Virus record (IMG/VR): IMGVR_UViG_3300030106_006546
Span: 1-50,358 of that record
DNA from: a virus
Length of the DNA: 50,358 bases
Strand: one strand, 5' to 3'
In this document: piece after piece, positions 1 through 50,358 of the stretch
Numbering within the stretch: the first letter of the stretch is position 1
Layout of the letters: the number at the start of each line of letters is the position of its first letter
Translations under genes and position numbers: made by a program
The notes under the pieces: model-generated
Seen by the model: the letters and a program-made list of their open reading frames with translations, nothing else
Told to the model about the DNA's origin: nothing
Database searches by the model: none

Positions 1-99
1 CACCTTGGGTGTCAAATATATTTTTTCAAGAGCGGCTAGGGAAGGCTATGACGGCGTCGCTTTTGCCCCAGGGGAAGTGCATGAAAAACGATGGAAAAG
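1..99. repeat. 99-bp terminal direct repeat (contig overlap with 50260-50358)
   Basis: The first 99 bases are identical to the last 99. The repeat lies inside an open reading frame that reads through correctly when one copy is removed. This is the usual signature of a circular assembly with an overlap of one k-mer length. It shows a circular or circularly permuted molecule rather than a biological terminal repeat. Confidence 0.95.
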
Positions 100-925
100 A
101 CCGGGGTTGATTGATGCCTACAATCAAACGATACCTTTTGCTATCAGTAAAGCTTTTAGCCCCGTTGAGAGCACGTTAAAGAAACCTAAAGACAAAACAA
201 TCACTGTTTCGGGGGAGCCAGGGAGCGACGAGGCTGGTGATTATACGAGCCGTGTGTATCTTTTGAATGAAAAAACCAAAGACGGTAAAACTATAGACGA
301 TAAAGCAAAGTCTCGACGCGGTATGTATACCATCCCCCCCGCAGGAATACTTGCTCTATCTCTCACGCCTTCTGAAGAGGCGGAGGCTCAAGAACAAAAG
401 CGTCAATCTCAAGAATTGCAGCGCACCTTTCCAGATCCCGAGGTGCGAGAAAGTGCAGGTATTTTAGGTGCTCTACGTGGTGCGGGTGAGGTCGCGTATG
501 AGGGACTATCAGATTTACTGATTGAGCCTTTTGTTGGTATGAGTGGCGCAGAGTTAGCATTTGAGTCAGGCGCAACCCCACAAGAGGCAGAGGCGGCAAA
601 GCGTCGTGCCATGCGTTTAGTAGACTTTGAGACGACCTCTCCTACAGGCCTACGTTACAAAGAAGCCGTGAAAAGCGGACTAGGTGACTTGGGCGAATAT
701 TTGATGAGTGAAGGTGAAAGAGGTCGCACAAGATCAGGTATGACGTTGCCGCCTAGTCGCGATGCTCTGCAATTACTTTTTCAAGAAGTGATTGATCCAG
801 CGGCAGAAGCAGTTACGGAAGGTGCGTTGGGTATATTGGGTTTGGACCCTAGAGACACAGAAGAAATGCAAAGGGTGCGACAAGAGGCTGCGCGGCCAGT
901 GATAGAAGCAATTCAGCCAATCTAA
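1..925 (+). CDS. Large polyvalent-type phage protein, C-terminal part (gene continues from 48125)
   Basis: This is the C-terminal third of a gene whose start is at 48125. Bases 1-99 equal 50260-50358 and the reading frame is continuous across the join, so the full gene is 3060 nt (about 1019 residues). The part seen here begins in a conserved block (W-x-LGVKYIFSRAAREGYDGVAF, then GEVHEKRW) that resembles the end of a domain common in large marine-phage polyvalent proteins. A Lys- and Glu-rich, then Ala-rich helical tail follows, ending EAIQPI. It is convergent with the small minus genes at 928. It was probably packaged with or in the virion, but that is inference; no catalytic function can be assigned. 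Confidence 0.85.
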   Translation, partial: TLGVKYIFSRAAREGYDGVAFAPGEVHEKRWKRPGLIDAYNQTIPFAISKAFSPVESTLKKPKDKTITVSGEPGSDEAGDYTSRVYLLNEKTKDGKTIDDKAKSRRGMYTIPPAGILALSLTPSEEAEAQEQKRQSQELQRTFPDPEVRESAGILGALRGAGEVAYEGLSDLLIEPFVGMSGAELAFESGATPQEAEAAKRRAMRLVDFETTSPTGLRYKEAVKSGLGDLGEYLMSEGERGRTRSGMTLPPSRDALQLLFQEVIDPAAEAVTEGALGILGLDPRDTEEMQRVRQEAARPVIEAIQPI

Positions 926-927
926 AT

Positions 928-1128
928 TCATAGCTCCTCCAACCAAGACTGAAGCTTGCCCGCCTCAAATTTTTCGAAGGCAGTTTTCACCAGCTCAGGC
1001 TGACCCAGTCGCTCTGCTTCCGCATGAATGTCTGCTCGCTGACGTTTGCCACGTTCAAACACACGATGATCATCGCTGTACACAAAATACCAATCGTGAT
1101 CACGTAGCATTTGTTTCAGTTTATCCAT
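928..1128 (-). CDS. Small hypothetical protein (66 aa)
   Basis: Begins MDKLKQMLRDHDWYFVYSDDHRVFERG and is charged, with no membrane segment. The N-terminal half looks like a compact alpha/beta fold with many aromatic residues; the C-terminus ends in LQSWLEEL. It overlaps the upstream minus gene by 8 nt (1121-1128), so translation is probably coupled. It is the last gene of the minus operon that starts with the Cas7-like gene at 2877. Its stop is 2 nt from the stop of the convergent large gene ending at 925, with no obvious terminator between. I do not recognise the family. Confidence 0.65.
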   Translation of the reverse strand: MDKLKQMLRDHDWYFVYSDDHRVFERGKRQRADIHAEAERLGQPELVKTAFEKFEAGKLQSWLEEL

Positions 1129-1342
1129 GAGACGCTACCTCAAACTCACTGAGTTTTTTCTCGATCGAGGTCCACAAACACTTCAGCTTGGATTCCTGGT
1201 CAGGGCTGAAAGCTTCATGTCGGAAACAGGTGCTCTCGATACCCCTCACACGCGGGTCATCAGAGCTCATCCGCATAAGGGTGTTGAGCAGCTCCAACTC
1301 CTCATTGGTAAACTGCAAATACTGTGTGCTAAGTAACGTCAT
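1121..1342 (-). CDS. Small hypothetical protein (73 aa) just downstream of the pentanucleotide array
   Basis: Begins MTLLSTQYLQFTNEELELLNTLMRM; predicted mainly helical and acidic/amphipathic. On the minus strand a GGAG Shine-Dalgarno lies 7 nt before the ATG at 1342. The start is about 35 nt past the end of the G-rich repeat region, so the array, if transcribed, would form the 5' leader of this gene. It overlaps the next gene by 8 nt. No family recognised; the good ribosome site and the coupling support a real gene. Confidence 0.65.
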   Translation of the reverse strand: MTLLSTQYLQFTNEELELLNTLMRMSSDDPRVRGIESTCFRHEAFSPDQESKLKCLWTSIEKKLSEFEVASHG

Positions 1343-1376
1343 TTTTGCTCTCCAGTCGTTTCTTCATATCAACTTT

Positions 1377-1776
1377 GACCTGCCATACCCAAGCGCACCT
1401 AATCACGCCTCAATGCAACTCGCGACAACCAACCCCACCACACCAGCCCTGCCGAGCCTTCCCCAAACCCATCTTGCCACACCTAACCGGGCCGCAAGGC
1501 ACCCGACAACGCCATGCAACACCTCGCCTGACCTGCCCTGCCTTGCCGTACCGTGACGGACCCCACCGTGCCGATTGCAACCCCGACCCGCCTGACCAGA
1601 CCTGCCCTGCCATAGCCAACCTCGCGCAACCACACGGAGACACGTCGTACCATACCTGCCTTACCGAATCCAAATCGACCTTGCCCTACCACAACAAAAC
1701 GGATCGTGAAGCACCCAACCCAAACATCCCAAAACTCACCTGACCTGCCAAGCCAAGCCTAACCCAACCTAACCGC
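1377..1776 (-). repeat. Non-coding G-rich pentanucleotide-periodic array (about 80 degenerate 5-nt units)
   Basis: Read on the minus strand, about 400 nt consist of back-to-back 5-base units of the form GGYNN (GGTTA, GGTTG, GGCTT, GGCAG and so on), starting in the stop codon of the 166-aa gene. On the plus strand in consecutive 5-base blocks, position 3 is C in 11 of 12 blocks at 1441-1500, position 2 is C in 12 of 12 at 1501-1560, and position 5 is C in 11 of 12 at 1681-1740. From 1746 the CC pair is at positions 3-4 in 6 of 6. The phase drifts slowly, so occasional units are 4 nt. Two or three bases per unit are variable. It lies within an apparent minus operon and carries no credible gene. 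Confidence 0.8.
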
Positions 1777-2269
1777 CTTTGAGGTGCGTTTTGATTGGGT
1801 CAAGCACACCAGCCAACTCCGTCAGTTGGTCATACTTGTTTACAAATTGCTCAAGCTCTCGTTGTGCGTTTGCCAAAATTTGAGCCCTGAACTCAGGGTC
1901 TTTCATAGCCTCCACCGTTGAGACGTAAGAGCGCACGGTTTTTCCGAGATCGTTAGTGAGTGAAACACTCGTAAATACTCTTAATTTGGTAGGCGTGAAC
2001 GATTCAGGCACGTCAGCACTGGTCACATAAACCAAAGATCGTTTGATCTGTTTCTCAGTTGCCACCCGTTGTTTCTGTGCGGCGATCGAATCATCCCATT
2101 CAAAATCGTCGTGAAGAACAGAGTCGGGGTCGCGAGCGTGTTCGACCAGTTGTCCTGTGGGCGCGACACCACCCCATTGCTCATCGACAGCTCGTATTTC
2201 TTGTAACGCGAGATTGGGGTCTGCCTTGAAGACAGACCCCTTGGCCCACGCTACCGTGGTCACACTCAT
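1769..2269 (-). CDS. Conserved phage protein with FEWDD motif, partner of the Cas7-like gene (166 aa)
   Basis: Contains VEHARDPDSVLHDDFEWDD at about residues 42-60, followed by a basic RVATEKQIKRSL stretch. I recall this DFEWDD-type arrangement from phage proteins that sit beside the family encoded by the upstream gene, but the function is unknown to me. The C-terminal half is helical (EAMKDPEF... ELEQFVNKY). The start ATG overlaps the stop of the Cas7-like gene (2266-2269). The stop codon lies inside the first unit of the pentanucleotide array, so gene and array are physically fused. A role in binding or processing the array transcript is inference. Confidence 0.75.
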   Translation of the reverse strand: MSVTTVAWAKGSVFKADPNLALQEIRAVDEQWGGVAPTGQLVEHARDPDSVLHDDFEWDDSIAAQKQRVATEKQIKRSLVYVTSADVPESFTPTKLRVFTSVSLTNDLGKTVRSYVSTVEAMKDPEFRAQILANAQRELEQFVNKYDQLTELAGVLDPIKTHLKGG

Positions 2270-2877
2270 GCCGCTTCCTCGAGAATGGCAAATTCACGAT
2301 CGAGTCGGAAGCGACCATACTCACCGCCTTTTTCGGGACGCCACTCACCTAGCCCGATGCCAAACCCGGCACGCTCAATCAAATTGAGAATGGCCGATTG
2401 CGTGAGTGCCTTTGAGTCATATTCGAACTTCAGCGTCATCGCCCACTGCATAAACTCAGGCCGATAGCGCAGGTCAGTCGATCCCGCACCAACCCTCACA
2501 ATGTCCTCGCGCATCTTAGGGTCATCGGTTTCCAGCGCGACAAGGTTTAGCTCAAAATCGTCAGGCCGAATGAACAACGATTTTTTGAGCAAGGTCTTTT
2601 CCAGCCCAATGTCTTTGTGAGCCGCACCGACTAAACAAGCTTTGATACCACCTGCTGGGAACCCGTAGCGCCCGTCACTCAACTTGTAACTGGCGTTACG
2701 GAACTCTTGTGCGGGGTCGCGCACGTCGCGATTCTTAACGCGAATCCCTGCGTGCTTATCCCTCAGCATTTGAAGCGCTTTCTCATCCCACTTGTGCTGA
2801 ATGAAAGGACTGGTGCCCTCGATCCGAACCGTCATCAAAGTTTTTTGAATTGGTTCAAGTGCTATTACATTACCCAT
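2266..2877 (-). CDS. Cas7/RAMP-like phage protein (203 aa)
   Basis: Family features visible by eye: N-terminal strand then GTSPFIQHKWDEKA (residues about 19-32), a central YGFPAGGIKACLVGAAH block (about 72-88), and a C-terminal glycine-rich GIGLGEWRPEKGGEYGRF block (about 174-191). A Gly-rich loop near the C-terminus is typical of RAMP (Cas7-like) RNA-binding folds, and I remember this phage family as Cas7-like; that is recollection plus inference, not a search. The ATG at 2877 has AAGGAG 7 nt upstream. It is the first gene of the minus operon with the FEWDD protein and the pentanucleotide array. No CRISPR repeats or other cas genes are nearby. Confidence 0.7.
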   Translation of the reverse strand: MGNVIALEPIQKTLMTVRIEGTSPFIQHKWDEKALQMLRDKHAGIRVKNRDVRDPAQEFRNASYKLSDGRYGFPAGGIKACLVGAAHKDIGLEKTLLKKSLFIRPDDFELNLVALETDDPKMREDIVRVGAGSTDLRYRPEFMQWAMTLKFEYDSKALTQSAILNLIERAGFGIGLGEWRPEKGGEYGRFRLDREFAILEEAA

Positions 2878-3073
2878 TTTGTATCTCCTTCGCCCGGGGG
2901 CGTACTGTTAGTTTTTTGCCTGGCAACTCCAGACAAAGCCGAACGTGGCACAGTATGCGTGTCCATGTCAACACTTTTGCACAAAAAAATATTTCAATGT
3001 TTTTTGTATAAATATATTGTACATCGACACGGAATATGATTTGATGCGTTATGGAAATCAAACGGGGGTTGTT
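2878..3073. promoter_or_regulatory. Divergent promoter region with CGACACGG box (3025-3032)
   Basis: AT-rich 196-bp gap between the leftward Cas7-like operon and the rightward small-gene/recombinase operon. It holds a TTGCACA heptamer at 2977-2983 and the 13-mer ACATCGACACGGA at 3021-3033. The 13-mer is also found, inverted, in front of the lone minus gene at 20032, and nearly so at 39366-39378. The stretch preceding the box (TGTATAA, 5 nt, TTGTACA) is a near-palindrome. Exact -35/-10 elements are not clear to me here. Confidence 0.5.
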
Positions 3074-3241
3074 ATGTACATTGAATTGACGGATGACCAG
3101 GCAGACGTGCTGCTGAACCAAGTAGCCGACTGGAAGCACAAAGTCGTGAAAGGTAGTGATCTTCAACGACAGCTTCAGGAAATAGAAAAGGTTTTGGTTT
3201 TGGCTATTTTGCAAAAAGAGGGAGGCATCAATTATGGATAA
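3074..3241 (+). CDS. Small hypothetical protein (55 aa)
   Basis: Begins MYIELTDDQADVLLNQVADW and ends EGGINYG. It is an amphipathic helical protein of the kind often seen as a short early phage gene. I chose the ATG at 3074 because the longer upstream frame runs through the promoter region. It overlaps the next gene by 8 nt (ATGGATAA arrangement at 3234-3241), so translation is probably coupled. First gene of the rightward operon behind the CGACACGG box. Function unknown. Confidence 0.65.
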   Translation: MYIELTDDQADVLLNQVADWKHKVVKGSDLQRQLQEIEKVLVLAILQKEGGINYG

Positions 3242-3470
3242 AGCAGCATTGAAAAAGCGGTTTTACAATCGTGTGCGTCGCACTTGTCTCAAGCACAACA
3301 TCGATATTGTGTACGATGGTGTGCCAAAGGCGGTATATGGCGTGGAGCTGGTGAAGGATGGTGTCGTGATGTTTGCCGATCGCACAAACGACAACATGCC
3401 GCTCGACATCAACTGGCAACGACTGCATGAAGAGATGACCGACTACGGTTACAAAGGTGGTGTGAAATGA
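3234..3470 (+). CDS. Small hypothetical protein (78 aa)
   Basis: Basic N-terminus (MDKAALKKRFYNRVRRTCLKH), then alternating strand-like segments. It overlaps both neighbours by a few bases, and a GAGGCATCAATT leader upstream gives a usable ribosome site. No domain recognised. The tight packing with the gene at 3467 suggests one early transcript. Confidence 0.65.
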   Translation: MDKAALKKRFYNRVRRTCLKHNIDIVYDGVPKAVYGVELVKDGVVMFADRTNDNMPLDINWQRLHEEMTDYGYKGGVK

Positions 3471-3877
3471 GCATTCCAGAAAAACCAGTTTGGCTATCCC
3501 AGAAATTTAAGGTCTCAAAAATGACGCGAGGCTGGCATCCGAGTCTTAGGGGGTGCTTGTTAATTCAGTGCGCCAACGAAGATCACAAGCTAGAGGTCTG
3601 GTACTCCCCCAACGGAGAAACAGCCAGCGATTATGGCTGGTTAGATGTGAGATCCGCAGTCAACCGAGAAAAACCAGTTTGGCTATCCAGCAAATTCAAG
3701 GTCTCAAATTTTACGCAAGGTTGGCAACCAGATCTTGGGGGGTGCTTGGTAAGTGAGTGCGCCAACGAGGATCACAAGCTACAAATCTGGTACTCCCCGA
3801 ACGGAGAAACAGGCAGCAGTTATGGCTGGTTAGAAATTTCTTCCGCAGTCAACGAGAAAGGCATCAAGGACGTGTGA
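3467..3877 (+). CDS. Tandemly duplicated small-domain protein (136 aa, two 63-aa repeats)
   Basis: Two consecutive copies of one module. Copy 1 starts at E5 (EKPVWLSQKFKVS), copy 2 at E68 (EKPVWLSSKFKVS). Each continues with GW-P-L-GC, CANEDHKL, WYSPNGET, YGWL and SAVN. By my count 45 of 63 positions match. The DNA periods are 3479-3667 and 3668-3856. The strand-rich pattern with conserved Trp, Cys and Gly suggests a small beta domain, perhaps a binding module. It lies directly before the serine recombinase, 1 nt apart. I do not recognise the family. Confidence 0.75.
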   Translation: MSIPEKPVWLSQKFKVSKMTRGWHPSLRGCLLIQCANEDHKLEVWYSPNGETASDYGWLDVRSAVNREKPVWLSSKFKVSNFTQGWQPDLGGCLVSECANEDHKLQIWYSPNGETGSSYGWLEISSAVNEKGIKDV

Positions 3878-3878
3878 A

Positions 3879-4667
3879 ATGAGTGGACCGTATAAGCAAA
3901 TCAACAACATCTACGGTTACATTCGCGTGTCCACGGATGAGCAGGTCAAGTCGGGCATTTCGCTCGAAACCCAGATGCAACAGATCAGCGAGTTTGTGCG
4001 CGAGAAGTATAACCGTAAGGTCACGCAGTTTTTTGCTGATGAAGGCATCAGTGGTACTCACGCGGTTTTAGATCGTCCCGCAAGCCGTGAAATGACCGAC
4101 GTCATTGATGAGCACGATGTCGTTATTTGCACTAGGCTTGATCGATTAAGCCGATCAAGTTCTGATTTATTATCGCTTATTCCGCAACTCCAAGAGATCG
4201 GAATCACTTTGTTTTTCTGCGAGCAGTTTGGTGAAATGCCGATCGTTTACCCCGATGCTGTCAAAACAAAGGGTTTAGATGCGAAGTTTGACATGAATCA
4301 CATGGCCAATCAGATCATGTTGATGGTACTGTCTGCCGTCGCCGAGATTGAACATGCGACGATTAAAGACCGTTTTTCAGCGGGTAAACTGGACTGGGCG
4401 TCACGCGGGTATGCGATCGGTGGATCACCACCCTACGGATTCCGCCATGTAGAGGTCAAGACGGGAAGCAAAACCCGCAAGCTTTTGGAAGAAGTGCCTG
4501 AAGAGCAAGCTGTCTTGAAAACCATCTACCGTCTGCACAAGCGTGGCTTGGGTCCACGCAAGATAGCAACGCAGGTCAATAGCTTGCACGACATCCCACC
4601 GCTGACACATTCGAAAGTTCAGCGCATTCTCAACCGCAAGTTTCAAGGTTTGCCTAAAGCCGCGTAG
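3879..4667 (+). CDS. Serine recombinase (resolvase/invertase family, 262 aa)
   Basis: The N-terminal resolvase domain has YGYIRVSTDEQ with the nucleophile at S18 and R16. The conserved ADEGISGT follows, then CTRLDRLSRSSSDLL around residues 83-97, which holds the Arg residues that act on the scissile phosphate. The long E-type helix and a helix-turn-helix-like C-terminal part (GYAIGGSPPYGFR, then HKRGLGPRKIATQVN) resemble the post-catalytic region of Hin/Tn3-like or short Recombinase-type enzymes. At 262 residues it is longer than simple invertases and far shorter than large serine integrases. It could resolve multimers, invert a segment or integrate the phage; no attachment site or invertible segment was identified. 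Confidence 0.9.
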   Translation: MSGPYKQINNIYGYIRVSTDEQVKSGISLETQMQQISEFVREKYNRKVTQFFADEGISGTHAVLDRPASREMTDVIDEHDVVICTRLDRLSRSSSDLLSLIPQLQEIGITLFFCEQFGEMPIVYPDAVKTKGLDAKFDMNHMANQIMLMVLSAVAEIEHATIKDRFSAGKLDWASRGYAIGGSPPYGFRHVEVKTGSKTRKLLEEVPEEQAVLKTIYRLHKRGLGPRKIATQVNSLHDIPPLTHSKVQRILNRKFQGLPKAA

Positions 4668-4677
4668 CGTCTATGAT

Positions 4678-4698
4678 GGTGGCTCCAAGGGGGCCACC
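4678..4698 (+). promoter_or_regulatory. Hairpin overlapping the leader of the 44-aa gene
   Basis: Perfect GGTGGC / GCCACC stem (4678-4683 with 4693-4698) with a 9-nt loop, directly before the ATG at 4700 and containing the AAGG of its ribosome site. There is no T-run, so it is more likely a translational or mRNA-stability element than a terminator. Confidence 0.4.
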
Positions 4699-4699
4699 T

Positions 4700-4834
4700 A
4701 TGACACCAGAAGAGCACATCGCTGAAACGATCAAAATCCTCGAGGATTCTCTCGCTACTGATTTCATGACGGATTCAGTGCGCGATATTATGACGCGCGC
4801 TGTCGAACACCTGAAAGCCACACAAGGTAGCTAA
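4700..4834 (+). CDS. Very small hypothetical protein (44 aa)
   Basis: Reads MTPEEHIAETIKILEDSLAT and ends HLKATQGS; a single acidic amphipathic helix pair. The stop TAA overlaps the ATG of the next gene (TAATG at 4832-4836). The start is preceded by a G-rich ribosome site within a hairpin. Similar short helical proteins often precede phage tail genes. Function unknown. Confidence 0.6.
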   Translation: MTPEEHIAETIKILEDSLATDFMTDSVRDIMTRAVEHLKATQGS

Positions 4835-5490
4835 TGTCAGATGAGACGCTGACAGGCTGGGGTCGCGGCACTTGGGGTGAGGCGGCCTGGGGTACACCGT
4901 TACCCGTAGAGCCCACTGGTCTTGCCGCAACGCTGGGCGTTGGCTCTGTTTCCGTTCTCGCCAAAGCGAATGTTATACCCACAGGCCAAGTCGCAACGGC
5001 TTCACCTGGCTCGATTCAAATAGTCGCCAAAGCGATCACACAAATCAGCACAGGCGTCGGTGCAACCGCCGCAATCGGCTCTGTCACGGCCGTAGCAAAA
5101 GCGACTGCGTCACCCGCGGGCTTGGCCGTCACAACCGGGGTCGGAACTCTCACCACAACGGGTTTGGCAAATATTGTTCTCGATGGGCAACAAACCACCG
5201 CCGCGTTCGGTGAAATACAAACTGTCGCTAAGGCTTTGATCCAGGTGACGGGCAACGGAATCACCACGAATATTGGCAACACGCTAGTTTATGGGGAGAT
5301 AGACACCTCTCAGTCGCCAAACTACACTACGATTGATGATAGCCAGACCGCGAGTTTTGCTGAGATCAGCACAAGTCAAACACCCAGCTTTGTGACGGTG
5401 GATGATAGTCAGTCAGCGAGTTACTCAAACGTCAGCACAAGTCAAACGCCCAATTATCAGGAACTAGATGCTGGGCGATCAGCAGCATAG
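4834..5490 (+). CDS. Repetitive tail/structural protein (218 aa)
   Basis: Begins with GWGRGTWGEAAWGTPLPV, a Trp/Gly motif common at the start of marine-phage tail proteins. Then come about four degenerate 30-residue modules of the form P-G-x-A-T-x-x-G-S-x-x-V-x-AKA. After these come three S/T-rich repeats (ISTSQTPSF, VDDSQSAS, VSTSQTPNY). It is translationally coupled to the 44-aa gene and sits 15 nt before the long tail fibre. The beta-repeat character and the position suggest a tail or fibre-base component, which is inference. Confidence 0.75.
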   Translation: MSDETLTGWGRGTWGEAAWGTPLPVEPTGLAATLGVGSVSVLAKANVIPTGQVATASPGSIQIVAKAITQISTGVGATAAIGSVTAVAKATASPAGLAVTTGVGTLTTTGLANIVLDGQQTTAAFGEIQTVAKALIQVTGNGITTNIGNTLVYGEIDTSQSPNYTTIDDSQTASFAEISTSQTPSFVTVDDSQSASYSNVSTSQTPNYQELDAGRSAA

Positions 5491-5505
5491 CAGCGAGGTT
5501 AAGGC

Positions 5506-8292
5506 ATGGCAGTTTACACAAACGATTTACGATTAACAGAACTCGCCACGGGGGAAGGCTCGGGCACATGGGGCACGACAACGAATACCAACCTGTCGCT
5601 CATCGCAGACTCGTTTGGGTTCGGTACAGAGGCGATTACCACAAACGCCGATACTCACACCACTACGATAGCAGACGGCAGCGCCGATGCGGGTCGAGCG
5701 ATTTTTCTAAAATACACAGGCACTCTCGACTCGACCTGCACGATTACGATCGGCCCAAACACCGTCTCAAAGCTTTGGTTTATTGAGAATGCAACGAGCG
5801 GCTCTCAAAGCATCATAATTAAGCAAGGCTCAGGGGCCACAGTCACAATTGCGAATGGTCAGACAAAGGCCATTTATTCAGACGGCGCTGGCTCAGGCGG
5901 TGCGATGATCGATGCGCTGCAAGACCTATCAGTGCCTGATTTGTTTATTGATGATGATCTGACCTTTACATCTGACAGCGCGGTTATCACATTCGGCGCA
6001 GATGGCGACACCACTCTTACGCACACAGACGGCTCTGGCCTCACGCTTAACAGCACCAACAAAATCATGTTCAACGATGCGAGTCAATTCATTCAAGGCT
6101 CGTCTGCCACGGTCTTGTCTTTAGGCGCTACCGATGAGATTGACCTGACAGCCACCGCGATTGATGTAAACGGCACGATGGATGTTAGTGGCGCGTTGAC
6201 GGGCACAACTGCGACCTTTACAACCGCAGACAACTCATCTCAGTTGACCTTAAAATCAACTGATGCTGACTCGTCCATTGGCCCTCGCTTGGATTTAATT
6301 AGAGATAGTGCTTCTCCCGCTGACGGTGATTTTGCTGGGCAAATTCGATTTTTAGGAGATAACGATGCTGGTGAGCAAGTTGACTATGCCTTTATTCGAA
6401 CAAAACTTGTAGATGTCAGTGACGGTTCTGAAGATGGTCAGATGGATATCACTGCAAAACTTAATGGTTCAGATCGAACCCGCATAAGAATTAATAGTTC
6501 AGAATTAATTATAAACGATGATAGTGATGATTTAGATTTCCGCGTTGAGTCGGACGGAAGCACTCATGCTTTATTTTTGCAAGCGTCAGATGGAAATTTC
6601 GGCATCGGCACTAGCGCGCCGACTCAAAAATTACAAGTACAAGGCGGTATTCGAATTGGAGATACCATATCAGATGTTGCAGACGACGGGAGACCAATTA
6701 TATATGCAAGTGATGGTAGTGGGTCGCACACAGGTCACGCCCTTGTAATTCAGGCAAGAGATGGTACAGGTTCAGAGATTGACTTTGTAACTGGGACAAC
6801 ACCCACAACACGCATGCATATCGATTCTAGCGGAAATGTCGGTATCGGCACCACATCACCCTCTACGGCCTTGGACGTAAGTGGTGCGGCAACAATTACA
6901 ACCGCAGGCAACACCGCTCAGTTAGTTTTGAAGTCAACCGACGCTGATGCAAATGTTGGTCCTCGCTTAGATTTAACAAGGGATAGTGCAAGTCCTGCTG
7001 ACGGTGATATTGCTGGGCAAATACGATTTCAAGCAGACAACGACGCGGGGACGGAAACTACTTTTGGTCATATCCGAGCGACACTAGATGATGTTAGTGA
7101 CGGCTCTGAAGATGTCACTTTAGATATACAAACCATCTTGGCTGGGACAATCAGAAGTCGGGTAAAAATAAACTCTACGGAGACGGTTTTAAACGACAAC
7201 TCTCAAGACCTAGATTTCCGTGTTGAGTCTGATACCAAAACTCACATGCTTTTTGTAGACGCTGGCAATGATCGTATTGGTATTGGCTGTGACAGTCCAG
7301 ATGAGGTTGTACATATACAAGGTGGCGGCAATGGAAAAATAATTGTTGAACAGGGTAGCGCCCCTCGTGGAAATTATTTTGGTATCAATGGCGGAGATAA
7401 CATAGAAATAGCCGCTGATGAAGATAACTTAGGTGCTAACAGTACTATACGCTTTAGGGTTGATGCCTCAGAAAAAGTAAGAATTAGTACTGGTGGCGAC
7501 TTGCTGGTTGGTAAGACTTCCTCCTCAACAGGCACCGCAGGCTTTGAAGCAAGAGATGATGGTCAGACTGTTGCAACTATTGATGGTGGAACGGCTCTTA
7601 TTGCTAATCGCTTAACATCGGATGGCGATGTTGTAAAGGTTATGAAAGACGGCACCACGGTCGGCACGCTTGGTAGCTTCTCTGGCTCAAAAGTTTTCAT
7701 TGGTTCACCTTCGTCAGCAGGTGCAGTATTTGCTACCAACGGCGTTATGCCTGTCACAGACGGTTCACTTGCGGACAACGCTCACGATTTAGGACAAAGT
7801 TCTGCACGCTGGAAAGACCTCTACCTGTCAGGCGGTGCATACCTAGGCGGCACAGGTTCAGCCAATCTGTTGAATGACTATGAAGAAGGGTCGTGGACGC
7901 CTGCGGCTGATTTTGCAACTACCTCTCCAACATCAGGCGCTACAACAGGAACAGGCCGTTATATAAAAGTAGGTAATGTAGTTACTGTATGGGCTACTGT
8001 TTCAAACTTTAATGTAACTGGTGCGGCTGGTGATTTAAAAATAACAGGCTTGCCTTTTACTGCCCGCACACTAGACGCTCTACAAAGATACAACGGAGTC
8101 GTCAGGATAACTAATTGCGATTTTTCAGGCTTTACCAGTCCAATTCAAGTAAACAGCCAAGTTCTTGATAGCGCATCAGCAGTGACATTTATGGTCATTA
8201 GAGACAATACAAGCTCAGATAGTATTGGTGCAAACGAATTAAGTAACGGCGTATCAGATGTAAACTTTACGCTTACTTATGAAGCGGCCTAA
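5506..8292 (+). CDS. Long tail fibre protein (928 aa) with internal duplication
   Basis: The N-terminus MAVYTNDLRLTELATGEGSGTWG resembles virion-attachment segments of phage fibres. A central region repeats a module of about 140 residues: residues ~242-380 and ~468-606 both run LKSTDAD..GPRLDL, RDSASPADGD, AGQIRF, DVSDGSED, DLDFRVESD, ending in a GIGT/GIGC-SP motif. The VGIGTTSPSTALDVSG signature is typical of trimeric beta-helical fibres. The C-terminus (from about residue 760, ARWKDLYLSGGAYLGGTG) has the 'ARWKDLYLSGG' pattern seen in front of fibre tip domains, followed by a beta-rich tip. No peptidase S74-type chaperone motif is evident. Probable receptor-binding protein. Confidence 0.9.
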   Translation: MAVYTNDLRLTELATGEGSGTWGTTTNTNLSLIADSFGFGTEAITTNADTHTTTIADGSADAGRAIFLKYTGTLDSTCTITIGPNTVSKLWFIENATSGSQSIIIKQGSGATVTIANGQTKAIYSDGAGSGGAMIDALQDLSVPDLFIDDDLTFTSDSAVITFGADGDTTLTHTDGSGLTLNSTNKIMFNDASQFIQGSSATVLSLGATDEIDLTATAIDVNGTMDVSGALTGTTATFTTADNSSQLTLKSTDADSSIGPRLDLIRDSASPADGDFAGQIRFLGDNDAGEQVDYAFIRTKLVDVSDGSEDGQMDITAKLNGSDRTRIRINSSELIINDDSDDLDFRVESDGSTHALFLQASDGNFGIGTSAPTQKLQVQGGIRIGDTISDVADDGRPIIYASDGSGSHTGHALVIQARDGTGSEIDFVTGTTPTTRMHIDSSGNVGIGTTSPSTALDVSGAATITTAGNTAQLVLKSTDADANVGPRLDLTRDSASPADGDIAGQIRFQADNDAGTETTFGHIRATLDDVSDGSEDVTLDIQTILAGTIRSRVKINSTETVLNDNSQDLDFRVESDTKTHMLFVDAGNDRIGIGCDSPDEVVHIQGGGNGKIIVEQGSAPRGNYFGINGGDNIEIAADEDNLGANSTIRFRVDASEKVRISTGGDLLVGKTSSSTGTAGFEARDDGQTVATIDGGTALIANRLTSDGDVVKVMKDGTTVGTLGSFSGSKVFIGSPSSAGAVFATNGVMPVTDGSLADNAHDLGQSSARWKDLYLSGGAYLGGTGSANLLNDYEEGSWTPAADFATTSPTSGATTGTGRYIKVGNVVTVWATVSNFNVTGAAGDLKITGLPFTARTLDALQRYNGVVRITNCDFSGFTSPIQVNSQVLDSASAVTFMVIRDNTSSDSIGANELSNGVSDVNFTLTYEAA

Positions 8293-8295
8293 TTA

Positions 8296-8315
8296 TCTCA
8301 AGTGGATTCTTGAGA
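8296..8315 (+). promoter_or_regulatory. Hairpin after the tail fibre gene
   Basis: Perfect 7-bp inverted repeat TCTCAAG (8296-8302) / CTTGAGA (8309-8315) with a 6-nt loop. It lies between the fibre stop and the AAAGGAG ribosome site of the next gene. No T-run follows, so an mRNA-end stabiliser is more likely than a terminator. Confidence 0.45.
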
Positions 8316-8334
8316 CGGACTAAAGGAGAAAACA

Positions 8335-8559
8335 ATGGCATTAACTAAAAGCGTAACAGCAGACAAAGTAGAAGTAGTCACAGGACAAGACGAAGACGGC
8401 AACGACGTAACCTCTGTTCAAGTACGGACTGCTACTAAGGTACTCGAAGACGGAGAAGTAATTTCATCAAGCTATCACCGTCATGTAATTCAATCAGGTG
8501 ACGACTGGTCATCTGAACCATCTAACGTGCAGGCTATCTGCAACGCAGTATTTAGCTAA
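8335..8559 (+). CDS. Small fibre-associated hypothetical protein (74 aa)
   Basis: Begins MALTKSVTADKVEVVTGQDEDGN and is beta-strand-rich with no membrane segment. It has a strong ribosome site (AAAGGAG). It lies in the cluster of three short genes that commonly follow a marine-phage tail fibre. A role as fibre-assembly or attached accessory protein is inferred from position only. Confidence 0.7.
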   Translation: MALTKSVTADKVEVVTGQDEDGNDVTSVQVRTATKVLEDGEVISSSYHRHVIQSGDDWSSEPSNVQAICNAVFS

Positions 8560-8570
8560 GGAGTTAAACA

Positions 8571-8876
8571 ATGGCTACATGGACTATAGCTAACCTTGAG
8601 CGTAACGTGGCAGACGGCGGTGTAACCATTGCACACTGGCGTGTTACTGAATCTGAAACTGTAGGTGAAGATACTTTTACCGCTTCTACTTACGGTACGT
8701 GTGGTTTCACCCCTGACGCTTCTGCTTCTGATTTTGTCGCTTACAACGACCTAACAGAATCTACTGTATTAGGTTGGGTACACGCAGAAGTTGATAAAGA
8801 TGCTACTGAGGCGGCACTCACAGCAAATATTGCAACGCAAAAAAATCCTGTGTCTGCCGAGGGTGTACCGTGGTGA
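8571..8876 (+). CDS. Small fibre-cluster hypothetical protein (101 aa)
   Basis: Begins MATWTIANLERNVADGGVTIAHW. I recognise this as a common phage family without assigned function, located behind tail fibres. It has the conserved YNDLTESTVLGWV and a C-terminal KNPVSAEGVPW. The ribosome site AAGGAG is upstream. The stop overlaps the GTG start of the next gene (8873-8876). Confidence 0.75.
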   Translation: MATWTIANLERNVADGGVTIAHWRVTESETVGEDTFTASTYGTCGFTPDASASDFVAYNDLTESTVLGWVHAEVDKDATEAALTANIATQKNPVSAEGVPW

Positions 8877-9043
8877 TACGATTGGATCTCGAAAGTGCAG
8901 AAATAAACGCCATCCTCCAAGTTTTGGGAGATTTGCCTTCAAAGACAGGCGCTTGGCCGCTGATGATAAAAATTAAAGCGCAAGCAGAAGCTCAAACAGA
9001 AAGTGAAGAGATAGAGCCAGTAGAAGAAGATCAACCTGAGTAG
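8873..9043 (+). CDS. Very small hypothetical protein (56 aa, GTG start)
   Basis: GTG start overlapping the previous stop (GTGA). It reads VIRLDLESAEINAILQVLGD and has a conserved 'LPSKTGAWPLMIKIKAQAEAQ' pattern, here LPSKTGAWPLMIK. The C-terminus is very acidic (ESEEIEPVEEDQPE). This resembles short proteins that follow fibre genes in many tailed phages. Function unknown. Confidence 0.7.
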   Translation: MIRLDLESAEINAILQVLGDLPSKTGAWPLMIKIKAQAEAQTESEEIEPVEEDQPE

Positions 9044-9057
9044 CCTGGCAGGGCTGC

Positions 9058-9243
9058 ATGGAAGCGGTGCTTTTGATTTTGATACTCGAAGGGAGCACTG
9101 TAGCTTATGTAGGGTATAGAGTCGTGCCACACACGGTATGTATATACAAGGAGTCAGAAACGGGGAAAAAGCACACTTACTATGTGCGCTCCGCACTCTA
9201 TCGATGCCCAAAGTGGCTTTGGCTTAAAAATGAAGGGAGATAA
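9058..9243 (+). CDS. Possible small membrane protein (61 aa)
   Basis: Begins MEAVLLILILEGSTVAYVGYRV, a hydrophobic N-terminus, followed by a basic, aromatic-rich tail (YRCPKWLWLKNEGR). It sits between the fibre cluster and the holin-like genes and ends 2 nt before the next ATG. The ribosome site (GCAGGG) is modest. No family recognised; it may be part of the lysis cassette. Confidence 0.45.
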   Translation: MEAVLLILILEGSTVAYVGYRVVPHTVCIYKESETGKKHTYYVRSALYRCPKWLWLKNEGR

Positions 9244-9245
9244 CG

Positions 9246-9410
9246 ATGGAAACATTAGCTAACGCTTTGATTACGGTGACATCAATTGTGACTGTCGCAA
9301 GCTTGATAGCGGCGAGCACGCCGACGCCCGTCGATGATGGTTGGATCAAAAAGTTGTATGGATATTTGGATCTTTTGGCCCTGAATATTGGACGCGCAAA
9401 AGACAAATAA
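9246..9410 (+). CDS. Small holin-like membrane protein (54 aa)
   Basis: Reads METLANALITVTSIVTVASL; one hydrophobic segment at residues about 5-25. A polar C-terminus follows (DDGWIKKLYGYLD, ending GRAKDK). GAGATAACG before the ATG supplies a ribosome site. It resembles short phage proteins next to holins. It lies within a run of four membrane-protein genes ahead of the spanins, so a lysis or superinfection role is possible. Confidence 0.55.
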   Translation: METLANALITVTSIVTVASLIAASTPTPVDDGWIKKLYGYLDLLALNIGRAKDK

Positions 9411-9422
9411 TATGATGTCGTA

Positions 9423-9605
9423 ATGGATACCAGCGAAAAAGCTTTGCAAGAAATACACACTCATGCGCGCGAGTGTGATCTACGGTATCAGCAAATTAAC
9501 TATCAGCTTGAGCGCGGCTCAAAAAGATTCGATCGTTTAGAGGCGATGATCTGGGGCGTTTATGTGACTGTGATTATCGCTGTCGCATTGCCTCAATTTT
9601 TGTAA
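9423..9605 (+). CDS. Small membrane protein, XhlA-like holin candidate (60 aa)
   Basis: The N-terminal 40 residues are a charged amphipathic helix (HTHARECDLRYQQINYQLERG, then RFDRLEAMIW). A single C-terminal transmembrane segment ends the protein (VYVTVIIAVALPQFL). This coiled-coil-then-TM layout matches hemolysin-XhlA-type phage proteins that assist holins. Its position in the lysis cassette fits. Confidence 0.6.
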   Translation: MDTSEKALQEIHTHARECDLRYQQINYQLERGSKRFDRLEAMIWGVYVTVIIAVALPQFL

Positions 9606-9623
9606 CTAGTACAGGGGGGCCAT

Positions 9624-10076
9624 ATGATAATCGAGTCGATCGTCGCCGCCTCTGCTATTTTGAATCAAATCAACCAGATGGTTGCGACAGCCAATGAAAC
9701 TGGCCAAGGCATACAAAATGTAATGGGCTTGATTTCAGACTTTGGTGAAGGTCTGAATGAATTTGAAGCAAAGCGCAGAGAGTCTACCTTCAAGCCGCTA
9801 TCAAATGATGAGCTATTAAAGCTACAAATGCTCAAGCGTCAGTATGAACGCCACTGGAAATCCGTGCATGACTTGCTGGCTATGGTTGATCCAGAGCTGC
9901 TTCAGCAGTTCCAAGAAGCGAAAGCGCAACAAGAACGCGACCGTAAAGCGCATTTCGAAATGCTTAGAAAAAAACGAAAAGAGCGCGAAGAGTTCATTGA
10001 AGCTACTTTGATTATCAGCCTTGTGGTCGCTTTGGGCGGCGGTGTACTTTTTATGACGTTGTGGCTTATTTTTTAA
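9624..10076 (+). CDS. Tail-anchored coiled-coil membrane protein (150 aa)
   Basis: The N-terminus is mildly hydrophobic (IIESIVAASAILNQINQM). A long charged helix follows, rich in Lys, Arg and Glu around residues 60-125 (KAQQERDRKAHFEML, KKRKEREEF). A strong C-terminal transmembrane segment (LIISLVVALGGGVLFMTLWLIF) ends the protein. The gene begins after AGGGGGG. It resembles proteins found just before holin/spanin genes in marine podoviruses. A lysis or injection role is inferred. Confidence 0.65.
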   Translation: MIIESIVAASAILNQINQMVATANETGQGIQNVMGLISDFGEGLNEFEAKRRESTFKPLSNDELLKLQMLKRQYERHWKSVHDLLAMVDPELLQQFQEAKAQQERDRKAHFEMLRKKRKEREEFIEATLIISLVVALGGGVLFMTLWLIF

Positions 10077-10108
10077 ACCAGCGCGCAACACTAATTTGAG
10101 GACTTGTT

Positions 10109-10444
10109 ATGGCCGCAAAAAAATTGGAAGAAAACAGTGATTACGCAGAGTATGACTCTGATGGCGACGGGATTGTTACAGATGAGGAGCTGGAGACCAG
10201 CAAAGAGTTGCAAGAGCTGAGGCTCCGACATGAGAGGGCTGATGCTCAAAGAGCGATGAGCTGGTTTGCGCTTTGGGGTATGCTTTTGTATCCCTCGCTG
10301 GTCGTGGCGAGTGAGTTTTTCGGATTGACTCAAGCGGCCGCGATTTTAGGGGCTATGGCCAGTGTATACTTTGTGAGTGTTGCAGGGATACTGGCGGCCT
10401 TCTTCGGCGCCCAGGCGTGGTCTAATCGATCAAACGGGAAATGA
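10109..10444 (+). CDS. EF-hand holin-like membrane protein (111 aa)
   Basis: Residues 16-27 form a canonical EF-hand loop, with Asp at positions 1, 3 and 5, Gly at 6 and Glu at 12 (DSDGDGIVTDEE). This is followed by a charged helix and two hydrophobic segments (about 50-70 and 76-104). The ribosome site TTGAGGAC lies upstream. Two TM segments immediately before i-spanin, o-spanin and lysozyme genes make it the best holin candidate. Calcium control of the holin is a speculative reading of the EF-hand. Confidence 0.65.
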   Translation: MAAKKLEENSDYAEYDSDGDGIVTDEELETSKELQELRLRHERADAQRAMSWFALWGMLLYPSLVVASEFFGLTQAAAILGAMASVYFVSVAGILAAFFGAQAWSNRSNGK

Positions 10445-10445
10445 T

Positions 10446-10844
10446 ATGTGGCAAGTTTCAGGTTTATTGAGCGTGGCTTTGATCGTGACAGGCGGCGCGT
10501 TCAAACTCTACGCTGATAAAACTGAGGCCGAAAAATCACAACTACGCAGTGAGCTGCGAATATCTGCTGACAATCAACTGGTGTTAGAAAGCAGCATTAC
10601 AAACCTGAACTCTCAACTCATCGCTGCCGAAAATCGTTTAGAAAAAATATTAGATCGTGTGAACGATTTGCAGATCGAAAATGCTCAAGCACAAGCAGAA
10701 GTAGAAAGCGTTAGGTCTAAATTTGCAAAACACGACATGAGCGTCCTGTCTTTGAGAAAGCCAGGCTTGATTGAAAATATTATCAACCGGGGAACCAAGG
10801 AGGTCTTACGTGATTTGGAGACTGTTACCGATCCTTCTAATTAG
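10446..10844 (+). CDS. i-spanin (Rz-like), 132 aa
   Basis: MWQVSGLLSVALIVTGGAF forms a single N-terminal membrane anchor, followed by a long periplasmic coiled coil (KSQLRSELRISADNQLVLE onward). That is the usual inner-membrane spanin layout. The start at 10446 follows the previous stop by 1 nt. The 3' end overlaps the lipoprotein gene starting at 10810, as in the classical Rz/Rz1 arrangement. It would span the periplasm and fuse the two membranes at lysis together with the o-spanin. Confidence 0.75.
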   Translation: MWQVSGLLSVALIVTGGAFKLYADKTEAEKSQLRSELRISADNQLVLESSITNLNSQLIAAENRLEKILDRVNDLQIENAQAQAEVESVRSKFAKHDMSVLSLRKPGLIENIINRGTKEVLRDLETVTDPSN

Positions 10845-11220
10845 TGGTTGTAGTATTTTTGAGCGAACACCATACATTCCTGAGACAAAACCCGTCGAAA
10901 TCGTTACGATCACTGAACCTGCGCCTATCTATCACCCCGCTTTACCAAACGCAATTACGACCAGCCCAGTTGAATGGAAGGTTTTGACACCTGAAACTAT
11001 GCAAGAATATTTGGAAGATCTCGAGGCTGGCAACGCGCCTACAAATGCCTATTACGGACTATCTACAAAAGGCTATGAAAACCTTTCAAGCAACATGGCC
11101 GAGGTCAAACGGTATATCCGTCAAGTATTGAATATTATAGACTACTATAGAAATATAGACTCAGGGACTGACGATGAGAGTGACGAGCAGCGAAGGAATC
11201 GCACTGATAAAGAAATTTGA
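10810..11220 (+). CDS. o-spanin lipoprotein (Rz1-like), 136 aa
   Basis: GTG start with a near-perfect AAGGAGG 7 nt upstream. The short signal peptide MIWRLLPILLISGC ends in the lipobox L-I-S-G-C, with the lipidated Cys at residue 14. A Pro-rich segment follows (PYIPETKPVEIV, then PAPIYHPALP), typical of Rz1-type proteins, then a helical C-terminus. It overlaps the i-spanin gene by 35 nt and the lysozyme gene by 47 nt. It is longer than classical Rz1. Confidence 0.75.
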   Translation: MIWRLLPILLISGCSIFERTPYIPETKPVEIVTITEPAPIYHPALPNAITTSPVEWKVLTPETMQEYLEDLEAGNAPTNAYYGLSTKGYENLSSNMAEVKRYIRQVLNIIDYYRNIDSGTDDESDEQRRNRTDKEI

Positions 11221-11620
11221 AGGGTGTGAGCTTGAAGCTTACCAGTGCTCTGCGAATGTTTGGACACTCGGTTATGGACATACTGCTGGCGTGTCAGAGG
11301 GCGATACATGCACAGAGGAAGACGCTGAAACCATGTTGGCTGAAGACCTTCAAGAGTTTGAGAATTATGTCAATGATTTGGTGACTTCTGACTTGTCACA
11401 AAACGAGTTTGATGCCTTAGTCGCGTGGACCTACAACTTGGGCCCGGGCGCTTTGAAAGAATCCACTTTGTTACGCAGACTCAACGACGGCGACTATGAG
11501 GATGTGCCTCATCAGATCAAACGCTGGAATCGCGCGGGCGGCGAGGTACTACCTGGTCTAACTCGCCGTCGAGAAGCAGAGGCTTTATTGTTCCAGGGAG
11601 AGCCTTGGGAGGATGTCTGA
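11174..11620 (+). CDS. Endolysin, GH24 lysozyme (148 aa)
   Basis: Contains E16, C25 and T31 in the exact E-8aa-(D/C)-5aa-T spacing of the T4/P21 lysozyme catalytic triad, within FEGCELEAYQC and VWTLGYGH. Further on it has NEFDALVAWTYNLGPGAL and a LTRRREAEALLF C-terminal motif, both hallmarks of this family. No signal-anchor sequence is visible, so export through the holin is expected. The gene overlaps the o-spanin upstream and the terminase start downstream, and cleaves peptidoglycan at the end of infection. Confidence 0.93.
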   Translation: MRVTSSEGIALIKKFEGCELEAYQCSANVWTLGYGHTAGVSEGDTCTEEDAETMLAEDLQEFENYVNDLVTSDLSQNEFDALVAWTYNLGPGALKESTLLRRLNDGDYEDVPHQIKRWNRAGGEVLPGLTRRREAEALLFQGEPWEDV

Positions 11621-13097
11621 GCTATCGCTCAAAGACTTTGAGATCCTCAGTGAACAGGATCAAAACGAGGCGCTTGCCCTCCTCTCACGTTTCGATCAAA
11701 TGGAGAAACAAGAGAAGTGCCAAGGTGACTTCATCGAGTTTGTCAAACACATGTGGCCTGAGTGTATCCTGGGGCGCCACCACAAAATCATCGGCGACAA
11801 GTTTAATAAGATAGCTCAAGGCAAGCTCAAGCGTTTGATTGTCTGTCTGCCCCCCAGACACTCCAAATCAGAGTTTGCTTCGACGTATTTCCCTGCGTGG
11901 ATGATGGGATTGAAGGGCGATCTGAAGATCATACAAACCACGCACACCGCAGAACTCGCGGTGCGATTCGGTCGTAAGGTTAGAAACTTGATCGACTCTG
12001 ACGATTACTCGCAAGTATTCCCAGAGCTGAAGCTAGAAGCCGATAACAAATCGGCGGGCCGATGGACAACCAACCAAGACGGTGAAAGTTTTTATGCAGG
12101 TGTGGGTGGTGCAATTACGGGTCGAGGTGCTGACCTGCTAATCATTGACGATCCCCACTCGGAGCAAGACGCATTGTCACCGACTGCGATGGAGTCCGCG
12201 TATGAGTGGTACACATCAGGACCACGTCAGCGTTTGCAGCCTGGTGGCATCATCATCATCGTCATGACGCGATGGAGCACAAAAGATTTGGTCGGCAAAG
12301 TCCTGAAAAAGCAAGGCGACGATCATGCAGATCAATGGGAGGTCATTGAGTTCCCAGCGATCATGCCCGAGTCAGATACACCCTTATGGCCTGAGTTTTG
12401 GAAAAAAGACGAGTTGCTTTCAGTAAAAGCTTCACTGCCAGTTAGCAAGTGGAACTCTCAGTGGATGCAAAATCCCACCGCTGAGGCGGGGTCTATCGTC
12501 AAACGCGAGTGGTGGCGGCGTTGGGAGCCTGATTATGTACCAGGGTACGACTACGTCATACAGAGCTACGATACGGCGTTCAGCAAAAAAGAGACCGCCG
12601 ACTACTCCGCTATCACGACTTGGGCGATTTTTCATTCGCCCGATGACGACGTAGAGTCAATTATCTTACTTGATGCAAAACGAGTGCGAATGGATTTTCC
12701 AGAGCTGAAGCGATTGGCTTACGATGAATATAAATACTGGGAGCCCGATTGTATCCTGATTGAAGCAAAAGCTAGTGGTACGCCTTTGACACAAGAGCTG
12801 AGGCGCATGGGTATCCCAGTGACAAGCTATACACCTTCGCGTGGGCAAGATAAGATCGCCAGAATGAACTCTGTTGCTCCGATCTTCGAAAGCGGCATGG
12901 TATGGGCGCCTTGTGAAAGTTTTGCCGATGAGGTGATCGAAGAGATGGCAAGCTTTCCGTTCGGCGATAATGACGATTACTGCGATAGTGCTACTATGGC
13001 TTTGATGCGGTTTCGCCAAGGTGGGTTTTTGGCCTTACAGGACGATTACCCTGAAGAGGTCCAACTGCTCCGTGCAAATAGACAGGTGTATTACTGA
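11613..13097 (+). CDS. terL: Terminase large subunit (494 aa)
   Basis: The ATPase domain has LPPRHSKS (residues about 79-86) as the Walker A-like loop and LLIIDD (about 175-180) as Walker B. It also has the family patterns GRHHKII and GVGGAITGRGAD. The C-terminal RNase H-like nuclease begins at QSYDTAF with its first acidic residue. Later DCILIEAKASG and DDYCDSATMAL carry the other acidic residues. It packages DNA into the prohead through the portal. Its ATG lies inside the end of the lysozyme gene; its partner small subunit is far away at 45816. Confidence 0.95.
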   Translation: MSELSLKDFEILSEQDQNEALALLSRFDQMEKQEKCQGDFIEFVKHMWPECILGRHHKIIGDKFNKIAQGKLKRLIVCLPPRHSKSEFASTYFPAWMMGLKGDLKIIQTTHTAELAVRFGRKVRNLIDSDDYSQVFPELKLEADNKSAGRWTTNQDGESFYAGVGGAITGRGADLLIIDDPHSEQDALSPTAMESAYEWYTSGPRQRLQPGGIIIIVMTRWSTKDLVGKVLKKQGDDHADQWEVIEFPAIMPESDTPLWPEFWKKDELLSVKASLPVSKWNSQWMQNPTAEAGSIVKREWWRRWEPDYVPGYDYVIQSYDTAFSKKETADYSAITTWAIFHSPDDDVESIILLDAKRVRMDFPELKRLAYDEYKYWEPDCILIEAKASGTPLTQELRRMGIPVTSYTPSRGQDKIARMNSVAPIFESGMVWAPCESFADEVIEEMASFPFGDNDDYCDSATMALMRFRQGGFLALQDDYPEEVQLLRANRQVYY

Positions 13098-15592
13098 TGG
13101 CGATTGAAAAAAAAGGTTTGGGCACTGAGACAGACCCCGATGTAATGCCAATGGGCAGCGCGATGGAAATCGAGCCTGAAATGACTCGGGCCGATGAAAT
13201 ACGCAACGCCGCAGAAATACTTATCTCAGAAGAAAACATACTCATCGATGATGAGATAGACGCCGTTGACGAGCCTATTGCCACAGATTTTAACGCCAAC
13301 CTCGTTGAATTTATCTCACCATCGGACTTGTCAAAGCTTGCCGATGACGTCCTATCGTCCATCAAATCAGACAAAGAAAGTCGCAGCGAGTGGGAAAAAA
13401 CCTATACGGATGGCCTTAAATATCTTGGCATGAAGTTCGATGATTCTCGCAGCCAACCCTTTGAAGGATCAACCGGGGTTATCCACCCCATCTTGGCGGA
13501 GTCAGTCACGCAGTTTCAAGCTCAAGCATACAAAGAACTTTTGCCCGCTAAAGGCCCGGTGAAGACAGAGGTGGTTGGCGTTCGCACACCTGAGATCGAA
13601 ATGCAAGCGGGCCGTGTTCAAGACTTCATGAACTACTATATTATGAACGTAATGCAGGAGTACGACCCGGAACTCGATATGCTCTTGTTTTACCTGCCGC
13701 TTGCAGGATCTGCGTTCAAAAAAGTGTATTACGACACCAGTATGAATAAAGCGGCGAGTAAATTTATCGAGCCGCAAGACTTGATTGTGCCTTACGAAGC
13801 CGCTGACCTATTTACAGCAGAGCGCGTCACACATGTCTTGAACATGAGCCGTAACGAAATTAAGAAGCAACAGCTCAACGGCTTCTACGCCGACGTAGAC
13901 CTCAAAGGTGGCGCGGTCAATTACATGAGAAGTGAGGTCGAAGAAGAGATTGACGAGATTGAGGGCATGGAGCCCTCGTATCAAGAAAACAGAGATTATG
14001 TTGTCTTCGAGACACACACTATCTTGGACATTCCCGGCTTCGAGGATTTAGGAGCAGACGGTGAGCCAACAGGTCTCAAGCTACCTTACATCGTAACCAT
14101 CGATGAGCAGTCACAAAAAGTGCTGTCCATAAGACGCAACTATCTTGAGCAAGACCCGCGCAAAATGAAGATCAACTATTTTGTGCAGTACAAGTTTTTG
14201 CCGGGGCTCGGTTTTTACGGCCTTGGCCTCAGCCACATGATCGGCGGAATTAGCAAATCAGCAACTTCGATACTCCGACAACTTATTGATGCGGGCACGC
14301 TTGCAAACTTGCCCGCAGGTTTCAAAGCTCGGGGCATGCGTATTCGTGACGAGGACAACCCGCTACAACCTGGTGAGTTCCGTGACATAGATACAACGGG
14401 CGCCTCACTACGAGAAAACTTGATACCACTGCCGATTAAAGAACCCAGCAACGTATTGATGAGTCTGCTCGGGCTTTTGGTCGAGTCAGGCAAACGGTTT
14501 GCCAGCATCGCTGATATGAACGTGGGCGACATGAATCAAGCCATGCCCGTGGGAACTACAGTCGCTTTGCTTGAGCGTGGCACCAAAGTCATGTCAGCCA
14601 TCCACAAGCGGTTGCACTACAGTCAGAAGCTAGAGTTTCAGCTCCTCGCAAAAGTCTTTGCAGAATATTTACCACAGACATACCCATTTGTTGCGCGCAA
14701 CGGCCCACAAGAAATCATGGCGCAGGACTTCGATGGTCGGGTAGACGTTATTCCTGTGTCAGACCCCAACATTTTCAGCCAGTCTCAACGCATCACGATG
14801 GCGCAAGAGTTATTGCAAATGGTGCAATCAAACCCTGAAATACACGGCCCTCAGGGTATGTACGAAGCGTATCGGCGCATGTATTCGGCGCTGGGTGTGG
14901 ACGACGTGGATAGTTTGATTCAGCCACCACCCCCGCCACCGATGCCTCAACCGATAGATGCAGGGATTGAAAACAACGGCTTTTTGATGGGCCAGCCCGC
15001 TCAGGCGTTTGAGCAACAAAACCATCAAGCCCATATCGACGCTCACCGCTCTCTGTTTTTGACCGACGTGGTGAAACAGAATCCTGCGTTGCAAGGAATG
15101 ATTATTGGTCACATGATGCAGCACTTGCAGTTCATGGCAGGTCAAATGGCGCAAGCTCAAATACCACCAGAGCTGGGTCAGCAAATGCAACAGTTACAAC
15201 AAGCTGGGCAAGCGGGGCAAATCCCACCTGATCAAATGCAGATGCAAATGGGTCAGATCCAAATGCAGATAGAGCAATTCTCAGCACCGATCTTGGCACA
15301 GTTGACACAGGAGCTGCTTGAGTCGATTGGCCAGGGTGATGAGACAGATCCATTAGTGCAGATACGACAGCAAGAGCTAGAGTTGCGCGAAAAAGCTATC
15401 GATGTAGACAACGAGCAATTCGAAGCAAAACAAGCGGCTCGGGCCAGAGAAAAATTGCTGGAAAGCGAAATATCAAAACAGCGAATCGACACTCAGAAAG
15501 AGGTCGCAGATGATAAATTAGACGTTGCGTTACGACGTTTGGAACAACAAGCAGAGCTCAAACTGCTTGATATGCAGAACAGGGGAAGATAA
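13097..15592 (+). CDS. Portal protein, P22-like (831 aa)
   Basis: Starts in the TGATG overlap with the terminase stop. The size and blocks such as SDLSKLADDVLSSIKSDKESRSEW, FEGSTGVIHPILAESVTQFQA and FDGRVDVIPVSDPNIFSQSQR are typical of large portals of podovirus-like marine phages. The C-terminal 200 residues are Gln/Met-rich (GQQMQQLQQAGQAGQ) and then coiled coil, comparable to a portal barrel. It forms the dodecameric DNA entry ring. Confidence 0.9.
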   Translation: MAIEKKGLGTETDPDVMPMGSAMEIEPEMTRADEIRNAAEILISEENILIDDEIDAVDEPIATDFNANLVEFISPSDLSKLADDVLSSIKSDKESRSEWEKTYTDGLKYLGMKFDDSRSQPFEGSTGVIHPILAESVTQFQAQAYKELLPAKGPVKTEVVGVRTPEIEMQAGRVQDFMNYYIMNVMQEYDPELDMLLFYLPLAGSAFKKVYYDTSMNKAASKFIEPQDLIVPYEAADLFTAERVTHVLNMSRNEIKKQQLNGFYADVDLKGGAVNYMRSEVEEEIDEIEGMEPSYQENRDYVVFETHTILDIPGFEDLGADGEPTGLKLPYIVTIDEQSQKVLSIRRNYLEQDPRKMKINYFVQYKFLPGLGFYGLGLSHMIGGISKSATSILRQLIDAGTLANLPAGFKARGMRIRDEDNPLQPGEFRDIDTTGASLRENLIPLPIKEPSNVLMSLLGLLVESGKRFASIADMNVGDMNQAMPVGTTVALLERGTKVMSAIHKRLHYSQKLEFQLLAKVFAEYLPQTYPFVARNGPQEIMAQDFDGRVDVIPVSDPNIFSQSQRITMAQELLQMVQSNPEIHGPQGMYEAYRRMYSALGVDDVDSLIQPPPPPPMPQPIDAGIENNGFLMGQPAQAFEQQNHQAHIDAHRSLFLTDVVKQNPALQGMIIGHMMQHLQFMAGQMAQAQIPPELGQQMQQLQQAGQAGQIPPDQMQMQMGQIQMQIEQFSAPILAQLTQELLESIGQGDETDPLVQIRQQELELREKAIDVDNEQFEAKQAARAREKLLESEISKQRIDTQKEVADDKLDVALRRLEQQAELKLLDMQNRGR

Positions 15593-15594
15593 CT

Positions 15595-15966
15595 ATGGCA
15601 GGAAAATTTATTGCATCGAATTCCGCGGTGCGTGAAAAAGTAGCTTTGCTCAAAGAAGAGAAGCGGTTGGTGCGCGAGATTGAGGCGAAGATTGTCGAAC
15701 AATCCCTCGCTGACGCGGCACACAGAAAGATGATGAGTGAGCATCGTATTGCTACAAAAATGGCAAAAATACACGGCCATGAACCACCACCACCTATTGT
15801 ATCTGCACCGCCCGAGGTTGTAGTAGAAGTCGCAGCCCCACCTGCTGTAGAGCCTGAGGTCGCGTCAGAGCCGACACCAAAAAAAGCTCCCGCAAAAAAA
15901 GCCCCTGCGAAAAAAGCTACAGCAAAAAAAGCCGCACCGAAAAAATCACCACGGAAAAAGGGATGA
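15595..15966 (+). CDS. Lys/Ala/Pro-rich histone-tail-like protein (123 aa)
   Basis: The N-terminal 60 residues form a charged helix. A Pro/Val linker follows (HEPPPPIVSAPPEVV). The C-terminus consists of KKAPAKKA-type repeats ending PKKSPRKKG, very like histone H1 tails. The AAC(T)ATGG start comes 3 nt after the portal stop. The strongly basic tail suggests nucleic-acid contact inside the capsid; this is inferred from composition. Confidence 0.7.
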   Translation: MAGKFIASNSAVREKVALLKEEKRLVREIEAKIVEQSLADAAHRKMMSEHRIATKMAKIHGHEPPPPIVSAPPEVVVEVAAPPAVEPEVASEPTPKKAPAKKAPAKKATAKKAAPKKSPRKKG

Positions 15967-15969
15967 ACC

Positions 15970-16140
15970 ATGAAAGACATGACTCGAATTGAAAAAGTAG
16001 AAACGCCTACAAAAAAAATGAAGACCACGCCGACTATGCCTGACCCTGTGCGGCGCACGGTTGGCGGACCTTATCGTGTGATCAAAGCGCGCGGCTATGG
16101 TGCAGCAACGCGCGGTTACGACTTTCATGAGCGCGATTAG
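15970..16140 (+). CDS. Very small conserved phage protein (56 aa)
   Basis: Reads MKDMTRIEKVETPTKKMKTT, then a Gly-rich RTVGGPYRVIKARGYGAATRGYDF-type C-terminus, here KARGYGAATRGYDFHERD. The KARGYGAA(T/x)RG pattern echoes the ARGCGAI motif at the ends of the proteins at 23275 and 23639. It sits between the Lys-rich protein and the next gene, whose GTG overlaps its TAG. Too short for routine gene calls, but framed on both sides by coupled genes. Confidence 0.7.
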   Translation: MKDMTRIEKVETPTKKMKTTPTMPDPVRRTVGGPYRVIKARGYGAATRGYDFHERD

Positions 16141-16322
16141 TGGACGACATTGATCTAGGCTCCCGCCTTAAACGGATTTTATCTGAGCGTCGAGAGCTGA
16201 TACGCGAAGTGTTGATGGACGGTATGCTCAAAGATATAGAGCACTATAAATCTTTGCAGGGAGAGCTGGTTATTATAAACTTGGTTGAAGACACGATCCG
16301 TGAGTATTATAAGGATGTCTAA
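16140..16322 (+). CDS. Small helical hypothetical protein (60 aa, GTG start)
   Basis: GTG start overlaps the preceding TAG stop (TAGTG). It is an all-helical acidic protein, VDDIDLGSRLKRILSERREL and so on, ending IREYYKDV. Short proteins of this type commonly lie between the portal and scaffold genes in pelagic podoviruses. Function unknown. Confidence 0.65.
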   Translation: MDDIDLGSRLKRILSERRELIREVLMDGMLKDIEHYKSLQGELVIINLVEDTIREYYKDV

Positions 16323-16743
16323 AGTGACAGAATCAACCATTGCCTCCGCCTACGTTCCCGCCACCGAGATGGTCCTTAACCCTGATTTGTTGGAAAAAAG
16401 TGCGCTTGAGCGGTTACCGCAACCCACAGGCTGGCGGATGCTCGTTATGCCGTGGAAAGGGAAAGCAACCACTGAGGGTGGCATTCATCTCCTCAAAGAA
16501 ACCGTAGACCGGGAGGCGCTGGCCACCGTCGTCGCCCTTGTTTTGAAGATGGGGCCGCTTTGTTACGGCGACACTGAAAAGTTCGGGGACACACCCTGGG
16601 TCTCTGAAAACCAGTGGGTGTTGATCGGGCGTTATGCTGGCGCGCGCTTCAAATTGGAGGACGGCGAAGAGGTTCGTATTATCAATGATGACGAGGTCAT
16701 CGGCACAATTCTACACCCCGCAGACATAGTGAGTTTCAAATGA
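16315..16743 (+). CDS. GroES-like co-chaperonin (142 aa)
   Basis: Residues about 38-140 follow the Cpn10 pattern: LPQPTGWRMLVMPW, a GGIHLLKET mobile-loop-like segment, VALVLKMGP, NQWVLIGRYAG and EEVRIINDDEVIGTI. These match the strands and the 'dG.E..ii.e.dIia' end of GroES proteins. A phage version (compare T4 gp31) would cap the host GroEL ring and help capsid protein folding, which fits its place next to scaffold and capsid genes. ATG at 16315 overlaps the previous gene; a GTG at 16324 with better ribosome-site spacing is an alternative start. Confidence 0.8.
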   Translation: MSKVTESTIASAYVPATEMVLNPDLLEKSALERLPQPTGWRMLVMPWKGKATTEGGIHLLKETVDREALATVVALVLKMGPLCYGDTEKFGDTPWVSENQWVLIGRYAGARFKLEDGEEVRIINDDEVIGTILHPADIVSFK

Positions 16744-17702
16744 TTGAGAATCAAGCAGCAGAGCAACAAGAGGTTATTGAAGAGCAGTTAGAAATTCAGG
16801 TCACTGAAGATCCCGTTGAGTCGCCGTCGTCCTCAGGCGGTGATGATGAGCTAGAAACGTACACAAAGTCGGTCTCGAAGCGCATCAACAAGCTGAACGC
16901 CAAAGCACGCGAGGCCGAGCAGCGCGCTCAACAACTCGAACAGATCGCACTGCAAAAAGAGGCGGAGTTGCAACAATACCGCACGTACTCACAACAGCAG
17001 TCGAACCAGGTGTTGGCTAAAGAAGAGGAAGCCATCACAAGTAAAGAAGCGCAGATTGATGATGTCTATCGCAAAGCCGTTGAGAGCGGAGACGCGGAAC
17101 TCATTACTAAAGCGTCAAAATTACAAAGTGACATCTCCATCCAAAAAGAAAAACTGCGGGTTGCGAAAGCAAGACAACAAGCAGCGGCTCAGGAGCAAGA
17201 ATATATATCCCAGGGCAATGAACAGCCTGTCTATCAACAACCAGAACAGCCCGCAGAACAAGAGATTCAGCCAACCGAGGACGCTTTGGCTTGGCATGAG
17301 CGTAACCCTTGGTATGCAAACAAAGATGATGAAGAGGACATGAAGGCAACGCAGTTTGCGTATTACGTTCATTATAACCTCGCCAACGAAGGTTACGATG
17401 TTGGCTCGGATGAATACTATGAGGAGTTGGACAGTCGCGTAGGCACAGTTTATCCTCACACTAGAACTTCTCAAAATAGAAGTCAGACCGTTAGAAGTGA
17501 AGCGCAACCCGCTGTGCAAAGAGTTGCATCAGCCTCCGCAGGAGGTCGGTCAAAAACACAAGGCAAAAAGAATGGCGTAAGCTTTTCGAAGTCAGAGCTC
17601 GAGCGTCTCAGAGGCCTCAAGCCGCACAATATGTCAGAAGAGGCATGGTTGCAGCGAGTCGCCAAAGAGAAGCAAAAAATCGCACAAAGAGAGGCAAGTT
17701 AA
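16740..17702 (+). CDS. Capsid scaffolding protein (320 aa)
   Basis: Acidic N-terminus (QEVIEEQLEIQVTEDPVE), then a long coiled coil at about residues 40-145 (KRINKLNAKAREAEQRAQQ). A Gln/Glu-rich linker follows, and the C-terminus is basic. Composition and the position directly before the decoration and capsid genes are classical for a scaffold. It would direct prohead assembly and be released before DNA packaging. The start overlaps the GroES-like gene by 4 nt. Confidence 0.8.
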   Translation: MIENQAAEQQEVIEEQLEIQVTEDPVESPSSSGGDDELETYTKSVSKRINKLNAKAREAEQRAQQLEQIALQKEAELQQYRTYSQQQSNQVLAKEEEAITSKEAQIDDVYRKAVESGDAELITKASKLQSDISIQKEKLRVAKARQQAAAQEQEYISQGNEQPVYQQPEQPAEQEIQPTEDALAWHERNPWYANKDDEEDMKATQFAYYVHYNLANEGYDVGSDEYYEELDSRVGTVYPHTRTSQNRSQTVRSEAQPAVQRVASASAGGRSKTQGKKNGVSFSKSELERLRGLKPHNMSEEAWLQRVAKEKQKIAQREAS

Positions 17703-18176
17703 ATGGCAGAAACAAAAGCAAGCGCACGTTCATCCCGTGATTCGCAGTCCCACGATAAATCGATGCGACGTAAACCCTGGAAACCTGTTCGTTCACTCGA
17801 AACACCAACACCCCCGGAAGGTTACACCTACCGATGGATTCGGGAGTCGATGCTAGGTCAAGAAGACCGTGCAAACGTGTCACGACGTTTGCGTGAGGGC
17901 TGGGAGTTAGTGCGCGGCACTGAACTGCCACCTGAATGGCGATCTTTGCCTACCCTTGACAATGGACGGCATGAAGGCGTGGTTTACAACGAAGGGTTGC
18001 TTCTTGCGAAGATTCCTAACGAAACGGTGGAAGAGCGGCGTGCGTACTACGCGGACAAATCTCAACAAGCCACGGATGCCTTGGATAATACGATGTTCAA
18101 TGAAACACGGGGCGACAGCCGTTACGTCAAATACGATCCTCAGCGAGATAGCAACGTCACTTTTGGACGCAGATAG
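17703..18176 (+). CDS. Conserved hypothetical protein between scaffold and capsid genes (157 aa)
   Basis: The ATG directly follows the scaffold stop. It contains the conserved PEGYTYRWIRESMLG and RLREGWELV, with a C-terminal VKYDPQRDSNVTFG. I recognise it as a common neighbour of capsid genes in environmental phages, without known function. It is charged, non-membrane and probably a head assembly factor. Confidence 0.75.
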   Translation: MAETKASARSSRDSQSHDKSMRRKPWKPVRSLETPTPPEGYTYRWIRESMLGQEDRANVSRRLREGWELVRGTELPPEWRSLPTLDNGRHEGVVYNEGLLLAKIPNETVEERRAYYADKSQQATDALDNTMFNETRGDSRYVKYDPQRDSNVTFGRR

Positions 18177-18190
18177 CGAGGTAATTTCAA

Positions 18191-18775
18191 ATGGCGAATA
18201 AAGACGCTGCATTTGGCATGAAGCCCGTCAGAATGATTGGCGGCGCACCTTACACTGGCGGCACAAGTCGATATCGTATTGCGGCAAATTACGGCACATC
18301 CATCTTTCAAGGCGACATGGTCGCTCAGGTTACAGGTGGTACGGTCGAAGTTCACGCAGACGGCGGGACAGTCCCCATTGTAGGTGTTTTCAACGGTTGT
18401 CAGTTCACCGATCCTACAAGTGGGGAACAGGTGTTCAGCAACTTCTATCCAGCAAGCACAAACGCATCCGACATCATCGCATTCATCATCGATGATCCGA
18501 ATGTTGTTTTTGAGGTCCAAGCGGACGACACGTTCCCAGTTGCTGATCTGTTCGGCAATTTTGATATCGTGTACACCAGCTCGGGCAGCACACTCACTGG
18601 CATTTCAGGTGCTGAGTTGGATGTGACAACGGGAGCAACAAACACCACTCTCCCGATTAAGGCGATTGACATTTCACAAGATCCGAACAACGACGACGTT
18701 GCATCGGCGAACACTAACGTGCTTGTGGTCATTCAAAACTCAATCTACGGCGTCAAAGGCGCTGGCTTAGCATAA
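18191..18775 (+). CDS. Putative head decoration protein (194 aa)
   Basis: Begins MANKDAAFGMKPVRMIGGAPY and is beta-rich with many Gly, Thr and Asp residues. It ends SIYGVKGAGLA. A good AGCGAGG ribosome site precedes the ATG. The order scaffold, this gene, major capsid protein is the position occupied by decoration or stabilising proteins in many tailed phages. The assignment rests on position and composition. Confidence 0.65.
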   Translation: MANKDAAFGMKPVRMIGGAPYTGGTSRYRIAANYGTSIFQGDMVAQVTGGTVEVHADGGTVPIVGVFNGCQFTDPTSGEQVFSNFYPASTNASDIIAFIIDDPNVVFEVQADDTFPVADLFGNFDIVYTSSGSTLTGISGAELDVTTGATNTTLPIKAIDISQDPNNDDVASANTNVLVVIQNSIYGVKGAGLA

Positions 18776-18786
18776 GGAGCTGAACA

Positions 18787-19704
18787 ATGGCTATTTCAAG
18801 AGCCCAGCTCGCTAAAGAGTTGGAACCCGGTCTGAACTCGTTATTCGGCATGTCGTATGATAGTTACGACCGCGAATATGAAGAAATATTCGCAATCGAA
18901 GACTCTCAGCGTGCATTCGAAGAAGAGGTGCTTATCACTGGATTTGGTGGTGCGCCGACCAAAACGGAAGGTCAAGGTGTTGCGTTTGACAATGCAAGTG
19001 AGTCATTCACTGCTAGGTATACGCACGATACGGTGGCTTTAGCATTTGCCCTCACCGACGAAGCTGTGGAGGACAATCTCTACGATTCATTAGGCAAGCG
19101 ATATGTGAAGGCTTTGGCCCGATCTATGGCTAACACCAAAGAGGTCAAAGGTGCGGATGTTTTGAACAATGCGTTCTCATCCAGCTTTACGGGTGGTGAC
19201 GGCGTATCGCTGATCAACACGGCTCATCCGCTGGCGGGTGGTGGCACTGCCGCAAACCGTGCGACCTCAATGGCCGACCTAAATGAGACCTCGTTGGAAG
19301 ATGCGCTGATTGACATCAGCACGTTTACTGACGACAAGGGTCTGACCATTTCGGTCCAAGCAACCAAATTGGTTGTACCGCCTCAACTGGTATTTGTTGC
19401 CGATCGCATCTTGAACTCAACACTGCGTTCAGGAACGGCTGACAACGATATCAACGCGATCCGTAACACGGGCGTGTTGCCAGGTGGGTACACGGTCAAC
19501 CACTACTTGGCTGATCCCGATGCCTTCTTCATCCTGACCAGCGTCACAGATGCGGGTGAAGGCTTGAAGATGTTCCAGCGTACTGCGATGGAGACCAGCA
19601 TGGAGCCTGACTTTACGACAGGCAACATACGCTATAAGGCGCGCGAGAGGTACTCGTTCGGCTTCTCCGACTGGCGGGGCATTTATGGTTCGCAAGGTGC
19701 GTAA
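18787..19704 (+). CDS. Major capsid protein (305 aa)
   Basis: Begins MAISRAQLAKELEPGLNSLFG. It has HK97-fold-like blocks: a mobile N-arm, LADAL-like helices, and conserved INTAHPLAGGGTAANR and LVVPPQLVFVADRILNS. It ends with a beta segment, RERYSFGFSDWRGIYGS. An AAGGAG site lies before the ATG. It is followed by a strong hairpin (19724-19740), consistent with an abundantly expressed gene at a transcript boundary. The Mu gpT-like/HK97 family name is by pattern only. Confidence 0.88.
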   Translation: MAISRAQLAKELEPGLNSLFGMSYDSYDREYEEIFAIEDSQRAFEEEVLITGFGGAPTKTEGQGVAFDNASESFTARYTHDTVALAFALTDEAVEDNLYDSLGKRYVKALARSMANTKEVKGADVLNNAFSSSFTGGDGVSLINTAHPLAGGGTAANRATSMADLNETSLEDALIDISTFTDDKGLTISVQATKLVVPPQLVFVADRILNSTLRSGTADNDINAIRNTGVLPGGYTVNHYLADPDAFFILTSVTDAGEGLKMFQRTAMETSMEPDFTTGNIRYKARERYSFGFSDWRGIYGSQGA

Positions 19705-19723
19705 AGCCCTCACAGAGCGATTG

Positions 19724-19745
19724 GGGGGCTTCTAGCCCCCTGTTT
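19724..19745 (+). terminator. Hairpin terminator after the capsid gene
   Basis: GGGGGCT (19724-19730) pairs with AGCCCCC (19734-19740) around a 3-nt loop and is followed by TGTTT. It lies 20 nt after the capsid stop and just before the convergent gene that ends at 19748. The T-tract is short, so it may be only partly terminating. Confidence 0.6.
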
Positions 19746-19747
19746 CA

Positions 19748-20032
19748 TCAGGGTTTCACGATAGCAACCACCCAACCTTCAAAATCTTCGGCAAGATCCC
19801 AGAGTAGAGCGACCTCTGCCCCACGGTTTTTGTGAAAATTGTAGACGACCAGAGCCTGAAGATACGCTTCGCTCTCTATCCAAAATAAGCGCAAATCCGC
19901 TTTACTATCGACGTCGTTTACAAAAGGTTTGTAAACGTCCATCCTTTCTTCAATCAATAGACAGGGCATAACACAAGACGTGTGAAACATAAGGTCTATG
20001 TCTTGTGACGTAATTTCAAATGCGAGTTCCAT
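19748..20032 (-). CDS. Lone reverse-strand gene, moron-like (94 aa)
   Basis: The only minus-strand gene within more than 30 kb of late plus-strand genes. It starts MELAFEITSQDIDLMFHTSC with AAGGAG 8 nt upstream. It is an acidic alpha/beta protein with no membrane helix. It has its own promoter region (20033-20110) with a CGACACGG box and a TGTGCAA/TTGCACA palindrome, and sits behind the capsid terminator. This is the classic layout of an independently transcribed moron. No family recognised. Confidence 0.75.
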   Translation of the reverse strand: MELAFEITSQDIDLMFHTSCVMPCLLIEERMDVYKPFVNDVDSKADLRLFWIESEAYLQALVVYNFHKNRGAEVALLWDLAEDFEGWVVAIVKP

Positions 20033-20110
20033 ATAAAGTCTCCTTTGTGACACACACAGTATAAACTCACTCCGTGTCGATGTGCAACTATTTGCACACT
20101 ACTTTTATTA
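20033..20110 (-). promoter_or_regulatory. Promoter of the lone reverse gene with CGACACGG box and 18-bp palindrome
   Basis: On the minus strand a TTGCAC -35 and a TATACT -10 are separated by 18 bp. The spacer contains the CGACACGG box (plus-strand 20072-20079). The 18-bp perfect palindrome TGTGCAA-CTAT-TTGCACA (20081-20098) overlaps the -35 element, as an operator would. The -10 is followed after about 20 nt by AAAGGAG and the ATG at 20032. Confidence 0.6.
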
Positions 20111-20224
20111 CAGGTTATTCATAAGTATTTGACCCCCCTTTTTTTGTTTTACAGGTTCACATACACTGAGAGGGTCAGATGGTGATCAGATGGGCTGATT
20201 ACTGGTTTTCACAGGAGAACTTTC

Positions 20225-20935
20225 ATGACTACTCATTTCACTTCAGGCGTCACTAACGTCACTGCGTCAGGCACTTCTGGCAAACTCAAAATGCCAGCGC
20301 CGCAGAAATATCACACTTACTTCAACGACTTCGATACCTACCTGGCATCAGATTGGACGATCACCACCACAGAAGGTGGATCGGGCAATGCGTCAGAAGC
20401 TTTGGGTGATGGAGACGGCGGTCTATTAGTCATTACAAATGACGACGCCGACAACGACAACGACTTTCTCCAGCTTGTAAAGGAAGGCTTTAAGTTTGAG
20501 TCAACCAAGCAGCTTGCGTTCTCAGCGCGTATGAAGACTAGCGATGCGGATGCCTCTGACGTTGTCATGGGACTGCAGCTCACTGACACGTCACCACTGG
20601 ATGTAACAGATGGCATTTTCTTTTTGCTGACCGATGGCTCGACGACGCTACAATTCATCGTTGAAAAAGATGGCACGCAAAGCACGCTGAACTTGCCGAC
20701 AGTCATGGCTGACGATACCTTCATGACGGTTGGTTTCCTATTTGACCCGAAAGATCAGCTTTTCCATGTGTACCAAAACAACGCTGAAGTCGGCACCGTG
20801 GTCAGTACCAACGCTCCCGATGACGAGGAGCTGACAGTCAGCTTTGGCATCCAAAATGGCGCCGCAGCCGCAAAAGTTTTGACCGTTGACTACATCAGCG
20901 CGATGAAAGAGCGAACAGCCACCACTGAACTCTAA
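20225..20935 (+). CDS. Putative virion surface protein, lectin-like beta fold (236 aa)
   Basis: Begins MTTHFTSGVTNVTASGTSGKL. It has YFNDFDTYLASDWTITTTEGG, a pattern like jelly-roll/LamG-type domains, with many Asp and Thr residues. It lies in the structural cluster after the capsid gene, with a CAGGAG ribosome site. It may decorate the head. The lectin-like idea comes from the pattern of strands only. Confidence 0.65.
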   Translation: MTTHFTSGVTNVTASGTSGKLKMPAPQKYHTYFNDFDTYLASDWTITTTEGGSGNASEALGDGDGGLLVITNDDADNDNDFLQLVKEGFKFESTKQLAFSARMKTSDADASDVVMGLQLTDTSPLDVTDGIFFLLTDGSTTLQFIVEKDGTQSTLNLPTVMADDTFMTVGFLFDPKDQLFHVYQNNAEVGTVVSTNAPDDEELTVSFGIQNGAAAAKVLTVDYISAMKERTATTEL

Positions 20936-20947
20936 CGGAGGTGACAC

Positions 20948-21352
20948 ATGGCTGATGCAGTTACGAGCCAAACTATTCAGGATGGTGAACGCAAAGCCGT
21001 TCTGAAGTTTACTAATGCTAGTGATGGCACGGGTGAATCGGCGGTCAAAAAAGTCGATGTATCCGCGTTGACGTCAAACTCGGCTGGGTTGTCGTGCAAC
21101 CGAGTCACCATAAATAAGATTTGGTGGCAGTGTACGGGCATGTCAGTAAAGATCGAGTTCGACGCAACAAGCAACGTGCTCGCCATCGGGCTGAGTGAGG
21201 ATAGCAACGGTTATCATGACTACAGTGATTTCAGTGGTATTCCTAATAACGCTGGGTCTGGCATCACGGGCGATCTTGATTTTACGACGGTAGGCCACTC
21301 AAGCGGGGATACTTACATGATCGTCCTTGAGTTGATCAAATCGTATGGCTGA
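20948..21352 (+). CDS. Structural-cluster hypothetical protein (134 aa)
   Basis: Begins MADAVTSQTIQDGERKAVLKF; all-beta composition with conserved VTINKIWWQCTGMSVKIEFD. It has an AACGGAGGTG ribosome site. Proteins like this are frequent next to the capsid gene in environmental phages. It overlaps the next start by 8 nt. Function unknown. Confidence 0.7.
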   Translation: MADAVTSQTIQDGERKAVLKFTNASDGTGESAVKKVDVSALTSNSAGLSCNRVTINKIWWQCTGMSVKIEFDATSNVLAIGLSEDSNGYHDYSDFSGIPNNAGSGITGDLDFTTVGHSSGDTYMIVLELIKSYG

Positions 21353-21638
21353 TACGTCTGACGTCAAACGCACAAAATCGGGAAGACTCGTTTATCGTGG
21401 CGAGTCCTTCCCTGGTTACAACAAGCAAAAAAGGACGCCCGGCAAAAACAAAAAGTTTGCCGTGCTTGCCAAAAAGGGCGATCAAGTAAAAATCGTGCGA
21501 TACGGTGACCCCAACATGAAAATCAAAAAGGCAAGCCCAGAAAGGCGCAAAAACTTTCGTGCTCGCCATAATTGCGATGCGGTGGAGAAAAAGAAAGACG
21601 TCTTTGCTGCAAGCTATTGGTCTTGCAAAAATTGGTGA
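21345..21638 (+). CDS. Small basic conserved phage protein (97 aa)
   Basis: Contains ESFPGYNKQKRTPGK, KFAVLAKKGDQVKIVRYGD and FRARHNCD, ending ASYWSCKNW. I recognise this arrangement from T4-like and marine phages (DUF6321-type, by memory). It has a strong positive charge and Cys/Trp at the end. Probably a virion-associated DNA- or membrane-contacting protein, but that is inference. Confidence 0.75.
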   Translation: MADTSDVKRTKSGRLVYRGESFPGYNKQKRTPGKNKKFAVLAKKGDQVKIVRYGDPNMKIKKASPERRKNFRARHNCDAVEKKKDVFAASYWSCKNW

Positions 21639-21643
21639 GATAA

Positions 21644-23233
21644 ATGGATGAAGACAGCGATTTAGCGCGGGCGATAGCAGAGTATTCCAATCCCACAACG
21701 TCGTATTCAGCGTTGGAAGATTACCTCATGCAGCGTCCTGTGTTTGACCGTGGACCACGGGAGGCTGTCAATTTGCCCTCCTTACGACGCCTCGATGCTC
21801 CGATGCCGACAGAAACTCAAGCAGACCGATTCAGCGATCTTATTGCAGAGCAACGCGCCTTGGACACCGCAGATCGTCAAAGCGAAATTGATAATTTGCG
21901 TGATTTGTTACGTGAAGAGCTGGCAAGCTCTGAAGACGCCGCGCGCGCAGAGCGGTCTGACGTCACCAAAGCCCTTGAAGGTCGTATTGATGAGTTGCGA
22001 CGTGGGATCGACGCTGAGACGCTAGATTTGCGACAGGCTGGCCTTGATGAGCGTGCAGCTTTAGCGCGTCAGATCGAGGAAGGCGATAAAATCGTCCGTG
22101 AAGCACAAGAGCTTTCTGTCAGTAATTTGCAAGATCGCCTTTTTTCTCTATCTGATGACTTAGCGAACATTAACTCAGCGATTGATCAAAATTACGAACA
22201 ACTGACAGAGTCTCAAAAAGCAACCGCAGACTCTACACAGACTGAGATTGACGGCCTAAACCAACAGCTTGAAAGCTTATACGACGATGTAGAATCCGGG
22301 CAAGCGGCCGCGTCGGATAGTATTCGCGCAGATACGGCAAAATTAATAGAGGGCTTAGAGAATCGTATTGGCGGTGTTGCTGACAATCTGGCGTCTTTGC
22401 CTATCGAAACAATTCAATCTGAGCTCGCATCAGTCAGCACTCAAGCCGCACAGTTTCAGCAAGCTATGGATGCCGCTACCAGTGAGCGCGCAGAGCTCTC
22501 TTCGCGCATCGCGGCGCTTCAAGATGCGGGCCTCACGCAAGAAGATTTGGCGGCGGCAATAAGTCCTATTGAACAACAACGACAGCAAGCGATTTCGGCC
22601 GCCGTCAGCCCTCTGCAAAAACAAATAGCAGACCTTCAACAGGCGGTCCCGGCTGAGGTGGACACAGACGCTTTGCGTCAGCAAATCAAGGATGAAATCT
22701 TGGCAAGCTTGCCAGAGGCGACGCCAACTACAACGACGCCCGCCGCAAGTCTCCCTGGCGCATCCGTTGCGACGCCTGGTGTGGGTTCAGGCGAAGGTAA
22801 TTTGATGGATTACCAAGGCCCATCATTTGGCGAAACGCCAGACTCTTTCGGCTTCAACGCTCCAGCAAGTTTGAATATGTCCGATGGTAGAGCTGATGCG
22901 CTGGGCGTTTTTGATGATCCGGCCGGGACGGAAGTTGTGGCGGGCGTTCCACTAACTGTCACATTACCCGCGGGAGGATCAAATGATGATCCGGCCGGAC
23001 CGGGCGATCGAGGACCCAATCCCGCGGTAGGAAGACGGCCCGATGGCAGCATCATTACTTTGTTAGATACTCAAACAAATCCTATAGATTTTGAGTTAGC
23101 GTTTGGTAAACCTGCGAATGAAAAAACACCAAGAGCAACTCCGCCCCCGCCTCCAAGTGGTAATGTCGGAATTATGCCTGTCCCAGATGACAGGTTAGTC
23201 GAAGCACCTAGATTACCCGGGGTCATTGATTGA
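21644..23233 (+). CDS. Long coiled-coil structural protein (529 aa)
   Basis: Residues about 60-350 are heptad-rich (LRDLLREELASSEDAARAERS, then QLESLYDDVESGQ and similar). The C-terminal 180 residues are Pro/Gly/Ala-rich and low in order (PPPPPSGNVGIMPVPDD). The ATAAATGG start comes 6 nt after the previous stop. The length and the coiled coil suggest a tail or internal scaffold, possibly a tape-measure-like or fibre-support protein. No family assigned. Confidence 0.65.
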   Translation: MDEDSDLARAIAEYSNPTTSYSALEDYLMQRPVFDRGPREAVNLPSLRRLDAPMPTETQADRFSDLIAEQRALDTADRQSEIDNLRDLLREELASSEDAARAERSDVTKALEGRIDELRRGIDAETLDLRQAGLDERAALARQIEEGDKIVREAQELSVSNLQDRLFSLSDDLANINSAIDQNYEQLTESQKATADSTQTEIDGLNQQLESLYDDVESGQAAASDSIRADTAKLIEGLENRIGGVADNLASLPIETIQSELASVSTQAAQFQQAMDAATSERAELSSRIAALQDAGLTQEDLAAAISPIEQQRQQAISAAVSPLQKQIADLQQAVPAEVDTDALRQQIKDEILASLPEATPTTTTPAASLPGASVATPGVGSGEGNLMDYQGPSFGETPDSFGFNAPASLNMSDGRADALGVFDDPAGTEVVAGVPLTVTLPAGGSNDDPAGPGDRGPNPAVGRRPDGSIITLLDTQTNPIDFELAFGKPANEKTPRATPPPPPSGNVGIMPVPDDRLVEAPRLPGVID

Positions 23234-23274
23234 CCCAGTCGAATTGATCGCAACGTCGCATTCAGGAGATAATT

Positions 23275-23646
23275 ATGGCCAGTGAAGTACCAAAAAACGT
23301 AGCGAACCCCGCCCTTTATCGAAAGGCAAAAGCAAAAGCGAAGCGTAAATTTGATGTTTTTCCCAGCGCTTACGCCAGCGGGTATTTAGTTTCTGAGTAC
23401 AAGCGAATGGGCGGAAAATATAAGGGCGCCAGCGGCGGCGAGGTAACACTTGATCCGGTGAAAAGCGATCTTGATAAAGATGGCAAACTCAGTAAATATG
23501 AAAAAAAACGCGGCACGGCTATTGCCAAGAGCATGGCGAAGCAAGCCAAAGGGATGCGAAATGGGGGCACCGTTATGGTGCAGAGTCGCGGTTGTGGTGC
23601 AATTATGCCGGGCAAACAGAAAATGACGAGAGTACCCCGTGGCTAA
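23275..23646 (+). CDS. Basic conserved phage protein, DUF5872-like (123 aa)
   Basis: Contains RKFDVFPSAYASGYLVSEYK, a signature I associate with DUF5872 phage proteins, and LDKDGKLSKYEKKRG, which resembles an EF-hand-like Asp loop. Its last 18 residues, GCGAIMPGKQKMTRVPRG, recur almost identically at the end of the next gene. CAGGAG lies before the ATG. It overlaps the following gene by 8 nt. Confidence 0.7.
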   Translation: MASEVPKNVANPALYRKAKAKAKRKFDVFPSAYASGYLVSEYKRMGGKYKGASGGEVTLDPVKSDLDKDGKLSKYEKKRGTAIAKSMAKQAKGMRNGGTVMVQSRGCGAIMPGKQKMTRVPRG

Positions 23647-23998
23647 ACCCCAAGGCGGCCTCAAAAAGTGGTTTGGCAAAGGTAAGGGCGGCGATTGGGT
23701 CGATATTGGTGCGCCTAAAAAAGATGGCAAGTTTCAGGCGTGCGGCCGAGCAAAAGCCAAAGGCTCCAAGCGCAAGTATCCAAAATGTGTGCCTCGCTCT
23801 GAAGCCCGACAGATGACTGCTGCCGAAAGAAAAAGTGCGGTCAGAAGAAAACGAGCGAAGCCTCAAGGCGTAGGTGGCAGGCCTACAAACGTCCCTACTT
23901 ACGCACGCGATGGCGGTGCTGTTACGATGATACAGGCGCGCGGTTGTGGCGCTATTTTGCCCAGCAAGCAAAAAATGACGAGGGTGCCGCGTGGGTAA
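23639..23998 (+). CDS. Basic conserved phage protein with KWVDIG/KYPKCVP motif (119 aa, GTG start)
   Basis: GTG start overlapping the previous stop. It has GDWVDIGAPKKDGKFQACGR, KRKYPKCVP and RSAVRRKR, patterns common to cyanophage and marine-phage proteins. The end, GCGAILPSKQKMTRVPRG, matches the preceding protein. It is highly basic and may act inside the capsid. Function is not known. Confidence 0.75.
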   Translation: MAKPQGGLKKWFGKGKGGDWVDIGAPKKDGKFQACGRAKAKGSKRKYPKCVPRSEARQMTAAERKSAVRRKRAKPQGVGGRPTNVPTYARDGGAVTMIQARGCGAILPSKQKMTRVPRG

Positions 23999-24110
23999 AA
24001 AATGGAGTGCTGCGCGAAAGCGCAAAATCAACTGTTCCAATCCACGGGGGTTTTCACAGAAAGCCCACTGTGCAGGGCGGAAAAAACGATCTCAAAATAG
24101 GAGTAAGTGA
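23991..24110 (+). CDS. Tiny conserved phage protein with NPRGFSQKAHCAGRKK motif (39 aa, GTG start)
   Basis: GTG at 23991 overlaps the previous gene's TAA. It reads VGKKWSAARKRKINCS, then NPRGFSQKAHCAGRKKR, then QNRSK. The CSNP-GFSQKAHC-GRKK core is a motif I know from short phage proteins with a paired Cys pattern. It is positively charged and ends just before the next gene's ribosome site. Too short for routine detection. Confidence 0.65.
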   Translation: MGKKWSAARKRKINCSNPRGFSQKAHCAGRKKRSQNRSK

Positions 24111-24112
24111 AA

Positions 24113-24565
24113 ATGGCAGGACACAAGAAAAAAGGTATGAAAGCAAAAGGCATGAAAGCTGGCGGCAAAATGATGGTCAAAGGTAAAGCTGTCGGCGGCT
24201 TGATGAAAGGCATAAAAAAATTGAATTTGGGTAAGGGTATGAAGCCCGCACCCGCCAAACCTACCCCCCCACCAGCGGCGCCCAAACCTAGAAGAAACGC
24301 AAAGCCAGGTACTCGCGCCGCGGGTGCGGGACAAGTCTCGGGAGGCAGAGGCCCGCAACTGAGCAGCAGAGGCACCAGAGCGATGCTCACTAGGATGAAA
24401 AAAGGCGACATGCCGGGGCCGTTGCGTCGGGCCAAAGGCGGCACGATGAAAGCGAAGGGTATGGCGAAAGGTGGCAAGATGGCTACAAAAAGCTATGCCA
24501 AAGGCGGCGCGACAGGTGGCATGAGAAAGCCCTCCAACAAGAATAGCGGGTTGTATGGCCGATAA
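24113..24565 (+). CDS. Lys/Gly/Met-rich small virion protein (150 aa)
   Basis: Composition is extreme: repeated GMKAKG, MKAGGKMMVKG and KGGKM-type motifs, with a Pro-rich middle (KPAPAKPTPPPAAPK). It ends MRKPSNKNSGLYGR. The ribosome site AGGAG lies 9 nt before the ATG at 24113. Such Lys/Gly-rich proteins are seen beside connector genes and probably bind DNA in the capsid; this is inference. Confidence 0.65.
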   Translation: MAGHKKKGMKAKGMKAGGKMMVKGKAVGGLMKGIKKLNLGKGMKPAPAKPTPPPAAPKPRRNAKPGTRAAGAGQVSGGRGPQLSSRGTRAMLTRMKKGDMPGPLRRAKGGTMKAKGMAKGGKMATKSYAKGGATGGMRKPSNKNSGLYGR

Positions 24566-24567
24566 GA

Positions 24568-25266
24568 GTGGCGTATCTACAAAGCAACATACCCTATTTC
24601 AAATGTTGGGTTCGTAGAGAATACACACACAATCACGCGAAGTATCACGGCGAGTTCATCCATGCGATGGCCATCGCCGTGACCACGATGCCGACGCGAT
24701 GTTTGAGCTTTCAAGTCATCTTCACGGGTGCAGAGACCTATGACGATGAAAATGAGCCAAACGTGCATGGCGGCGCGATGTGGGCTCGTATGCCAATCAC
24801 TGCCCTGGTTGGCGATACACCGCTTGAGGAGTGGCCCGAGCCTATGCCTGTGTGGGCTGCACAACCGTGGGATTGCTCGTCGCGAGATCATTCGGTCTAT
24901 GTGCTAGATCGTTGCACGCCTTGTCCGTGGCTGGCCAAAATCGATGGTGAAATGTATCCTGCCAAATATCTTTTCACCGTCGATTACACGAACAACGAAA
25001 TCGCGGACGACCCGGCCCAACACAAGCAAAGCCACGTACTCGAGTTGCTCGATGCTGGCCCGTGGACTGGCAATATCGTTGCACTACCCAACAACCGCGT
25101 GCGCGTCACGCATCCCGCTTGGTTCGAAACGGGCGAGGGCGCCCCAGACTTCCGTCCATCCCAACATATTCATTACAGCAAAAGCGATTTAGACTACACT
25201 CTTGATGTGAACCAGGTGTTCGACAACCTGTACGCGGAGACAGACGATGACGGTGAGCGGGAGTAA
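24568..25266 (+). CDS. Conserved phage structural protein (232 aa, GTG start)
   Basis: GTG 2 nt after the previous stop. It has conserved VRREYTHNHAKYHGEF, GGAMWARMPITALVGD and QPWDCSSRDHSVYVLDR, blocks I recall from pelagiphage connector regions. It contains several Trp and Cys residues. It overlaps the gp4-like gene by 20 nt. Likely a head-tail region component, function unknown. Confidence 0.75.
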   Translation: MAYLQSNIPYFKCWVRREYTHNHAKYHGEFIHAMAIAVTTMPTRCLSFQVIFTGAETYDDENEPNVHGGAMWARMPITALVGDTPLEEWPEPMPVWAAQPWDCSSRDHSVYVLDRCTPCPWLAKIDGEMYPAKYLFTVDYTNNEIADDPAQHKQSHVLELLDAGPWTGNIVALPNNRVRVTHPAWFETGEGAPDFRPSQHIHYSKSDLDYTLDVNQVFDNLYAETDDDGERE

Positions 25267-25942
25267 AGATTTTGAGCTTGATGTAGCAGACTACGTCGAA
25301 GAGGCGTTTGAGCGTTGCGGCTTAGAATTACGCACGGGCTATGACCTCAAAACCGCCACTCGCTCGATGAACTTGATGCTGGCAGAGTGGGCAAACCGTG
25401 GTCTGAACCAATGGACCATCAATCAAAAAGTGTTGACGATGGTCAAAGACACGACGGTCTACACTATTGATACCACCACACCCACCGCTACGATTGACGT
25501 GCTCGATGTTTTCATTCGAGAGACGCTCGGCGGGGTATCGACGGACGTGCCCATCACCAGGATGTCACGGTCAGAATATGCCAATATTTCTACGAAAAGC
25601 ACGACGGGCAAGCCGAACCAATATTTGATTGATAAACAGATCAGCCCGACGATTACGGTTTGGCCCGCGCCAGATCAAAACAGCAAATACGAACTTTATT
25701 TGAATACGCTCAGTCGCATCGACGATGCTGATGTCGGCGCCAACACGATGCAAGTCCCATTCCGATTTTATCCTTGTCTCGCGGCTGGACTCGCGTACTA
25801 TTTGGCGCTCAAGCGTGCCCCTGAAAAGGTGGGCATGCTCAAGCAACTCTATGAAGAGGAGTTTGAGCGAGCTTTGAGTCAGGATGAGGACCGCGCTTCA
25901 TTTCGAGTGGCCCCCGATCTGCGCGGCTATAACATAGCGTAA
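25247..25942 (+). CDS. P22 gp4-like head-completion/adaptor protein (231 aa)
   Basis: The N-terminal LDVADYVEEAFERCGLE, LMLAEWANRGLNQW and the VTVWP-type segment (ISPTITVWPAPD) match the P22 tail-accessory gp4 pattern. A C-terminal helix includes YLALKRAPEKV and LYEEEFERAL. It would attach below the portal and plug the head. It overlaps the neighbours by 20 nt upstream and 1 nt downstream. Confidence 0.75.
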   Translation: MTVSGSKDFELDVADYVEEAFERCGLELRTGYDLKTATRSMNLMLAEWANRGLNQWTINQKVLTMVKDTTVYTIDTTTPTATIDVLDVFIRETLGGVSTDVPITRMSRSEYANISTKSTTGKPNQYLIDKQISPTITVWPAPDQNSKYELYLNTLSRIDDADVGANTMQVPFRFYPCLAAGLAYYLALKRAPEKVGMLKQLYEEEFERALSQDEDRASFRVAPDLRGYNIA

Positions 25943-26265
25943 TGGCTTACGCTTCAAACAAAAATGCGTATGGGATCTGTGACATCACAGGGTTTCGCTA
26001 TCGCCTGAAAGACATGAAAAAAACGTGGGACGGGCTGCTTGTTGGACCAGATCAGTATTCCCCGAAACACCCTCAGCTCATGCCCAAGCCGACACCGATT
26101 GATCCTCAGGCTTTACAAATAACCCGGCCCGATCAAGCGGCAGATGGAAATGACAGCACAGTGTTTACCGTGTATACAAATGTAGGCGATGGTAAATTAG
26201 GCACAGTTTTGCAAACATTTGCACTAACTGCTAGTGTCGGCAGTGTGGAGGTTACCACGTCATGA
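25942..26265 (+). CDS. Small connector-region protein (107 aa)
   Basis: Begins MAYASNKNAYGICDITGFRY and has the conserved 'FRYRLKDMKKTWDGLLVGPD' followed by HPQLMPKP. This is a frequent family in environmental phages next to gp4-like genes. The C-terminus is Thr/Val-rich. The start overlaps the previous stop (TAATGG). Function unknown. Confidence 0.75.
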   Translation: MAYASNKNAYGICDITGFRYRLKDMKKTWDGLLVGPDQYSPKHPQLMPKPTPIDPQALQITRPDQAADGNDSTVFTVYTNVGDGKLGTVLQTFALTASVGSVEVTTS

Positions 26266-26912
26266 GTTTTACTTTAGCAACATTGAAAACGGCCGTGCAG
26301 GACTACCTGCAAGTCTCTGAGACCACGTTTACAAACCAGCTCGACACTTTCATTCAAGAAGCAGAGAGCAGGATTTTCAAAATGGTTCAGCTTCCTGAGC
26401 AGCGTAAAAATGTGCAGGGCACGACAACGTCTGGAAACAGATTCCTTGCGACACCGTCTGATTTTTTTGCACCGTTTTCGCTCGCGATCATCAACAGCAG
26501 TAACAAATACATTTATTTGGACTTCAAACACCCGTCGTTTTTGAAGGAGTTTAGTCCGACATCGACGACGACTGGCACGCCAAAGTATTACAGTCTGTTT
26601 GATGATTCTGCTTTTGAGTTGTCGCCTGTCCCGAACGCCAACTTCACTGTGGAGGTGCATTATTTGCACAAGCCAGCATCGCTTACCGCGGGCGCAACAA
26701 CAGGCACGACAATCCTATCCACAGACCACCCTGATGCGTTGTTATACGGCACATTGGTGGAGGGCGCTGTATTTCTGAAAGAAACACCTGACGTGATAGC
26801 TAACTTCGAGGCACGGTTCAAAGAGGCCGTGGGGAGAATGAAGAATCTGAGCGAGGGTCGCAACACACGCGACGAGTTCAGATACGATCTATTGCGTACA
26901 GGTGTGTCTTAA
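26262..26912 (+). CDS. Head-tail adaptor-like protein (216 aa)
   Basis: The N-terminus has LKTAVQDYLQVSETTFTNQL and IQEAESRIFKMVQLP, a pattern of adaptor/gp6-like proteins. A beta-rich middle includes NSSNKYIYLDFKHPSFLKE. A C-terminal helix has HPDALLYGTLVEGAVFL and FKEAVGRMK. It overlaps both neighbours by 1-4 nt. It most likely belongs to the portal-tail interface. Confidence 0.7.
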   Translation: MSFTLATLKTAVQDYLQVSETTFTNQLDTFIQEAESRIFKMVQLPEQRKNVQGTTTSGNRFLATPSDFFAPFSLAIINSSNKYIYLDFKHPSFLKEFSPTSTTTGTPKYYSLFDDSAFELSPVPNANFTVEVHYLHKPASLTAGATTGTTILSTDHPDALLYGTLVEGAVFLKETPDVIANFEARFKEAVGRMKNLSEGRNTRDEFRYDLLRTGVS

Positions 26913-27634
26913 TGGAGAAACTGCCAGAACTAAAAGGAAAAAACGTAGCAATTATCGGCCTGGGCGCATCTCAGATCGACTACGTTATTGGCGTGGAAAA
27001 CAGCAAAACCTGGGATGAGGTCTGGACGATTAACTCTGCCTTATCGGTGTTTGATTGCGACAGAGTCTTCATGCTCGACCCCGCCAGCCGCTTTTTGGAC
27101 ACCGACGACGCAGGAAATCAGACTGACGTCATGAGGCGGTGGCTACCTACGTTCCATAAGCCTATTTATACGTGTGAGCTTGATCAGCGCGTGCCCGCTT
27201 TGGTTGAGTACCCCTTGGAAGAAGTCGTCATTGACCAGCGGTGTGCCTATCTAAACACGACTGTGGCCTATTCGCTGGCGTTCGCTGCATACCATGAGGT
27301 TGGCCACGTTGATTTATTTGGCATGGATTTTTCGTACCGCAAAAATCTACACTTTGCAGAGGCGGGGCGTGCATGCGTGGAGTTCTGGATCTGCAAACTG
27401 ATCGCGATGGGTATCACCGTTGGTGTCAGTCCCCGGTCCTCATTGTTGGATCAAAACGTCGATATCCAGGAGCGTTTGTACGGGTATCATCGATTACCCA
27501 ACCCCAAGATCGCCATGCCCAACTCGGAAGGTGAGTGGGTCGTTTGTAACCGATCAGAGCTTGCGAGCATGATTCAAAAACACAACATAGAGACGGTGGA
27601 GCCGCTCACCAGCCCGGAGCCTTACAAGGGATGA
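26912..27634 (+). CDS. Rossmann-like MptE/DUF115-type protein in the structural cluster (240 aa)
   Basis: Begins MEKLPELKGKNVAIIGLGAS, a dinucleotide-like GxG motif. It continues DEVWTINSALSVFDCDRVFM, then LNTTVAYSLAFAAYHEVGHVD and LFGMDFSY. The arrangement resembles MptE/DUF115 (nucleotide-sugar or pterin-type Rossmann) domains. The enzyme activity is not established. It is unusual to find an enzyme-like gene tightly coupled between connector and tail genes (1 nt and 4 nt overlaps). Confidence 0.65.
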   Translation: MEKLPELKGKNVAIIGLGASQIDYVIGVENSKTWDEVWTINSALSVFDCDRVFMLDPASRFLDTDDAGNQTDVMRRWLPTFHKPIYTCELDQRVPALVEYPLEEVVIDQRCAYLNTTVAYSLAFAAYHEVGHVDLFGMDFSYRKNLHFAEAGRACVEFWICKLIAMGITVGVSPRSSLLDQNVDIQERLYGYHRLPNPKIAMPNSEGEWVVCNRSELASMIQKHNIETVEPLTSPEPYKG

Positions 27635-27921
27635 TAGACGATCAAATTGGCTTTCAACTCGGCCAGGTCATGGTGTCTACGACACACAACAAAGGTCATG
27701 ACGTAGAGTTTTGGGCAGCGCAAACCACCAAAAAAATTGTGGGCATCAGTGAAGAGGCAGACCCCCATATTCGCTTGCAAGCAGAGGCTTTCCGCAATCA
27801 GGTTTATACGTTAATCTTGTTAGGCATGAAGAATGCCATCGCCTCCGATCGCGTCACGATTCGAGGTAAACTTACTGCTCAAGGGCATGAGGACATGGCG
27901 AAAATCATCAAGGAGCTTTGA
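27631..27921 (+). CDS. Small helical conserved protein (96 aa)
   Basis: Begins MIDDQIGFQLGQVMVSTTHN. It has VEFWAAQTTKKIVGIS and a C-terminal LTAQGHEDMAKIIKEL helix. Short acidic proteins of this type follow the Rossmann-like gene in many environmental phages. It overlaps the previous gene by 4 nt and is followed by the tail gene 2 nt later. Function unknown. Confidence 0.7.
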   Translation: MIDDQIGFQLGQVMVSTTHNKGHDVEFWAAQTTKKIVGISEEADPHIRLQAEAFRNQVYTLILLGMKNAIASDRVTIRGKLTAQGHEDMAKIIKEL

Positions 27922-27922
27922 C

Positions 27923-28351
27923 ATGGCTATAACCTCGGCAATACCAACCAGCTTCAAGCAAGAGCTCTTGGTCGGCACACATAATTTTACAGCTACGAGC
28001 GGCAACTCATTCAAGTTGGCTTTGTATACCTCAAGTGCGACTTTAGGAGCGTCAACAACCGCCTTTACGACTACGGGCCAAGTGAGTGGGACAAACTATA
28101 CATCTGGGGGGAACACGCTCACCTCCGTGACGCCTACGACTACGGGAACAACCGCTGTATGCGACTTCGCAGACCTCACGTTCGGAACTGCAACCGTCAG
28201 TGCGAGGGGGTGTATGATTTATAATGACACGCAGTCAGATAAGGCGTGTGCGATCATCGATTTTGGCGGCGATAAAACAAGCACGGCGGGTGATTTTACT
28301 GTGGTCTTCCCAAGCCCTACCGCGACAGGCGCAATCATCAGACTGGCTTGA
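27923..28351 (+). CDS. Thr/Ser-rich structural protein (142 aa)
   Basis: Begins MAITSAIPTSFKQELLVGTH after AAGGAG. It has FKLALYTSSATLGASTTAF, then a beta-rich Thr run, CDFADLTFG, and an end at TGAIIRLA. I recognise this as a common virion protein family of environmental phages; the exact role is not known. I chose the ATG at 27923 because it matches the ribosome site. Confidence 0.72.
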   Translation: MAITSAIPTSFKQELLVGTHNFTATSGNSFKLALYTSSATLGASTTAFTTTGQVSGTNYTSGGNTLTSVTPTTTGTTAVCDFADLTFGTATVSARGCMIYNDTQSDKACAIIDFGGDKTSTAGDFTVVFPSPTATGAIIRLA

Positions 28352-28357
28352 TGCGCT

Positions 28358-30250
28358 ATGCCGCTTACGAAGGTTGAGTTCCGGGCCGGAATCAATAAAG
28401 AAGAAACGCCTTACGCCAACAGCGGCGGCTGGGTTGATGGGAACCTAATTCGTTTCCGTAAAGGTCGCGCTGAAAAGGTTGGCGGTTGGTTCAAGCGTGG
28501 CACTAACACCTTTTTAGGTATCGGCCGGGCGCTGCATTCTTGGATCTCCTTGGGTGCGACGCGCTACATCGGTATTGGCACAACCTTCAAATACTATGTG
28601 GCTGAGGGTGATAACTACTATGACGTCACGCCCATACGCAAAACCTCTACCAATTCCATCACTTTTGCAGCCACGGATGGGTCATCAACTCTGACGGTCA
28701 CAGACTCATCACACGGCGCAGTCAATAACGATTTTGTGACAATCTCAGGCGCCGTCAGTCTGGGCGGGTTGATTACGGCTGATGTGCTTAACCAGGAGTA
28801 TCAAATCTCCCTGGTCACTGGCACCAACACCTATGAAATCACAGCAAAAAATACTTCAGGCGCCATTGTCACCGCCAATAGTAGTGACACAGGCAATGGC
28901 GGTTCTGGTGTGGATGGCGTGTACCAAATCAACGTCGGTTTGGACACTTATGTCCAAGGCACGGGCTGGGGTGTAGGGACGTGGGGTGCAGGAACCTGGG
29001 GTTCTGCCAGTGCCATCTCCGCTGTAAATCAACTCCGAACGTGGACTCATGATAACTTTGGTGAGAATTTGATTATCAACGTCCGTGGCGGCGGCATTTA
29101 CCGATGGGTGGAAAATAGTGGGACTAGCGTTCGAGCGGTCGAGCTGTCAGGAGTAACGGGCGCAAATCTAGTGCCCACACGCGGCCTTCAAGTTTTAACG
29201 TCTGAAACAGATCGTCACCTCATTGTTTTGGGCGCGGACCCGATATCGGGCAGCTCTCGCACAGGCGTTGTCGATCCAATGCTCGTAGCTTTCAGTTCCT
29301 CAGAACAAGATTTGGTCTTCGAGCCGTTGGCGACAAACAGTGCTGGTGACGTCAGGCTTTCCGCTGGATCATTCATTGTGGGTGGCATCAAATCTCGTCA
29401 AGAGATTTTGATTTGGACCGACACCAGTTTATACAGCATGAATTTTATCGGGCCGCCTTTAATTTTTGCAGTCAACCTGATCAATGAAGGATCGGGTCTC
29501 ATCAGCCCCAAAGGAGCTGTCAACGCACCAAACGGTGTCTATTTTGCCAGCAAAACAGGATTCTATTTTTACAGCGGCTCCGTGCAGAAACTGCCATGCA
29601 GTGTCCAAGAATATGTTTTCGACGATTTAGACTTGAGCCAAGCCTTCAAATGCTTCATGGGGCTCAATAGTGAATTTGGTGAAATGTGGTTTTTTTACCC
29701 TAGTATCACAGACGGCACTGGCGAGATTAGTCGTTACGTTATTTACAACTACGAAGAAAACCATTGGTCTATCGGCAACCTTGTGCGCTACTCCTGGCTC
29801 GATGCGGGCATAGAAGATCAACCCATCGCGGGTGTTACCACCAGTAACACACAGTGCCTTTTCAATCATGAAGTCGGGTTTGATGATTACCAAGATCCGA
29901 TGACGGGTGTATTCATTGAATCCGCTGATTTAGACATTTCTGAGGGCGAAAATTTTGCTTTTGTCAAAAGAATTATACCCGACGTCGCGTTTGTCAAATC
30001 ATCTGGACTGACCAACACCCCTGCGATGAATATTGTTGTCAAGCGTCGTGATTTCCCAAATGCGAGCTTAACGACAGACTCTACGTCTCAGGTTACCGAA
30101 AGTAGCACGTTGAGTAACGTCCGCAGTCGCGCACGTCAAGTCGTCTTGCGCTTTGAAAGCGATGATGACGGGACCACTGATAACCAACTCGGCTACAAAT
30201 GGCGACTTGGATCTACACGGCTGGATCTACAACCTAGCGGCAGACGCTAA
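28358..30250 (+). CDS. Phage stabilisation-like (P22 gp10-type) tail protein (630 aa)
   Basis: The N-terminal FRAGINKEETPYANSGGW, VDGNLIRFRKGRAEKVGGW block is typical of this family. Later parts have GVGTWGAGTWGSASAIS and KTGFYFYSGSVQKLPCSVQ, consistent with a beta-propeller-like fold. A C-terminal SADLDISEGENFAF segment completes it. Such proteins plug the portal/tail and stabilise packaged DNA in podoviruses. It is among the largest plus-strand structural genes and overlaps the next start by 1 nt. Confidence 0.8.
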   Translation: MPLTKVEFRAGINKEETPYANSGGWVDGNLIRFRKGRAEKVGGWFKRGTNTFLGIGRALHSWISLGATRYIGIGTTFKYYVAEGDNYYDVTPIRKTSTNSITFAATDGSSTLTVTDSSHGAVNNDFVTISGAVSLGGLITADVLNQEYQISLVTGTNTYEITAKNTSGAIVTANSSDTGNGGSGVDGVYQINVGLDTYVQGTGWGVGTWGAGTWGSASAISAVNQLRTWTHDNFGENLIINVRGGGIYRWVENSGTSVRAVELSGVTGANLVPTRGLQVLTSETDRHLIVLGADPISGSSRTGVVDPMLVAFSSSEQDLVFEPLATNSAGDVRLSAGSFIVGGIKSRQEILIWTDTSLYSMNFIGPPLIFAVNLINEGSGLISPKGAVNAPNGVYFASKTGFYFYSGSVQKLPCSVQEYVFDDLDLSQAFKCFMGLNSEFGEMWFFYPSITDGTGEISRYVIYNYEENHWSIGNLVRYSWLDAGIEDQPIAGVTTSNTQCLFNHEVGFDDYQDPMTGVFIESADLDISEGENFAFVKRIIPDVAFVKSSGLTNTPAMNIVVKRRDFPNASLTTDSTSQVTESSTLSNVRSRARQVVLRFESDDDGTTDNQLGYKWRLGSTRLDLQPSGRR

Positions 30251-30561
30251 TGAGTCGCTTGCTTGAGACAAGACTGCCCTCTGCCTTGAGCGAGACAGTT
30301 GATGCGAATACATTCAACCGCCTGGTGCGCGTGCTGGAATTGAACCTGGGGCGTGTAGATTTCACCGTTTCTCCGCATTTTTCGGCTACCGAAATCAGTG
30401 AGTTACAATTTGCAACAGGCTCGATAATCTTCAATACTACAACTGAAATTCACCAGGCTTTTGATGGCACGCAATTTCGCGATTTGTATAGCCATCAGAC
30501 CTACCCGACTGGGCTGGCGATTACCGCTGGTGTAGGGGCCGTAACAGTGAGTACACCATAA
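30250..30561 (+). CDS. Small structural-cluster protein (103 aa)
   Basis: Begins MSRLLETRLPSALSETVDAN, with FTVSPHFSATEISELQFATG. It ends in the Val/Gly/Thr-rich GAVTVSTP. It is packed by 1-nt overlaps between the stabilisation protein and the Gly-rich protein. The C-terminus looks beta-strand-like and may attach to the tail. No function assigned. Confidence 0.7.
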   Translation: MSRLLETRLPSALSETVDANTFNRLVRVLELNLGRVDFTVSPHFSATEISELQFATGSIIFNTTTEIHQAFDGTQFRDLYSHQTYPTGLAITAGVGAVTVSTP

Positions 30562-32219
30562 TGGACCAGATGTTACAGAACAGAATTCAAGCACTGCTTG
30601 GACCCGAGATGCCAATGTCGTTTCAAGAGGGTGGTGAAGTTGAGCCAGCCCCTGCAATGATGATGGAAGCCACGCCCTCAACCGACGATTTAGAGCAAGC
30701 CATAAATGTTTTAATGGCGGAGCGCGACGCAACGGATGATCCGTTGGAACGACAGATTTTAGAAAGCACGACTGAAAACCTTGCGACTCAAAGCGCGGCA
30801 CCGATGGCTGAACAAGCCATGATGTTGGCTGAACAAGGAAGAGGGGGAGACACTCGTCTTGCTCATTTGCGTGTTGGCGAGGTCGTCGTGCCACCAGAAG
30901 CTTTTGACGACGCACAGTTCGAAGCCACGGTCGGTGCAAAATTCAAAGAGCTTGATTTAGATCCAGAGGCTTATATTGTCGGAGCGGGCATTGCCAGTCT
31001 CAATCCCATTACTGGCTTAGAAGAATTTGGTTTCTTTAAAAAAGCTTTCAAAAGCATCAAAAAGGTTGTGAAAAAAGTAGCGCCTCTCGCAGTATTTATT
31101 CCGGGAGTTGGAACTGCTTTGGGCGCGGCACTTGGTGGTATCGGCAGTTTGGCAGGGAGTGCGCTATCTGCCGTGCCAGGGCTGAGTGGAGTGGTTAGCA
31201 CCGTTGGCGGTGGATTGACCACTGCGCTGAAGGGTATTGGTAGTTTGGGTATACCAGGCTTATCGCCCGCTGCACAAGGAGCACTTGCTGGCGGCACGGG
31301 GTCAGCACTAAGCACCATAGGTGGCGCTCTTTCAAACCCTTTAGCTGGTGGTGTTTTCGGCGGTCAAGGCTCTACCTACGGCGGTGTTTCAGGAATGGAG
31401 GGAAGTCAAGATTATTTTCGTCGTTTGTTAGATGAATTAGCAGCGACAAGCCCACAAGCAAAAGAAGCGGTCGATCAAGCAAGAGCGTCGGGCGCCACAG
31501 ACGCTGAAATAGCAGAGGAAACAGAAAAAGAGAATCCCGGCCTCTTGGGTCAATTTGCGACTCTCGTTGGTCTAACAAGCAGTGGTACTGGCGGGCTTGG
31601 CACATTGGGCACCTTGGGCGCAATAGGCGCAGCAGGCGCGCTTGGGAAGCTCGCATACGATGAAAGCAAAATGAGGCGTGGCGTACCGCTTACACCTTTA
31701 ACGCAAGAAGGCGCAACGGGTCGGTATAACATCGAGGCAGAGGTAGCCCGTCGTATGGGCAAGCCCGCTCCAAATCCCGTTGAGTTTGGCCTCTTACCAA
31801 CAGGCACAATACCAACCCTAAGTGGCGGTCGAGCAACGCCTGAACTAGCGACGTCGATTGAACCTGTCGAAAATTCAGCCGTCATGACCGCCCGCTATGG
31901 TGGACCCGTTATGGCGTTCAAAGACGGTGGCAATGTGGACATGGCGGAGTTCAAGCGGATGGATGGCAAAATCGCTGGTCCCGGCACAGAGATTAGTGAT
32001 GACATACCTGCGATGTTGTCAGACGGTGAGTTTGTTATGACAGGCCGGGCAGTGCGTGGCGCAGGTGCTTTTGACATGACAAAAGGTGACGGTGGCATTG
32101 TGACGCTAACACCTAACGGTGCTGAAAGCCGCGAGAAAGGCACGAATCTAATGTACGACATGATGAGCCTTTTTGCGGAGTACGCTGATAAGCCGAAAGA
32201 AGCGAGGTCTGCCGCATGA
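30561..32219 (+). CDS. Gly/Ala-rich virion protein with conserved GPGTEISDDIPAMLSDGEFVM motif (552 aa)
   Basis: The hydrophobic Gly-rich middle (about residues 185-275, VFIPGVGTALGAALGGIG and so on) suggests a membrane-active or channel-forming segment. The C-terminus has PGTEISDDIPAMLSDGEFVM and MTKGDGGIVTL, a signature common to podovirus internal or tail proteins. It likely takes part in DNA ejection, by inference. It overlaps both neighbours. Confidence 0.75.
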   Translation: MDQMLQNRIQALLGPEMPMSFQEGGEVEPAPAMMMEATPSTDDLEQAINVLMAERDATDDPLERQILESTTENLATQSAAPMAEQAMMLAEQGRGGDTRLAHLRVGEVVVPPEAFDDAQFEATVGAKFKELDLDPEAYIVGAGIASLNPITGLEEFGFFKKAFKSIKKVVKKVAPLAVFIPGVGTALGAALGGIGSLAGSALSAVPGLSGVVSTVGGGLTTALKGIGSLGIPGLSPAAQGALAGGTGSALSTIGGALSNPLAGGVFGGQGSTYGGVSGMEGSQDYFRRLLDELAATSPQAKEAVDQARASGATDAEIAEETEKENPGLLGQFATLVGLTSSGTGGLGTLGTLGAIGAAGALGKLAYDESKMRRGVPLTPLTQEGATGRYNIEAEVARRMGKPAPNPVEFGLLPTGTIPTLSGGRATPELATSIEPVENSAVMTARYGGPVMAFKDGGNVDMAEFKRMDGKIAGPGTEISDDIPAMLSDGEFVMTGRAVRGAGAFDMTKGDGGIVTLTPNGAESREKGTNLMYDMMSLFAEYADKPKEARSAA

Positions 32220-33919
32220 TTATGACACCAGGACAGCTTGCCCGAGTGCGGCGGATGCAAGAGGGAGGTGAAGTTGATGACCCCGTGGTCGAAAGCCCTG
32301 TGGTTGATGACGCGGCTCAACCTTTTGTTGATAGTGTCGTAAAAACTGAAAGTCGTTTAGACCCCATCACCATGCAATTTTTGTTCGGGTTGGATGGTCA
32401 AGGGGGATTCTTGCCCGGCGCCTTCCGTGCGGCGGAGCGCACCTTTTTCGACGAGGAAGGGCGTCCCATTGTCATTCCCACCGAAGTGGCAGGATTTTCA
32501 CCTGACCAAATTGCGGCGATGGAGCTCGCCCGACAAAACATAGGTATTCAACAGCCCTTCATCGATGAAGCAATGGCGTTAGGCCGTGAGGGTATTGGAT
32601 CTATTCGTCAGGGGCTTGCAGATCAAGCCCTCGCTTCCGGTCAGGGATTAGAGGCTATCAAAGAGGGCGCAAGGTTTGCTCTCGATCAACGCGATCTTGG
32701 CTTACAAGATGCCTTGAGCGGTATACAGGAGGGCAGAGGTCGTGCGATTTCCGCAGAGGAAAGGTTACGTGGCGATTTAAGTGATCTTGAAAGGCGCGGT
32801 GTGCGGGACACACAACGGTTTGGAATGGACCTGGGGCGTGCCAGGGACATTGGTCTTGCAGAAACTGCACGTTTACGACGAGGTCTTGGTGAGTCGCGAC
32901 AGCTTTTAGAAGACACGACGGGCGACTTCGATATCATTGGCGCAACGCAAAGACTTCAAGATCCGTTTGAGGACCAGGTGGTCCAGCAGATGATTCAAGA
33001 CGCGACTGAGGGGTTAGCGAAGCAAGACATGGCACAATTTGCCAGAGATGTTGCGACAGGCGGCGAATCGGCTTTCGGTTCGCGCGCGCGTCTTAGCGCG
33101 GCTGAAAGAGCTGAGGCTTTAGGTCGAGGCTTGGCAAAGCAGATCGGCGGACTACGCTCCGAAGGATTTAGAAGAGCACAAGAGACGGCGATCAGTGAAG
33201 ATGAGCGAGAGCGCCAAGCCAAAAGATCAGCGGCCAGTGGGCTGGCCAGTCTACGCGGGCAAGATTTTGCTGCGGGCACGGGCTTCGGTGATTTGATACG
33301 TCAGACAGCCGGAGAGCAGCTTGGCGCTCAAACAGGACTCGGAGAACAGCTTTCACGCTTCGCACAATCGCGCTTTGGCGCAGGAACTGATCTTGGATCT
33401 CGACTCAGCAACCTGGGTCTTGCAGAGGCCGCCGCTCGAGGCACGGCAGGATCGACAGGCATGGACGTTGCTGGGAATCTTGCGAGTCAATTTGGTCAGA
33501 TAGGGCGTGAGACAGCCGCAGGTGGTGCCACACTCGGCGCCGCCCAGTCTGGCTATGGCAGCACATTGGCTGGATTAGGTGGCCAAGCGCAACGAGCTGG
33601 CGCGGCCGACGTTGGAAGTCTTATGGGGATTGGCAGTATGCAACAAGGTCTACGTCAGCGCCAGCTAGACGCCCGGCGTGGCGATTTGGAACAGGCGCGC
33701 ATGGCGCCGTTAGCCCAATATCAAGCTCTAATGCCGTTCGCCAGCATGGTGCCCGCTGGCACAACCCAGTTTACAACCAACTTCGGAATGCCGCCCTCCG
33801 CGTTACAAGCGGGCTTGGGCGTTGGTTTATCTACCTTAGGGGCCATGGGCAACTTTACCGGGCAACCGCAATACAACTATTACGCCCCGCAACAGCAACA
33901 AAGTCAGCCGCAAGGTTAA
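32216..33919 (+). CDS. Putative internal virion/ejection protein (567 aa)
   Basis: A long helical region (residues about 110-360) is rich in Gly-Ala-Arg with repeats such as QDLGLQ, LRGDLSDLERRGVRD and LGRARDIGLAETARLRRG. A hydrophobic Ala/Gly zone follows, then a Gln-rich C-terminus (YNYYAPQQQQSQPQG). It starts 4 nt inside the previous stop. The arrangement is typical of internal core or ejection proteins in short-tailed phages, though the family was not resolved. Confidence 0.65.
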   Translation: MIMTPGQLARVRRMQEGGEVDDPVVESPVVDDAAQPFVDSVVKTESRLDPITMQFLFGLDGQGGFLPGAFRAAERTFFDEEGRPIVIPTEVAGFSPDQIAAMELARQNIGIQQPFIDEAMALGREGIGSIRQGLADQALASGQGLEAIKEGARFALDQRDLGLQDALSGIQEGRGRAISAEERLRGDLSDLERRGVRDTQRFGMDLGRARDIGLAETARLRRGLGESRQLLEDTTGDFDIIGATQRLQDPFEDQVVQQMIQDATEGLAKQDMAQFARDVATGGESAFGSRARLSAAERAEALGRGLAKQIGGLRSEGFRRAQETAISEDERERQAKRSAASGLASLRGQDFAAGTGFGDLIRQTAGEQLGAQTGLGEQLSRFAQSRFGAGTDLGSRLSNLGLAEAAARGTAGSTGMDVAGNLASQFGQIGRETAAGGATLGAAQSGYGSTLAGLGGQAQRAGAADVGSLMGIGSMQQGLRQRQLDARRGDLEQARMAPLAQYQALMPFASMVPAGTTQFTTNFGMPPSALQAGLGVGLSTLGAMGNFTGQPQYNYYAPQQQQSQPQG

Positions 33920-33923
33920 TTCG

Positions 33924-35534
33924 ATGGTGATGTCGTCTACAGAATTTATACCGCTGTCTGAGCAGATCAAGCGCCTGGGTGAGCAAACGGATTCGGAAAT
34001 GAATATGGGTGTGGCTTTGCCGCCTATTGAAGTACCACCGATGCCCACAGACCAACGAGAAATTGACGAATTGATAGCAGCCCTTGCTGTACAACAGGCA
34101 CAAATTAAAACTCCACTGCTGGAGGTGCCAGACTTTGATGAAAGTTTTGAGAGATACAAAACTCAACTAGAAAAGTTGTATGGTCCTCAGCCTCGCTCTA
34201 ACTTTTTCGATCTTGCTTCACAAGTAGGTGCTGCAATGCTCGCGGCTGACCCAGCAACGGGCGCTTTTCGATCCGCTGGCATGGGCTTGGCAAAATTCAA
34301 CCAGGAAGAGCGTGCGCGGAGACAACAAGAACAATTACAGCGTCGTCAGATAGGACTGAAGGCTTTTGAGCTTGCAAAGCAAGATGTGGACGCAGCCAAA
34401 AAAATGATCAACGAATATGATTTATTGGCGGCTAAAACAAAGCCCGAAAACAAAGTTAGCGAAATGACGGTAACAGACCCTGCTGGCCTCACAGTGGACG
34501 GGGTATATTATGAGGAAGGCTCACCCGCGTTGCTGACTGACGCAGAAATTTTTAGGTATCGCGGTCGTGTAGCAAAATCACCGAGCGGACAAGGCGGGGT
34601 TAAAGTACCCGCCGCTGGAGCAATCGCTTTTTATCAAAAGAAAGCGGATGCAGAAAAGACAGTAGAAGGTTTAGGCATGAGCCGCGATCATCCATCTTTC
34701 GAGTTGGCAGTGAAACAACTTGTACCAGAAGATGACGCTTTGGTTGGTGAAAGAATAATAAGCGGCGGCAAATATTTGGAGCTCCGCCCCTATGTGATTA
34801 ATGATGAGGTTACAAATATTTTTCTTAGTCCTATCACTGGAGGAGAGACGCGATTTGCGACTTATGCTGACGCAAGACTAAAAGAGATAGCGAAAAAACA
34901 AAGTGATTTTGCTGGTTTACAGCTTTCAACAATACCCCAAGTAGAGCGTGCGCTTGAACTACTATTAGAAACAAAAACCGGGAGATTGACTGAGATCACA
35001 TTTAACGTGCGTAGGTTGTTCAAACAAGTCTTTGGGACGATAGATCCAAGTATTGCAAATCTAGAGTCTTTAGTTGCTATTTCGAATCAGTTAGCTCCAA
35101 AAATGCGACCTGTAGGTTCGGGATCAACCTCAGATATGGAGTTTCAAGCTTACAAAGATGCAATCCTTAGCTTAGGTAATACCCCAGAAGCAAACTACAT
35201 TGCGCTCTACGTTTTTAAACGGATGACAGAAAATTCAATAGCCAACAATCGTGCAGAGCAGGAGGCACTCAGCACCGATCAGTACCGATCTCAAGCTGAA
35301 GTAAATGACTTTCTTGATCAAGAGGTCGATAAGGGAATCTTCGAAAAATTTACGGGCGATTCAGACGACGATAAACAAATTACATCTTTTTTGGAATCGT
35401 TGCCACGGGGAGCTGTTTTTTTAAATCGTGATTCGCAAGGTCGGCCGCTGGCACTGAATGATGCCGATGGTAATGATATAAGTGACCAAATTTATGTTAT
35501 TAAGGGTTTTGATTTCACGGAGTCAAACGATTAA
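33924..35534 (+). CDS. Internal virion protein candidate (536 aa)
   Basis: Long helical protein beginning MVMSSTEFIPLSEQIKRLGE. It contains LEKLYGPQPRSNFFDLASQVGAAM, then a charged coiled-coil region (RARRQQEQLQRRQIGLKAF). Acidic segments run near the C-terminus, which ends DFTESND. The next gene starts immediately after the stop. This is the pattern of podovirus internal core proteins; exact function unknown. Confidence 0.65.
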   Translation: MVMSSTEFIPLSEQIKRLGEQTDSEMNMGVALPPIEVPPMPTDQREIDELIAALAVQQAQIKTPLLEVPDFDESFERYKTQLEKLYGPQPRSNFFDLASQVGAAMLAADPATGAFRSAGMGLAKFNQEERARRQQEQLQRRQIGLKAFELAKQDVDAAKKMINEYDLLAAKTKPENKVSEMTVTDPAGLTVDGVYYEEGSPALLTDAEIFRYRGRVAKSPSGQGGVKVPAAGAIAFYQKKADAEKTVEGLGMSRDHPSFELAVKQLVPEDDALVGERIISGGKYLELRPYVINDEVTNIFLSPITGGETRFATYADARLKEIAKKQSDFAGLQLSTIPQVERALELLLETKTGRLTEITFNVRRLFKQVFGTIDPSIANLESLVAISNQLAPKMRPVGSGSTSDMEFQAYKDAILSLGNTPEANYIALYVFKRMTENSIANNRAEQEALSTDQYRSQAEVNDFLDQEVDKGIFEKFTGDSDDDKQITSFLESLPRGAVFLNRDSQGRPLALNDADGNDISDQIYVIKGFDFTESND

Positions 35535-38015
35535 ATGCCTTTAGAAAAGTTGCCACAAGGATACAGCACCGCGTCGTCCACACAGAAGACGACTGACGAG
35601 GATATTTTAGCTCAACAAAATCGGCCTGATCCCTCCGTGCTTGAGAGAATCATAAACTTGCCAAAAGAGGCGGCGGATCTTGCTTTAGGTAAAGATCAAC
35701 CGATTGAGTTTCCGCAGCTCCCAGAGCTGACTGAAATGGGTACGAACGCGCCTGGTTTTTTTGAAGCGTTTATACCCAATGTCAAAGCTATGCTTACTCG
35801 AGATGACTACGGTAAGGCAGAAATTATTCATCGCACATTCAAAGATGATCCCCGGTATGGCGGTAAATATCGCGATAAGTTTGGACTGCCAATTATTGTG
35901 TGGAACAACGTGCCGTACTATGTGAATAAGCCCGGTTTTTCAACGCAAGACTTGAATACTGTTTTAGGTGAAATGTTGCGTTACACACCAGCCAGCAAAT
36001 TCACTGCCAAAGGGAAAACTCTTTTCGAAACAGGTGTCAGGGGTTTGGGCGCCTATAGTGCAACGGAGGCGGCATCTTTAGCGGGTGAGTTTCTCTTAAC
36101 ACCAGAAACAACAGCAGAAAAAAAACGGACAGCAGGTGATCTTGCAGAGCAAGTTGGTGTTTCGACCGCGATTGGGGTTGGCGCTGATGTGGCACTACCG
36201 CCAGTGGCAAAAGCAATTGGAAAGGGCATTAGAAAAGGCGCAGAGGCGGTGACGCGGACGGGCTCTACGGTGGGCTCTCGATTGGATGCTATATTCCCAC
36301 GTTTTTCTTTTGACGCTGTTTCTGAATCTAAATATCCGCTGACACAGGGACAAAGAACGGCGCCGCCTCCTCAAGGAGTGACACCTCGGCAAACAGAACA
36401 ATTAGGCCGAGAAGATCAATTACGACAAATGGCATCGTCTGACCCAGCAACAATGGTCATACGAGGTTTTGACGACGCACAATTAAACGCAATTCGAAAT
36501 GACGCGCTTAGTCTGCAAGAAGAGTTCGGGGCTGGCACGGTTGCTCCTCAAGGCATTTACGGAAACATCCCCAGTGCCGCTGCTGAAGAAGCGCAAACAT
36601 TAATAACGGGTGCGGCGGAAAAACTCAAAGAAGAGGCAGGAACTTTATATGAATTAGTCAAAGGCTTGGATACGCCACCTGTGATGACACCCCAGGGTGT
36701 TCAACAAGTCGCACAAGAGCTATTGGACACGATTCCTGAAATAATGGCACCAAGCCAGGTTTTAGAGGGTCCGCTTTATCGAGAAATGACACAGCTCCGT
36801 CGTCTCCGGGAACTAGCGAAAAAACCAAAGTTCAAAGATCAGTCCTTAAAAAATTTACACGGCTATCAAAAAAGGTTGCGAGCAGCGATCGGACAAGTGC
36901 AGCCTGGTTCAACAGAAGAGCTTGTGTTGATACAAATGAAAAACAAGCTCGATAACGCAATCTATGAGGGCGTGGAGCGTGGATTTATTATTGGCGACCA
37001 AGAAGCGTTAGATCAATTGCAACAGGCAACGGGCTTGTACGCAGACTACATGAACACTGTCGGAAGAGGTATTGGCAGGACACGACAAGAGAGGGCTGCC
37101 AATACAATCTTAGAGCAACTTTCGAACACTCAATACACCCCCGTGCAAGTGACAAATTTGTTATTCGGGCAAAATAAATTTGCTCCGAATCAGGCCGTGA
37201 GTCTTACGCTAGACAAGCTTCAAAAATCTCTTGAGCCTACAGATTACGAGCAGTTTATAGCCTTGTTGAAAGATGGCATCATGACCAAAGCCTTCGCTGG
37301 TAAAGGCGGTGAGGTCACACGCAAATCAATCGTGGAAAATTACAATGACGTGTTTGTAAAAAACAGGCGCATCATTGAAAAAATATTTACGCCTGACGAA
37401 CTTGCAAAAATCAAGGAGTTCCGTGCTAACGTCTTACCGACCTTGTGGGCGGAAATCAAACTTAACCCTTCTGCTAGTGGTTACACTTTGATGAGTGCAG
37501 CCATGCGGCTTGGGATGCTTTATTCTCCCAGCGTCATGGGCAGAGCTGCGTTAGCAAAAGGTTTGGACATTGCAGAAAGCACAAAAGCACGGGAAGATGC
37601 TTTTGGAGCGGTAAGCCAAACCTTACAGCGAATGCAAACACCGATGCTCTCTAATGCTGCTCAAGGGGCCATAAGAGCTACTCTTTTTTCACAAGAAGAG
37701 GCGGATAAAGCACCCTCAGAAGGACGAGAAAGAGATCGTTTATTAGAGACCATTGAAAAGCTTGATTTCGAACCAGGAAGCCCCCCACTTACGACTGAGG
37801 ATGTAAGCCCGGCACCGCCTATACCAGAGCCGACGCCCGTATCAATGTTAGAGCGACAGCCATTATTCGATCCCCTCCCAGGCACTGACACCACACCATT
37901 GACGGCGGGATTTGATCCCTCGCAATCGGCGATTGTTTTGCCTCGAGCAGACGATAGAGAGTTGGCGGGTAGGTTACGTGGTCCGCTAGGCGGGATCGCT
38001 TCCCTCGCTGGGTAG
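35535..38015 (+). CDS. Large internal virion/ejection protein (826 aa)
   Basis: The N-terminus has RDKFGLPIIVWNNVPYYVNK and LNTVLGEMLRYTPASKF, a pattern I know from pelagiphage internal virion proteins. A helical middle covers residues about 330-640. A Pro-rich C-terminus follows (PAPPIPEPTPVSM). The ATG directly follows the previous stop. Its end overlaps the antisense gene at 37986 by 30 nt. No lytic transglycosylase motif was seen. Confidence 0.7.
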   Translation: MPLEKLPQGYSTASSTQKTTDEDILAQQNRPDPSVLERIINLPKEAADLALGKDQPIEFPQLPELTEMGTNAPGFFEAFIPNVKAMLTRDDYGKAEIIHRTFKDDPRYGGKYRDKFGLPIIVWNNVPYYVNKPGFSTQDLNTVLGEMLRYTPASKFTAKGKTLFETGVRGLGAYSATEAASLAGEFLLTPETTAEKKRTAGDLAEQVGVSTAIGVGADVALPPVAKAIGKGIRKGAEAVTRTGSTVGSRLDAIFPRFSFDAVSESKYPLTQGQRTAPPPQGVTPRQTEQLGREDQLRQMASSDPATMVIRGFDDAQLNAIRNDALSLQEEFGAGTVAPQGIYGNIPSAAAEEAQTLITGAAEKLKEEAGTLYELVKGLDTPPVMTPQGVQQVAQELLDTIPEIMAPSQVLEGPLYREMTQLRRLRELAKKPKFKDQSLKNLHGYQKRLRAAIGQVQPGSTEELVLIQMKNKLDNAIYEGVERGFIIGDQEALDQLQQATGLYADYMNTVGRGIGRTRQERAANTILEQLSNTQYTPVQVTNLLFGQNKFAPNQAVSLTLDKLQKSLEPTDYEQFIALLKDGIMTKAFAGKGGEVTRKSIVENYNDVFVKNRRIIEKIFTPDELAKIKEFRANVLPTLWAEIKLNPSASGYTLMSAAMRLGMLYSPSVMGRAALAKGLDIAESTKAREDAFGAVSQTLQRMQTPMLSNAAQGAIRATLFSQEEADKAPSEGRERDRLLETIEKLDFEPGSPPLTTEDVSPAPPIPEPTPVSMLERQPLFDPLPGTDTTPLTAGFDPSQSAIVLPRADDRELAGRLRGPLGGIASLAG

Positions 38016-38258
38016 CAACTCCACATCGGAAGGGGTTGCTATGATCATGGCACCTTTAACGTCCCAGTCGAAGTCGTAGCCCATATGAAGCTCCCCGTCC
38101 ACTTGCATCATGAGGTTACGGCTACACAGACGCAACAGTGCGGCTTGTTGATGCAAAGTCATACGGCTGAAAAGATCAATGACTTCGACCGCATCGGCGA
38201 CTGGGCGATAAGATTGTGGCACGCCATCACGCGCCGTTTTACGTTTGAACAGACTCAT
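37986..38258 (-). CDS. Small reverse-strand hypothetical protein (90 aa)
   Basis: Begins MSLFKRKTARDGVPQSYRPV; basic N-terminus, then FSRMTLHQQAALLRLCSRNLM and YDFDWDVKGAMIIATPSD. It is co-transcribed after the RHH-like gene, sharing its ATG base with that gene's stop. The 3' end overlaps the internal virion protein gene. No family known. Confidence 0.65.
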   Translation of the reverse strand: MSLFKRKTARDGVPQSYRPVADAVEVIDLFSRMTLHQQAALLRLCSRNLMMQVDGELHMGYDFDWDVKGAMIIATPSDVELLPSEGSDPA

Positions 38259-38464
38259 CAGTAGCGCTCGTCTGGGAACAGCTCGTCGTAGCGATCCTCA
38301 ATCAAGAGCTGAAGCTGCATGATCAATGTGCGACGCTCTTTGGCACAGATTTCTCTGAGCTTCCAATATGTCTTGTCATCGATCGCTAACGACTTGCGCT
38401 TACGGTCGTCACGTTCAATCGTATCCGCCTCAGCGGTATCTTCTTCATACACTGGTTTCACCAT
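38258..38464 (-). CDS. Ribbon-helix-helix-like putative DNA-binding regulator (68 aa)
   Basis: I chose the ATG at 38464 because GAGG lies 7 nt upstream. After an acidic N-terminus (MVKPVYEEDTAEADTIE) comes KRKSLAIDDKTYWKLREIC, then AKERRTLIMQLQLLIEDRYD. A basic strand followed by two helices with 'ERRT' is the Arc/CopG RHH layout. It is a natural candidate for the repressor that recognises the TGTGCAA/TTGCACA or CGACACGG elements, but that link is untested. Confidence 0.6.
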   Translation of the reverse strand: MVKPVYEEDTAEADTIERDDRKRKSLAIDDKTYWKLREICAKERRTLIMQLQLLIEDRYDELFPDERY

Positions 38465-38497
38465 CTGCAATCCTCGAAAAGATTGATTGATTCTACA

Positions 38498-39232
38498 ATG
38501 GTGCATAAAATAACACAAATGTATGAAATGAAGAACTACATGCTGTCCATGCAGTCGCACTGGTTTATCAACCAACCGCTGTACAAAGCAGTACAAGAGA
38601 CGGTGCCGATGATCGCGGAATACAAAACCCGGGAAGGTGTGGACCGCCTAGCGAAGACGCCTGTCTCGGCACTTTGTAAGCGCATCTACCCCGACGTGTA
38701 TCGAGTGCCATTGTTCCGCAGACAGTTCTGTAAGATGCTGGTTGAAGAGATCGATCACATGAGGGCCGAGGGTCTATTTACACCTAACCCCGATGAAGAT
38801 GAGCTGAGACAGATCCCTGAGGTGGTGTTGCAACAAGAGGTGCCAGAGCTCTATCGCAACATGTGGTTTGTGGTCCAGAACGTGTTGAACCCCATTTTCA
38901 ACGTGCTGTATCAACGAGACTGCAAAGATGTCAATTCGATTCAGCTCGCAAACTATAACCCGCGGGACAAACAGAAAGGCGCCTGGCATCACGATGAGAG
39001 TGCCGATATCAGCGTAGTTGTGCCGCTTAATACAGATGGATATAAAGGTGGTGGCACAGAGTTTCACAACCACGGTGTGTTGAACCCGCTGCCTAGCGGC
39101 CACGCTTTGATCTTCCCATCTTTCACTAATCTGCATCGCGGTCTTGCAGTAGACTCGGGTGATCGATACTTGCTGGTGTTTTGGCTGATGGATAAAAAAC
39201 GCTTGATCGAACGATATGACAGCTTGCGATGA
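38498..39232 (+). CDS. 2-oxoglutarate/Fe(II)-dependent oxygenase (244 aa)
   Basis: The double-stranded beta-helix signature is visible: H164-x-D166 (AWHHDES), distal H213 in FPSFTNLHRG, and R223 in DRYLLVFWL for 2-oxoglutarate. GGGTEFHN lies between. The N-terminal 100 residues are helical. Such enzymes hydroxylate proteins, nucleobases or small molecules; in phages the target is usually unknown. I took the ATG at 38498; the ribosome site is weak. A perfect terminator follows at 39295. Confidence 0.85.
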   Translation: MVHKITQMYEMKNYMLSMQSHWFINQPLYKAVQETVPMIAEYKTREGVDRLAKTPVSALCKRIYPDVYRVPLFRRQFCKMLVEEIDHMRAEGLFTPNPDEDELRQIPEVVLQQEVPELYRNMWFVVQNVLNPIFNVLYQRDCKDVNSIQLANYNPRDKQKGAWHHDESADISVVVPLNTDGYKGGGTEFHNHGVLNPLPSGHALIFPSFTNLHRGLAVDSGDRYLLVFWLMDKKRLIERYDSLR

Positions 39233-39263
39233 TTTGCTGAAGAGCGCATGATCATCTCTTATC

Positions 39264-39294
39264 GAGTGCATAGCTTCCGCACTCTTTAACCATT
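39264..39294 (+). promoter_or_regulatory. Secondary hairpin before the terminator
   Basis: GAGTGC (39264-39269) pairs with GCACTC (about 39279-39284) just after the oxygenase gene and is followed by TTT. It precedes the stronger terminator hairpin. Possibly an mRNA 3'-end stabiliser. Confidence 0.3.
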
Positions 39295-39321
39295 GGGCTC
39301 CTTTTGGAGCCCTTTTTTTTT
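39295..39321 (+). terminator. Rho-independent terminator after the oxygenase gene
   Basis: GGGCTCC (39295-39301), TTTT loop, GGAGCCC (39306-39312), then nine T. A textbook intrinsic terminator that separates the oxygenase gene from the next promoter. Confidence 0.92.
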
Positions 39322-39532
39322 GCATTTTTTTCTACTTTTTTACATTTATTTGCATAAAAGTGTATACAACGACACGGGATTATGAGACTATATACATGTC
39401 GGCGAGGGACGCATCAGACAGACCGACAGCCAGCGGGCAAAGCACTGACAACCGAGAGGCTCAGGGAATCACGACTTACTAGAGTGCACTCAATTCCGAG
39501 TGCGCTGCACTAAGTCAACGAGGAGACAAACA
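39322..39532 (+). promoter_or_regulatory. Promoter and structured leader of the ribozyme operon
   Basis: TTTACA (about 39340) and TATACA with an 18-bp spacer are a possible sigma-70 promoter, and the CGACACGG box (39370-39377) follows at the expected start site. The leader of about 140 nt holds a TGTCGG/CCGACA pair (39397-39402 with 39423-39428). It also holds a long hairpin with stems GACTT/AAGTC (39473-39477 with 39512-39516) and AGTGCA/TGCACT (39483-39488 with 39506-39511). The ribosome site GAGGAG follows. No hammerhead core lies here. Confidence 0.55.
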
Positions 39533-39877
39533 ATGAAATTTCGTACTGATTTTGTTTTTGAAGAAGCAACTAGCGTCAATCAGATGAAGAACCTGAAAGA
39601 AGCTGTGCTATTTGACGCCTTCAATCCTAACGGTCTGGTTGCTCGCAAGCGAAAAAACGACGCAGTAATTGCTCAATTGATTGATGACGGTGTTGTGCCT
39701 CAAGGCTGGTTTTTGGCTTATGGCTCTTACGCTGATCATTATGTTGAAAATATGCACAAGCTCGCCAAAAAGAAGCGAGTCAGCGGCAGAGAGCAACGAT
39801 TTGCGCGAAAGTTTTTACTTCGAGACATTGAAAATGTTGAAGCAAAAATTGCCGAGGTTGCAACACAGGCCGCGTAA
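39533..39877 (+). CDS. Small early protein before ribozyme 1 (114 aa)
   Basis: Begins MKFRTDFVFEEATSVNQMKN. It has a helical, Lys/Arg-rich middle (KKKRVSGREQRFARKFLLRD) and an Ala-rich end. It has a strong GAGGAG ribosome site. First gene of a three-gene operon that is cut by hammerhead ribozymes after it and after the second gene. I do not recognise the family. The separate RNA structures suggest that early proteins are expressed at differing levels. Confidence 0.75.
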   Translation: MKFRTDFVFEEATSVNQMKNLKEAVLFDAFNPNGLVARKRKNDAVIAQLIDDGVVPQGWFLAYGSYADHYVENMHKLAKKKRVSGREQRFARKFLLRDIENVEAKIAEVATQAA

Positions 39878-39887
39878 GCGGCCCTAC

Positions 39888-39943
39888 CTTGACTGATGAG
39901 CCTGGTTGGTTACCAGGCGAAACGCTCTTCGGAGCGTCTCAAG
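39888..39943 (+). ncRNA. Type I hammerhead ribozyme 1
   Basis: Every conserved element is present. Stem I is CTTGA (39888-39892) / TCAAG (39939-39943). Core CTGATGA is at 39893-39899. Stem II is GCCTGGT (39900-39906) / ACCAGGC (39912-39918), 7 bp with a TGGTT loop. GAAA is at 39919-39922. Stem III is CGCTC / GAGCG (39923-39927 with 39932-39936) with a TTCG tetraloop and an A-T closing pair. The cleavage triplet is GTC at 39936-39938. Predicted cut: after 39938, leaving a 33-nt 5'-OH leader before the ATG at 39972. It starts 10 nt after the previous stop. Confidence 0.92.
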
Positions 39944-39971
39944 AAACCAACAACTGACCTAGGAGGTCACC

Positions 39972-40181
39972 ATGAAAACAACTTTCAACGGCTATCGAAT
40001 CACCATGTTGGCGGATGATCCTGCTGTCCGCCGTGTTGACCGGGAGGCACTTAAAAGTGCTGGTCTCGAGCGACGCTCATTTCAAAGTGAGCTGGAGGCA
40101 CAACTTGAGCTTCACATGAGTGACTTGGACGAGTCACGTTTTTACGTGTCCAAGACTTGGGCGGTGTCAGGGGTGCTTTGA
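39972..40181 (+). CDS. Small early protein between the ribozymes (69 aa)
   Basis: Begins MKTTFNGYRITMLADDPAVR and has REALKSAGLERRSFQSELEAQ. It ends SKTWAVSGVL. An excellent ribosome site (TAGGAGGTCACC) precedes the ATG. Flanked on both sides by hammerhead ribozymes. Function unknown. Confidence 0.7.
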   Translation: MKTTFNGYRITMLADDPAVRRVDREALKSAGLERRSFQSELEAQLELHMSDLDESRFYVSKTWAVSGVL

Positions 40182-40192
40182 ACCGTCTTTGA

Positions 40193-40246
40193 ACCCACTG
40201 ATGAGCTGATGAGATTTCAGCGAAACGCCCACAGGGGCGTCTGGGT
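40193..40246 (+). ncRNA. Type I hammerhead ribozyme 2
   Basis: A second complete hammerhead. Stem I is ACCCA (40193-40197) / TGGGT (40242-40246). Core CTGATGA is at 40198-40204. Stem II is GCTGA / TCAGC (40205-40209 with 40217-40221), with a 7-nt loop. GAAA is at 40222-40225. Stem III is CGCCC / GGGCG (40226-40230 with 40235-40239), with an ACAG loop and an A-T closing pair. The cleavage triplet is GTC at 40239-40241. Predicted cut: after 40241, giving a 28-nt leader before the ATG at 40270. Stems and loops differ from ribozyme 1, so the fold, not the sequence, is conserved. Confidence 0.92.
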
Positions 40247-40269
40247 ACATCAATTTAAGGAGACAAAAC

Positions 40270-40503
40270 ATGAATAGCACAGATCGTTATTGGAGAATGT
40301 GGTGGTCAAGCGGCGCCACCAAGCCCAGCTTCATCTACTCTGAAAAAGACCTGCGAATCGCCGCAAAAAAGTACAACTTTGATGCGGACACGGTCTTGAA
40401 TTATGGCGAGGACTACATGTGGGATGATGGGGTAACACCAAACAGTGAACCGTCAGACGATGAGATTTGGGGTGGTGTCATCGAAGAGCATGACGACAAG
40501 TGA
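40270..40503 (+). CDS. Small early protein after ribozyme 2 (77 aa)
   Basis: Begins MNSTDRYWRMWWSSGATKPS, and has VLNYGEDYMWDDGVTPNSEP with an acidic end (GGVIEEHDDK). Strong AAGGAG ribosome site 7 nt before the ATG. Last gene of the ribozyme operon, followed by an intrinsic terminator. Trp-rich and acidic, without a family I know. Confidence 0.72.
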   Translation: MNSTDRYWRMWWSSGATKPSFIYSEKDLRIAAKKYNFDADTVLNYGEDYMWDDGVTPNSEPSDDEIWGGVIEEHDDK

Positions 40504-40506
40504 TAG

Positions 40507-40531
40507 GGGAGCTACGGCTCCCTCTTTTTTT
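40507..40531 (+). terminator. Rho-independent terminator of the ribozyme operon
   Basis: GGGAGC (40507-40512) TACG GCTCCC (40517-40522), followed by TC and a seven-T run. It ends the plus operon; the convergent minus gene's stop lies inside this hairpin. Confidence 0.9.
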
Positions 40532-40718
40532 GTTTCTTCATCCTCTCAACGTACTCCAAGTACGGCTCCCCATACTTCTTCTCAAACCAGATCGCCCATG
40601 AGTATTTGCCGCTTGGCACCGTAGCACGACGCTTGTGCCATATCGCACGGGCGGCATGATACTTGATCTGCTCTGCCCATTCCCGCTCGTCTTCAGGTGA
40701 GGTCTGCAAGCCCATCAT
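40512..40718 (-). CDS. Small basic hypothetical protein (68 aa)
   Basis: Begins MMGLQTSPEDEREWAEQIKY, with a Trp-rich middle (KYSWAIWFEKKYGEP) and a Lys/Arg-rich end (KKQKKREP). It lies downstream of the methyltransferase gene and is probably co-transcribed with the replication cluster. Function unknown. Confidence 0.6.
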   Translation of the reverse strand: MMGLQTSPEDEREWAEQIKYHAARAIWHKRRATVPSGKYSWAIWFEKKYGEPYLEYVERMKKQKKREP

Positions 40719-40759
40719 TCAATCCTATTTCCGTTTTGGGTAATCGTCGAACCCTTTTA

Positions 40760-41395
40760 TCAAAATAATGTATGCTGTCTTGTAGATTCGTAAATCCGTT
40801 CACACGCCATATAAAAATACTGCTCTTCTCGTTCTATACCGATAAATGATTTTTTGTTTTCTATACAAGCCACGCCCGTTGTACCGCTCCCCATAAAGGG
40901 ATCAACCACTAAGTCAACGTCAGAAGGTAGCTGGCGTAAACAAAAGCTCATAACACCAACGGGCTTCTGTGTTGGGTGCGTCCTAGGAATATGCTTCTCC
41001 ATCCTAATCATTCCGTTCCACAAGTAATCAATCTTGCGTACAGACTTGTTGAGATTAGTCCATGCCAGCTCACAGTCAGCGAAATCGCCGCTGTTTAACT
41101 TGTTCCATACTAGCCAGCACTTTGTCGGCGGCAGGGGATAGTAGTTTCCGCCAAAAATCACCTGGTATTTAGCCAAAGATCGCGCAAGGGCAATAGCCTC
41201 ACCTGCTATCTCGTCATCCCAGCCTAGGTTATCGTGAACGGCTGGAATGCCTTTACGCCTAGGACGCTTATCACCTCGCGTCTCCCCTATGCCATATGGC
41301 GGATCAGTAACTAGGGCATCAAAATGGCCTATGGTTGGTAATATATCTACACAGTCGCCTAGATATAGAGTGGCGCTATCGATGATTTCTTTCAT
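40760..41395 (-). CDS. DNA adenine-N6 or cytosine-N4 methyltransferase (211 aa)
   Basis: DPPY catalytic motif at residues 31-34, HPTQKPV at 140-146, and the cofactor loop DPFMGSGT at 165-172. The order DPPY then FxGxG fits a beta-class N-methyltransferase of restriction or orphan type. There is no restriction endonuclease beside it. Likely protects or marks phage DNA. It lies 57 nt downstream of the exonuclease gene in the minus operon. Confidence 0.92.
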   Translation of the reverse strand: MKEIIDSATLYLGDCVDILPTIGHFDALVTDPPYGIGETRGDKRPRRKGIPAVHDNLGWDDEIAGEAIALARSLAKYQVIFGGNYYPLPPTKCWLVWNKLNSGDFADCELAWTNLNKSVRKIDYLWNGMIRMEKHIPRTHPTQKPVGVMSFCLRQLPSDVDLVVDPFMGSGTTGVACIENKKSFIGIEREEQYFYMACERIYESTRQHTLF

Positions 41396-41451
41396 GTCTT
41401 AGCGCCCTAACGCCATCAATTTTGAAAAAAATCAAAAGACTGTAACATCGG

Positions 41452-42225
41452 CTACCACAAATCATTGATATCGAACTCAGTGACTCCCTCGACATTAAAA
41501 GGTCGATAGATTCCCGCCTCCACACATGCCAACCCTACCGCTAACGCTTGCTCGTTTTGAGCATCACCATACGCAATCGCCTCCTCTGACAACGTATAGA
41601 CGGCGAAGGGGTACGGGTGTGTTTTCTCCTGCGCTAAGAAGTAGAACCGCTCCGTGGGCAAACCGACCGCCCTACACCCTGCCAAGTAGAATGCCGCTTG
41701 TTGGTGGTATCGGAAGGTGTTGATCGCGCCACGGAAGCCACGGGGTGAGGCGTCCCGGCAGGTTTTGAGATCCCAGATGTCGGACCCGGTGTGCCAGTCG
41801 AGCTTCCCTTTACATTGTTGATTGTTCCACATGAAACAAATCGTCAGCTCTACGTGGTGATCAGGCTGGGGAATATGGTCGCGCACAACCTCTCGTCGCT
41901 CCATGCATAAATCGTACAGGTCTTGCTTGACGGGTGTGCGATCACCCACAGTCTCAAGCCACTCAGCGTACTCTGCCTTACCAGCCTTGGTGCGCCGATC
42001 GACGACTGGCTCAATGGCGTACTCATCGAAAAACTTGTGATGCTCCAAGAACACGGAGTGCTGCACACGGCCCTCGAGGAGCGCAGGGGTCTCTTTGAAC
42101 ACGCCGTGCTTCCAAGTGTAAGGACACTTGGCGAGCGATGTCAGGTCATGACTACGCCACGCAGGGATCGATTCATAGGTGGGGTAGTCCAGGTTCTCGT
42201 AAATGCCCGGTTTGAAGTCCATCAT
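41452..42225 (-). CDS. RecE-like PD-(D/E)XK exonuclease (257 aa)
   Basis: Catalytic pattern GKLDWHTG, with D143, then WDLKT (D152-x-K154). An upstream GRVQHSVFLE and a YHQQAAFYLAG helix complete the RecE-like (DUF3799) nuclease fold. It would process double-stranded ends for phage recombination together with a strand-annealing or binding protein. It overlaps the DUF3310 gene by 4 nt and is part of the operon starting at 43172. Confidence 0.85.
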   Translation of the reverse strand: MMDFKPGIYENLDYPTYESIPAWRSHDLTSLAKCPYTWKHGVFKETPALLEGRVQHSVFLEHHKFFDEYAIEPVVDRRTKAGKAEYAEWLETVGDRTPVKQDLYDLCMERREVVRDHIPQPDHHVELTICFMWNNQQCKGKLDWHTGSDIWDLKTCRDASPRGFRGAINTFRYHQQAAFYLAGCRAVGLPTERFYFLAQEKTHPYPFAVYTLSEEAIAYGDAQNEQALAVGLACVEAGIYRPFNVEGVTEFDINDLW

Positions 42226-42482
42226 TTTTTCTTCTTTTTACGTGGGTCATCACCCATGCTGAAACGCAAGTACCAGATGCTCTTTGCCTTGTCTTGATTG
42301 GCATCGCCCTTTTTGCCCGCGCGCCAGACGTATTTGAAGCTTGCAATCTCCGCATACTCTCGAACGCGCTTGAGGCCGTAGGCCGATATCATGGCATCGA
42401 TACACTCCACCTCCCCCGACGCATAATGGGAAGGTGAGTTGATCATGTCGTTGTTCTCGACGGGGGGTTTTTTGGTCATCAT
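42222..42482 (-). CDS. DUF3310 (SaV-like) protein (86 aa)
   Basis: NSPSHYASGEVECIDAMISA, a FKYVWRAGKKGDANQDKAKS core and the IWYLRF end match DUF3310 phage proteins. The C-terminal RKKKKK run is basic. The role is unknown; members sit in replication or nucleotide-metabolism operons. The genes in this operon are tightly packed. Confidence 0.88.
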   Translation of the reverse strand: MMTKKPPVENNDMINSPSHYASGEVECIDAMISAYGLKRVREYAEIASFKYVWRAGKKGDANQDKAKSIWYLRFSMGDDPRKKKKK

Positions 42483-42485
42483 AAT

Positions 42486-43172
42486 TTAAAACGGGATGTC
42501 ATCTTCTTCGAAGGGGTCAGCCTCTTCTGGCTCACTCACCACTACCTTATCGCCGCCTTTTGCCTTGGCTGCTTGCACTTCGAAGCATGCAGGTACAGGC
42601 TCTTTACCCACCTCATCGCAACCTGCGATTTGCCATTTCATAAACGCGGGCAGCTCATCGAGGATGTCACACATCGCTTTGCTTTCGGCCGTTGATTCGC
42701 CTGTCCATTCTTTACAATATTCATCCAGGTCGAAAATGACGGCCTTATTTTCTGTCTCGACACGCTTGGGTCCGCCATCGGCGCAAAACACACCTGTGAC
42801 TTTATCGCGTCCACCACTGGTGAGTCCAACCGACACCTTGCAGGTCACACCCAAAATTTTGGTGATGTCAAAGCCCTCGAGCTCTTTGTCGGTGAAGGGT
42901 TTGTTCCGCCAGTTCTGCAAAATGTTTCGCAACGCGGCCCGCTCATGAAGGCTCAACGTGTATTTATGTGAGATGGACATGGGGCGATCGTCATCCATCC
43001 TCAGTTCGGGCAGCTCCCAAAACAACCAGACGCTATGCTGTTTTTTCAGCTCCCCTTGAAACTCATTCATGGTTGTACCCGCATCGACGATTTTGTAACA
43101 GATCGCGTTGTGCGTTCCCTGTGGGACTTGCTGGTAATCACCCGCCCCGGTGTCTGCTGCGACGATTGGCAT
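42486..43172 (-). CDS. SSB-like phage replication/recombination protein (228 aa)
   Basis: I chose the ATG at 43172 because AAGGAG lies 7 nt upstream. The protein starts MPIVAADTGAGDYQQVPQGT. It ends with an acidic tail, EADPFEEDDIPF, the typical partner-binding tip of SSB proteins. The middle has beta segments (VWLFWELPE, SISHKYTLSLHERAALRN) of the kind seen in phage SSB-like proteins. It likely coats ssDNA and feeds the exonuclease, by inference. Confidence 0.75.
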   Translation of the reverse strand: MPIVAADTGAGDYQQVPQGTHNAICYKIVDAGTTMNEFQGELKKQHSVWLFWELPELRMDDDRPMSISHKYTLSLHERAALRNILQNWRNKPFTDKELEGFDITKILGVTCKVSVGLTSGGRDKVTGVFCADGGPKRVETENKAVIFDLDEYCKEWTGESTAESKAMCDILDELPAFMKWQIAGCDEVGKEPVPACFEVQAAKAKGGDKVVVSEPEEADPFEEDDIPF

Positions 43173-43247
43173 CAAATTGCTCCTTGTGTAAATGTAAAAA
43201 TTTGCAGTAGTATGCACAGCTCTACACTTCTCGTAAAGGAAAAATTG
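43173..43247. promoter_or_regulatory. Divergent promoter region between SSB-like and primase-helicase genes
   Basis: 75-nt AT-rich gap with TTGTGT and TAGTAT elements 18 nt apart on the plus strand, and AAGG sites before both starts. It contains TTTGCA but no CGACACGG box. It probably drives both replication operons; the elements are weak matches. Confidence 0.35.
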
Positions 43248-45440
43248 ATGGGACTGAAAAACGTAAGGGCTGGGCCAAGCAAAAATATGGCCCGTCCGTT
43301 GTCGCAATCCTTACGCGATGACTTTGTCGATTTTTTAGCCAGCCATCACATGGAGTTTGACCCGAAAGAGGGTTTGGTCGAGCACGGTCGCGGTAAAGCT
43401 TGGAGTGCATACGGGGGCCGCGCACGCAAAGACAAGGGGTGGTATTTATTGTTTTTGCATCAAGAGAGTCCGCTTGGGCTTTGTTTTGATTGGCGTGAGG
43501 GTGATCATCCGATCGCACGCTGGTCTCCCGATGGGCGCGAAGACTTGACCGATGAAGAGCGAGAGCGTGAGCGACAGCTCATAGAGCAAGCGCGCAAGGA
43601 GTACCTCGAGAAGTTGGCCAAACAACACGCAGAGGTCGCCAAAGAGTGTCGCAGAATCTGGAAACAAGCGGCGCCGTGCAAAGACCATCCTTACCTGGAG
43701 CGCAAGAAGGTAGCAAACCACGGACTCAAGGTTTCGCTTGGTCCTGATTTTGATGGCTATCTTATACTGCCCTATCGCGATGAAACCAAGCACATCGTCA
43801 CACTGAGTTACATTCCGCCTGAACCGGGCGAGCAAAAGTGGTGGCATAAGGGTGCGAAGCGCAAAGGCACCTACGCCCTCATCGGTCCTGAGCTTTTACG
43901 CTACGAGCCAGAGCGCATCAATTATGTTGAGGGGTATGCTACGGGCGCCAGTTGGTATGAGCATGTCGGTGAGGCCGAGCCCGTAGTCATCACGGGGGAT
44001 GCCAATGGCATGATCGATGTGCCGAAACTGTTTGCCGCTTGGTATCCTGACGCAACCCATGTATTTATTGCAGACAACGATGAAAATGAGACGGGACAGA
44101 AAGCGGCACAAGCGGGCGCCAATGAGGTCAAGCTTGTGGGTGGTAGTGCCGAGATCATCGTGCCTGGTGAGGTGGGCCAAGACTTCAACGATGTGGTTAA
44201 TCAACCAAGCATCGAGGGTGAGATCATACCCAAAGATCATCGCGCAATGGCTGAGGTCATCGATTACGCCGCGCTACCGAAGGGTAGCCGCCTTATGCAG
44301 AGCAAAGAGAATTATGCGGTGTTGCTTGAGAAAAATGAGATCGACGTGGCGTACAACGTCATCAAAAAAGAGATGGAGATCGACATACCAGGCATGCGCT
44401 TCATCAACGACCTACAAGAGGATGCGATGCTGGCGGAGCTTGAGAACCGTTGCATAAAAGAAATGCTCCCACACGAACGGATGCGGGTGAATTTGCCGCT
44501 TCTGGCAAGGGAACACAACCCGGTCAAAGACTGGATGGAAAGCGTTCCGTGGGATGGCACAAAGCGCATACAGCAGTTGCTTGACACCGTGGACGCAGAA
44601 GACAACCCACTCAAAGAGATGCTGATGCGTAAATGGCTGGCCGGGTGTGCGGCCGTCGCCTGTTTGCCTGAAGGCGCCAACCTGGAGGGCGTGCTGATTT
44701 TTGTTGGAAGACAAGCCATCGGTAAGACGCAATGGATGAAGTCTCTGGCGCCAAACAAAGACTGGCTCCTGGAGGGCGCCACGCTGAACCCTAGCGATAA
44801 GGACAGCGTTAAGCACTGCGTGAGTCATTGGATTGTGGAGCTGGGTGAGCTCGGTAGCACCTTCAAAAAAGCCGACATCGATCAGCTCAAGGCCTTTCTG
44901 ACCAAATCAAAGGATGAGCTGCGACTGCCCTATGGTCGAAGCTTCAGCCGTTATCAGCGCCGCACGGCTTTTTATGGGTCGGTAAACGAGCGTGAGTTCT
45001 TGGTCGATCCCACGGGCAACCGACGCTTTTGGGTGATACATGTCAACAAGATAAATTTTCACCACGGTCTGAACATGCAACAGATTTGGGCGGAGGTTTT
45101 GCATGAGGTGCATCAAGGTGGGGAGACCTGGTTCTTGACCAGTGAGGAGCGTGAGCGGTTACAGGCGAGTAATGAGAACTCGAGGACACAGAGTGTGGTG
45201 GAGGATTTGCTTTTGCAGCAGGTGGACTTCGAGGGAGTAAATACAAAGCCCGTTCAGATGGCCAAGCTGCTCACCGACTTGGGGGTGCGCTCGCCGCGGA
45301 TGAGCGATTACAAAGAGGCGAGTCGTATATTACAGGAGCGTGGGATTAAACCCAGAAAGTCGCATGGCAAGAAAATATACGACGTTCAGTACGAACCTGT
45401 AGATACCCCCACTGTACCCCGCTCTACCCCCGACTGGTGA
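43248..45440 (+). CDS. Primase-helicase: TOPRIM plus VirE-type ATPase (730 aa)
   Basis: I used the ATG at 43248 with AAGGA upstream. The N-terminal half has a TOPRIM-like fold with VEGY (E228) and the acidic pair D275/D277 in IADNDEN, for primer synthesis. The C-terminal half is a virulence-associated-E ATPase: Walker A GRQAIGKT (residues 487-494), Walker B-like IVELGEL (about 529-535). Further on are LPYGRSFSRYQRRTAFYGS and LVDPTGNRRFW. It would unwind and prime phage DNA; it lies opposite the SSB gene. Confidence 0.92.
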   Translation: MGLKNVRAGPSKNMARPLSQSLRDDFVDFLASHHMEFDPKEGLVEHGRGKAWSAYGGRARKDKGWYLLFLHQESPLGLCFDWREGDHPIARWSPDGREDLTDEERERERQLIEQARKEYLEKLAKQHAEVAKECRRIWKQAAPCKDHPYLERKKVANHGLKVSLGPDFDGYLILPYRDETKHIVTLSYIPPEPGEQKWWHKGAKRKGTYALIGPELLRYEPERINYVEGYATGASWYEHVGEAEPVVITGDANGMIDVPKLFAAWYPDATHVFIADNDENETGQKAAQAGANEVKLVGGSAEIIVPGEVGQDFNDVVNQPSIEGEIIPKDHRAMAEVIDYAALPKGSRLMQSKENYAVLLEKNEIDVAYNVIKKEMEIDIPGMRFINDLQEDAMLAELENRCIKEMLPHERMRVNLPLLAREHNPVKDWMESVPWDGTKRIQQLLDTVDAEDNPLKEMLMRKWLAGCAAVACLPEGANLEGVLIFVGRQAIGKTQWMKSLAPNKDWLLEGATLNPSDKDSVKHCVSHWIVELGELGSTFKKADIDQLKAFLTKSKDELRLPYGRSFSRYQRRTAFYGSVNEREFLVDPTGNRRFWVIHVNKINFHHGLNMQQIWAEVLHEVHQGGETWFLTSEERERLQASNENSRTQSVVEDLLLQQVDFEGVNTKPVQMAKLLTDLGVRSPRMSDYKEASRILQERGIKPRKSHGKKIYDVQYEPVDTPTVPRSTPDW

Positions 45441-45696
45441 AGGGGGTGAGGTGCTGTACCCCCTATACCCCATTGCGAAATCTTTGAAAGCTATATTCTA
45501 CGCGGGTCTCGAGCATGGGGGGGGTGGGGTATAGTAGTTCTAATGATTATTGTATTTATATATATACTGTAAAAAAGGGCCATATTTAGCCAAAAAAGAC
45601 GTGTATTTCATATCTCCTAGTATAAGGCCGAAAAAAGGCACCCTACCCCACCCCGTGGTGAAAAAGGATGATGTATTACAATGAAAGGGCAAAGCT
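45441..45696. other. Non-coding region with alternative pairing elements
   Basis: No gene visible. A G-run, CATGGGGGGGGTGGGGTATAG, occurs at 45514-45534. The segment GGGGTGGGGTA (45521-45531) can pair perfectly with TACCCCACCCC (45644-45654), while TGGGGTATAG (45525-45534) can pair with CTATACCCCA (45463-45472). The stems are mutually exclusive, so this could be a switch or attenuator ahead of the small-terminase operon. Confidence 0.4.
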
Positions 45697-45879
45697 ATGT
45701 TTTTAAACTTTACTCAATGGCGGTACGAGAATGACTGCGAGCGGGAGGCCTGGGGGCAACCTCGACTGTCTGAGGCAGAGGCGCTGAAATTATTCGAACA
45801 ACTGAAGGTGAGCGGATGGCTGACAAACCAAACGGAACAGCAAAGCGAGGAAGGCCACGCAAAGAGCGAAAAGCGTTAG
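45697..45879 (+). CDS. Small helical protein overlapping small terminase (60 aa)
   Basis: Begins MFLNFTQWRYENDCEREAWG, with LSEAEALKLFEQLKVSGWLT. It overlaps the terminase small subunit start by 64 nt in another frame. It has an AAAGGG ribosome site and a charged, helix-forming sequence. Plausible but unproven, since the overlap is rather long. Confidence 0.5.
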   Translation: MFLNFTQWRYENDCEREAWGQPRLSEAEALKLFEQLKVSGWLTNQTEQQSEEGHAKSEKR

Positions 45880-46352
45880 TCGAGACGCCGCTTCAGTTCG
45901 AGGCGGATGATGAGGCGGGCATCACTGAAATGCAGACGAGCTTTGTGTGGCATTACACGGAGGGTGCATGCGGGCAGACGGAAGCCGCCAGGCGTGCAGG
46001 GTTTGCGTTCCCAGCATCCGCTGCAACCAAGATGCTCGACGGCAAGACGTTCCCGAAAGTCACACGCGCGGTGCGAGTCAAGCAAGATGAACTTCGCGAA
46101 AAGTATGCGGTGACACCACAAAAGACGGGCGCGATGTTATGGAAAATCGCAGAGACTAGCTTTGAGAATGGCGCGTACAACGCCGCGGTGAGTGCGGTCA
46201 AAGAGTTGAACCAGCTCGCCGGGCTGACAATCCATCGCAGTCAGAATCTCAACATCAACGCCGATTTGCAGAAGATGACAAAGGACGACATCAAGCAACG
46301 GCTGAACGAGTTGCTTGGGGTGGACAGCGAGATGCGGGATCGAGACCATTAA
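45816..46352 (+). CDS. terS: Terminase small subunit (178 aa)
   Basis: The N-terminal basic NGTAKRGRPRKERKALVETP is an AT-hook-like stretch. It is followed by EMQTSFVWHYTEGACGQTEA, RRAGFAFPASAATKML (the helix-turn-helix region typical of Terminase_2 small subunits) and a central coiled-coil segment. It would recognise the packaging site. On the circle it lies about 15 kb upstream of terL, separated by the closing gene and the tail and lysis regions. Confidence 0.85.
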   Translation: MADKPNGTAKRGRPRKERKALVETPLQFEADDEAGITEMQTSFVWHYTEGACGQTEAARRAGFAFPASAATKMLDGKTFPKVTRAVRVKQDELREKYAVTPQKTGAMLWKIAETSFENGAYNAAVSAVKELNQLAGLTIHRSQNLNINADLQKMTKDDIKQRLNELLGVDSEMRDRDH

Positions 46353-46836
46353 CCGAGCCGGGTGGGAAGATGTGGGAAATGAACATTGTTTTCGCCCCTC
46401 GCCCGCTGGCCCCGCCAAAACTACAAAAAAAAACAAAAACTTGCACAAAATCCAAAAAGCATAATGAAATCAATAACTTATGTGCAATATTTTTGTTTGC
46501 GTGACGGTGCGTGTATTGCTTGGCTCTGAGCAGAGGCGATACGGTGGTTTGCCCGGGTGCGCGAACCAATGATCAAGAGCGCGTAGCACGCCCTGTATTG
46601 CCCTGTGTTGCAAAAGCGTGCGTGACCTAAGGAACCCTATGGGGTCAAAAAAACGCCGTCAAATCGCAATACAAAGCGACCCCCGCACCCCCCTAGATCG
46701 CGCCGCCGCATGGCGCTGTAGCTATAGCAAGGTTTGGTACATCCAACCCCCAAAAATCCTCAACGGAATCCATGTTTGACGTCTACCCCCTAGTACGCCA
46801 TCATCAGCTCATAGACGCACTCACGGAAGGCTAATT
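46353..46836. other. Non-coding region, candidate packaging or replication site
   Basis: About 480 bp without a convincing gene. It contains TTGCACA (46441-46447) and TGTGCAA (46481-46487), a perfect 7-bp inverted repeat 33 nt apart and the same heptamers as at the reverse-gene promoter. An A-rich tract, then several GC-rich stretches follow. Its position after the small terminase makes it a candidate packaging or replication site; no direct evidence. Confidence 0.3.
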
Positions 46837-47580
46837 ATGTTTGCTCCAATGAATTCCAGACAGCAATTCCAACAGCCACCCATGCCGCAACAGATGCCGC
46901 AACAGATGCCGCAACAGATGCCGCAACCATTTGGTGGTTTCGGCGGGGGTTTTGGCGGGGGTTTTGGTGGATACGGTAGTCAACAACCCATGCAACAACC
47001 GTTTGGCGGTTTCCGTCCGCAGCCACAGCCTCCACAATTCGGCGGTTTTGGTGGTGGCATGATGCGCCCCATGCCGATGCAACCTCAGCCGATGCCATTT
47101 TTCGGCGGTGGAATGGGCGGTAGGATGATGGATCAGCAACGAATGGGTTCCGCATCTTCTCTTCAGCAAGCATTGCAAGGTACGCTCGGTCAAAGGTTAG
47201 GCTCTCCCTCACCGCAAGCCCCTCAACAGGCTCCGAACACCGCGAGCGAAAGTCAAGCACGACAAGCGTCAGTTGACGCACAAATGCAAGAAGCGCAAGG
47301 CGCAGAACCCGATAGGACTGCGACTATGGCTCGATCCACTGGCGCGCCACCTGGCGGCCCACTACCACCGCGCATGCCTATGCCCATGCCAGTGCGTGGT
47401 GGGCCCGTCATGCCAAGATTTCCGTTTCAACCGCGACGTCCGATGCCTATGCCTATGCGACAGCCTATGCGCCCAACCCTGCGTGGTTTGGGATCAATGG
47501 GTATGCCGATGATGCAATTTAATCGTGGCGGTTTTAATCCGTTTATGAGTCGGCGATTTATGCCTCGAGGATTCTTTTAG
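46837..47580 (+). CDS. Low-complexity Met/Pro/Gln/Gly-rich protein (247 aa)
   Basis: The first half is built of PQQMPQQM and GGFGGGFGGG-type repeats; the middle is Ser/Gln-rich. The last third is PMPMPMRQPMRPTLRG-like and basic. No globular domain can be seen, and such proteins are probably virion-internal or structural. The start at 46837 has a weak GGAAGG site. A long-loop inverted repeat follows it. Confidence 0.65.
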   Translation: MFAPMNSRQQFQQPPMPQQMPQQMPQQMPQPFGGFGGGFGGGFGGYGSQQPMQQPFGGFRPQPQPPQFGGFGGGMMRPMPMQPQPMPFFGGGMGGRMMDQQRMGSASSLQQALQGTLGQRLGSPSPQAPQQAPNTASESQARQASVDAQMQEAQGAEPDRTATMARSTGAPPGGPLPPRMPMPMPVRGGPVMPRFPFQPRRPMPMPMRQPMRPTLRGLGSMGMPMMQFNRGGFNPFMSRRFMPRGFF

Positions 47581-47714
47581 GAACCCTGCCCACCCGGTTT
47601 TTGAAGGAGACAACAAAAACAGAGGAGTGAGCGGGCAGGGTGATTCGGTTGGAGAGCCCTAAGGTATCCTTTTTGTCGGTGTATTTCTAATTTTTTTTTG
47701 CTTACACTCGGCCA
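47581..47714 (+). promoter_or_regulatory. Intergenic region with 8-bp inverted repeat
   Basis: CCCTGCCC (47584-47591) and GGGCAGGG (47633-47640) flank about 40 nt that hold several GAGG-like sites. A T9 run (about 47691-47700) lies just before the next gene. This may be a weak terminator plus a promoter for the resolvase gene; neither is certain. Confidence 0.35.
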
Positions 47715-48125
47715 ATGGCAGACTCACGGACAAAAGGCGCCGCGTTTGAACGCGATATCGTGAAGCGAATCAACGCATTCGCCGATGATCATGCCCTGGG
47801 TTTCACGTGTAAGCGCAATCTCGACCAGTACCAAGCTGCCAATCTGTGTGATATTCAAATTCCCGGCTATTCCATTGAGTGTAAGGCGTACAAAAGTGGC
47901 TGGTGGTACGCTTCTGCGTGGTGGGACCAAGTCTGTGAGGCGTGCGGTGACGACATTCCCGTGCTAATTTACAAATTCAACAACAAACCGATCCGCGTTT
48001 GTGTGCCGTTGCACTCGATTAACGCAAAAATCGCGAAAAACAACGCGAGAACCGTGGTTTTAACGCTCGAGGATTGGTTTTTTCTGTTGAAATCATCGTT
48101 TGATGCACAAAAAAAGGCGGCATAG
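47715..48125 (+). CDS. Holliday-junction-resolvase-like PD-(D/E)XK nuclease (136 aa)
   Basis: Hjc-like catalytic residues E12, D46 (LCDIQI) and E55-C-K57 (SIECKAY). The FERDIVKRIN helix and the WWDQVCEACG pattern match archaeal/phage resolvases. It would resolve recombination intermediates before packaging. The stop overlaps the GTG start of the large gene at 48125 (TAGTG). Confidence 0.82.
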   Translation: MADSRTKGAAFERDIVKRINAFADDHALGFTCKRNLDQYQAANLCDIQIPGYSIECKAYKSGWWYASAWWDQVCEACGDDIPVLIYKFNNKPIRVCVPLHSINAKIAKNNARTVVLTLEDWFFLLKSSFDAQKKAA

Positions 48126-50358
48126 TGGGTTTTTTACGACGATTGATTAAAAAAGCACAAACTGATGAGTTTGGTTTCTACAGTTTTGCTGAAGAAATAG
48201 CACTGAACGCGCCGCAAAAGAAGATGCGCGGTGATGACGCGCGTCGGATGTTTTTGAACAAGGGCGTGAAGAAAAAAGAGCTTGAAGATTTGGGTTTAGA
48301 TGATCTTTTCAATCAAGATCGCGTGACTCAGGACGAAATTCTTCAGACGATCGATGAAAATCGCATTGAGTTTGAAGCGTTAGAGTATAAAGGCAGCGCC
48401 CCTGCCAATAGGGGTTTTACTCAAGAAACGCTTTCGTTTGAAGAAGCGCACATGGCGCCTACCGTCACGCTTGAGGACGGCACAGTTTTGCGTTATTACC
48501 CCTACACTCAATCGCGTGATGGCAGATTCGGTGAATTTAGACCAGAGGGACCACCCAGAGAGGGCGTGCCAACGGGGGTATTAGACACAGTAGGCGATAC
48601 CACAAATTTTCAGTTTATCGAAGAAATTTATGATGGCTTGCCCGTGTTTGAAGAAGGTAGCACCACTGAGATTGGCCGTGTAAAAAAACAATTTGATGAG
48701 GAATCTGCTGGCATTACTGAGATTTTGGAAGATGAGGATATGCTGCGAGACGTTTTGAACGAGGCCATACTTCGCGACCCAGACATGAAAGACTACATGC
48801 TCGATGAAAAAAACGAGAAAATTCGAGAATTTTTTTATGCAGATCGGCCTTTTGAAACTTTAGATTTTATAGATCGTAAAATTTTGCGGGAAACCGTTTA
48901 CGACCATCAGGAACTTGCGTACAAAGACGACCCTATCGAAAAAATTACAATCATGCTCGACGGGAATCCTACCCCGTATTCTTTGGTCGGCAATGAGAAT
49001 ATAGGCTATAGCTTGCCCGGCACAAGCGACCCGCGCCTGTTAAACGATCCAAGTGCTAACCCAGTGGCTTTTAGCGCAAACGAAGCGGAGGTGTCGCTTT
49101 CAAGCCTTTTGGAGCTATATGAAGACATCACAGACGGCGCCGAGGGCAATCTCAGGTGGGCTGACCGCACGTTACCAGGCGGAGACAACGCCGTAGAAAC
49201 CGTATTTCAACTCAAATTGCCAGAGCTTCGATTTAGCGAAGACATCCATTATCCCGACGCCACAAACCAAGTGTTTCATGTACGCACGAAAGACCGCGTC
49301 GATGACAAAGGCAATCTCATTTTGTATGTAGAGGAGTTTCAATCGGATTGGGGTCAAAAAGCAAGAGAACGAGGCCTAAAAGACCCAGAAACCATAGAAT
49401 ATGCTGAGGCAAAAGCGAAAGAGGAGCTGGATCAGCTGCTTGATTTTGTTCCTTTTCTAGAAAGAGCATATGAAAAAAATCCTCGATTACCACGGTTTGT
49501 GGACCAAATCCGCCGCTCTCTAGTGGAACCGTACAATATCAGCGGTCGCATAGAGGGTACGTTAGAGATTTCACCTGAAGGCAGTGCCAAATTTGGAATC
49601 AGGACCAAATCTATTGACCGCTTAAAAAGCGCGTTGGGAGACTTTAAAGATGATGTGGATGAAGAGGTCAGACAACTGCGACGGGAGATCATCACACGTA
49701 GTTTTTCTTTAGAAGAAAAACAAGCGGCACTCAAAAAAATCTATGCTGGCGCATTCCGCCTCGGCCAAAGAGAACAAAATTTTTATCTTCCCGAGGCGCT
49801 GAAATACAGGTTGTTGCAGATCGATACAGCATCAAAAGATGGTCCTTTTGACGGCAATCGTGAGTCAGCGGCAAAAATTATATCCGATTATGTAGACGAA
49901 GAGGATTTGTTTAGTCTTGATCAAAAGTTGGGTGAGTTTGGCGCTGTGGCTTCACCGACTGGGTTCAATGTACCAGGAGCGGCAGAGTTTAATCGTGAAA
50001 GCTACAAGCGTCTTTTGGCACGCTTGAAGGCCGAAAGTTATGGAGAGATCAACAGGCGCTTACGAGAACTAGCCGAACGAAAAATTGCGCGGAATGCCTT
50101 AGCGCCTTTGGGCTTACCGCCCGACACTATGCAAAGGCTCGGTAGAGCAGTGAAAAATTTTGGAGTCGATGAAAAGGCCAAAACAGGCGCAAAAATGGCA
50201 TCTCCTTACTCGACTTTTATTGAGAGAGCGCCCTTTATCACCGACTCTGAAGGCTGGAACACCTTGGGTGTCAAATATATTTTTTCAAGAGCGGCTAGGG
50301 AAGGCTATGACGGCGTCGCTTTTGCCCCAGGGGAAGTGCATGAAAAACGATGGAAAAG
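48125..50358 (+). CDS. Large polyvalent-type phage protein, N-terminal part (continues at base 1)
   Basis: GTG start overlapping the resolvase stop; the frame is open through to 50358 and joins 1-925. The N-terminus is basic (VGFLRRLIKKAQTDEFG) with long acidic stretches. Near residue 403 it has EEFQSDWGQKARERG, a hallmark of domains in large marine-phage polyvalent proteins. From about residue 710 it has W-x-LGVKYIF and YDGVAF, a later part of the same domain. Large helical linkers lie between. Likely a virion or internal protein delivered to the host; function unknown. Confidence 0.88.
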   Translation, partial: MGFLRRLIKKAQTDEFGFYSFAEEIALNAPQKKMRGDDARRMFLNKGVKKKELEDLGLDDLFNQDRVTQDEILQTIDENRIEFEALEYKGSAPANRGFTQETLSFEEAHMAPTVTLEDGTVLRYYPYTQSRDGRFGEFRPEGPPREGVPTGVLDTVGDTTNFQFIEEIYDGLPVFEEGSTTEIGRVKKQFDEESAGITEILEDEDMLRDVLNEAILRDPDMKDYMLDEKNEKIREFFYADRPFETLDFIDRKILRETVYDHQELAYKDDPIEKITIMLDGNPTPYSLVGNENIGYSLPGTSDPRLLNDPSANPVAFSANEAEVSLSSLLELYEDITDGAEGNLRWADRTLPGGDNAVETVFQLKLPELRFSEDIHYPDATNQVFHVRTKDRVDDKGNLILYVEEFQSDWGQKARERGLKDPETIEYAEAKAKEELDQLLDFVPFLERAYEKNPRLPRFVDQIRRSLVEPYNISGRIEGTLEISPEGSAKFGIRTKSIDRLKSALGDFKDDVDEEVRQLRREIITRSFSLEEKQAALKKIYAGAFRLGQREQNFYLPEALKYRLLQIDTASKDGPFDGNRESAAKIISDYVDEEDLFSLDQKLGEFGAVASPTGFNVPGAAEFNRESYKRLLARLKAESYGEINRRLRELAERKIARNALAPLGLPPDTMQRLGRAVKNFGVDEKAKTGAKMASPYSTFIERAPFITDSEGWNTLGVKYIFSRAAREGYDGVAFAPGEVHEKRWK
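50260..50358. repeat. Second copy of the 99-bp terminal repeat
   Basis: Identical to bases 1-99; see that entry. Removing one copy gives a circle of 50,259 bp. Confidence 0.95.

Follow-up and report, generated by a model that had tools for sequence, protein, structure and literature searches.

A probable VIPR locus with GGCA-separated GGYNN guide blocks in an aquatic caudovirus

The window analysed here, the whole 50,358-nucleotide stretch of IMG/VR record IMGVR_UViG_3300030106_006546, very probably carries a phage-borne VIPR (Viral Interference Programmable Repeat) locus, in which an array of GGYNN units encodes guide RNAs. VIPR is a discovery only months old, reported in a 2026 preprint (April/June; PMC13142463). 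According to its main text, the system comprises a RAMP protein (Vipr), an accessory gene (vap) and vrRNAs of alternating GGY and NN motifs, whose NN pairs bind double-stranded DNA with one target base skipped, repressing transcription mostly of other phages. The minimal locus is described as vipr with one vap, flanked by an RNA region, each vrRNA spanning 9–16 GGY/NN units. The model system is that of Escherichia phage SUSP1, for which vrRNA expression, Vipr binding, DNA recognition and transcriptional repression were shown; the published tests mainly concern type II, whose accessory gene in SUSP1 is vap1 and whose vrRNAs there each bear a conserved structured 3' tail. The first-pass annotation of this DNA had pointed to no described system of this kind, a view that the preprint overturns, and our literature search returned no further paper describing a Cas7-like protein together with a GGY/NN array.

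The array occupies positions 1379–1774 on the minus strand. On the reverse strand of 1377–1776 the identity at lag 5 is 0.489 as against 0.311 in dinucleotide shuffles (z 7.95), a value reached by none of 2000 shuffles, and it is accompanied by harmonics at lags of 10, 15, 20, 25 and 30 with minima in between. The strict five-base rhythm proposed in the first-pass annotation is therefore borne out by the very autocorrelation that it had suggested as a check. A GGYNN phase model comprising 81 units scored with a z of 11.7: position 1 is G in 71/81 units, position 2 is G in 58/81, which means that several units depart from GGY, position 3 is T or C in 78/81, and positions 4 and 5 are nearly uniform. 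This is the top lag-5 region across the 50-kb window and the only array that our array detector found within it. Its borders also lie where they had been placed earlier, the 5' one inside the stop codon of the 166-aa FEWDD gene (1769–2269) and the 3' one about 35 nt ahead of the ATG at 1342. Folding of the array RNA yielded no more structure than did shuffled sequences (z 0.41), and no Rfam family was matched in the window. The GGYNN pattern is real and functional-looking.

Two minus-strand genes precede the array, which lies directly downstream of them, and their reading frames overlap by 4 nt. The first, vipr (2266–2877), codes for a 203-aa, single-RRM RAMP (Cas7-like) protein with a PHROG match to phrog_4652, and the second, vap (vipr-accessory; 1769–2269), for a 166-aa protein with the FEWDD motif, belonging to phrog_15946. 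The members of these two families are hypothetical proteins of mycobacteriophages, Gordonia phages and Felixounaviruses, and PHROGs assigns no function to either. When an AlphaFold model of Vipr, built on 31 relatives (pLDDT 85.8), was compared with the PDB using Foldseek, the best 50 matches were all Cas7-family RAMP subunits, with e-values from 3.5e-6, and included Csm3, Cmr4, type VII Cas7 and Cas7-11. A conserved glycine-rich segment at the C-terminus, GxGxGEWRPEKGGxxGRF, would be the glycine-rich loop of the RAMP fold. The window Vipr is homologous to that of SUSP1 (hhalign probability 98.7, E 2.5e-16; BLASTP 23% identity, E 7e-14). The vap model (pLDDT 93.5) had no PDB match at E<=1e-3, displaying only weak similarity to PadR/LmrR and DnaD, and the protein has no detectable homology to SUSP1 vap1 (hhalign probability 0.1); its own homologues are found in nearly all vipr loci that we fetched. 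Thus, of what had been called a Cas7-like gene pair, the 203-aa protein is indeed Cas7-like, whereas the FEWDD protein bears no relation to it and is accessory: this second gene is a vap, neither a second Cas7 nor a counterpart of vap1. A PADLOC search with the two proteins gave no match, and NCBIfam gave none above the cut-off, the nearest being a sub-threshold Cas6 match of Vipr (E 0.17).

The locus accordingly presents a single-RRM RAMP homologue with a G-loop, an array whose 81 units fall into blocks of 10–17 where the published vrRNAs have 9–16, and a minimal vipr and vap unit flanked by an RNA region. With the type II VIPRs of SUSP1 and a Pseudomonas fulva prophage, as far as the preprint's main text presents them (PMC13142463), it shares a homologous Vipr RAMP, GGY/NN repeats, a vipr-vap operon, arrays in the flanking intergenic DNA and a phage-borne setting; the one-base skip is supported here in relatives from the same clade. 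Our array detector, run on SUSP1, placed a single tract upstream of vipr-vap and others downstream, in agreement with the layout published from small-RNA sequencing (PMC13142463). However, the window vap is non-homologous, Vipr is only about 23% identical, and where type II guides are described as ending in a structured 3' tail, those of the window abut through a GGCA slip. The locus is hence not of the characterised type II, since its vap is unrelated to vap1 and the structured 3' tails are missing. The main text of the preprint has no GGCA separator; it does name, for some VIPR types, "staggered arrays with overlapping vrRNAs" (PMC13142463, fig. S18), which probably have the same architecture as the window, with blocks in staggered phase, and the GGCA slip may belong to that arrangement. 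Class 1 CRISPR-Cas systems with Cas7/Csm3 and a crRNA array are likewise comparable in having the RAMP fold, a multi-guide array and a regular separator between variable blocks. They differ in that the window separator is only 4 nt long in place of repeats of 20+ nt, the window guide is interrupted every five bases, and no Cas1/Cas2 or other cas genes adjoin the array, as judged from the PADLOC and NCBIfam scan of the two proteins.

Segmentation of the array at its one-base slips yields, after a leader, five blocks that number 17, 10, 13, 17 and 13 units, all on the minus strand. The leader, M0 (1746–1774), reads GGTTG GGTTA GGCTT GGCTT followed by GGCA, overlaps the vap stop codon, and is kept in L002–L008 among the related loci. 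It is followed by guide M1 (1661–1745; 17 units), with the NN series CA GA TT AT TG TG GC AC CC TT GT AG AA CG TG TC AA, and, after a GGCA at 1657–1660, by M2 (1607–1656; 10 units; AT AC GT TC GT TG GA TG AT AG). A second GGCA (1603–1606) leads to M3 (1538–1602; 13 units; CT CA GG GG TG TC AC GG CC AC AC AA AG), and a third (1534–1537) to M4 (1449–1533; 17 units; CA GA GT AT GT CG GC GC CC TA GT AA GG TG AA TC AG). The separator between M4 and M5 is the variant GGCT (1445–1448), and M5 itself (1380–1444; 13 units; GT GG TG GT GA GC GA GT TA GC TG AT AG) has GGCAGG at its end. No obvious 3' tail is seen on these guides, the blocks abutting with only the tetranucleotide between them. The "slow phase drift" described in the first-pass annotation is consequently a true shift of phase, though not a slow one, being made up of discrete one-base slips at 4-nt GGCA (once GGCT) units.

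The same grammar recurs in relatives. We fetched 105 vipr loci (54 viral, 48 from bacterial or archaeal genomes and 3 from actinobacteriophages), and the array detector found an array on the vipr strand in 100 of them, so that the search for arrays beside this Cas7-like family, proposed from the window alone, returned co-oriented arrays almost throughout. When the detector was applied at the same threshold to 93 loci retrieved independently of vipr, it accepted only two: L183, with a score of 30, and Phage DSL-LC04, with a score of 89. The array of the latter adjoins a divergent vipr (hhalign 96.4%). This DSL-LC04 stretch (L218, OR003939.1, 21989–23364, minus strand) constitutes an unannotated divergent VIPR: its GGYNN array lies upstream of WJZ48083.1, the Vipr homologue, annotated as a helix-turn-helix regulator, and is followed after that gene by a 147-aa lysine-rich protein, possibly a vap of a different family. 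The arrays contain 618 phase slips, of which 557 fall short by exactly one base; the short unit is GGCA in 480/557, and in the arrays that we inspected the first unit often follows a GGCA and the last is often followed by GGCA or GGCAGG. This preponderance, together with the placement at array ends, suggests that GGCA acts as punctuation between guides, which in the relatives measure 7–21 units, mostly 8–13.

Guides are also gained and lost as wholes. L002, whose Vipr is 100% identical to that of the window, precisely lacks M3; L003–L005 (Vipr 99%) lack M2 and have altered versions of M1, M3, M4 and M5; and L010–L012 (Vipr 73% identical) carry a relative of M3. A guide common to L009 and L014 is identical at 22/24 NN bases with most of its GGY triplets different, which is to be taken as an illustration and not as a rate, because NN identity was the criterion for choosing such pairs; that choice also biases the substitutions counted at each position of the unit, and these were not used as a rate. 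We consider it quite possible, if short of probable, that the tail-less, GGCA-punctuated array is a distinct VIPR architecture, namely a CRISPR-like polycistronic array whose guide ends are marked by a tetranucleotide and its one-base slip, and whose guides, those against rivals' vipr included, phages can acquire, shed and swap as wholes.

The reading of the NN pairs was examined by scanning both strands of the fetched loci (1.64 Mb, arrays masked) with 537 distinct decoded guides. With one base skipped (NN-x-NN) there were 57 best matches at E<1 and 12 at E<0.1, as opposed to 26–37 and 0–6 with skips of 0, 2 or 3, and 34 and 5 with order-shuffled guides. A guide from a Sphingomonas soli prophage (L065, 6057–6096), reading ED[IM]VRVG[IM], agrees at 16/16 bases with vipr in 20 other loci, where the base left out is the wobble base of the codon, and at 13/16 with its own vipr, in which the arginine is synonymously recoded to AGG. 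Two Microbacterium prophage guides, whose NN string is mostly common to both, read antisense as RAAHELGHL[IM][IM] and [IM]VAHELGHLV[IM]. In 298 Microbacterium genomes their shared core (AHELGHL) was found at 61 places with at most one mismatch, 20 of them exact, versus 35 for the reversed pattern. Those matches that were translated are XRE-ImmA/IrrE proteins, in two of which Pfam PF06114 was confirmed (E 3e-23 and 6e-24). The full guides match at most 20/22 bases, and the core matches name a gene family rather than a single victim, as HELGH is a common motif. ImmA-type genes are part of the lysogeny control of mobile elements. On this account the matches agree with the VIPR targets given in the main text of the preprint (PMC13142463). 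The NN composition of the guides follows codon positions 1 and 2, with a log-odds r of 0.91 versus 0.75 and 0.57 in the other frames (387/537 guides). For the clade as a whole the one-base skip did no better than controls in four related phages and 21 relatives' contigs, and one Sphingomonadaceae guide had no match in 401 Sphingomonadaceae genomes. The one-base-skip code is supported in the window's clade on the guides of relatives.

These observations bear on what else the array might be. One continuous RNA scaffold, that is, an uncut array coated over its full length by Vipr and serving as a structural or decoy RNA, is a very unlikely reading; it accords with the array being continuous and devoid of hairpins or tails, but not with blocks that are bounded by one-base slips at a constant GGCA, that relatives acquire or lack in their entirety, and that singly match genes at the one-base skip. 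Still more improbable is a DNA element of non-guide nature, be it a G-quadruplex, a recombination or packaging site, or low-complexity DNA generated by slippage. The strong G asymmetry between strands, the period of five and the non-coding site between genes would all suit such an element, yet distant phages have the NN bases in common even where the surrounding repeat frame has changed, the composition of these bases fits codon positions 1 and 2, slippage would have copied NN as well, and in 100 loci the array runs in the direction of vipr. A protein-coding stretch (a plus-strand 132-aa frame at 1345–1743, or minus-strand frames in the array) is scarcely credible, as the open frames of 69–132 aa that cross the region are due to C-rich DNA being free of stop codons, the period is 5 and not 3, the one-base slips would shift any frame, and whole blocks come and go in L002–L022 with no conserved reading frame. 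The guide-array reading is thus retained, and of the earlier proposal of an RNA scaffold or guide coated by the Cas7-like protein, it is the guide read in five-base steps that is upheld, by the Cas7/RAMP fold, the 100/105 arrays and the homology to SUSP1, and the single continuous scaffold that gives way to a set of separate guides.

On this guide-array reading, the vipr (2266–2877) and vap (1769–2269) operon would be transcribed leftward together with the array (1379–1774), whose RNA would be cut or otherwise separated at GGCA into five guides of 10–17 units. Vipr, as a single-RRM Cas7-type RAMP, would coat each guide through GGY, plausibly with one subunit per five bases, leaving the NN pairs free to pair with double-stranded DNA as NN-x-NN-x, the skipped target base usually corresponding to a codon wobble position. 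The resulting complex would repress genes of competing phages or prophages. Expression of the vrRNAs, their binding by Vipr, DNA recognition and repression are here carried over from the SUSP1 system by homology, whereas cutting at GGCA and the part played by vap, like the window's targets and the effect on their regulation, are what we infer for this locus.

The window phage is an aquatic caudovirus with a terminase closest to those of phage 023Pt_psg01, Pelagibacter phages and DSL-LC04. Its guides M1–M5 had no target in viral_contigs, in four terminase-related phages or in 21 relatives' contigs. The viral_contigs search used exact one-base-skip patterns with 20 fixed bases for M1, M3 and M4 and 18 for M5; when the patterns for M1, M4 and M5 were shortened to their conserved cores, the matches obtained there stayed at chance level on extension. 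In the related phages and contigs nothing rose above controls, the strong skip-3 matches being rejected as targets because they are the arrays themselves. Judging by the terminase kinship, the rivals of this phage may simply be unsequenced. M5 reads VGWVDADVYAWIS, which by eye resembles an AlpA-type regulator, a lead to which Pfam lent no support. Elsewhere in the window, a 136-aa protein (3467–3877) is built of two 189-nt tandem repeats with an 84% match and is adjoined by a serine recombinase (3879–4667).

To what is known of VIPR these loci would add the GGCA punctuation, the turnover of whole guides, and a vipr-against-vipr guide with self-avoidance. The GGCA-slip grammar is common to a widespread branch that includes mycobacteriophages, Gordonia phages, aquatic phages and prophages of Rhizobiales, sphingomonads, actinobacteria and Clostridia. 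In this branch it is possible to read from a guide the protein motif that its target encodes. The Sphingomonas soli guide directed at 20 rival vipr genes, with its own gene recoded, renders phage-phage VIPR conflict directly testable, and the GGCA mark makes a concrete prediction for the processing and exchange of guides.

Several of the fetched loci have further features. In L021 (3613–6271) the VIPR array region is very large and its segments enclose two copies of vap, apparently through duplication. L055 (3398–5313) has two long arrays on either side of a non-array stretch, with partly duplicated guides and GGCAGTC in place of GGCAGGC after the separator. In Mycobacterium phage Saal (L105, 2601–4052), and likewise in near-identical mycobacteriophages, the array and vipr-vap are placed between a repressor region and the excisionase gene, and this stretch is annotated throughout as hypothetical.

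Follow-up and report, generated by a model that had tools for sequence, protein, structure and literature searches.

A 2026 preprint (PMC13142463, doi 10.64898/2026.04.26.720920) reports VIPR (Viral Interference Programmable Repeat), a system found chiefly in phages and prophages and used by phages to switch off the genes of rival phages. It is composed of a small single-domain RAMP protein (Vipr) with an RRM core and a glycine-rich loop, an accessory protein (Vap) and guide RNAs (vrRNA). Each vrRNA guide comprises 9-16 YNNGG (GGY/NN) repeats, and the NN letters pair with double-stranded DNA with one base skipped per unit, generally the codon wobble position. For phage SUSP1, the RNA-protein complex, the skip rule and programmable repression were demonstrated, and guides were reprogrammed via NN changes alone (PMC13142463). 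The preprint distinguishes seven VIPR types, staggered arrays among them, with function tested in one type, and presents VIPR as possibly ancestral to CRISPR.

We analyzed a 50,358-nucleotide stretch of viral DNA (IMG/VR record IMGVR_UViG_3300030106_006546), hereafter named the window, which carries a large terminase and whose relatives are phages. Among its features, a 136-aa protein (3467-3877) is a tandem duplication of two 189-bp copies with 84% matches and has no Pfam match; it adjoins a resolvase-type recombinase gene (3879-4667, Pfam E 3e-27). A Met/Pro/Gln/Gly-rich protein is encoded at 46837-47580, over 12-bp tandem repeats located at 46882-46967.

The locus studied here, on the minus strand, is very probably a VIPR system made of Vipr, Vap and a gapped-code guide array, because the anatomy of the array equals the published vrRNA motif and is found together with a Cas7-fold protein and its partner. 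The vipr gene (2266-2877, minus strand) encodes a 203-aa protein of the Cas7/RAMP fold, the predicted guide-RNA-binding backbone subunit. The candidate vap (VIPR accessory protein) gene (1769-2269, minus strand) encodes a 166-aa protein of the FEWDD family. The two open reading frames share 4 nt (ATGA) and the array comes next on the same strand; an earlier note, made from the letters of this DNA, had already recognized the 4-nt overlap and the array beyond the two genes. The proteins match phrog_4652 (E 5e-35) and phrog_15946 (E 1.5e-17), respectively, both listed with unknown function in PHROGs, and neither has a significant match in Pfam.

The earlier note had proposed that the 203-aa protein is Cas7/RAMP-like and that both proteins be compared with Cas7 structures. 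An AlphaFold (AF2) model of the 203-aa protein, obtained with 104 sequences (pLDDT 91.2, pTM 0.85), bore out this fold: the best 50 Foldseek matches in the PDB were exclusively Cas7-type CRISPR subunits (top E 6.6e-7), belonging to type III, III-D, III-E or VII complexes, and VIA-align gave Z scores of up to 12.4, to Csm3 (9g9g_I), over about 155 residues. A fold unrelated to RRM/RAMP, which the note had named as the contrary outcome, did not occur. The C-terminal glycine-rich loop that it had pointed out is real, with G171, G175, E178, R180, P181, E182, K183, G185 and G188 invariant among 37 homologues. By analogy with the VIPR family, the vipr product would bind RNA. For the 166-aa partner, the structural comparison did not lead to Cas7: its AF2 model, of pLDDT 93, resembled no structure in the PDB, where E did not fall below 0.36 nor Z rise above 3.8. 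The FEWDD motif noticed in this protein is kept across the partner family.

The array (1381-1774, minus strand) is a G-rich, vrRNA-type guide array of 74 pentamers with the consensus GGYNN, arranged in six GGCA-separated blocks. Read from 1774 to 1381, it was parsed end to end with zero bases left over. Block 1 (1750-1774) has five units, with NN = TA TG TA TT TT, and extends over the partner gene's stop codon. It is followed on the same strand by four guide blocks, namely block 2 (1661-1745, 17 units), block 3 (1607-1656, 10 units), block 4 (1538-1602, 13 units) and block 5 (1449-1533, 17 units), and then by block 6 (1385-1444, 12 units). The four-mers closing the blocks are GGCA in five cases and the variant GGCT in one, after block 5. 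Compared with the published 9-16 repeats, two blocks are slightly longer and one is shorter. The scaffold is degenerate, an exact GGY being present in 45 of the 74 units. The array contains 38 GG-(5 nt)-GG pairs, versus 15.0 +/- 3.4 (maximum 26) in 2000 dinucleotide-preserving shuffles, and 7 is the 99th percentile for 420-base stretches over the whole window. Of 34 NN letters, blocks 2 and 5 have 21 in common; shuffles gave a mean of 8.2, and none of 20000 was as high. Over 176 loci, GGCA accounted for 698 of 844 four-mers and block lengths were centred on 9-11 units; the parser has a prior that favours GGCA, and an initial run with a neutral one led to the same picture in most of the seven loci displayed.

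To assess the association between array and protein, we used searches in both directions. A period-5 array was detected near the protein, on the same strand, in essentially all of 54 IMG/VR loci found by protein, and similar strips were present in nearly every relative with enough flanking sequence (among them marine phages, Mycobacterium phage Saal, Gordonia phage UmaThurman and Felixounaviruses). The reverse scan of IMG/VR was done with the DNA pattern (GGYNN)x8-GGY alone and no protein query. The protein family was found in 92 of the 120 stretches retrieved (median distance 107 bp), in 90 of them on the same strand and within 1.1 kb, whereas its background rate is 149 in 50,697 phage records. 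The position of the array relative to the genes varies (upstream, downstream or between); a nearly constant strand combined with a variable gene order points to an array acting as RNA. The earlier description of a stand-alone RAMP module does not hold: the array belongs to the system, accompanies the protein in almost all relatives and can by itself serve as a search key.

Several individual loci showed particular organizations. L074 and L125 are the sole pattern-found loci with the array and the protein gene on opposite strands. Two protein copies and three long arrays are present at L055:5586-7587, and at L021:5460-6856 the partner gene occurs twice in almost identical form, with an array in between. 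The product gp40 of Gordonia phage UmaThurman (L060:6628-6951), annotated as a "hypothetical protein", corresponds to a guide array, and false reading frames also cross arrays in L021, L029 and L045.

An array of this type could also be a scaffold RNA or binding strip with no guide function, the Cas7-like protein polymerizing on GGYNN to autoregulate its operon or to sequester a host factor, with the NN letters as free spacers. This explanation, which we consider improbable, would account for GGY being the consensus, for NN letters that seem random between blocks, and for an array co-oriented with the gene whether placed upstream, between or downstream. However, the NN letters carry information. 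Comparing blocks of degenerate marine arrays, we found an NN identity of at least 60% in 66 of 3160 pairs, versus 8 of 9480 after unit shuffling. Scaffold identity was below 0.72 in 22 of these 66 pairs, unrelated pairs averaging 0.60; in one case, L016 and L018, NN identity is 95% and scaffold identity 64%. Related blocks have thus kept their NN letters although the scaffold has drifted to background, which argues against free spacers, as does an NN substitution rate close to that of GGY in homologous blocks of degenerate arrays. Substitution rates derived from block pairs selected by NN were dropped as selection-biased and are superseded by the comparisons given here.

A codon-position signature in the NN letters also argues against a scaffold role. 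Among 804 blocks, placing NN at codon positions 1 and 2, on either strand, gave +453 nats, versus +162 and -1368 for the other phases and -248 in a letter-swap control; since this model was built knowing the published skip rule, its result counts as confirming the rule in other loci rather than discovering it independently. The FEWDD-type (P2-type) loci alone (498 blocks) gave +292, versus +61 and -739 nats. Phase 1+2 was not favoured in the five window blocks, which are too few for this model. The signal was weak in a plain codon-composition comparison and clear in the per-block, two-orientation version. Finally, the reprogramming of SUSP1 guides through NN alone, as reported in the preprint (PMC13142463), is difficult to reconcile with a scaffold lacking guide function.

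Before the published VIPR rule entered the analysis, gapped guides with periods 2-10 had been compared with 1.3 Mb of local phage sequence, giving a weak excess at period 3 (524 vs 453 +/- 16). In a stricter test this excess was about 2.6 sigma, with similar values at periods 4 and 6; under tolerant matching, 3.3 Mb of local sequence showed no excess. A contiguous guide formed by the concatenated NN letters was considered as well and rejected, with no excess of matches; it was also disfavoured by a natural dinucleotide bias inside units and none at unit junctions.

Even less credit can be given to a fast-diverging DNA element (recombination hot spot, origin or G-quadruplex strip) lying by chance beside a Cas7-like protein that binds ssDNA. 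GGN3 repeats are compatible on paper with two-layer G-quadruplexes, and gains and losses involve entire blocks. But in 90 of the 92 pattern-found loci the strand is fixed with respect to the gene while the order is not, which points to RNA, and G-quadruplexes need neither a strict GGCA register slip nor conserved NN letters. The earlier note had reported no other cas gene or CRISPR repeat, in agreement with the lack of any PADLOC match in eight proteins of the region and of any Rfam family in the window; a search for Rfam ribozymes in 12 relatives likewise gave none at gathering scores. A remnant or minimal type III CRISPR-Cas complex borrowed by the phage, the array being a degenerated CRISPR, is hardly conceivable: the nearest folds are indeed Csm3 and further type III/VII Cas7 subunits, but the array consists of pentamers and not of repeats and spacers, the PADLOC scan of the region revealed no Cas neighbours, and the same protein-array pair is found in unrelated phages.

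Among the roles suggested in the earlier note, silencing agrees with the match to VIPR, while recombination and ssDNA binding received no support. In a VIPR system, transcription of the window array, its targets and their repression would resemble those of the VIPR family. Vipr would coat the array transcript with one subunit per five-base unit, gripping the GGY letters and leaving both N letters of every unit accessible. Together, the NN letters of a single block (10-17 units) would pair with double-stranded DNA, one base being skipped after two, and the skipped base would usually be the codon wobble position within a gene. The bound complex could then block transcription of the target, likely a regulator of a rival phage, prophage or satellite. 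GGCA four-mers would break the five-base register and hence keep neighbouring guides apart, and the FEWDD partner would be the accessory protein (Vap).

Judging from its decoded letters, block 6 has an AlpA-type regulator as candidate target. Its one-base-skip reading, VGWV[DE]A[DE]VYAW[IM], is an AlpA-like motif, the residue of the peptide being picked by eye where the dinucleotide permits two. When ten decoded peptides were compared with Pfam, the sole match was that of block 6 to AlpA (Phage_AlpA), with a sub-threshold E of 0.23. Scans with block 6 in which one NN position was relaxed gave four sites, three of them being AlpA-like genes in the correct frame, and the best, an AlpA-type gene in L198, matched 23 of 24 NN letters; as the relaxed scan required most NN letters, these sites bring out the motif rather than a proven target. 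Exact IMG/VR scans using long segments from blocks 2, 5 and 6 detected no target with all NN letters. With up to three mismatches, block 6 had one match among 369 genomes, in the genome already found, and tblastn of the decoded peptides gave no matches in phage records. AlpA regulators switch prophages and satellites. This activity, together with lysogeny-switch regulators being reported as common VIPR targets in the preprint (PMC13142463), makes the AlpA candidate plausible. In another locus, the guide block at L049:6730-6780 decodes to PGLYYQMV, a peptide that helicase-like genes of two further array-bearing phages (L079 and L124) encode in frame; a search of this size would be expected to yield such matches by chance.

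We then compared the locus with SUSP1-type systems. E. coli phage SUSP1 (L188) carries a homologue of the 203-aa protein and the same kind of blocks. VIPR type II (SUSP1 and a Pseudomonas fulva prophage; PMC13142463) resembles the window locus in being phage-encoded, in having a small RAMP protein with an accessory gene next to it, and in an array of GGY/NN pentamers on the same strand. The partner belongs to the FEWDD family in the window and is helix-turn-helix-like in SUSP1. The window array is continuous and staggered, with GGCA as delimiter and a degenerate scaffold, whereas SUSP1 has separate guides with structured tails; no structured 3' tail as in SUSP1 is present between the window blocks, where the spacing is only 4 nt.

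The earlier note had asked how often the two genes co-occur. The FEWDD partner was found in 72 loci, compared with 147 for vipr, and the SUSP1-type partner in 33; at the sensitivity used, neither partner was detected in 43 of the 147 loci, in some of them because the contig ends. The two partner families are mutually exclusive, the SUSP1-type being carried by SUSP1, Felixounaviruses and LESphi2. Of 59 FEWDD-type loci, 57 had staggered arrays, versus 1 of 24 for the SUSP1 type (Fisher P 2e-20). However, both traits are clustered on the protein tree and independent pairs give no support for a direct link; therefore, we do not claim the partner as the cause of staggering.

Two other phages deserve a description. 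In Pseudomonas phage LESphi2 (L193), the protein (P21_9) and a SUSP1-type partner (P21_8) are accompanied by three separate blocks; each has GGGCT at its end or close to it, ahead of an apparent hairpin. In Salmonella phage FelixO1 (L192), both genes are missing from the gap between ORF87 and the DNA ligase gene, where one guide-like block is left. The two genes are present at this site in about half of the FelixO1 relatives, and FelixO1 represents the empty site of an accessory module.

The staggered VIPR types of the preprint (PMC13142463) probably share with the window array a register shift between successive blocks, this being the likely meaning of "staggered". It is possible, though rather doubtful, that the window represents a VIPR subtype with a continuous transcript, whose guides would be split by a one-base slip (GGCA), recognized or processed by the FEWDD partner and directed to AlpA-type regulators of rivals. 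With Cas7 (Csm3/Cmr4) of class 1 CRISPR-Cas, the window protein has in common the fold and the glycine-rich loop; the RNA unit is six bases in class 1 systems and five in the window, which has no CRISPR array. The kind of system is thus known from VIPR, and what is new here is an example with a staggered, GGCA-delimited array and a FEWDD partner. The locus and about 150 relatives provide statistics on the VIPR code in a different type, reached by a different route, and the less studied staggered type gains block boundaries, a GGCA delimiter and a linked accessory family.

Follow-up and report, generated by a model that had tools for sequence, protein, structure and literature searches.

The 50,358-nt stretch of viral DNA analysed here (the window) carries two predicted type I hammerhead ribozymes set between three small genes, in the order A - ribozyme 1 - B - ribozyme 2 - C, and the gene lying between the two ribozymes is a different one in the closest relative. 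The two ribozymes most likely cut the polycistronic A-B-C RNA into single-gene mRNAs. The motif, its placement, its covariation, the complementarity of its pseudoknot and the exchange of its neighbouring genes were all computed here. The window is a contig of an uncultivated tailed phage, with terminase, portal and head genes, a VapE-like primase/helicase and a RecE-like exonuclease. At the protein level its terminase shares 57-63% identity with that of the Pelagibacter phages HTVC027P and HTVC023P and that of Phage DSL-LC04 and 023Pt_psg01, and no type I hammerhead was found in the examined stretches of these four. The cultured-phage collection holds no recognisable DNA relative of the 5-kb stretch around the ribozymes, and the ribozyme sequence had no match in bacterial and archaeal genomes. 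The three-gene unit is flanked by two terminator-like hairpins, and the features of the region are as follows.

39295-39312, plus strand: intrinsic-terminator-like hairpin on the 5' side of the A-B-C unit
39362-39379, plus strand: conserved promoter-like element GTATACAACGACACGGGA, single copy in the window, with a core that recurs in relatives
39533-39877, plus strand: gene A, open reading frame of 114 aa, 5' of ribozyme 1
39888-39943, plus strand: type I hammerhead ribozyme 1, predicted from pattern and stem scan, model R1, fold z and compensatory changes in relatives
39946-39951, plus strand: predicted pseudoknot 3' strand AACCAA, pairing with loop II UUGGUU (39906-39911); permutation test and covariation
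39972-40181, plus strand: gene B, open reading frame of 69 aa with AGGAGG at 39961, the cassette between the ribozymes
40193-40246, plus strand: type I hammerhead ribozyme 2, predicted from pattern/stem scan, model R1 and fold z
40270-40503, plus strand: gene C, open reading frame of 77 aa, 3' of ribozyme 2
40506-40523, plus strand: intrinsic-terminator-like hairpin closing the A-B-C unit
40760-41395, minus strand: DNA methyltransferase (N6_N4_Mtase), adjoining the ribozyme unit on the opposite strand
41452-42225, minus strand: RecE/exonuclease VIII-like gene, likewise adjoining the unit on the opposite strand

Gene A had no match in PHROGs or Pfam; among the related viral loci (given here as L numbers) it has relatives in L017, where a ribozyme follows, and in L167 and L168, where none does. 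Gene B belongs to no PHROGs or Pfam family and has no relative in the viral contigs. The relatives of gene C in L017 and L166 are 92-93% identical to it, and each stands behind a hammerhead of the ribozyme 2 type. The core of the promoter-like element is also present in L030, in L166 and twice in L167, preceding small genes in the last two, and no sigma-70 promoter consensus was found at 39362-39379. Within 39362-39530 the promoter-like ACAACGACACGGGA is followed by a structured-looking leader of about 130 nt; L017 and L166 have a related but altered hairpin near the end of this leader. Just 5' of ribozyme 1 comes a further hairpin, GGCCGC-GTAA-GCGGCC (39868-39883), whose loop contains the gene A stop codon; in L005, L167 and L168, genes that no ribozyme follows finish in comparable stop-codon hairpins.

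Judged from its sequence, 39888-39943 encodes a complete type I hammerhead. The letters occupying exactly these positions are CTTGA-CTGATGA-GCCTGG(T)TGGTT(A)CCAGGC-GAAA-CGCTC-TTCG-GAGCG-TC, with TCAAG following the predicted cut. The initial annotation had placed a hammerhead here between a stop codon and the next ribosome site, and this was borne out: the motif lies between same-strand genes of a tailed phage, with the gene A stop TAA (39875-39877) on its 5' side and the Shine-Dalgarno sequence AGGAGG (39961-39966) between it and gene B. The core bases, said to be all present, are intact (CUGAUGA...GAAA...GUC), and the UUCG tetraloop described there caps stem III (CGCTC-TTCG-GAGCG). The claim of three closed stems needs amending: three stems do surround the core, but only II and III are capped, because in a type I hammerhead stem I is open-ended. 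The stem scan gives 5/6/6 pairs for stems I/II/III; stem II has 6 bp, or 7 counting the U-A closing pair, and stem III has 5 bp plus the A15.1-U16.1 pair. With the GUC triplet named in the same annotation, the predicted cut falls after C39938 (39938/39939), and the ATG at 39972 lies at the 33 nt from it that had been given. Calling the operon early, as that annotation did, goes further than the features observed, a terminator-like hairpin at either end and a conserved promoter-like element. Neither the loop II pseudoknot nor the exchange of genes described below figures in it.

Ribozyme 2 differs from ribozyme 1 in sequence, has stems of 5/5/5 pairs in the stem scan and would be cut after C40241 (40241/40242), 28 nt 5' of the ATG at 40270. 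Both copies have the type I core of CUGANGA, GAAA and an NUH triplet (as CUGAUGA, GAAA and GUC) and three stems, of which I is open and II and III are loop-capped in both the stem scan and the minimum-energy fold. Folding of 39884-39960 gives the hammerhead as the minimum-energy RNA structure (z = -3.1), and ribozyme 2 is likewise predicted to fold into one (z = -3.3). That the two hammerheads in the window are not due to chance is confirmed: the hammerhead pattern occurs twice in the window against none in 100 dinucleotide shuffles, and the closed type I motif is absent from 200 first-order Markov sequences, both strands included. Model R1 was built from 13 relatives, with ribozyme 1 among the training sequences and ribozyme 2 outside them; it scores 84.7 bits (E 1e-18) on the former, a training sequence, and 45.2 bits (E 8e-9) on the latter, which is not one. 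With its filters off, model R1 found no third hammerhead in the window, the next best score being 12.3 bits.

A search with the Rfam hammerhead models had been proposed as a check by the initial annotation, and it came out negative at gathering thresholds, with no match in the window (RF00008, RF00163, RF03152 and relatives) and, for the Rfam 15 hammerhead models, none in L005, L017, L023, L045, L046, L120, L136, L163, L166 and L171. We do not count this against the motif: the miss is a limit of the thresholds for such sequences. The top Rfam match to ribozyme 1 in a permissive scan is the RAGATH-1 hammerhead (RF03152), with 23.8 bits (E 0.09), far under its gathering score of 56.3, and the RAGATH-1 consensus differs from ribozyme 1 in having an upstream hairpin with AGGAG. 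Hammerhead_3 (RF00008) has the core in common and reaches 26.9 bits in the ribozyme 2 region in the permissive scan, under its gathering score of 48.5; its alignment there is a permuted type III frame that misfits the type I stems. Current Rfam thresholds thus overlook this hammerhead class in phage genomes, and therefore annotation pipelines that use them miss it.

Relatives found through the primase carry a hammerhead at the matching place in L005, L017 (which has two), L023, L039 and L045. In the 13-sequence alignment 98% of the pair cells are paired, and all three stems have compensatory changes, with two-sided changes in 11 of the 20 pairs. The cells with two-sided changes number 43, against 14.2 +/- 3.1 when shuffled. 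The alignment has a covariation score of 0.469; shuffling lowers it to 0.210, and sliding yields no more than 0.088. As compensatory changes preserve RNA structure and not DNA sequence, selection acts on the RNA.

The covariation extends to a pseudoknot at loop II of ribozyme 1, which the sequences of its relatives support. Hammerheads of types I, II and III are all known to form pseudoknots that join stems I and II (PMC3088659). In ribozyme 1 the AACCAA strand sits directly 3' of stem I. In the class whose stem-loop II measures 18-20 nt, 18 of the 26 different loops pair with their own 3' flank through at least four Watson-Crick bases, against 9.2 +/- 1.9 with permuted flanks, and none of 2000 permutations reached 18. 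A compensatory G-C to A-U change turns UGGU/ACCA into UAGU/ACUA in L023 and L045, and further loop/flank pairs in this class are UAGCU/AGCUA, UGGCU/AGCCA and UUGAC/GUCAA. Strong support is limited to this class; over all hammerhead shapes the test is weak (32 observed against 21.5 +/- 3.7). Ribozyme 2, with the loop UGAGAUU, showed no clear pseudoknot when one was sought. In the ribozyme 1 region of L017 (460-540) the minimum-energy fold is not the hammerhead, an upstream CUACCUU pairing with the AAGGAG ribosome site in place of stem I; this fold could represent an alternative state before cleavage.

The position between stop codon and ribosome site recurs across phages. A motif scan of viral contigs gave at least 120 stretches, and placement was analysed for 120 distinct closed hammerheads collected from viral contigs, a sample and not a census. 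A start codon lies 8-60 nt past the predicted cut in 104 of these 120 (36% of random positions), and in 81 stem I has an ORF stop no more than 40 nt ahead of it (19% of random positions); 73 (61%) have both, compared with 6.7% of random positions. The median distance from predicted cut to start codon is 26 nt, and the distance from stop to stem I is most often 0 (31 of the 81 with an upstream stop). Their downstream genes are short, with a median of 77 aa, and almost none has a known function. Up to eight hammerheads occur per phage record, on one strand only, and the reversed control pattern is absent from the multi-hammerhead phage records. Two such records, L120 (51152 bases) and L163 (66620 bases), have about 7-8 hammerheads on one strand over some 4-5 kb, separating small genes.

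Regarding mechanism, we infer cleavage, the ends of the products and an effect on stability and translation. The two ribozymes would self-cleave while the A-B-C accessory transcript is being made, giving three single-gene mRNAs. Each upstream piece would run a few bases past its stop codon, into the folded ribozyme, and bear a terminal 2',3'-cyclic phosphate, and each downstream piece would begin with a 5'-OH about 26-33 nt before the start codon, a leader barely long enough for ribosome binding. The likely benefit is that every small gene would stand alone, its stability and translation no longer tied to those of adjacent genes; we propose that genes could therefore be swapped between ribozymes while the operon stays intact. 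Tandem hammerheads native to phages self-cleave in vitro, and A. tumefaciens hammerheads do so in E. coli (PMC3088659). RNase E acts inefficiently on 5'-hydroxylated RNA, although it reaches many sites by direct entry, and 5'-OH ends made by a hammerhead are not efficiently phosphorylated in E. coli, the last point being unpublished data of the authors (PMC4191395). As RNase E cuts such RNA inefficiently, an altered stability of the pieces is plausible. Three points count against the proposed processing: 5'-OH products may lose stability where the host has RNase J, as in the glmS case; the ribozyme 1 region of L017 has the non-hammerhead minimum-energy fold noted above; and some related phages, listed below, lack the ribozymes.

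Comparison of the window with L017, its closest relative, locates the gene exchange. Identity is 92% over 39423-39950 and 91% over 40192-40714, and 39951-40191 is unrelated to 527-678 of L017, so that a different gene stands between the ribozymes. On the left, homology runs as far as the ribozyme 1 pseudoknot strand (39946-39951); on the right it resumes a single base ahead of ribozyme 2. L166 has a different gene again in front of ribozyme 2 and gene C, and a third hammerhead comes after these two. This third copy (3148-3201) has AAAA for GAAA, and therefore A at core position G12; it is possibly a slow or decaying ribozyme, to go by this substitution. Scans for the exact patterns located sequences like ribozyme 1 in 16 stretches and sequences like ribozyme 2 in 24; most of them sit between unrelated gene pairs, a typical ribozyme 2 junction being TAA-ACCCACTGATGAG. 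In many locus pairs the homology blocks stop at the ribozyme edges or within a few bases of them. Using a range of 1.5-5 kb and a 70% identity limit, we found that the proportion of differing gene neighbours per junction is 0.82-0.84 at hammerheads and 0.44-0.53 at nearby ordinary junctions. This contrast has p-values of 3e-4 to 6e-7, which are descriptive since the pairs are non-independent, the loci were chosen for their hammerheads and the gene calls are simple and approximate; it persists when the comparison is restricted to spacers of at least 25 nt. Breaks occur at both the 5' and the 3' ribozyme edge, depending on the pair, a pattern that would fit crossing-over within the ribozyme DNA and does not prove it. 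The ribozymes are also patchy, being present in L005, L017, L023, L039, L045 and L166 and absent in other relatives. As L010, L018 and other near relatives have the same replication module without hammerheads, and L167 and L168 have gene A without a ribozyme, the ribozymes are dispensable.

These exchanges raise the possibility that the ribozyme DNA is mainly a recombination joint, that is, a short repeated homology at cistron borders for swapping single-gene cassettes, with self-cleavage secondary or insulating. The ends of the homology blocks, the excess of differing neighbours and the unrelated gene pairs around very similar ribozymes all speak for it, as do the RecE-like exonuclease gene of the phage and the fact that the ribozyme keeps with the downstream gene in some pairs and with the upstream gene in others. 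However, the compensatory changes conserve RNA structure, not DNA, selection could retain working junctions after random recombination, and the comparison uses non-independent pairs of loci fetched for their hammerheads, with approximate gene calls; we regard this reading as possible though not probable. The same patchy occurrence, together with the A for G12 in the third copy of L166, could denote selfish or relic elements copied between junctions with no benefit to the phage. This is the least probable of the explanations considered here, given that cores are intact, pairs compensatory and the spacing to stop and start codons fixed.

Because the ribozymes lie within the leaders of genes B and C, they might alternatively be regulatory switches, with protein- or ligand-dependent cleavage controlling whether the gene after them is expressed. 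Ribozyme 1 relatives have their pseudoknot strand directly next to the ribosome site (AAACCAAGGGAG), and therefore folding and ribosome binding could compete. Yet the spacer consists only of stop codon, hammerhead and ribosome site, with no extra aptamer domain, and unrelated genes follow very similar ribozymes, which makes switching improbable. A broader idea, which we consider rather unlikely, is that phages have a plug-in gene system with hammerheads as its standard joints, providing at once a seamless linker from stop codon to ribosome site, independent mRNAs and a short homology for cassette exchange; if true, ribozymes shape the trade of phages in accessory genes.

Processing of the A-B-C transcript into single-gene mRNAs, the reading that we prefer, agrees with an earlier proposal. 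Perreault et al. in 2011 proposed that long phage transcripts are processed in this way (PMC3088659). Their clustered hammerheads are like those of the window in that several lie on one strand, flanking single small genes of varying identity; here two same-strand copies flank gene B, with phage genes around. The HHphage of haloviruses HF1/HF2, described in the same paper (PMC3088659), is also a phage hammerhead upstream of a start codon, at 13 nt, and a transcript 5' end maps near its cleavage site; it differs in having a variant core and an archaeal host and in preceding a helicase gene. The role of bacterial and phage hammerheads is called open in reviews (PMC6155905; PMC10085705). As hammerheads flanking changing prophage genes were published in 2011, the ribozymes of the window add to a known phenomenon. 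The consulted sections of the 2011 paper (PMC3088659) report neither a stop-codon/26-nt spacing rule nor gene exchange between near-identical flanks with breakpoints at the ribozymes. No paper on phage hammerheads as cassette borders, and neither the spacing rule nor single-gene replacement at ribozyme borders, was found in the literature searched, a set outside which preprints and most subscription papers fall. Cassette swapping is the most interesting addition to the known phage hammerheads, and the stereotyped position from stop codon to ribosome site, together with gene replacement at the ribozyme borders, makes it testable whether these ribozymes separate cistrons and whether they aid gene swapping.
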